Virus record (IMG/VR): IMGVR_UViG_3300042104_000044
Span: 1-23,521 of that record
DNA length: 23,521 bases
Direction: 5' to 3' (one strand)
Source of the DNA: a virus
The notes beneath the pieces were generated by a model that worked only from the letters and a program-made list of their open reading frames with translations, did no database searches and was not told where the DNA came from. The number at the start of each line of letters is the position of its first letter. Position 1 is the first letter of the stretch. This document shows, one piece after another, positions 1 through 23,521 of the stretch. Both the position numbers and the translations under genes were made by a program.

Positions 1-2
1 TT

Positions 3-177
3 AGTGGTAATGCTGTTGAAAGACTAAGTATTATCTCTTTAGGTATTATGCCATATATTACAGCTTCAATTATTATGGAGTTATTAGCAGCTACTTTCCC
101 TTCTTTAGGTAAGATGAAAAAAAGAGAAAGACGGTATGACTAAATATATGCAAATCATTAGATATGCAACTATTGTT
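3..177 (+). pseudogene. secY: Fragment of host secY (protein translocase channel subunit), frameshifted and truncated
   Basis: Frame 3 reads SGNAVERLSIISLGIMPYI, TASIIMELLAATFPSLGK and MKK, the strongly conserved second transmembrane region of SecY, the central pore of the Sec translocon in the inner membrane. After the seven-A run at 117-123 the frame is lost and stops at 141-143. With six As it would continue as KMKKEKDGM and join the frame that starts at ATG 136 (MTKYMQIIRYATIV), again SecY. Homology ends abruptly at about 177, where the next codons (EPTDHKYK) are not SecY. The wording resembles Campylobacterota SecY from memory. The upstream part of the gene lies outside the window. Either the extra A is a real mutation in a dead fragment or it is a homopolymer sequencing error. 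Confidence 0.9.
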
Positions 178-318
178 GAACCAACAGATCATAAGTATAA
201 AGCTTATCAAGGTAATATTGAACCAACTAACACTCTTACTGAATATGGTAAGTTTACAGGAATGAAGGGAAATGTAGAATCACTAGATGATTCAAGAAGA
301 GATGTAGGAATAGATTAA
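178..318 (+). CDS. C-terminal tail (46 residues) of an unrecognised protein, fused in frame to the secY fragment
   Basis: The open frame that begins inside secY at ATG 136 runs on for 46 more codons to TAG at 316-318, but from codon 178 it no longer resembles SecY. The tail is hydrophilic, starts EPTDHKYKAYQGN and ends DDSRRDVGID. It looks like the C-terminus of a phage protein whose beginning is missing, or like a spurious reading frame created at the junction. The hybrid 60-residue ORF 136-318 is unlikely to be a functional gene in its own right. I recognise no family. A methyltransferase gene follows 71 bases later on the same strand. Confidence 0.35.
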   Translation, partial: EPTDHKYKAYQGNIEPTNTLTEYGKFTGMKGNVESLDDSRRDVGID

Positions 319-389
319 TATCTAAACATATAATACAATAGTTTATCATATGATAAAAATATGACAAAGAAATTAACAAAGGAAAATAA

Positions 390-1124
390 ATGAGTAGAAT
401 AGCATTAAAGAACGAAGATTGTTTAGTAGCAATGGATAGAATGATTGAGGAGGGTATTAAGGTAGATGCAATTATAACAGACCCTCCTTACGGAACTACT
501 GCTTGTAAGTGGGATTCAGTAATTGACTTTGAAGAAATGTGGTTAAGACTAAACAGACTTATCAAGCCTAATGGTGCAATAGTTTTATTTGGAAGTGAGC
601 CTTTTAGTAGTGCTTTAAGAATGAGTAATATTAAGAACTATAAGTATGATTGGGTGTGGGACAAGAAGAAAGGTGGAAATCCGTTGCTGTCAAAAATACA
701 ACCAATCAAGATTTTTGAAAACATTCTTATCTTTGAAAAATCAGGCAAGAAAGTAAAATATTATCCAATAATGGAAAAAAGGGATAAAGTAAAATATAGA
801 GGCAAGAATAAAGGAACGATTTCAGACTCAACAGGAAACTCTTTTACTGAAAATAAAGCATATACTCATAAATATCCTAAAGCAATACTAGAGGTAAGTA
901 ATGCTTCACAAAAAGGAAAAGTTCACCCAACACAAAAACCAGTAGCACTTATGGAGTATCTGATAAAGACCTACACAAATGAAAATGAGTTAGTCTTAGA
1001 TTTTACTATGGGTAGTGGAACAACAGGTGTAGCTTGTAAGAATTTAAATAGAGATTTTATTGGTATAGAACTAGATGAAGATTATTTCAAGATAGCTAAG
1101 GAGAGAATAAATGAACAAGTATGA
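390..1124 (+). CDS. Orphan DNA N6-adenine/N4-cytosine methyltransferase (DPPY type)
   Basis: This 244-residue protein is an S-adenosylmethionine-dependent DNA methyltransferase of the N6/N4 family. The catalytic motif IV DPPY is at residues 31-34 in the context DAIITDPPYGT. The cofactor-binding motif FTMGSGTTGVAC, preceded by HPTQKP, lies near the C-terminus. This catalytic-first order is the beta class. The region between (about residues 80-180) would hold the target recognition part; the recognition sequence cannot be read from it. ATG 390 follows a purine-rich AAAGGAAAATAA, a good ribosome binding site. No restriction endonuclease lies nearby, so it is an orphan enzyme, probably protecting phage DNA against host restriction or marking replication. 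A 41-residue ORF overlaps its last 14 bases. Confidence 0.93.
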   Translation: MSRIALKNEDCLVAMDRMIEEGIKVDAIITDPPYGTTACKWDSVIDFEEMWLRLNRLIKPNGAIVLFGSEPFSSALRMSNIKNYKYDWVWDKKKGGNPLLSKIQPIKIFENILIFEKSGKKVKYYPIMEKRDKVKYRGKNKGTISDSTGNSFTENKAYTHKYPKAILEVSNASQKGKVHPTQKPVALMEYLIKTYTNENELVLDFTMGSGTTGVACKNLNRDFIGIELDEDYFKIAKERINEQV

Positions 1125-1236
1125 TAGAACTATCCAAGGGAAAGACAACAACACTAGCATAGTAGATGTCTATAGTGTACTAAAAGCTTTTGATGTAAAA
1201 TGTCCTGCACTACAGCAGGAGATTAAAAGAATCTGA
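1111..1236 (+). CDS. Small phage protein with a CPALQ motif, apparently C-terminally shortened
   Basis: This 41-residue ORF starts inside the end of the methyltransferase gene; ATG 1111 follows AAGGAGAGAATAA, an excellent ribosome binding site. The protein starts MNKYDRTIQGKDNN and ends with VYSVLKAFDVKCPALQQEIKRI. I recall a widespread small phage and plasmid protein with the pattern VYDVLKAF-V-CPA-QHA-KKLL of about 70-80 residues; this one stops soon after the motif. Either it is a short version or it was truncated; no continuation is visible in other frames. The function of the family is unknown to me. A small stem (CCTGC / GCAGG, 1204-1219) lies in its 3' end. Confidence 0.6.
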   Translation: MNKYDRTIQGKDNNTSIVDVYSVLKAFDVKCPALQQEIKRI

Positions 1237-1254
1237 AAGTTTTAAACACATAAT

Positions 1255-1268
1255 ACTCTAAATAGAGT
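1255..1268. promoter_or_regulatory. Palindrome ACTCTAAATAGAGT, operator-like
   Basis: Inverted repeat with 5-6-bp arms (CTCTA / TAGAG) in the 102-bp gap between two small ORFs. The same half-sites recur as palindromes at 4962-4975 and, in inverted arrangement, at 7958-7974, each time between genes. The gap also holds AAACACATAATAC and AGTTTGTCAGATGATAAA, which echo AAACATATAATAC and AGTTTATCATATGATAAA at about 325-358. A repressor site or transcript hairpin is possible; no function is shown. Confidence 0.3.
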
Positions 1269-1338
1269 CTATTAAATGCAAGAACAATGCAGTAGTTTGT
1301 CAGATGATAAATGAGCTTAATTAGAAAGGAACGGCCTT

Positions 1339-1398
1339 ATGGAATATTATTTTTTGTACTATTCGTGGAATAAGTACAGGTATGTTGCAACCATATAG
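1339..1398 (+). CDS. Possible 19-residue aromatic micropeptide
   Basis: ATG 1339 stands 8 bases after AGAAAGGA, a strong ribosome binding site, and opens a 19-codon frame (MEYYFLYYSWNKYRYVATI) ending at TAG. It is unusually rich in tyrosine. It could be a genuine micropeptide, a leader, or the remnant of a longer decayed gene. Only the ribosome binding site supports it. Confidence 0.25.
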   Translation: MEYYFLYYSWNKYRYVATI

Positions 1399-1436
1399 GT
1401 TCTCTTTAGGGTATTAATTAAAAAAAAGGATAAGTG

Positions 1437-1622
1437 ATGATAACTATAGATGATTTAATTAGAGCCAAAGAATCGTTAGACAAACAAAAACCAAAAAAAC
1501 TTTATTTGGTGTATACGCAGAAGACAGCAGAATATATGGCCAAGGTAGGACTAGCAGTAAAAGATGAGAATGGTACTTACTGGGCATATGGTACAGAAAT
1601 TAAAATAATAAAAGAGATATAA
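1437..1622 (+). CDS. Hypothetical 61-residue basic phage protein
   Basis: Small soluble protein, rich in lysine, with a predicted helix at the start (DDLIRAKESLDKQK) followed by a segment likely to form beta strands (KKLYLVYTQKTAEYMAKVGL, then GTYWAYGTEIKII). I recognise no family. A GTG lies one codon upstream at 1434, but ATG 1437, 7 bases after AAAGGATAA, is the likelier start. It belongs to a run of small genes that share the leader AAAGGATAAn(2-5)ATG. Confidence 0.6.
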   Translation: MITIDDLIRAKESLDKQKPKKLYLVYTQKTAEYMAKVGLAVKDENGTYWAYGTEIKIIKEI

Positions 1623-1654
1623 GTGCATAACAATTTAAAACCAAAGGATAAACA

Positions 1655-1843
1655 ATGACATTAGATTTTGAAGAGTATTGTGCAAAATACGGATTAGATG
1701 AATTAGATGAATTTCTAATTGATAATGATCTAACAAATGATGAACAAGATGAATGGCTCAATGAAGCTTATGAATGCTATGTAAGTGAATATCAATGTAG
1801 AGCTTATGATAATTATCGCGACGAACAATTAATGGAAGGATAA
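1655..1843 (+). CDS. Very acidic 62-residue protein, possible DNA mimic
   Basis: The protein has about 20 Asp/Glu and only about 3 Lys/Arg in 62 residues, giving a net charge near -17. Acidic residues recur every three to four positions (LDELDEFLIDNDLTNDEQDEW), as expected for negatively charged helices, and there are three cysteines. I recognise no family by sequence. Small strongly acidic early phage proteins are often DNA mimics that block restriction enzymes, CRISPR complexes, gyrase or repressors (T7 Ocr is the classic case), so that role is an inference from charge and position only. ATG 1655 has AAAGGATAAACA in front of it. The next gene starts 3 bases after the stop. Confidence 0.6.
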   Translation: MTLDFEEYCAKYGLDELDEFLIDNDLTNDEQDEWLNEAYECYVSEYQCRAYDNYRDEQLMEG

Positions 1844-1846
1844 ATA

Positions 1847-2443
1847 ATGAATAAATCAATAGAGTTGGGTAAAAGCCAAATAGAAAGTTTGATGAATGGA
1901 AGCACATCCCTTATAGTACCTATAGATATAAATAAATTTATTGACTTAGAAATAAGAGAAGATATGATTAGTTATGAAACTAAAACGCCTGATGACGAGC
2001 ATATAAGTGGTTATTTTACCAATGAATACATACTAGAGTTTATTAAATACGCTTCTTCATTACAAGCTGGAGATAAAGACGTGTTTGTTAAGGAAGAGTT
2101 TGACCAAAAAGAAATGATGCCATACCCTGCTTATAAAGCAGATTTTGAGCCTACTGGAACAATATTAGATGACATACCTTGGCGACCAGCTTCACAAATA
2201 ACAAAAGAACAAAGTCGTTTTAGTATAGATATTGAAGATGCTAGAGTTGTTAGGGTTCAGGACATTGAGTATTATGATGGTTTTGGTATATCGTGTCCTT
2301 GTTTATCTGAGTTTCTTATATGGTTCAATAAGTTAATGGAAGAATACAATGAGGGCGTGAAGTATGAAGATAGTCCTTATGTATTTCTATATGATGTAAA
2401 AGTTACAACAAAAGAGTTTTACAAAGAAACAAAGGATAAATAA
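1847..2443 (+). CDS. ASCH-like phage protein
   Basis: This 198-residue soluble protein has the outline of a common phage protein with an ASCH (PUA-like, RNA/nucleic-acid binding) fold. Near the N-terminus is SKSQIESLMNG (compare ...AILEGRKTQTRR). Then come an AGDKDVFVKEEF segment (compare GD-LWVKETF), YKADFEP, and the diagnostic stretch PWRPASQITKEQSRFSIDI followed by RVVRVQDIEY. It closes with F-IWFNKLMEEYN and YVFLYDVKVTTKEF. In the better-known members these are W-P--MP---SRI-L-I--VRVERLQDI and WV--FK. The typical arginines after the first motif are missing here. Substrate is unknown. ATG 1847 follows GGAAGGATAAATA, and the stop TAA shares a base with the next ATG. Confidence 0.5.
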   Translation: MNKSIELGKSQIESLMNGSTSLIVPIDINKFIDLEIREDMISYETKTPDDEHISGYFTNEYILEFIKYASSLQAGDKDVFVKEEFDQKEMMPYPAYKADFEPTGTILDDIPWRPASQITKEQSRFSIDIEDARVVRVQDIEYYDGFGISCPCLSEFLIWFNKLMEEYNEGVKYEDSPYVFLYDVKVTTKEFYKETKDK

Positions 2444-2670
2444 TGAAGAAATTAAAATTAGAAGAAACAATAGTTAATATGGTTCTTAATCCTAACAAGA
2501 AATTTAGGTTAGAACATTGGAGTTTAAATAGTGATACCTTTGATGATGAGTATATCTATTGGTGTGATAAGTATAAGAGATTTAGAGGCAATGGTAATAT
2601 TGATGAAGATATAAATGATTACTGTACAGAAAGAGATGGTTGGGTTGAATATATTAGTCCTAATAAATGA
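2443..2670 (+). CDS. Hypothetical 75-residue protein
   Basis: The start codon overlaps the stop of the ASCH-like gene (TAATG), which implies translational coupling. The leader AAAGGATAA serves both. The protein is hydrophilic and rich in aromatic and acidic residues in its second half (DDEYIYWCDKYKRF, ERDGWVEYI). No membrane segment or recognisable motif. Part of the early small-gene cluster; function unknown. Confidence 0.6.
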   Translation: MKKLKLEETIVNMVLNPNKKFRLEHWSLNSDTFDDEYIYWCDKYKRFRGNGNIDEDINDYCTERDGWVEYISPNK

Positions 2671-2694
2671 CATAAGAAATGTATGGAGAATAAG

Positions 2695-3141
2695 ATGATA
2701 CAAATAAAAAATAGATTTTCCTTGGAAGTAATTTTTGAAAGTAAAAAAGATACAGTCAAAGAAGCAGTAATAGAAGCAGTTAGTAGTTGTGCCAACTTAA
2801 GAGGTGCTGACTTACGTGATGCTGAGCTTAGAGGTATTGACTTACGTGGTGCTAATTTAAGAGGTATTGATCTAAGAAGTGCTGACCTAAGAGGTGCTAA
2901 TTTATGTGGTGCTAATCTATATGGTGCTAATCTAAGAGATATTGACTTGCGTGACGCTGATCTAAGAAGTGCTGAGCTAAGTAGTGCTAATCTATATGAT
3001 GCCAACTTGAGAGGTATTGATCTAAGATGTGCTGACCTATATTGTGCTGATATAAGAGGTGCTAGCTTAAGAGGTGCTGACTTACGTGATGCTGAGCTAT
3101 TGATCTTAGCAAGGAGGATAAATAATGAAACTAGTAATTAG
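2695..3141 (+). CDS. Pentapeptide-repeat protein
   Basis: From about residue 32 to 140 the protein is an almost unbroken series of five-residue units of the A(D/N)L(R/x)x type, such as ANLRG ADLRD AELRG IDLRG. This forms a right-handed quadrilateral beta helix. Some members (MfpA, Qnr) mimic the charge and shape of B-form DNA and bind gyrase; most phage members have unknown targets. The N-terminus MIQIKNRFSLEVIFESKKDT is the usual small cap of phage versions. I prefer ATG 2695 because GGAG lies 7 bases before it; ATG 2683, four codons upstream, has no clear binding site. The gene overlaps the next one by 17 bases. Coding units are near-identical 15-bp repeats. Confidence 0.85.
   Translation: MIQIKNRFSLEVIFESKKDTVKEAVIEAVSSCANLRGADLRDAELRGIDLRGANLRGIDLRSADLRGANLCGANLYGANLRDIDLRDADLRSAELSSANLYDANLRGIDLRCADLYCADIRGASLRGADLRDAELLILARRINNETSN
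2797..3102 (+). repeat. Array of degenerate 15-bp tandem repeats within the pentapeptide gene
   Basis: About twenty 15-bp units of the form GCTgAcyTAmGwGgT follow one another without interruption. Several longer blocks are almost identical, for example the stretch GAGGTGCTGACTTACGTGAT at about 2810 and again at about 3070. Units alternate between GCT-GAC (Ala-Asp), GCT-AAT (Ala-Asn) and ATT-GAC (Ile-Asp). Such an array can gain or lose units by slippage or recombination without breaking the frame. Confidence 0.75.
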
Positions 3142-3421
3142 AAAGAAAGATAATTATAATTTTATCTTAGCAGATAAATTAGATGAACCAAAGATATATA
3201 CTATGGCTGGTAAAGATATTATTAGTAATTATGAGAATAAAGATTTATTTTATGGAAGACTAGGATCTGCTCTCAGAGGTCTTTTTAAACACAGTAAGGT
3301 TAAGATACCTTTTATTCCAGAAGAGCTTGATTTGGTTAAACCCTCAGGTCAAGAATCACTATATGATGATTGGATTAATTTAGAAATTAAAGAAGTTATA
3401 GAAAGGTTAAGTGATGGATAA
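3125..3421 (+). CDS. Hypothetical 98-residue protein
   Basis: Starts within the last 17 bases of the pentapeptide gene, 7 bases after the very strong ribosome binding site AAGGAGGATAAATA. The N-terminal third (MKLVIRKKDNYNFILADKL) looks like a beta hairpin. The C-terminus is helical and acidic (DDWINLEIKEVIERLSDG). No family recognised. The end overlaps the start of the next gene by 8 bases. Confidence 0.65.
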   Translation: MKLVIRKKDNYNFILADKLDEPKIYTMAGKDIISNYENKDLFYGRLGSALRGLFKHSKVKIPFIPEELDLVKPSGQESLYDDWINLEIKEVIERLSDG

Positions 3422-3626
3422 TAAAATTGTATTAGAATTTAATTTTAACAACTTACATTTAGAGGTTGAAAGATTAATTAAGTTAGATAGAAAGTTAGCT
3501 GAACAAATGTCTTATGAGTTACTGGCTCAATTAGCTATTGCTGAAAGAGAAGAGCTAGAAGATACGAATATGTTTAGAACCATGGTTGAATTATTTAAAC
3601 CAACAAGTATAAGGGAAGTAAAGTGA
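3414..3626 (+). CDS. Hypothetical 70-residue protein
   Basis: The protein is mostly alpha-helical by composition (HLEVERLIKLDRKLAEQMSY, then LLAQLAIAEREELEDT), with no membrane segment and no recognised domain. ATG 3414 is preferred over the GTG at 3411; both overlap the end of the upstream gene. The stop TGA overlaps the next gene's start by 4 bases (GTGATAA), so this gene is probably translated together with the nuclease that follows. Confidence 0.6.
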   Translation: MDNKIVLEFNFNNLHLEVERLIKLDRKLAEQMSYELLAQLAIAEREELEDTNMFRTMVELFKPTSIREVK

Positions 3627-4321
3627 TAAAAGAAACTATATTAGGAGCCACAAAGTATGTTGGTTCAGGAATAGAAAAAAGCTTAAGTGCTAGTTCTGTA
3701 GGTAATGAAGTATGTCAGAACTGGTTAAAGCAAGAGCATGGAACTATTGATGAGACTGAGATAGGTCAAAATACACTTGGATCTATTTTCCATTTAGGTA
3801 TGGAGAAGATGTTTGAAGGTAGTGCATTTGACACTGAGTTTGCTATGCACAAGAAATTAGGTGATTATTCTATTACAGGTACAGCTGATTTAATTGATAC
3901 TAGAAGTAATTGTATTTATGACTATAAACTTACTAAGAACTATACATATAAGATGTGGTCAAAGGAGCCATTGACAAATGGATATACTGTACAAATGAAT
4001 GTATTGAAGTGGTTAGCTGAAAGAACTTATCCAGAAAAGAAGTTTGATATGAAGTTAGTATGGTTCTTAAAAGATGCAGTTGCAACTAAAGATGAACCAA
4101 ACATGATCATTAGCGAAGTGCCTGCTATAGATATAGAGCCAATTATACAGGCTGCAGTAGATGAGCTAAAGGGTGTGCTTGATGTACCTCCTAAGTGTAA
4201 AGATTTATGGATGAGAAAAGTTAAGGGTGTTAATGTACCTATGAAGTGTAAGTACTATTGTTCTTACAACAAGGTATGTCCTCATTATGATGAGCCAGTG
4301 AAACTCCCAACTACTTGGTAA
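3623..4321 (+). CDS. RecB/Cas4-like PD-(D/E)XK exonuclease with a possible Fe-S cluster
   Basis: This 232-residue protein shows the RecB-type nuclease signature in the right order: G53-x3-H57-x3-E61 (GSIFHLGME), G86-TAD89, D100-Y-K102 with the catalytic lysine, and Q124 in YTVQMNVL. Enzymes of this family degrade or trim DNA ends in recombination. The C-terminus carries a cysteine group, CKYYCSYNKVC, and another cysteine (C31) sits in the N-terminal SASSVGNEVCQNW. That layout resembles the Fe-S cluster of Cas4 and AddB, with CxxxC in place of CxxC, so a cluster is plausible but inferred. It starts at GTG 3623 overlapping the stop of the previous gene. With the downstream Sak4-like ATPase and SSB-like protein it could form a phage recombination set. 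Confidence 0.75.
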   Translation: MIKETILGATKYVGSGIEKSLSASSVGNEVCQNWLKQEHGTIDETEIGQNTLGSIFHLGMEKMFEGSAFDTEFAMHKKLGDYSITGTADLIDTRSNCIYDYKLTKNYTYKMWSKEPLTNGYTVQMNVLKWLAERTYPEKKFDMKLVWFLKDAVATKDEPNMIISEVPAIDIEPIIQAAVDELKGVLDVPPKCKDLWMRKVKGVNVPMKCKYYCSYNKVCPHYDEPVKLPTTW

Positions 4322-4330
4322 AACTAAACT

Positions 4331-4362
4331 CTTGGCTCGAAGCGACAGCGAGAGAGTCAAGC
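4331..4362 (+). terminator. Intergenic hairpin after the nuclease gene
   Basis: CTTGGCTC pairs with GAGTCAAG (one G-U pair) around a loop containing AAGCGACAGCG. There is no T-run after it, so it is a weak terminator at best and may be an RNA processing or stability element. Its core resembles that of the hairpin at 4901-4928 read on the other strand (AGCGTAAGCG). Confidence 0.4.
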
Positions 4363-4395
4363 AAGATATAGATATTAAATCAAAGGAAATAAAAA

Positions 4396-4668
4396 ATGTT
4401 TGAGTTATTGAGTTGGATCAAGAACAGAAAAGAAATAAATGAGTATATTTTAGAGCAAGACAAGACTATAAATAACTTAAAGTATGAACTACAGGAATTA
4501 AATGGAGCCAGCAGAATCCTTGACTTATTTCCTAATATAAGAGGTCATAGATACGATGATATATTGGTTCCTAATTGGGTTCAATACGACGATATGAACA
4601 AGCTAGGCATAGACTTAGTTAATTATTTAACTCAAGAAGTTTACCCTACGAAAATACATAAAAAATAA
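4396..4668 (+). CDS. Hypothetical 90-residue protein
   Basis: ATG 4396 follows AAAGGAAATAAAA. The first half is probably a coiled helix (NRKEINEYILEQDKTINNLK), the second half holds PNIRGHRYDDILVPNWVQY. No membrane segment or family recognised. It lies 11 bases before another small coiled protein with an identical leader, and both sit just before the replication control region. Confidence 0.6.
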   Translation: MFELLSWIKNRKEINEYILEQDKTINNLKYELQELNGASRILDLFPNIRGHRYDDILVPNWVQYDDMNKLGIDLVNYLTQEVYPTKIHKK

Positions 4669-4679
4669 AGGAAATAAAA

Positions 4680-4868
4680 ATGAAATATATATTAACTAAA
4701 GAAGAGTTAGAAGAGAAAAGTATTAAAGATTATGACAGAGGATGGATTGCTTCATGGCATCAATCTGATAAGGAGATGGCTCTTGTTAAAGAAAAACTTA
4801 GAGCCACAGAAAATGAGTTAGAATTAATTAAGAAGAAAGTTAATGAATTATTAAATATTAATATTTAG
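4680..4868 (+). CDS. Small coiled-coil protein, 62 residues
   Basis: Leader AAAGGAAATAAAA precedes ATG 4680. The protein is highly charged. Its C-terminal half (KEMALVKEKLRATENELEL onward) has the heptad spacing of a coiled coil, so it may self-associate. No recognised domain. It is the last gene before the 228-bp non-coding control region. Confidence 0.6.
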   Translation: MKYILTKEELEEKSIKDYDRGWIASWHQSDKEMALVKEKLRATENELELIKKKVNELLNINI

Positions 4869-4900
4869 TTGTTAGTTTCTATATTAAATCTTAAGTCAAT

Positions 4901-4928
4901 CTAATCTTCCGCTTACGCTACAGATTAG
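4901..4928 (+). terminator. Hairpin CTAATCT...AGATTAG, possible terminator of the upstream small-gene operon
   Basis: A perfect 7-bp stem encloses TCCGCTTACGCTAC. A T-run (TTTTTT) follows only 16 bases later, at about 4944, so a standard intrinsic terminator is doubtful. The loop core is related to that of the hairpin at 4331-4362. Confidence 0.4.
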
Positions 4929-4961
4929 GGAATAGTTTGATAGGTTTTTTAAAAGTTTGCT

Positions 4962-5075
4962 CTCTATATATAGAGGACGACATTTTACAATGTAGGTCAA
5001 GGCATCATTGGCTCGAGTGTTGTGGTGGTTTTAAGGAGTGTTGTGATAAGATACGGTAGTTGTTCTGACAGAACA
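4962..5075 (+). promoter_or_regulatory. Control region upstream of the RepL-like gene: palindrome, 21-bp-spaced direct repeats, operator-like inverted repeat
   Basis: Three ordered elements lie in this non-coding gap. The perfect palindrome CTCTATATATAGAG is at 4962-4975. The direct repeat GAGTGTTGTG occurs at 5015-5024 and 5036-5045, a spacing of 21 bp or two helical turns, so both copies face the same side of DNA. The inverted repeat TGTTCTGACAGAACA is at 5061-5075, 8 bases before the ribosome binding site AAGGAGG of the next gene. The last looks like a repressor operator and could be autoregulatory. The direct repeats could be initiator-binding sites. Roles are inferred. Confidence 0.45.
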
Positions 5076-5096
5076 CTATAACAAGGAGGGGTCATA

Positions 5097-5522
5097 GTGC
5101 TAAAAAAGTCTAGTAGAAGTATAACAATTCCAACCTTAAATTCAAGTACTGGAGAGGTTCAAAACAGAACTTTTACAGAAGATATTCAATTTAAGCAAGG
5201 AAAAAAACAAGGATGGACCACGATGTATAAGATAAATTATGATGAAGTGATGATGACACTGAAGTCAGACTTAGAAAAGAAAATCTTTTTTTTAATTAGA
5301 GATTCTTACACTAAGAGTCAGACAGAAGTCTCATTTAACAAGACAAAAATAGCTAAGAAATTTAAATCTACAAGACCAACTGTAAGCAGATTGTTTTCAA
5401 AGCTAGAAAAAATAGATTTTTTAAAAAAGACAGATGATGGTTCTTATAGAATGAATCCCTATTGTTACATTCCCTGCAAAGCAGACGGATTAATACTACA
5501 AGAAGAATGGACTGCTTTGTAA
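5097..5522 (+). CDS. RepL-like winged-helix DNA-binding protein (putative replication initiator or regulator)
   Basis: This 141-residue protein has a winged helix-turn-helix at about residues 57-125. The helix-turn-helix reads NKTKIAKKFKSTRPTVSRLF, the wing follows (LEKIDFLKKTDDGSYRMNPY), and it ends with the YRMNPYCYIP strand that is characteristic of plasmid RepL and related firmicute and phage replication proteins. It starts with GTG at 5097, 7 bases after AAGGAGG. I see no ATG that would fit better. Its position directly after palindromes and direct repeats, and before a helicase-primase, suggests initiation of replication or control of the replication operon. Other wHTH regulators cannot be excluded. 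Confidence 0.6.
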   Translation: MLKKSSRSITIPTLNSSTGEVQNRTFTEDIQFKQGKKQGWTTMYKINYDEVMMTLKSDLEKKIFFLIRDSYTKSQTEVSFNKTKIAKKFKSTRPTVSRLFSKLEKIDFLKKTDDGSYRMNPYCYIPCKADGLILQEEWTAL

Positions 5523-5549
5523 TTTTAAAAAGGAAAGGAATTTAGAAAT

Positions 5550-5804
5550 ATGTTTGAAAAAGTATATGGATTTCATTTAAATACAAGAGTTTTTCAGGAA
5601 GAATGTTTATATATACTTGATAGAGATCATTACATTATAGACACAATTACTACTGGTTCATGTGATAAGTGCATTAAGGCTTACTTTCAACTAAGAGATA
5701 ATGCAATGAAAGAGCTTGGTCAAGAAGAGTGGATTAGAAGACAAGGTATCTTGAGTGATTTAAGATTGAGTGGTAAAATTAATATGGAGATGTTTAGACG
5801 ATGA
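5550..5804 (+). CDS. Hypothetical 84-residue protein with a CxxC pair
   Basis: ATG 5550 follows AAAAAGGAAAGGAATTTAGAAAT. The sequence contains GSCDKCIKAYFQLRDNAMKE, so a single metal- or redox-type CxxC, plus an isolated Cys at residue 19. The C-terminal half is helical. No family recognised. The gene overlaps the start of the helicase-primase gene by 4 bases (ATGA), so the two are probably translated together. Confidence 0.65.
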   Translation: MFEKVYGFHLNTRVFQEECLYILDRDHYIIDTITTGSCDKCIKAYFQLRDNAMKELGQEEWIRRQGILSDLRLSGKINMEMFRR

Positions 5805-7945
5805 ACATAGAACAACAGTTAGATCTATTAGAGAAACAAGGAATGTATTATACAGACAGAAGATTATATGAATCTGCACTGTATTATTATGGTTCAATTA
5901 TTTTAAATAGCTACAACTACAGAAAGAAAAGTGGAAAGAATATTAAATATTTTGGTGTAGTATTTAGTTCATCTGGTTCTGGAAAAGATTTTAGTTTAGA
6001 TACCTGTAGGAGTTTATTTAATTTTGAATCTTATATAAGCAGAATGAACTATTGTACTACTGTAAATAATGAGATGATGGATAAGCCAGAAGATGTTGCT
6101 AAGATGTTAACTGGATTACCTAGCTCAGTTGAAGTAGCACTAGAAGGAACAAAGGAAGGTTTATTTACTATAGCTAATTCACAAGCTAACAGTGGATATG
6201 GTTCTTTAAATCTAATTAGTAGAGAAATTGGAGACATCATTGCTGGCTCTACTGAGCTAATATCTAAGCTAAAAGAATTATATGATGGTCACTATAAGGC
6301 TAAAGTAATTAAAGGCAATTCTGACTCAAGCAGAGAAACAGATATAGACAATATTGTTTGTAATATGTTTGCTGCTGGATCACAAGCTGGATTTAATGCT
6401 GAAGGTAAAGCTGAATTGCAAAAGATGGTATCGTCTGGTATGTATCGTAGAAGTTATATTATAGATATGAAACCTAATGATATTGTTGAGAATGAAGAAG
6501 ATATTTCTTTAGAGCCAGTAAAGAAATGGTATCAAGACTTACAGGCAGAAGAAGATGCTATGTTTAAACATAAGTTTGACATTGGTGGTCATACATTATT
6601 TGATCTTGAAATGACAATCGAACATGATGCTGAGGTAAGATTAAAAGAAATAGGTTCTGAACTAATTGCTAAAGCAAATGAAGATAAGTATAGTGAGCTT
6701 ATTAGAGCTGAGATAGGGTCAAAAACGATGATTGAAGACCTTAGCTATATCATTGCCTTCCTAGAAAGAAAAAACGTTTCTGTGGAGTGTGTTAATAAAG
6801 CATATATGTTCTATCAATTTACTAGAAAAACTGTAACAGATATTTTTAAAACAGTTCAACCTTATCATACAGCATATGATTTACTTAAGAGAGGAAAAGG
6901 ATTGTCTAAATCAGAAATGATTGAGCTAGATGATAATATTCCAAACGGTGTAAATAAGTTTAATGATATGGTTCCAATGTTACAAGAGCTGTGCTATAGA
7001 AAGAATGAATTATTAGTTCTACCAGCTGAACGAGTTATGGTTCCTAGATATAATATAGAGCCACTACCACTAACTACACTAGACTCTATGATTGTTTCTA
7101 CTGCATCTGGTAAATCAGAAGGTCAGTATGAGATAGCATACTTTCAAGATAATGTTCCTTTCTTTGGAGCCAATAGAAAGTCTATAGAGTATATGGTTCG
7201 TAGTCCTATTGAATCTTTTTTATTGTGTCATTTTAATGATACAGATAAGAGTAAAAAAATAGGTATTGAGATTGATCCAGAAGGTCAACAAGTTTGTGGA
7301 TATAGAAGTGAAAAATACTTTATATCTGGTGCAAATATGGTAGCTTTTGACATTGATGATGGATTAGAATTGACTAGAGCAAAGTCTTTGCTTGAGAATT
7401 ATACATATATTATTTATACTACTAGGAGCCATCAGAAAGATAAGAATGGTTTTGTTTGTGATAGATTTAGAATTATTATGCCAACGAAACAAACTTATTA
7501 TTTAGAACCAAGTCAATATAAAGAGTTCTATATTAATCTTGAGAGTAGACTGGGATTAGATGCTAATGATATACAGACTAGAAATGTTAGTAGGTTATGG
7601 TTCACCAATAAGGATGCTGAAGTTTTTGTAAATGAAGGTGAGCTATTAGATACTAGTAGTGCATTGCCAGATACAGAAAAGACAGAAGCTATACTACCTA
7701 TGCTTGAAACAGTTAATTCTTGGTTGGGCCAAGGAGAAATTGATATTAGACTAGAAGGAATTTATAAGCATTTTATTACTCAAACATCTAAAGGCGGTAG
7801 AAATGGTCAGATGTTTAAGCTAGGAAAGATGATTAAAGATTTAGGACTTGATCATAAAGAACATATATGCAGAGTTAATGCTATGTTATATGAACCATTA
7901 GGTGATCATGAGTTAGAGTTGCTATACAAAAGTGTAGCTAGATAA
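5801..7945 (+). CDS. Replicative helicase-primase fusion: P-loop ATPase (DUF3987-like) plus AEP-type primase
   Basis: This 714-residue protein combines two replication activities. The N-terminal half has a P-loop-like FSSSGSGKD at residues 55-63 and then an extended region (YGSLNLISREIGDIIAGS) typical of DUF3987-type phage helicase-like ATPases. The Walker A is degenerate: Asp replaces the usual Ser/Thr after the lysine. The C-terminal half has archaeo-eukaryotic primase landmarks: FDIDDG with D517, D519 and D520, S543-H544 in YTTRSHQK, and D554-RFRIIMP, followed by NVSRLWF. The last 60 residues (GGRNGQMFKLGKMIKDLGL, then NAMLYEPL and LYKSVAR) look like a PriCT primase C-terminal helical domain. 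Phage fusions I know of usually place the primase first; here the order is reversed. It follows the RepL-like gene in the replication block. Confidence 0.7.
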   Translation: MNIEQQLDLLEKQGMYYTDRRLYESALYYYGSIILNSYNYRKKSGKNIKYFGVVFSSSGSGKDFSLDTCRSLFNFESYISRMNYCTTVNNEMMDKPEDVAKMLTGLPSSVEVALEGTKEGLFTIANSQANSGYGSLNLISREIGDIIAGSTELISKLKELYDGHYKAKVIKGNSDSSRETDIDNIVCNMFAAGSQAGFNAEGKAELQKMVSSGMYRRSYIIDMKPNDIVENEEDISLEPVKKWYQDLQAEEDAMFKHKFDIGGHTLFDLEMTIEHDAEVRLKEIGSELIAKANEDKYSELIRAEIGSKTMIEDLSYIIAFLERKNVSVECVNKAYMFYQFTRKTVTDIFKTVQPYHTAYDLLKRGKGLSKSEMIELDDNIPNGVNKFNDMVPMLQELCYRKNELLVLPAERVMVPRYNIEPLPLTTLDSMIVSTASGKSEGQYEIAYFQDNVPFFGANRKSIEYMVRSPIESFLLCHFNDTDKSKKIGIEIDPEGQQVCGYRSEKYFISGANMVAFDIDDGLELTRAKSLLENYTYIIYTTRSHQKDKNGFVCDRFRIIMPTKQTYYLEPSQYKEFYINLESRLGLDANDIQTRNVSRLWFTNKDAEVFVNEGELLDTSSALPDTEKTEAILPMLETVNSWLGQGEIDIRLEGIYKHFITQTSKGGRNGQMFKLGKMIKDLGLDHKEHICRVNAMLYEPLGDHELELLYKSVAR

Positions 7946-7957
7946 TTATTGGCAGTC

Positions 7958-8006
7958 AATAGAGAACCTCTATTCGTAGTCAAGTGAACTATATAAGTTT
8001 AAACTT
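7958..8006 (+). promoter_or_regulatory. Inverted repeats in the gap before the Sak4-like gene
   Basis: AATAGAGAACCTCTATT (7958-7974) is a 7-bp inverted repeat with a 3-base centre. AAGTTTAAACTT (7995-8006) is a perfect 12-bp palindrome. The 104-bp gap otherwise holds only the ribosome binding site AAAGGAG before ATG 8050. The TAGAG/CTCTA half-sites match those at 1255 and 4962. Hairpin or operator; function unknown. Confidence 0.35.
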
Positions 8007-8049
8007 GAGATGTAAGTCCAATATATTTTATAAAGTATAAAGGAGTCAT

Positions 8050-9561
8050 ATGGATAACAACATAGTGTTGATTTACGGTAGTTCGGGTTCAGGTAAAAGT
8101 TCGTCATTGCGACACTTGGATTTTGATAGCACAGTACTTATCAATATCGAAGGTGAATAACTTGCCTCGCTAAATAGTGATATTTAGATGATTAGGTGTT
8201 GAAATCGGTGGACGACTCTAGTAGTTAATACCGAGCTAAGATTAAAAATGGTATACTATGGTCAGTATTGATATAAAGGATAAAAATGAAACATCAAGAA
8301 ATAACAATTATTGACGATAGAGTGCTATACTCTGTATATGAGAATGGTGAGATTTGGTCAAAAAAGAACATCATGGTTCCTGTAGGAACAAAAGGAAGGA
8401 AGTTTAGCGGAAAGTTTACGACCGTTGAGTGTGAAGACATTAGGTTAAAGACGCAAGTAAATAGCAGAGGGTATGAAAGTGTGTCTATCAAAAAGAAGAC
8501 AAAAATGATACACAGGCTTGTAGCTGAATGTTTTATTGAAAACCCAGAGTCTAAACCTTTTGTTAACCATATAGATGGAAACAAGCTAAACAACAATGCT
8601 TCCAACCTTGAATGGTGTACTAATAAGGAAAATATGAAACATGCCTTTAGAGCAGGACTACTAAACAAGAAGAGTCTTCTTAATTTAGTGAATAATTCAG
8701 CTTTGTCAATAGAGGATGTTAAATATATAAGAACCAACTATAAAGCTAGAGATAAAGATTTTGGAGGAGCTCAGTTAGCTATTCAATTTGGAGTATCAGC
8801 TGCTGCTATATCTGCAGTAGTAAAAAAGAAAACATATACAGATAGTAAATATTTTTAATAAAGTGTAACGACTATCTCCATAAGGAGAGTACTCTCAAGC
8901 GAGAGGAAGCGGCACCCATCTCAAGAAGATGAAGATATAGTCTGAACTATATGGCGACATATAGAAGTTCATTAGCGAACTGCAATGTACTAGCGACACA
9001 TTGTGAACATAATTGAAGATGCTTCCGATTAGAGGAGCCAGCAAGATGCGGCAAGAGGCACCTAAGAATCTAACGGAAGTTAAAGTAGCAATAAAAAAAG
9101 CAGTGGATGACGATAGTGTAAAAACTATAATCTTCGATTCACTAACAATGTTCGGAGATAATATATTATATCCAGAACTGGTAAGAGATGTACCTGACAG
9201 TAGATCAGGTTGGTTGGACTACAGGGATGCTATATCAGGAATGCTAGAGTATTGTAAGAAATCAGGAAAGAGTTTTATCTTTATTGCTTTAGCATCTGAT
9301 GTACTAAACGAAAAAGAAGCTGTACTAAAGACTGTACCTGCTATTCAGGGAAGTATGAAGAATAGTTTAAGTAGTCATTTTACTGTGGTTCTTAAGACAA
9401 ATGTACTTGTTGAAGATGGAGAACTTAGATATGTATTCCAAACAAACAAGACTGCAAAAGATAAAGACAATGAAGCAAAGAGTCCATTCGGATTATTTGA
9501 TGAACTGTACATTGACAATGATGTAAAGTTAGTATTTGATTCAATAGATGAATATAGGTAA
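8050..9561 (+). CDS. Sak4-like RecA-fold ATPase, intron-interrupted: join(8050..8154, 9016..9561)
   Basis: Exon 1 (8050-8154, 35 codons) encodes MDNNIVLIYGSSGSGKSSS and ends INIEG; it carries the Walker A motif. Exon 2 (9016-9561) starts KMLPIRGASKM and carries the Walker B-like KTIIFDSLT, FIFIALASD, a VVLKTNV...LRYVFQTN strand pair and the ending PFGLFDELYIDND...EYR. Joined, they give a 216-residue protein matching in length and motif order the phage AAA_24/Sak4 family of single-strand annealing or recombination ATPases. Without splicing, exon 1 stops after one further codon (GAA TAA). The exon 2 frame has no good start and no ribosome binding site: TTG 9013 is intron sequence. ATG 8050 follows AAAGGAG. 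An SSB-like gene lies downstream; Sak4 proteins are known to work with SSB. Confidence 0.85.
8249..8257 (+). promoter_or_regulatory. Extended -10 promoter element (TGGTATACT) for the intron endonuclease
   Basis: TG-G-TATACT inside the intron, just after the 5' arm of P6a and 29 bases before the endonuclease ATG. No clear -35 is present, as is common with extended -10 promoters. A separate promoter inside the intron would let the endonuclease be made without the spliced-out transcript. A similar TGGTATAAT precedes the second HNH gene at 9567-9575. Confidence 0.45.
8286..8858 (+). CDS. Intron-encoded HNH homing endonuclease
   Basis: This 190-residue protein has an HNH nuclease core: H76-R77 in KMIHRLVAECF, N94-H95-I96-D97-G98 and N107 in SNLEWCTNKENMKHAF. 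The N-terminal part (SVYENGEIWS... GYESVSIKKK) is the NUMOD4-like/beta region common in phage HNH homing enzymes. The C-terminal 50 residues (LSIEDVKYIRTNYK... QLAIQFGVSAAAISAVVK) form a helix-turn-helix that should bind the target. It would cut an intron-less copy of the Sak4-like gene near the exon junction and so spread the intron. ATG 8286 follows ATAAAGGATAAAA. The stop codon lies in the 3' arm of intron stem P6a. Confidence 0.92.
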   Translation: MKHQEITIIDDRVLYSVYENGEIWSKKNIMVPVGTKGRKFSGKFTTVECEDIRLKTQVNSRGYESVSIKKKTKMIHRLVAECFIENPESKPFVNHIDGNKLNNNASNLEWCTNKENMKHAFRAGLLNKKSLLNLVNNSALSIEDVKYIRTNYKARDKDFGGAQLAIQFGVSAAAISAVVKKKTYTDSKYF

Positions 9562-9566
9562 AGTTG

Positions 9567-9575
9567 TGGTATAAT
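9567..9575 (+). promoter_or_regulatory. Extended -10 promoter element (TGGTATAAT) for the free-standing HNH gene
   Basis: TG-G-TATAAT starts 6 bases after the stop of the Sak4-like gene and 85 bases before the HNH-AP2 start. No -35 hexamer is evident. A transcript from here would begin with an 80-base leader that includes the hairpin GTTGCT/AGCAAC (9612-9617/9627-9632). Confidence 0.5.
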
Positions 9576-9659
9576 TTCTTCATAAGTCCAGTAATATGGC
9601 AGAGACTAACAGTTGCTTGAAATTATAGCAACGAACTCTTATCTACGATAGGGGAAATT

Positions 9660-10136
9660 ATGAACAATCACAAAGAACTAGAAAGATTATTTTATTACAA
9701 AGACGGAAATCTTTACAACAGAATCCAAAGAGGTTCAGCTGGAAAAGATGTTATTGCTGGAAACTTAGCTAATAATGGATATTTTTGTATTAAAGTAAAT
9801 GGAAAGAGCTATAAAGCTCATAGGTTAATATACAAATTTCATAATCCAGAATGGAATTTATTCGATAGTGGAAAATCAAATCAGATAGACCACTTAAATA
9901 GAATAAGAGGTGACAATAGAATTGAAAACCTAAGAGTAGTGACTGCTCAAGAAAACAGTCATAATAATGGAGCAAAAGGATATTATTGGAATAAAGCTAC
10001 TGAATTGTGGCAAGCTTCAATAAGAGTAAATGGTAAAGCATCACATTTGGGTTTCTTTAAAAAAGAAGGAGATGCTAGAAAAGCATATCTTGAAAAGAAA
10101 GCTAAAGTAATTGAAGCAATTAACGAATATAAATAA
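9660..10136 (+). CDS. Free-standing HNH homing endonuclease with C-terminal AP2 DNA-binding domain
   Basis: This 158-residue protein contains an HNH core: H54-R55 in YKAHRLIYKF, D78-H79 in NQIDHLNRIRGDNRIENL, then RVVTAQENSHN. A C-terminal AP2-type domain covers about residues 107-152 (GYYWNKATELWQASIRVNGK... LGFFKKEGDARKAY). This architecture is typical of mobile phage endonucleases. It sits between two recombination genes that are both intact, so it is an intergenic insertion, not in an intron: no group I core is found around it. ATG 9660 has AGGGGAAATT in front. It has its own extended -10 promoter and a structured leader. Its target is probably the intergenic or flanking sequence of relatives lacking it. 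Confidence 0.9.
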   Translation: MNNHKELERLFYYKDGNLYNRIQRGSAGKDVIAGNLANNGYFCIKVNGKSYKAHRLIYKFHNPEWNLFDSGKSNQIDHLNRIRGDNRIENLRVVTAQENSHNNGAKGYYWNKATELWQASIRVNGKASHLGFFKKEGDARKAYLEKKAKVIEAINEYK

Positions 10137-10157
10137 AAAAAAAGACAAGGAATTAAT

Positions 10158-10829
10158 ATGAGCAACTGGGGATTAGACACAGAATTATTAGAGAAAACAA
10201 AAAGAGATAGCGTAGCAGTAGTAGGTGGTGGATTTAAGCCATTAGATAGTGGTTCTTATAAAGTAGCTATTGATAAAATGTACATTAATAAAACAGATTC
10301 TGGAGCACAGATGATGAACTTAACATTTAAAATTAAAGATTCTGAGAAATTAATTTTTGCTAAGTACTGTACTAGATCAGGTGACGAAAAAGGAAATAAA
10401 GCTACATTTACAATATTAGCTTCACATCCAGAGTTCTTAAAGAAACAGTATGCAGTTGGTTCTGAATGTCCACTACCAGACTATAAGTTTATCACACAGT
10501 TATTTGCTGCTACTAAGTCTGAGATGATTGACAATGCACCAGAGGAAGGTATGATTAAAATTGGAGACAATACTGTATCTGCTAAAATCTTTAAGACAAT
10601 GATTGGTAAAGAGTTAACTGTATGTGGTCAAGTTCAAGAATCTGAATACAATGGTGAAGTTAGTGAGAAGTTTGTTCCAGTAGTTTACTTAGATACTGAT
10701 GGGTTAAATGCTAATGGTGATGAGATGGTTGAAAAGTTCAATAAGAAGATTGAGAAAGAACCAGTAAAAAGACTAAAACAAAAAACTGTTATAGCTAAAG
10801 CTCAATCGTATGAGGACGCTCCTTTTTAA
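10158..10829 (+). CDS. Single-stranded-DNA-binding-like protein (phage DUF669-type)
   Basis: This 223-residue protein is placed next to the Sak4-like ATPase. It has the features of phage ssDNA-binding proteins: an OB-fold-like beta-rich body (SGSYKVAIDKMYINKTDSGA, MMNLTFKIKD, LIFAKYCTRSGDEKG) and a short acidic hydrophobic tip, SYEDAPF. The tip resembles the DDDIPF end of bacterial SSB, through which SSB recruits partners. Similar phage proteins (DUF669 or SSB-like) often travel with Sak4-type recombinases. ATG 10158 follows AAGACAAGGAATTAAT. The stop overlaps the next start by one base. A function outside replication or recombination is unlikely, but the family assignment is by appearance. 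Confidence 0.65.
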   Translation: MSNWGLDTELLEKTKRDSVAVVGGGFKPLDSGSYKVAIDKMYINKTDSGAQMMNLTFKIKDSEKLIFAKYCTRSGDEKGNKATFTILASHPEFLKKQYAVGSECPLPDYKFITQLFAATKSEMIDNAPEEGMIKIGDNTVSAKIFKTMIGKELTVCGQVQESEYNGEVSEKFVPVVYLDTDGLNANGDEMVEKFNKKIEKEPVKRLKQKTVIAKAQSYEDAPF

Positions 10830-11260
10830 TGGAGTGGTTCTTTGAAGGTAATCCTGCACCGCAGGAGCTACCTTTTGCTTATGGATTTACTTACAAGATA
10901 ATCTTTAAAGATAGTGATGGTAAGAACTGGAGCTATTACGGAAAGAAGTCTTTCTATAGAGCCAAGACACAACCTCCACTGCAAGGCTATAAGAGAAAAA
11001 GAAGATCTATGGTTGAATCTGATTGGAGAACATACAATGGTTCTTCTTCTTTAAGTAAGGGCATGGAAGTTGTTAGTAAAGAGATATTGTCTCTAGCTAA
11101 TAGCATGAACCACTTGTCATACTTAGAAACTAAATTATTATTTGAGCACGATGTACTATACAATGAAGATAATTTAAATGCTAATATTGGTGGAAAGTAT
11201 TATGACAATGTAGACAGAAGAGCTGGTAAGTGGCTCAAAGTTTTTGAAGGACAATGCTAA
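10829..11260 (+). CDS. GIY-YIG/Vsr-like phage endonuclease
   Basis: This 143-residue protein has the pattern of a common phage endonuclease group: YKIIFKDSDGKNWSYYGKKS, then KRKRRSMVESDWRTYNGSSS, LSYLETKLLFEHDVLYN and the ending NANIGGKYY. The tyrosine, glycine and lysine spacing (YK-I ... YYGKK) fits a GIY-YIG-like active site, and the E in LETK and the H/D of FEHDVL are conserved in the versions I recall. It may cut branched or modified DNA during replication or recombination; the substrate is unknown. ATG 10829 shares a base with the stop of the SSB-like gene, so translation is coupled. Confidence 0.55.
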   Translation: MEWFFEGNPAPQELPFAYGFTYKIIFKDSDGKNWSYYGKKSFYRAKTQPPLQGYKRKRRSMVESDWRTYNGSSSLSKGMEVVSKEILSLANSMNHLSYLETKLLFEHDVLYNEDNLNANIGGKYYDNVDRRAGKWLKVFEGQC

Positions 11261-11577
11261 TGGAAAATATAGAATCTATAGAAAGACTAGACAATGCTAC
11301 ATCTGATCTAACTAAGGTAGCTAATGCTATAACTGAAAAGATGAAAGAGAAAGCAAGTAATGATGTTCAATCTTATAATGTTGGTGAAAGTAATTATGCT
11401 GAGAAGAATATACAACCATGGGATATATGGTCTGAGTATAAGTTAGATCCATGGAGAGCTGATATTGTTAAGAGGGTTCTTAGAACAAAAGAAGGTCAAG
11501 GTAAACTAGACTTAGAAAAGATTATACATATATGTAGATACTTGTTAGAAAAGGAATACAATGAAAGCAGTAATTAA
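11260..11577 (+). CDS. DUF3310-family small phage protein
   Basis: The C-terminal 60 residues match the DUF3310 pattern: NYAEKNIQPWDIWSEYKLDP, then WRADIVKRVLRTKEG and DLEKIIHICRYLLEK, equivalent to HY---IEPIDVI and N-IKYL-R---K-G-DL-KA--YL. The N-terminal 40 residues form a separate helix. DUF3310 proteins are widespread in tailed phages (some are annotated nucleotide kinase) but lack a proven role. ATG 11260 is preferred over ATG 11254: it stands 9 bases from GAAGG, while the other is only 3 bases away. It overlaps the previous stop by one base. Confidence 0.7.
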   Translation: MENIESIERLDNATSDLTKVANAITEKMKEKASNDVQSYNVGESNYAEKNIQPWDIWSEYKLDPWRADIVKRVLRTKEGQGKLDLEKIIHICRYLLEKEYNESSN

Positions 11578-11689
11578 AGGACTACATCCAAGAGAAGATG
11601 GCAATGAATATGTTGTTATCTTTGAAGATGGAAGAGAAATTAAGTGTGCAACAATAGATGATGCAATGAAGATAAAGGAAGCAGGATGA
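11561..11689 (+). CDS. Small 42-residue protein
   Basis: This short gene starts within the end of the DUF3310 gene (overlap 17 bases), after AAAAGGAATACA, and ends in an ATGA overlap with the MazG-like gene. The protein is MKAVIKGLHPREDGNEYVVI followed by FEDGREIKCATIDDAMKIKE, a pattern of three short beta strands and a helix. Overlaps at both ends and a good binding site support it as real. Function unknown. Confidence 0.6.
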   Translation: MKAVIKGLHPREDGNEYVVIFEDGREIKCATIDDAMKIKEAG

Positions 11690-12045
11690 TTAGTTATTGG
11701 CAAAAAGGATTAGCTAAGTGGAGAAGTGATAGAAACATTACTGAACCATCTGGTAATATTGTTATGATGATACATGAAGAAGTAACTGAATTACATGAAG
11801 CTGAGATTAATAAAGATGAACATGAGATAATAGATGCTTTAGCAGATATTATTGTACTGTCTGTTAATGAATTAGAACTGATGGGTTATGATGTTGATGG
11901 TGTTATGAATGAAGTAGTTAAAGAAATTAGTTCAAGAAATCAATGTCCTAAACAGAAAGAAGATTGGGATAAGAATGGAGCTAATGGTAAGTGGCAAAAG
12001 CAAAAAGATCAAGTAGATACTTATAAGGCTAACTACAATGTCTAA
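11686..12045 (+). CDS. MazG-like nucleoside triphosphate pyrophosphohydrolase
   Basis: This 119-residue protein has the all-alpha NTP pyrophosphatase signature: E-E-x-x-E in MIHEEVTELHEAE, then E-x-x-D in HEIIDALADIIVL. These acidic residues bind the magnesium ions. The family hydrolyses (d)NTPs or (p)ppGpp-type nucleotides to monophosphates. In phages it adjusts the nucleotide pool or delays the host starvation response. The end GKWQKQKDQVDTYKANY matches the C-termini of phage MazG-like proteins I recall. It starts at ATG 11686 inside the previous stop, and the next small gene overlaps its last 8 bases. Confidence 0.8.
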   Translation: MISYWQKGLAKWRSDRNITEPSGNIVMMIHEEVTELHEAEINKDEHEIIDALADIIVLSVNELELMGYDVDGVMNEVVKEISSRNQCPKQKEDWDKNGANGKWQKQKDQVDTYKANYNV

Positions 12046-12190
12046 AAAGAAAGACTATGTCAGAAAGATAGTAAAGAATGATTCTGGACAATATCTAGTT
12101 ATGATAAAGGAGGGTTTAGTAGAGGGGTGGTATATAGAAAAGGTCTTTTATACTGAAAGTAATGCTAAGGCTTACCTTAGAAGTAAATAG
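12038..12190 (+). CDS. Small 50-residue protein at the end of the plus-strand operon
   Basis: ATG 12038 lies in the last codons of the MazG-like gene, and the frame runs to TAG 12190. The protein, MSKKKDYVRKIVKNDSGQYL then VMIKEGLVEGWYIEKVFYTE, looks like a small beta sheet of three to four strands with a basic N-terminus. No family recognised. The ribosome binding site is weak (AAGGCTAACTACA), so it is probably coupled to the upstream gene. It ends 4 bases before the shared terminator hairpin. Confidence 0.5.
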   Translation: MSKKKDYVRKIVKNDSGQYLVMIKEGLVEGWYIEKVFYTESNAKAYLRSK

Positions 12191-12193
12191 ATA

Positions 12194-12217
12194 GAGGAGT
12201 AGGTTACCCTACTCTTC
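12194..12217. terminator. Bidirectional terminator between the converging operons
   Basis: GAGGAGTAGG pairs with CCTACTCTTC (one G-U pair) around a TTAC loop, a 10-bp stem. It lies exactly between the last plus-strand gene and the last minus-strand gene. The stop codon of the minus-strand gene (12209-12211) is inside the stem. The T-tracts on either side are weak (CATTTGTGTTT on the plus strand). Confidence 0.6.
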
Positions 12218-14158
12218 ATTTGTGTTTATAGAACTCATAGCCAATCCAAAAGATCTCATAAGAGTTGCTCTCAACCTTCTGTCTTCTACTTTATTTATTC
12301 TTGCTATTAATTTAGCTCTTCCTCCACTCTTTGTTATCTTGCTAATAATATTCTTTGTAGCATACATAGATGTTCTTGCTGCTAAGTAAGGTGATAACTT
12401 AACAGTAGCTCCAGCAGCAGCTAGTGCCAATACATCATCAGTCACACTTAACTCATGACCCTTAGCTCCCTTAATTGCCAATTCTATTTCATTTAAGGAG
12501 TTCATTTGAATATCTAACTTCTTAGCTTCTGATTTCCCTAGTAGTTTTACTAATCCTTTTTTATCCATAGTCGCATAATTAGATAATACTTTCCTTACTC
12601 TTTCTGGAGAGTTAATTGCATCTTCAGCTAGGTCTTTAATTAGAATATCTTGTACTATTTGTTGTTTCTGACTAGGTTTCATTTTCTTAGCAGCAGCTCC
12701 TATCTGATTTAAGTTAATCTTTCTATCTACTAACATTTCTCCTGCTTCTTCAGTATATTTCTTTTCTAATACTTTAGATACAGTAGCTCCAGCAGTAGCT
12801 TCTTCTCCTTCTTTGATAACCCCAGTATATTCAGTATTGAAGTCTTTAGATAGCTTTCTGGCTTTCTTATATATTCCAACTCCTCCTAAAGCATCCTGTT
12901 TGTCCTGAACAGACTTAATAGCTTCTCCATATATCTTTTTGTCTGAACCTATAGCTGCTCTTTGGTTAGCCTTTAAAGAAGACAAAGTATCTTCTAGGTC
13001 AGCTACAGTCTTGTTGTACTTAGGACTCAAGAAGGCTTTAATATTCTTAACAGTCTTTACTTCATCTTTTCCTCTTGGTCTATATTCAAACTTAACAGGA
13101 GTATCAACTTCAATGCTAGAAGCTACTTCCTTTGCTTCACTGTATGCATTAGTTACTTTCTGCTTGGCTACTTTTGCTTGAGCCTTAAGTCTTCTAACAA
13201 CATCTGCACTCACTTCAGTAGAAGATTTTTTCCCACTGAATACACTACTTAGAATATTATCCCTAGCTTCAGTATCCATCTTAGTTATTCCCTGTTCATC
13301 CAAGTGGTCTAATATGCTATTGATTTTCTTTTGGTCATCAATATCTAGCTTTGATATACTTTTCTTAAATGCAGTATCTATTTCATCAATAGGAACATTA
13401 GGGAAAAGTCTATTTATAATAGCTCCAGAAACTCCAGCTGTAACACCAGCAATAGCTCCAGTCTTTCCTGCTTCTTTATAGTCTTTACCTTTTCCTAGCT
13501 CAGATAAAGAAGCCATAATAAATTCTCCACCAGCAATAGTACTAATTGCTTTTAGTCTTGCCACTGGTAAGATGTTGGCTAATACTTCTCCTACAAGAGC
13601 AGAACCCTCTAGTTTTTTATCTTTTATGGCTTTCTCATTTTCGGCAATCCAAGTATCGAACTGAGAGTATTCTTCGTCTGATAAAGAAGATGCAATATCT
13701 TGCCCTACCTTACCTAGACCTAGAAGCATTCTTCCTGCTCCTCTACCCATTCCTTCTCCAGCTTCTAAGGTTCTATCTATAGGAGAAGGAGCTTCCTTCA
13801 TTTCTTTAAGAGTTTTTTTATTTCTCTCTCTTTCTATTTCATCCTTTACTGCTTTATCTTTTTTTGCTTGATAGTCTTCTTTTGCTTTAATAATAGCAAT
13901 ATCATAATACTCAGTATTGTCTGGATGTTGAGTTCTAAGTTTCTCAATCCTTGCAATAGAAGCATCAAGATGTGTTTGAGCATCTACTGTTTGTTCTTCA
14001 ATAATGTCAGCTTTAGTCTCAGTAGCTTCAATAGTCTCAGCTTCTTCAGACCATAGGTCATCTTCGTTAACCTCTGTAGCTCCTTCAGGAACAGACATCC
14101 AAGTTCCGTCCTTCATTCTGATTTCGCTAGTTCCTTCTGGTATATTTATAAATCCCAT
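12209..14158 (-). CDS. Large internal virion / DNA-ejection protein (P22 gp16-like position)
   Basis: This 649-residue protein is last in the late operon, the place where P22-like podoviruses keep their final ejection protein. It begins with two related short units, IPEGTSEIRMKDGTWMSV and PEGATEVNEDDLW. A charged helical region (about 55-120) follows, then a glycine- and alanine-rich hydrophobic stretch at about 195-260 (ANILPVARLKAISTIAGGEF, TGAIAGVTAGVSGAIINRLF) that could enter a membrane. The C-terminal half is again helical, with a second hydrophobic patch (VTDDVLALAAAGATVKLSPY). Ejection proteins leave the capsid and build a conduit through the cell envelope. No lytic domain is visible. 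Start ATG 14158 follows AAGGATAAGCAAT. Function inferred from position and composition. Confidence 0.5.
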   Translation of the reverse strand: MGFINIPEGTSEIRMKDGTWMSVPEGATEVNEDDLWSEEAETIEATETKADIIEEQTVDAQTHLDASIARIEKLRTQHPDNTEYYDIAIIKAKEDYQAKKDKAVKDEIERERNKKTLKEMKEAPSPIDRTLEAGEGMGRGAGRMLLGLGKVGQDIASSLSDEEYSQFDTWIAENEKAIKDKKLEGSALVGEVLANILPVARLKAISTIAGGEFIMASLSELGKGKDYKEAGKTGAIAGVTAGVSGAIINRLFPNVPIDEIDTAFKKSISKLDIDDQKKINSILDHLDEQGITKMDTEARDNILSSVFSGKKSSTEVSADVVRRLKAQAKVAKQKVTNAYSEAKEVASSIEVDTPVKFEYRPRGKDEVKTVKNIKAFLSPKYNKTVADLEDTLSSLKANQRAAIGSDKKIYGEAIKSVQDKQDALGGVGIYKKARKLSKDFNTEYTGVIKEGEEATAGATVSKVLEKKYTEEAGEMLVDRKINLNQIGAAAKKMKPSQKQQIVQDILIKDLAEDAINSPERVRKVLSNYATMDKKGLVKLLGKSEAKKLDIQMNSLNEIELAIKGAKGHELSVTDDVLALAAAGATVKLSPYLAARTSMYATKNIISKITKSGGRAKLIARINKVEDRRLRATLMRSFGLAMSSINTNEE

Positions 14159-14181
14159 ATTGCTTATCCTTATTTCTTTGT

Positions 14182-15546
14182 CTATCTAAAGCTACTAGAG
14201 TAGCTCTTTTGTTTCTTATATTTTAATGAATTGTTATATTCATGAGGAAGAGTATCTCTAGTCTTCTTAGCTTTTTTTATATGATACCCCTTCATTGTGT
14301 CTGTCATTGCTTTTAGAGTAGCCTTAGCTGTTGTTTCGTCTGACCAATTACCTCCATAAAACATTTTCATATATTCAGCTCTCTCCGTGTCTGATACAGT
14401 TGCTCCAGAGATAGCTTTTACAAACATTGCTTTAATAAAGCCAACCCTAGTGTTAACATCAATAGTTCCTATGATATCTTTATCTTCATCTGTTAGTCCA
14501 GTAAGAGCTTTAGCACCATGTATTACATTGTCTATAAGTCCTCTTTTATATGTTTTGCTATCTATCTTCTCTTTAACAAGAGTGTTGATGTCGTCAAGAG
14601 ATTCAATAGTAACAGCTTCAGCTCTTAGCTCATCTCTTGTCTTTGTTAGACTTGCTTCATCTTTAGTTGATACATTTCTCAAGATTTTTCTTTGAGTTGC
14701 TTTTAGTTTGTTAACTTTGTTTTTATCAGTTCCAGCAATTAAATTAATTCCTTCAGTGATAGCAGCTTCTGCTTGATCTGTGTCCATATCTTCTTTTACT
14801 GCACCTTTACCAGCAGTAGACCTAGTGGCTGTCTTCTCAATAAAGTCTGCTCTTTTCTTTTTAAATTCTTTAGGGTTTGATTCCTTTAGTCTAGCATATT
14901 CAGTGTCAAACCATCTTGTAGCTTTTTCTTCTGTTCCAAGAACAATGCTGTCTTTAATGTCTTTTGTAGCAAATACATCTTCCATACTTTGGAACTCCAT
15001 TCCTGTCTCAGAATATTCAACAGGAGATGTAACATCTTCTTTACCAGTAGCATCATCTATACTAAATATTTCTCCACCAGTCTTTTGAAATACTTTACCA
15101 TCTTTTATTGTAAGATTAGGATTATCTTTTACTTGAGCTAACTGATCATCATTTGTCCACTTACCATCAATTTCAGTATAGTTTGAATAGTCAGCAGTAG
15201 TTAGAGCTTCTGGAATCTTATAACCAAGCTTTGCAGCATTAGAACCAATCTGACTAACCATATCTCTCTTACGCTTTTGAAGTTGATTAACTTGATTCTT
15301 TCTTTCTTCTAGTGATAACTTAGAATCAGATCCTTTAATCTTAGCAATATCATCTTCTATATTCTGGAAAGCTTTAGCAGTATCAGTTCCCCACTTCACT
15401 TCCTTTGCATCATTGTCTTTCTTTTGTTGGTTTGTAGCCTTTGTATTGGCTGCTACTGTCTTGGCTCTAGCTTGTTCATTTTTATTGAATTCTTCTAGTC
15501 CTTTACCTAGTCCAGTATATAGACCACTCATAAATGCTAAACTCAT
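14182..15546 (-). CDS. Internal virion / ejection-type structural protein
   Basis: This 454-residue protein is mostly helical and charged, with no signal peptide. It starts MSLAFMSGLYTGLGKGLEEF, a short hydrophobic helix, then has a long coiled-coil candidate (about residues 20-100). The C-terminus is very basic (KAKKTRDTLPHEYNNSLKYK then KQKSYSSSFR), which suits contact with packaged DNA. It starts one base after the stop of the S74-domain gene (TAATATG) with AGGAG as ribosome binding site. Position between two ejection-type proteins suggests the same role; no homologue is recognised by sequence. Confidence 0.5.
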   Translation of the reverse strand: MSLAFMSGLYTGLGKGLEEFNKNEQARAKTVAANTKATNQQKKDNDAKEVKWGTDTAKAFQNIEDDIAKIKGSDSKLSLEERKNQVNQLQKRKRDMVSQIGSNAAKLGYKIPEALTTADYSNYTEIDGKWTNDDQLAQVKDNPNLTIKDGKVFQKTGGEIFSIDDATGKEDVTSPVEYSETGMEFQSMEDVFATKDIKDSIVLGTEEKATRWFDTEYARLKESNPKEFKKKRADFIEKTATRSTAGKGAVKEDMDTDQAEAAITEGINLIAGTDKNKVNKLKATQRKILRNVSTKDEASLTKTRDELRAEAVTIESLDDINTLVKEKIDSKTYKRGLIDNVIHGAKALTGLTDEDKDIIGTIDVNTRVGFIKAMFVKAISGATVSDTERAEYMKMFYGGNWSDETTAKATLKAMTDTMKGYHIKKAKKTRDTLPHEYNNSLKYKKQKSYSSSFR

Positions 15547-15547
15547 A

Positions 15548-16891
15548 TTACTCTCCTATTTCACTGTATAGACCAGCATAGTCAACTTTATAATATCCAT
15601 TCTCATCAGTAATAACAAACTCAGGATATATACCCATTAGTTCTTGAGCTAATACTCCATACTCTTCTTCTCCATCAACACCATACTCTTCAGCTACACT
15701 GTTCCATTTCCATGTATAGAAGTTAACTCCCTTAACTGTATCAACTAAAACAATATCATTCTTATATCTAATGTCAGACTTCAGGAATCCACCAAGTAGA
15801 GTAGATCCTCCACCAGTACCTAGACCTGCTATACCCATAGCCATACTTCCTAATCCTGCTCCAGCTTGTTGTTGCATCTTTTGTTGGTTCATTGCCCATG
15901 CATCATTCATCTGTCCCATTTGAGCTGCTGATTGTCCTGCAATCTGAGCACCTTGGCCATAACTAGAAGCTGCTTGACTTAAATAGTTTTGAGAACCAAC
16001 ATATGTACCTTGTCCTGCTGCACTTAATACTTGAAGGTTACTAATACCTTGTTGAGTATTTGCTAAATCCATTGAGTAAGCTGTTTGAGATATACCTTGT
16101 TGAGCACCATACATTTGTCCTGCAATACCAGCTTGTTGTTGATATACTCCACCAGCAGTACTCATTCCTGATTGATACTCTTGTCCAGATATTCCAAGCT
16201 TTTGCATTCTTTGTTGATCAGATAAACCAATAGCAGATAATCTTGCTTGTGTAGTTGCACTAGCTTTAGCTTGAGCCTCAGAACCATAAGCAGATAATAA
16301 TGCACTAGCTTCAACACCAGTACCAGCTAATCCTCTTCTTGCTAAGTCACCTTCAATACCTTTTCTTGCTTCTGCATATGCTGCACTAATACCAGCTTGT
16401 GCTGCTCCAGTTTCTCTTGATAAGATATCTGCTGATGCTGTACCTAGTTCTGCTTTAGTTTGAGCTAATTGATCAGCATACTCAGTACCAATAGATTTAA
16501 TGCTATCTACATAAGTTTGAGATAATCCAGTTAACTCACCTTCAAATGCATCAAAGTCTTCTTGTTGTTTAGCTACAAAAGTTTCAGTAGCTTTCTGCAT
16601 CTCTCCAGTTGAACCAACTAACACATCTCTTAATAAAGTATCTGTAGTTAAAGAACCTTCTGCAGGTCTTGTTCCTGTTAAGCTTTCTTGTAGATCAGCC
16701 ATAGCTGTTTGTGCCTCAGATGAGTCTGCATCTCTAAATACTTCTTCGTAATAAGCTCTATCTTCTAAAGCTAAGCCATGCTGCTCTTCAGCTATTACTT
16801 TAAGACTATCAAGCTGTTCTGCTTGACTATCCCATAGTGCCTTCTCTTCTGTTGTTGCTTGTCTTTGTGAGTTACTACTTCCTTTACTCAT
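15548..16891 (-). CDS. Virion protein with C-terminal peptidase S74 (intramolecular chaperone) domain
   Basis: This 447-residue protein has an N-terminal helical part (MSKGSSNSQRQATTEEKALW) and a middle rich in Ala, Gln and Gly (about 150-345; for example KGIEGDLARRGLAGTGVEAS, QQAGIAGQMYGAQQGISQTA). Such long Gln/Ala regions occur in podoviral ejection proteins. From about residue 370 it carries an S74 domain: FLKSDIRYKNDIVLVDTVKG, FYTWKWNS, EYGVLAQELMGIYPEFV and YKVDYAGL. S74 domains help trimeric spikes fold and can cut themselves off at a Ser-Asp/Asn bond, here plausibly before SDIRYKN. Their normal home is a tail fibre or spike. Start ATG 16891 follows GAAGGAG and overlaps the GNAT gene by 8 bases. 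Confidence 0.75.
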   Translation of the reverse strand: MSKGSSNSQRQATTEEKALWDSQAEQLDSLKVIAEEQHGLALEDRAYYEEVFRDADSSEAQTAMADLQESLTGTRPAEGSLTTDTLLRDVLVGSTGEMQKATETFVAKQQEDFDAFEGELTGLSQTYVDSIKSIGTEYADQLAQTKAELGTASADILSRETGAAQAGISAAYAEARKGIEGDLARRGLAGTGVEASALLSAYGSEAQAKASATTQARLSAIGLSDQQRMQKLGISGQEYQSGMSTAGGVYQQQAGIAGQMYGAQQGISQTAYSMDLANTQQGISNLQVLSAAGQGTYVGSQNYLSQAASSYGQGAQIAGQSAAQMGQMNDAWAMNQQKMQQQAGAGLGSMAMGIAGLGTGGGSTLLGGFLKSDIRYKNDIVLVDTVKGVNFYTWKWNSVAEEYGVDGEEEYGVLAQELMGIYPEFVITDENGYYKVDYAGLYSEIGE

Positions 16892-17327
16892 TCTCTACTC
16901 CTTCAAAGCTAATTAGCTTTTCTTTTAAATTAAAATGCTTCTTCATAATAGAAGCAGTACCATTCTCTATTCTACCGTTAGTTATTAATGTCATGTTTTG
17001 TTCCTTAGCATAATCACTTGTGTTCTTAAACAAAAGATAAGCTGCTTTACTATTTCTGTATTCTGGTTTAATATATGCTATTTCTGCGTTATACACAGGA
17101 GAGGTAAGACCGTTAAACTGATCTACATAAGCCAATGTATACCCAACAATGGTTTTGCCCTTGTAGGCTACTATTATGTTCTTAGAATCATTGATCCAAC
17201 TACCTACTTCTTTATAGAAGAAATACTTAGGAGATATGACTCTATCTGAGAATACTTCCTTTATAAAGTCGTAATGCATACCAACAACATCTTCATAGTC
17301 ATCTAATGTAAATCTTCTTATTTCCAT
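16884..17327 (-). CDS. GNAT-family N-acetyltransferase in the structural operon
   Basis: This 147-residue protein follows the GNAT fold. The N-terminal strand and helix are MEIRRFTLDDYEDVVGMHYD, and the central strand is NIIVAYKGKTIVGYTLAYVD. Motif A is AEIAYIKPEYRNSKAAYLLF, where acetyl-CoA binds; its usual R/Q-x-x-G-x-G/A loop is weakened to YRNSKAA. Then comes the helix YAKEQNMTLIT. These enzymes transfer acetyl groups to amines. Acetyltransferase genes between tail and ejection genes occur in several podoviruses; the target there is unknown, perhaps a virion or host protein. It starts 2 bases after the 53-residue gene with AAAGAGGTAAGA as leader. Confidence 0.75.
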   Translation of the reverse strand: MEIRRFTLDDYEDVVGMHYDFIKEVFSDRVISPKYFFYKEVGSWINDSKNIIVAYKGKTIVGYTLAYVDQFNGLTSPVYNAEIAYIKPEYRNSKAAYLLFKNTSDYAKEQNMTLITNGRIENGTASIMKKHFNLKEKLISFEGVENE

Positions 17328-17329
17328 TC

Positions 17330-17491
17330 TTACCTCTTTATACTATCTGTTATTTTATTTAGAACTTTAACTATTTGTTCAGTAGTAGCATTTGTAGGTA
17401 ACTGAGGAATCTTCTTTAATCTCTCAGCTATCTTCTCAAGGTCTCTTACTGCATCTTTAGTTGCTCTATCTTTGATTAGGTTACTTTTCAC
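17330..17491 (-). CDS. Small 53-residue helical protein, GTG start
   Basis: Starts with GTG one base after the TAA of the tail gene (TAATGTG), preceded by TAAAGG at 6 bases. The in-frame ATG alternative at 17493 would stop at once. The protein is helical and basic: VKSNLIKDRATKDAVRDLEK then IAERLKKIPQLPTNATTEQI, with a VKVLNKITDSIKR end. Two amphipathic helices joined by a proline/threonine turn fit a small oligomerising virion or scaffold-like factor. It fills the gap between two late genes with spacings of 1 and 2 bases, strong support for it being real. Confidence 0.65.
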   Translation of the reverse strand: MKSNLIKDRATKDAVRDLEKIAERLKKIPQLPTNATTEQIVKVLNKITDSIKR

Positions 17492-17492
17492 A

Positions 17493-19157
17493 TTATGCCT
17501 TTAGTTGACTGTAATTATATTTAAGTCCTCGAATCTCACTATCAGTGATTATCTCAAACTGTATATTGCTACCTATGCATCCAGCAGGTAATTTAAATCT
17601 ATTCTTGTTTGTATATACTTTTTTAGATTCACCATCAACAAATATCTCTATTGAATTAGGAGTACCATCTATTGTTACATCTCTATAGTGTTTATCAACA
17701 TTTGAACCTTCATCAGATATCTCTCCTGTCTTCCATGTTGCAGTCATAGGATTATCTGTTCCTTCTAAAGTATTAACCTTAAAGTTAGAGACATCTTCAA
17801 TAACAACATTAACTACATTTGTAGCGTAATTAATAAACAATGATCTTGAATCTGGAATATCAATAGTAGTTACATTTGAACCATTAGCAAAGTCAATAAT
17901 AAATAAACCATTAGAATATACACCATAGTATCTATCTTTATAACCGATAGAATAAGTAATTTCAAATCCTAAACCTGATGTCCATTTCTCTTCAGCATTA
18001 AAGTCTTCATATGTTAAGTTACCTACAGTAGCAAATGTATTCCAAGCAATAGATTGTTTAGTGATAACATTAATACTAGATCCATCATACATACATATAC
18101 CATTCTTTGATACCCATAGCATATAACCATCTAAGTTAGTAATAGTATCTTTATGTACACATCCTTGGTTAAATGGAAGCTTAGTAACAGTAACAGTATC
18201 TCTACTGTATCCTTCTATTTGGTATACTCCACGAACAGTAAATGCATAAATATTATTACCAAACTTACCTAGTCCAGTACATTCAGAATCTAAAGCAACA
18301 AAGTCTAATGATCCCCAGAATTCTGGTCTACCAACCTTACTGAAATAAACATACTTACCTGATGCTCCCCAGAATGTACCTAAGCTTTCAATTAGCATAT
18401 CTAATGAAGCAGGAGGTGGTGTATTATCAATAGTTGTTAGTTCTATTCGTGTTATATCAATGTCAGCAGTATTATCTCTATAGCAAGACTCTCCTGCACT
18501 ACAGATAGTCTCTGCTGGACTCAGTCCTGAAGCAATAAGGTTATAAGTAGGATTATCTCCACCTGTCCTATATATGTTCACAGTATGACCAGTTGGTATT
18601 ATGTTGTCAAATACATTATCAGAATCTACACTAATCTTAATTGACCTTTTAGCTAAAACATTAATAGTAATAGATGTTGGATGATATGTAGGAGCTGATT
18701 CAGTACCATTAGAATCTACAGAAGTAAATGCATAATAGTAAGTACCACCCATAGTTAAGTGACCATTGTCATCAGCAGTATCATTCCATTCTGCAATAGT
18801 AATATCAGTTATATTCTGTGGAGAAGCAGGAGCTTCAGCAACAATACCTGCATCTGTACCATCATATCTCATAAGACCATAAGTACCATATCCTGCATTA
18901 GACCAATATAATCTATTTGCATATTCTACATAGAATCTTTCATCTGTAGCATCTGTATTAGATATGATATTACCGCTAAAGTAATGACAGTATTTACCTG
19001 TCTTAGTTGTTTCTTCATAGCATTGAGTTAGTGGTAATAATGTTCCTGTTTCAAGGTTTACATTCTCACATTTAATACCTTCGTTTCTTCCAATTAAATG
19101 AGGACTTATCTTTGTAGATAATCCCCCTTCAAATGTTAGTAATTGCTGAATAGACAT
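17493..19157 (-). CDS. Tail stabilisation / hub protein, P22 gp10-like
   Basis: This 554-residue all-beta protein has the repeated sequence pattern of the podoviral tail protein that closes the portal vertex (P22 gp10-like, beta-propeller-type). Telling stretches are LTFEGGLSTKISPHLIGRNE near the N-terminus, ESLGTFWGASGKYVYFSKVG followed by RPEFWGSLDFV, and GKFGNNIYAFTVRGVYQIEG then GYMLWVSKNGICMYDG in the middle. An immunoglobulin-like insertion precedes them (YYYAFTSVDSNGTESAP). The C-terminus (GTPNSIEIFVDGESKKVYTN) is a further beta domain. Its place just before a GNAT gene and three ejection-type genes matches the P22-like order. ATG 19157 follows AGGGGATAATAA. Exact family not verified. 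Confidence 0.65.
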   Translation of the reverse strand: MSIQQLLTFEGGLSTKISPHLIGRNEGIKCENVNLETGTLLPLTQCYEETTKTGKYCHYFSGNIISNTDATDERFYVEYANRLYWSNAGYGTYGLMRYDGTDAGIVAEAPASPQNITDITIAEWNDTADDNGHLTMGGTYYYAFTSVDSNGTESAPTYHPTSITINVLAKRSIKISVDSDNVFDNIIPTGHTVNIYRTGGDNPTYNLIASGLSPAETICSAGESCYRDNTADIDITRIELTTIDNTPPPASLDMLIESLGTFWGASGKYVYFSKVGRPEFWGSLDFVALDSECTGLGKFGNNIYAFTVRGVYQIEGYSRDTVTVTKLPFNQGCVHKDTITNLDGYMLWVSKNGICMYDGSSINVITKQSIAWNTFATVGNLTYEDFNAEEKWTSGLGFEITYSIGYKDRYYGVYSNGLFIIDFANGSNVTTIDIPDSRSLFINYATNVVNVVIEDVSNFKVNTLEGTDNPMTATWKTGEISDEGSNVDKHYRDVTIDGTPNSIEIFVDGESKKVYTNKNRFKLPAGCIGSNIQFEIITDSEIRGLKYNYSQLKA

Positions 19158-19160
19158 TTA

Positions 19161-19985
19161 TTATCCCCTCATTATATAACATAGCTCGTAGTGAACTGGC
19201 TCTATTGTATGTGTATGGCTTACTGAGGCTGAAGTATCGCCGTGATTATGTGATGCTCCTCCACCAGTATATGATTCTGCGTCTTCAATAGCATTCCATG
19301 TACCATTGTTTCCATATGCAGATGAATTATCATAGTAGTCATTGTTTTGATAGTATCCGTGTTTTTGTTCATGCTTATGACTTGGCATTTCATTGATAGT
19401 TAATGTATGGTCTCCAGTCGTGTGATTGTGACTTCCATTGCTAGAAGTTGTTTCAGAACCACCAGTTCCCCCACTTAATGTAGAACCTTTTACAAATTTA
19501 CCAACTAAGTTAGGAGTTCCATTGTTACCATCACACAACAACCACCCAGAAGGAACATTTGTAGAATTACCAGACCACAACATAACCATACCAGAAATAA
19601 ATAAATCTGGTTTGTCTAATAAGTCATTAAAGCTAATATCTACATCAGATCCACCATTAAAACTTGCACCTGCAATAGTCCTGCTAGTCTCAAGAACTGC
19701 TGCAGTATCTGCATTACCTGTAAGATCTCCTGTAATATTACCAACAACATCACCTGTAAGTGTTCCTGTTAATCCCCCAGTAAAGGTCTTATCTCCACTA
19801 ATAGTCTGAGAGCTTACCCTATCAACAAGGTCATAAGATAAACCTTGACCGTTGTGACTTCCTTCTCCATTTACAAAATCAACTAAGTCATCTATAGTAT
19901 CACCTATATGATTGTCTGTATCTATGATCTTAGTAGATCCAATTATTTCTTTCCCTGCTGGGATACTCCATGTATATGTAGCCAT
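19161..19985 (-). CDS. Tail fibre protein with collar-type C-terminal domain
   Basis: This 274-residue protein has a short N-terminal attachment part, then a run of glycine-spaced repeats (TFTGGLTGTLTGDVVGNITG DLTGNADTA) typical of the shaft of phage fibres. It ends in a tail-collar receptor domain: SGMVMLWSGNSTNVPSGWLL CDG, then GTPNLVGKFVKGS and the histidine-rich SHNHTTGDHTLTINEMPSHK, ASHNHGDTSASVSHTHTIEP. In such proteins the His-x-His pairs bind metal along the trimer axis. Start ATG 19985 follows AAAGGAATAACA. The stop lies 3 bases before the next gene. It is probably a host-recognition or host-adhesion fibre. Confidence 0.85.
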   Translation of the reverse strand: MATYTWSIPAGKEIIGSTKIIDTDNHIGDTIDDLVDFVNGEGSHNGQGLSYDLVDRVSSQTISGDKTFTGGLTGTLTGDVVGNITGDLTGNADTAAVLETSRTIAGASFNGGSDVDISFNDLLDKPDLFISGMVMLWSGNSTNVPSGWLLCDGNNGTPNLVGKFVKGSTLSGGTGGSETTSSNGSHNHTTGDHTLTINEMPSHKHEQKHGYYQNNDYYDNSSAYGNNGTWNAIEDAESYTGGGASHNHGDTSASVSHTHTIEPVHYELCYIMRG

Positions 19986-19987
19986 TG

Positions 19988-20407
19988 TTATTCCTTTATC
20001 TCAATGTGTGGATAATCATATCCTTCATTTATATTGTATGTTAATCCAAGTTCTAAGTCAATGGACATCAGTCTAGCTTCTCTTAGAAATGCTCTGTATA
20101 CTTCTAGCCATGCTACTCTTACCTTGGGATTATTGTAATTCCAACAGTCCAAAACAGAACCATTATTGTCTATAACATAAGGAAGAATATCAACAGCATA
20201 TCCTAATTGGTGAGCAGATATATTTATAGTGCCATCTAGCTCAGATAGTCCTTCGCTGTATAGCTCCATCTGTTCTTCCTTATTTCTGAAACCACAGATA
20301 ATACTAAAGTCAACATCCGATTCACGTAAAGCCCTTTCGCATAACTCCTGCATTATTGGAGTTACATCTTTTAAATTTCTTATGCTTCCTGTTCCAAACT
20401 TAAACAT
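19988..20407 (-). CDS. Endolysin, M15 peptidase (L-alanyl-D-glutamate peptidase type)
   Basis: This 139-residue protein shows the zinc ligands of the M15/VanY family: SAHQLGYAVDI with H66 and D73, and PHIEIK with H134. CGFRNKEEQMELYSEG carries the conserved GFR entry segment, and the W100/Y104 region matches as well. It should cut the peptide stems of peptidoglycan to free progeny. The length is usual for a phage M15 endolysin without a wall-binding domain. The usual WGGDW motif before the last histidine is altered to LELGLTYNINEGYDYPH. No signal peptide is visible, so a holin is needed; membrane proteins lie directly upstream. ATG 20407 follows AAGGTGG. Confidence 0.88.
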   Translation of the reverse strand: MFKFGTGSIRNLKDVTPIMQELCERALRESDVDFSIICGFRNKEEQMELYSEGLSELDGTINISAHQLGYAVDILPYVIDNNGSVLDCWNYNNPKVRVAWLEVYRAFLREARLMSIDLELGLTYNINEGYDYPHIEIKE

Positions 20408-20439
20408 TAAATACCACCTTCACCATAAACTATCATAAC

Positions 20440-20748
20440 TTATTTACTAATTCCTATTGTATACATAAAATACATAACTGTAGCAGCTACTGCTGTCATT
20501 AATGCTCTCTTTGCTACGGCACTAGGAACACCTTCTATAGTTTCAATCTTACCTTCAAGTTTAGATGTCTTGTCTTTTAAGTAAGCAATCTCTCTCTTAA
20601 CAGCATCACATTCATGTGACTCACACATAGTATCTTTTATCTCTAGTGCTAACTTGTCTATATTCTTTGTAGTTTGTTCTTGCATTACTACAAGCTTAGT
20701 AGTTACTTCTACTAAGTTGTCTACTTTCTGTTCTAGTGCTCCACTCAT
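20440..20748 (-). CDS. Coiled-coil protein with C-terminal membrane anchor (holin/XhlA-like)
   Basis: This 102-residue protein has a long charged coiled-coil (residues 5-75, for example LEQKVDNLVEVTTKLVVMQE) with two cysteines in a CESHEC pair, followed by one hydrophobic segment at about 82-99 (LMTAVAATVMYFMYTIGI). That layout equals the XhlA-type haemolysin/holin accessory proteins of lysis cassettes. The endolysin gene follows 32 bases downstream, which supports a role in lysis. ATG 20748 follows AAAGG; the stop of the previous gene is one base away. Confidence 0.6.
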   Translation of the reverse strand: MSGALEQKVDNLVEVTTKLVVMQEQTTKNIDKLALEIKDTMCESHECDAVKREIAYLKDKTSKLEGKIETIEGVPSAVAKRALMTAVAATVMYFMYTIGISK

Positions 20749-20749
20749 A

Positions 20750-20959
20750 TTATAGTGCCTTTAATCCTTTACCTTCTAATGAAGCTAATATGTCTTGTAC
20801 TAATCCAGAAGTTACTTCATTAGTTGAATACCCTTCTAGTTTCTTTAATCCATATACTACAAGTCTTGTAGCAAACCTCTCTGCTACTGCTTTGAATGCA
20901 ACCTTAGCCACCATAGATAGCAATATCTCTTTTAATAATACGAATGCTATATTAATCAT
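20750..20959 (-). CDS. Small 69-residue possibly membrane-associated protein
   Basis: The N-terminal half is hydrophobic with interspersed lysines (MINIAFVLLKEILLSMVAKV AFKAVAERFATRLVVYGLKK), so it may be an amphipathic or loosely membrane-bound helix. The second half is polar. It begins in an ATGA overlap with a 15-codon ORF. In a lysis cassette such a protein may be a holin, an antiholin or a small structural factor. No recognised family. Confidence 0.5.
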   Translation of the reverse strand: MINIAFVLLKEILLSMVAKVAFKAVAERFATRLVVYGLKKLEGYSTNEVTSGLVQDILASLEGKGLKAL

Positions 20960-21003
20960 TTGTTACTCCTAATAAATTCTCTTGCTCGTTCTAAATTACC
21001 CAT
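20956..21003 (-). CDS. Possible 15-residue translated micro-ORF
   Basis: AAAAGGAGACTACTA precedes ATG 21003, the strongest ribosome binding site of this stretch. The frame (MGNLERAREFIRSNK) ends in an ATGA overlap with the next gene. It may act as a leader that couples translation of the 69-residue protein rather than make a useful peptide. Confidence 0.35.
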   Translation of the reverse strand: MGNLERAREFIRSNK

Positions 21004-21058
21004 TAGTAGTCTCCTTTTTTAAAGTTTTTATTATCTTTTTATTATCGTCTAGTTTCAT
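20996..21058 (-). CDS. Possible 20-residue basic micro-ORF
   Basis: GAGAGGATAAAA precedes ATG 21058, directly after the stop of the 88-residue membrane protein gene. The frame is MKLDDNKKIIKTLKKETTNG and overlaps the start of the 15-codon ORF by 8 bases. Support is only the ribosome binding site and the tight packing. Confidence 0.3.
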   Translation of the reverse strand: MKLDDNKKIIKTLKKETTNG

Positions 21059-21060
21059 TT

Positions 21061-21327
21061 TTATCCTCTCATATTATATAATAAATTTAGTACATACAGT
21101 ATAATAGGAATTGCAATTGTAAATAATAAGTCTTTCCAATCAAATCCACCATACACTATCTCATCTTTTATTTCTTTACCTACAGCAAATACTACAGCAA
21201 GTATTAACCCAACGATAGGCATCCATATAGCACCTAGTCCGTATAATGTTAGACCTACTGCTATATGTAATGCTTTGTCGTGTGGAATCAACTTTGCTAC
21301 TTCTTGACTATTTAAAAATATCTTCAT
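21061..21327 (-). CDS. Small membrane protein, 88 residues (holin candidate)
   Basis: The cytoplasm-like N-terminus (MKIFLNSQEVAKLIPHDKAL) is followed by a long hydrophobic region at about 19-50 that can form two tight helices. A charged stretch KEIKDEIVYGGFDWKDL follows, then a last membrane helix at about 66-83 (FTIAIPIILYVLNLL). I recall phage and bacterial membrane proteins with a DK-LH...KE--DE...D--D pattern (DUF2279-like) of unknown role. The size, membrane helices and location next to the endolysin make it a holin candidate. ATG 21327 follows AAGGAAGATTA. Confidence 0.55.
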   Translation of the reverse strand: MKIFLNSQEVAKLIPHDKALHIAVGLTLYGLGAIWMPIVGLILAVVFAVGKEIKDEIVYGGFDWKDLLFTIAIPIILYVLNLLYNMRG

Positions 21328-21336
21328 TAATCTTCC

Positions 21337-21729
21337 TTATGTTAACTCGTCTATGTCTTCTTTAGCTTTACAGATAGCATACTCTATATCAGCCTTATAG
21401 CATTCCATTATGTCCTCAGGTATACCATAAGCATTGATTAGGCTGTTCTCTATGTCAGCTATAGTTCTAGTACCACTAGCGATACTGTACCCAAATGCTT
21501 CTACTTCAGCTTTGTACTTATACTTCTTAGATAACCTATACATAATACCGTGCGTACCTAATGTAGTTATAAACTGTCTTACATGACATCTTTCATGTGC
21601 TAGTAAACCTTTATCATCTATAAGATGTGGCTCTATTACTATCCACAATCCATAACTTCTACCCCTTACATTAGGAGTAGAAATTTCTTTATAGAATACT
21701 GGAAATAGTTTTGTTAGCTTGTTTATCAT
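21337..21729 (-). CDS. HExxH zinc metallopeptidase-like protein
   Basis: This 130-residue protein contains a clear zincin motif, LLAHERCHVRQF, with H45, E46 and H49. A downstream glutamate in KAEVEAFGY (E75 or E77) could serve as the third ligand, as in gluzincins. The rest is helical (ADIENSLINAYGIPEDIMEC, ADIEYAICKAKEDIDEL). Small HExxH proteins of this kind occur in phage late regions without a known substrate; processing of a virion protein or help in lysis are both possible. ATG 21729 overlaps the stop of the 42-residue gene by 3 bases. Confidence 0.65.
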   Translation of the reverse strand: MINKLTKLFPVFYKEISTPNVRGRSYGLWIVIEPHLIDDKGLLAHERCHVRQFITTLGTHGIMYRLSKKYKYKAEVEAFGYSIASGTRTIADIENSLINAYGIPEDIMECYKADIEYAICKAKEDIDELT

Positions 21730-21854
21730 GTTAAGAACTCTTGAATAGATTTTACAATAGCATTTATTGCATAATAATGTTCTATAGCTGGAACACCATC
21801 TGGATGCTCTAAACTCTGTCTTTCTTTATTTTTTACTATTAATTGTTTTGCCAT
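21726..21854 (-). CDS. Small 42-residue late protein
   Basis: ATG 21854 stands one base after the stop of the tailspike gene (TAATATG), with AAGGTAGC upstream. The frame ends in an ATGA overlap with the metallopeptidase-like gene. The protein reads MAKQLIVKNKERQSLEHPDG then VPAIEHYYAINAIVKSIQEF, a single helix after a polar start. The tight coupling on both sides supports it. Function unknown. Confidence 0.6.
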   Translation of the reverse strand: MAKQLIVKNKERQSLEHPDGVPAIEHYYAINAIVKSIQEFLT

Positions 21855-21855
21855 A

Positions 21856-23521
21856 TTACGCTACCTTATATGCTATTGAGAATATAAAAGTTGTACCATT
21901 AGATACACCAGTACCTATGTTTAAACCAGTAGAATTTGCACCACTTGACGTTATTTTAATTTCTAACTTATTCGAAGCTGCCCTTCCTATTTCAATATTA
22001 GCATAGTTTCCAGTAAATGTTGCATTTCTTAACTCTACTGAGCCTTGATTTTCAAAGCCTGATAAACCTGATGAAAAAGGTAAGTTACCTATTCTTACAT
22101 TGTCTGCCCATGAGCCTACGTTTGATACATTTACAAAACCATTTAAGAATACCATTTTACCTATTCTTACATAACTACCCGTTCTCTCATTGTAAGCTGT
22201 TGAACCAATAGAGCCTGATGAACCTTCAAAAGAAGGAAGGAAAGTACCAGTTTCATAATCCTCTAAAATCACATCAGGGAAAGAAGCTACAGTAGGATAA
22301 ATAGCATTAAACTTAGATGCCACATTTGACATTTTTTTTACTCCACTAGTAATTTCTAGTCTTGTGCTACCATTTCTTGTAGCTGGAGTAACTATTGAAG
22401 TGTTGACATCATTTATTAAATTTACTTTTATCTCTGTATGATTTAAGAATCTATAAGTGTATGTTGAGTCTGTTAAATCTGATTTAAAAATATAATCATA
22501 AGTTCCTGAAGTTACTATATTAAATTTATTGCCTGACATTAAAGAAGTATCTTCTGAATAATTAGCAAGTGGGTCAATATCAATTAACGATGTGGCACTT
22601 TGATTTACTGTAACACCCTCAATGGTTGAGTTCGAGCATCTTCCTCTAAATATAGAATCTGGAGCAAGACCAGTAGAAGATATACTTCCCCCTAATATGT
22701 TAACATTTGATGCTCTATCATACACAAATACTCCACCAATATCACCACAGTTAAGAGCTATAAAGTTAGTTATTTTAATTGACATTAAAGAACCATTTTT
22801 TGATGTAACATTTTTCATTCCAAAATATGCAACCATATCACAATTTTCAAATATTAAATCTGTCCCAACAAAATTTAATGGCTCATCTGAACTATCAGTA
22901 ACCTTATCTCTTTTTAGGTTTAGTCCTGAATGACAGTTTGAAAATTTAGTCCCAGTAATTGAGATGTTAGCACCCCATCCATCATTTGCAATAGGTTTAC
23001 CACCAGTAAAATCATTAGCACTTTTAAAGTTTACTAAGCCTCCACCAAAGATAGTTACTGTAGCATTACTACTAGTACCAATACCATTCTGACCTATGAT
23101 ATTATTACTATCTATTCTAGGATTATTCCAAATTATATCAGAACCATCTGCTACCTTAAAGATTCCTCCAGTTGCTGTTGGTGTTAATAGCTTAAGATAA
23201 GAGCCTGAATCTATCCATGTTACAGTTATTGAAGCTGTACCAGCTATCACAATAGTATCGTCTATGCCATAAAATGATAAAGCATCAGTAAACTGTATTT
23301 CTCCACCTTTATTTGATATATAGTCAAATGCTTTCTGTATTAATGGTAACTCATTACTACCATCACCAATAACTCCGAACCATTTTACATTTACAGCCCC
23401 ATCATATTGTCGTACCCAACCATTAAAGACAGTACCACCATTATTAACACCACTTTGTGCACCATCATAATTAAATACACCACCTCTATTACTATCTTTT
23501 ACAATAGCTGTAGTATTAATC
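21856..23521 (-). CDS. Tailspike with pectate-lyase-like beta-helix, 5' end beyond the window
   Basis: The frame stays open to the window end, so at least 555 residues are present and the N-terminus is missing. A GTG at 23250 is internal, not the start. The first visible part, RGGVFNYDGAQSGVNNGG and NGWVRQYDGAVNVKWFGVIG DGSNELPLIQKAFDYI, is the classical entrance to a Pectate_lyase_3-type spike. A region of beta-helix rungs follows (NCHSGLNLKRDKV..., NSTIEGVTVNQSATSLIDI). The C-terminus is a separate beta domain starting LEDYETGTFLPSFEGSSG with YNERTGSYVRIGKMVFLNG, common in phage spikes. Such spikes bind and often cut surface polysaccharide. The catalytic residues cannot be picked out by eye. 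It is the first visible gene of the late operon, and the operon promoter lies outside. Confidence 0.85.
   Translation of the reverse strand, partial: INTTAIVKDSNRGGVFNYDGAQSGVNNGGTVFNGWVRQYDGAVNVKWFGVIGDGSNELPLIQKAFDYISNKGGEIQFTDALSFYGIDDTIVIAGTASITVTWIDSGSYLKLLTPTATGGIFKVADGSDIIWNNPRIDSNNIIGQNGIGTSSNATVTIFGGGLVNFKSANDFTGGKPIANDGWGANISITGTKFSNCHSGLNLKRDKVTDSSDEPLNFVGTDLIFENCDMVAYFGMKNVTSKNGSLMSIKITNFIALNCGDIGGVFVYDRASNVNILGGSISSTGLAPDSIFRGRCSNSTIEGVTVNQSATSLIDIDPLANYSEDTSLMSGNKFNIVTSGTYDYIFKSDLTDSTYTYRFLNHTEIKVNLINDVNTSIVTPATRNGSTRLEITSGVKKMSNVASKFNAIYPTVASFPDVILEDYETGTFLPSFEGSSGSIGSTAYNERTGSYVRIGKMVFLNGFVNVSNVGSWADNVRIGNLPFSSGLSGFENQGSVELRNATFTGNYANIEIGRAASNKLEIKITSSGANSTGLNIGTGVSNGTTFIFSIAYKVA

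Follow-up and report, generated by a model that had tools for sequence, protein, structure and literature searches.

What interrupts the sak4 gene of this phage, and how could a whole Sak4 protein still be made from it? The stretch of DNA analysed here (the window) comprises the 23,521 nucleotides of IMG/VR record IMGVR_UViG_3300042104_000044. A preliminary description, made from its letters, had proposed that a group I intron carrying an HNH endonuclease gene lies at 8155-9015 and splits a gene for a Sak4-like recombination ATPase. All sak4 and intron features below lie on the plus strand.

The sak4 gene is split within an invariant motif

Exon 1 (8050-8154, 35 codons) starts at an ATG with the ribosome binding site AAGGAG on its 5' side, encodes the Walker A motif GSSGSGKS and ends with INIEG. 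Exon 2 (9016-9561, 181 codons plus stop) resumes with KMLPIRG. Once joined, the exons encode 216 residues that matched PHROG 124 across the junction (E 2e-30, residues 2-215), and the Pfam AAA_24 match was stronger with the joined protein (E 3e-14) than with exon 2 alone (1.9e-6). The predicted product of the joined exons is thus a Sak4 single-strand annealing ATPase.

The intron lies in codon phase 0 between Gly35 and Lys36. In an alignment of nine Sak4 proteins, E34, G35, K36, L38 and P39 were invariant, and the motif EGKxLP spans the junction. This alignment of the joined protein, a check that had been suggested with the original proposal, upheld the assignment to the Sak4-like ATPases. An invariant stretch of this kind is the insertion site expected of a homing element.

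Without splicing, the frame entering from exon 1 is closed by a stop after a single codon of the insert and gives a 36-residue fragment. Because of this stop, neither an unspliced nor an intein product is possible, and splicing would be required to produce Sak4, as had been supposed. Downstream lies the gene for the single-stranded DNA binding protein (SSB, 10158-10829), and the order primase-sak4-SSB is the same as in Schitoviridae. Sak4 of phage HK620 is reported to anneal DNA and to be stimulated by its own SSB (PMC5928155).

Intron-less alleles define the boundaries

Six IMG/VR contigs (L002-L007) are close relatives of the window. Four of them, L002, L003, L004 and L005, are intron-less and pass directly from 8154 to 9016, L003 differing at 8154 itself. 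Consequently, the junction is observed rather than inferred: U8154 precedes the intron, and the 861 nt of the insert end at G9015, the terminal omega-G. The edges originally given were therefore exact. The flanks of L002 are 99.7% and 99.1% identical to the window over 1.6 and 2.6 kb, respectively. When we scanned for the empty-site pattern, L002-L005 were found again and no further contigs appeared.

Besides the window, L006 and L007 carry the intron, with four differences in 861 nt; one substitution relative to the window falls at 9010. Since the sak4 intron is known from three contigs of one phage lineage, conservation inside it rests on these few differences.

The insert has the anatomy of a td-like group I intron

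All helices from P1 to P10 are present in the insert. The exon strand of P1, AGGU (8151-8154), places a U-G wobble at the 5' splice site. The internal guide CUUGCCU (8161-8167) is contiguous, as had been noticed before: its GCCU pairs with AGGU to form P1, and its CUU pairs with AAG (9016-9018) of exon 2 to form P10. The P2 hairpin CUAAAUA/UAUUUAG (8170-8187) is followed by the 5' strand of P3, GGUGUUG (8195-8201), which pairs at 7/7 positions with CGGCACC (8910-8916, the P3' strand). P4 joins 8205-8210 with 8229-8234, P5 joins 8214-8217 with 8223-8226, and P6 joins AUUAAAAAU (8241-8249) with AUUUUUAAU (8851-8859). On the 3' side are P7 (8870-8875 with 8937-8942), P7.1 (8876-8879/8884-8887), P7.2 (8892-8896/8901-8905), P8 (8917-8921/8927-8931), P9 (8947-8953/8958-8964), P9.1 (8966-8970/8977-8981) and P9.2 (8982-8988/8998-9004). 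The core helices P3-P8, including the classical P7 arm, thus bear out the group I fold that had been described.

P3, P7.2, P8 and P9.2 pair perfectly within each intron compared, and pairing falls to 59-70% when the strands are swapped between introns (59% for P3, 69% for P9.2). P3 was tabulated by hand because in td introns MAFFT places this helix one base off. The register of P6 is the same as in the HNH introns of JSF38 and RCIP0089; on its own, the AU-rich P6 of the window does not reach significance (54 of 1000 shuffles).

Next to these pairings stands a covariance model, R1, built on the aligned P7-P9.1 part of seven td-like introns from named phages, with the window excluded. In its training structure 97% of cells are paired and 16 pairs changed on both sides, values reached by 0 of 500 shuffles and 0 of six slid versions. 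R1 matched the window once, at 8867-8982 (105.6 bits, E 1e-23), which is far beyond chance. It matched L006 and L007 alike and gave no match in the intron-less L002-L005. P3, P4, P5, P6 and P9.2, which lie outside the model, are fully paired in the window.

An Rfam search with Intron_gpI (RF00028), also suggested as a check, gave a divided answer: no match at the gathering score, for which the cut-off is 50 bits, and a match of 39.2 bits (E 4.8e-8) once the threshold was opened. The RF00028 alignment is correct from P8 onward and wrong on the 5' side, where it does not follow the real P3-P6 because 573 nt of reading frame lie within L6. As the cut-off is a score convention and not a structural feature, it does not decide group I membership, and an intact phage intron that bears a reading frame can escape a curated Rfam cut-off. 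Matches to snoU36a and RAGATH-8 in the Rfam search were at chance level and were rejected. The empty sites, the R1 match and the RF00028 match below the cut-off together mark 8155-9015 as a group I intron, in agreement with the earlier proposal. P7.1 and P7.2 between P7 and P3', the presence of both P9.1 and P9.2, and the close td match place it with the td-like introns of subgroup IA2, to which the td intron belongs.

The intron encodes a predicted HNH homing endonuclease

The intron is of the mobile form: a reading frame of 190 aa (8286-8858), preceded by AAAGGA, starts in L6 and stops within the 3' strand of P6. Its product matched Pfam HNH_3 (E 7e-10), PHROG 59 (E 5e-46) and, as its sole PDB match, I-HmuI (1u3e, E 3e-10). 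The preliminary description had recognised an HNH endonuclease here, and these matches identify the predicted protein as an I-HmuI-type HNH homing endonuclease. Its relatives in viral contigs beyond the two known carriers share 33-39% identity with it, and most HNH proteins from other phages are 33-46% alike; an Rfam intron search of the longest contig record with an HNH relative gave no match.

A weak candidate extended -10 promoter, TGGTATACT (8249-8257), lies 29 nt before the reading frame. Matches to the extended -10 element TGNTATAAT were no commoner in the window than in shuffled sequence; therefore, we drew no hint about the host from them.

A model for splicing and homing

We consider it very probable, from this anatomy, that 8155-9015 is a mobile self-splicing td-like IA2 intron in sak4 whose homing is driven by the HNH endonuclease. 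Our model suggests that the transcript would fold into P1-P10, that guanosine would attack after U8154 and that exon 1 would then attack after G9015, so that the joined mRNA could be translated into the 216-residue Sak4 annealing ATPase. In homing, the HNH endonuclease would nick or cut an intron-less sak4 at the conserved GAAGGT/AAGATG, and recombination repair would copy the intron into the cut allele. The steps of this model are taken from established group I intron biology; in this locus we observed the anatomy, the empty sites, the reading frame and the patchy presence of the intron. In phage T4, homing of the td intron needs RecA or UvsX, and gp32 (PMC2988022). We infer that Sak4 and SSB would be the natural counterparts of these proteins here. 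As Sak4 probably belongs to the repair machinery of the phage itself, homing would then depend on the product of the interrupted gene.

The intron might instead be functional but less a parasite than a regulatory switch for Sak4, with splicing tied to growth or infection stage. Sak4 could not come from unspliced RNA, and co-option for regulation is known for some group I introns and homing endonucleases (review PMC3984707). Yet among nearly identical phages the intron is patchy, with three contigs that have it and four that do not, and the intact HNH gene and the possibly resistant allele L003 (below) point to a mobile element; we regard a switch as improbable.

Still less probable is that the intron is a decayed relic that no longer splices, leaving sak4 broken and its role taken over by the host. 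The Rfam score under the gathering threshold would fit decay, but no helix is broken, the guide, the terminal G and the HNH reading frame are likewise intact, the L006 and L007 copies differ from the window only at three unpaired positions and one synonymous position of the HNH reading frame, and the Sak4 exons are themselves intact and 96-100% identical to the close intron-less alleles. An insert without a ribozyme (a mere homing endonuclease gene, an intein or an IStron) has a negligible chance of being correct: free-standing HNH genes are common beside sak4 in this lineage, but an intein is excluded by the stop that immediately follows exon 1, there is no transposase and the HNH frame is the only coding-strand reading frame of at least 50 aa, and the R1 match, the structure and the precision of the empty sites refute it.

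L003 is a candidate homing-resistant allele

Over 7859-8154 and 9016-9488, the intron-less L003 differs from the window at three positions: 8154 (T to C), 9018 (G to A) and 9059. The change at 9059 is shared with L004-L007. This leaves two private changes in the ~770 nt compared, at L003 positions 3941 and 3944 (window 8154 and 9018), which flank the intron site at -1 (GGT to GGC) and +3 (AAG to AAA) and are both synonymous. They would turn the P1 wobble into a C-G pair and break P10, and they probably alter the endonuclease site while leaving the invariant protein motif untouched. The L003 state is derived, since the outgroup L005 has the letters of the window. A rough Poisson estimate for at least 2 of 18 variants falling within 3 nt of the site is 6e-4, for one allele noticed after the fact.

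We tentatively raise the possibility, which we think less likely than its opposite, that the sak4 intron and its phage hosts are engaged in an ongoing arms race, in which L003 escaped the intron through the synonymous changes at -1 and +3. If this is true, selection for homing resistance would here have a natural example, with the intron lodged in a recombination gene that its homing may need. Because these nearly isogenic phages include alleles with the intron, without it and possibly resistant to it, homing and resistance can be tested directly.

Other mobile genes around sak4

The window carries a second HNH gene (9660-10136, PHROG 99) at the extreme 3' end of sak4, within an insert (9525-10136) that is also present in L002; the site is empty in L003-L007. 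The native sak4 end, AKVIEAINEYK*, is now the end of the second HNH reading frame, and the insert has supplied sak4 with a recoded copy of its end, KLVFDSIDEYR*. Recoding of the one end and reuse of the other keep both reading frames whole. HNH genes also lie between sak4 and SSB in L006 (5641-6120), L030 (2599-3072), L031 (2198-2728) and L098 (3683-4198), and phages with this arrangement include Vibrio 1.097.O, Acinetobacter XC38 and viral contigs. Thus, the 3' end of sak4 is a repeated landing place of homing endonucleases.

Further endonuclease genes lie after SSB in L006 (6852-7244) and, in L002 (4398-4919), after the reading frame found at 11254-11577 of the window; nearly identical phages carry differing sets of these border endonuclease genes. 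At 4950-5519 the window has a cassette with a winged-helix (RepL/MarR-like) reading frame, in place of which L003, L006 and L007 have ~86 nt.

The phage and its host

The primase, Sak4 and SSB share ~25-35% identity with those of Schitoviridae, and among named phages the closest primases and Sak4 proteins belong to N4-like Schitoviridae from gamma- and alphaproteobacteria. One structural protein is instead similar to its counterparts in other podoviruses (PHROG 511). No relatives of the primase were found in host genome contigs, and relatives of the methyltransferase are scattered over many phyla, none titled Campylobacterota. A Campylobacterota host, which had been thought probable, is not supported.

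The early genes of the window are ~95-99% identical to the L006 contig. The structural blocks (window 12153-20435, L232 9626-18757) are almost without DNA similarity, and similarity resumes at 20436. The contrast of the structural block with the L006 contig is a module exchange.

Comparison with known introns

Among viral Sak4 loci, 78 of 80 were unbroken at the intron site (five of these 78 fell below our full-length criterion merely because their match started at profile position 10), and only the two known carriers were split. Sak4 matches were present in 462 named phage records, and those partial ones that we opened proved to be whole genes; Vibrio 1.025.O, 1.097.O and OLIVR1 were rejected as split candidates, as they matched from about residue 35 on, yet have whole genes. 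We found no report of an intron in Sak4 in the open literature, consistent with the earlier impression that none was known.

In N4-like phages, introns have been reported in td of pVa5 (PMC5746245) and in the DNA polymerase and the gp43 homologue of JA1 (PMC3670811). These Schitoviridae have a replication module in common with the window phage, and introns are on record for the primase, polymerase and td genes of this module. R1 matched the polymerase intron of JA-1 at 88.6 bits and, more weakly, a site adjoining its primase (33.8 bits). Unlike in the window, no interruption is present in the Sak4 genes of JA-1 and the other Schitoviridae checked. HNH reading frames with weak intron-model matches also lie directly before N4-like primase genes in L059 (262-2920), L098 (185-2853) and L114 (5271-7922), which suggests a recurrent primase intron in N4-like phages. 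In viral contigs, introns among the nearest in sequence occur in L175 (13756-13872) and L172, where the host gene, judged by eye from the flanking frames, seems to be an anaerobic ribonucleotide reductase; a 21-base core piece is common to 89 stretches.

The td introns of POP12, T6 and Bacillus KKP_4047 share the architecture of the sak4 intron, with P7.1/P7.2 and P9.1/P9.2, an identical P7 and a GAACATAATG-like 3' end, and that of Pectobacterium phage POP12 is 76% identical over 149 nt to its 3' part. They differ from it in host gene (thymidylate synthase) and guide; moreover, the POP12 intron lacks a reading frame, and the T-even td introns encode I-TevI, a GIY-YIG and not an HNH enzyme. The HNH introns of Autographiviridae and similar phages (PPWS1 RNA polymerase, JSF38, Klebsiella RCIP0089) resemble the sak4 intron in having their reading frame in L6, with its end built into the 3' strand of P6; the arrangement of stop and P6 in Vibrio phage JSF38 is particularly close, but all lie in genes other than sak4. 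The HNH core of I-HmuI, from the SPO1 DNA polymerase intron, aligned over 78 residues, though its target gene differs. T4 SegA is likewise a homing endonuclease aimed at a recombinase gene, as it lies beside uvsX and cuts this RecA-like gene (PMC2988022), but it is a free-standing GIY-YIG enzyme and no intron. Compared with these systems, the element is of a known kind, but its host gene, sak4, appears to be new; the gene of the Sak4 annealase would be a further phage DNA-metabolism gene that group I introns parasitise, here at an invariant motif.
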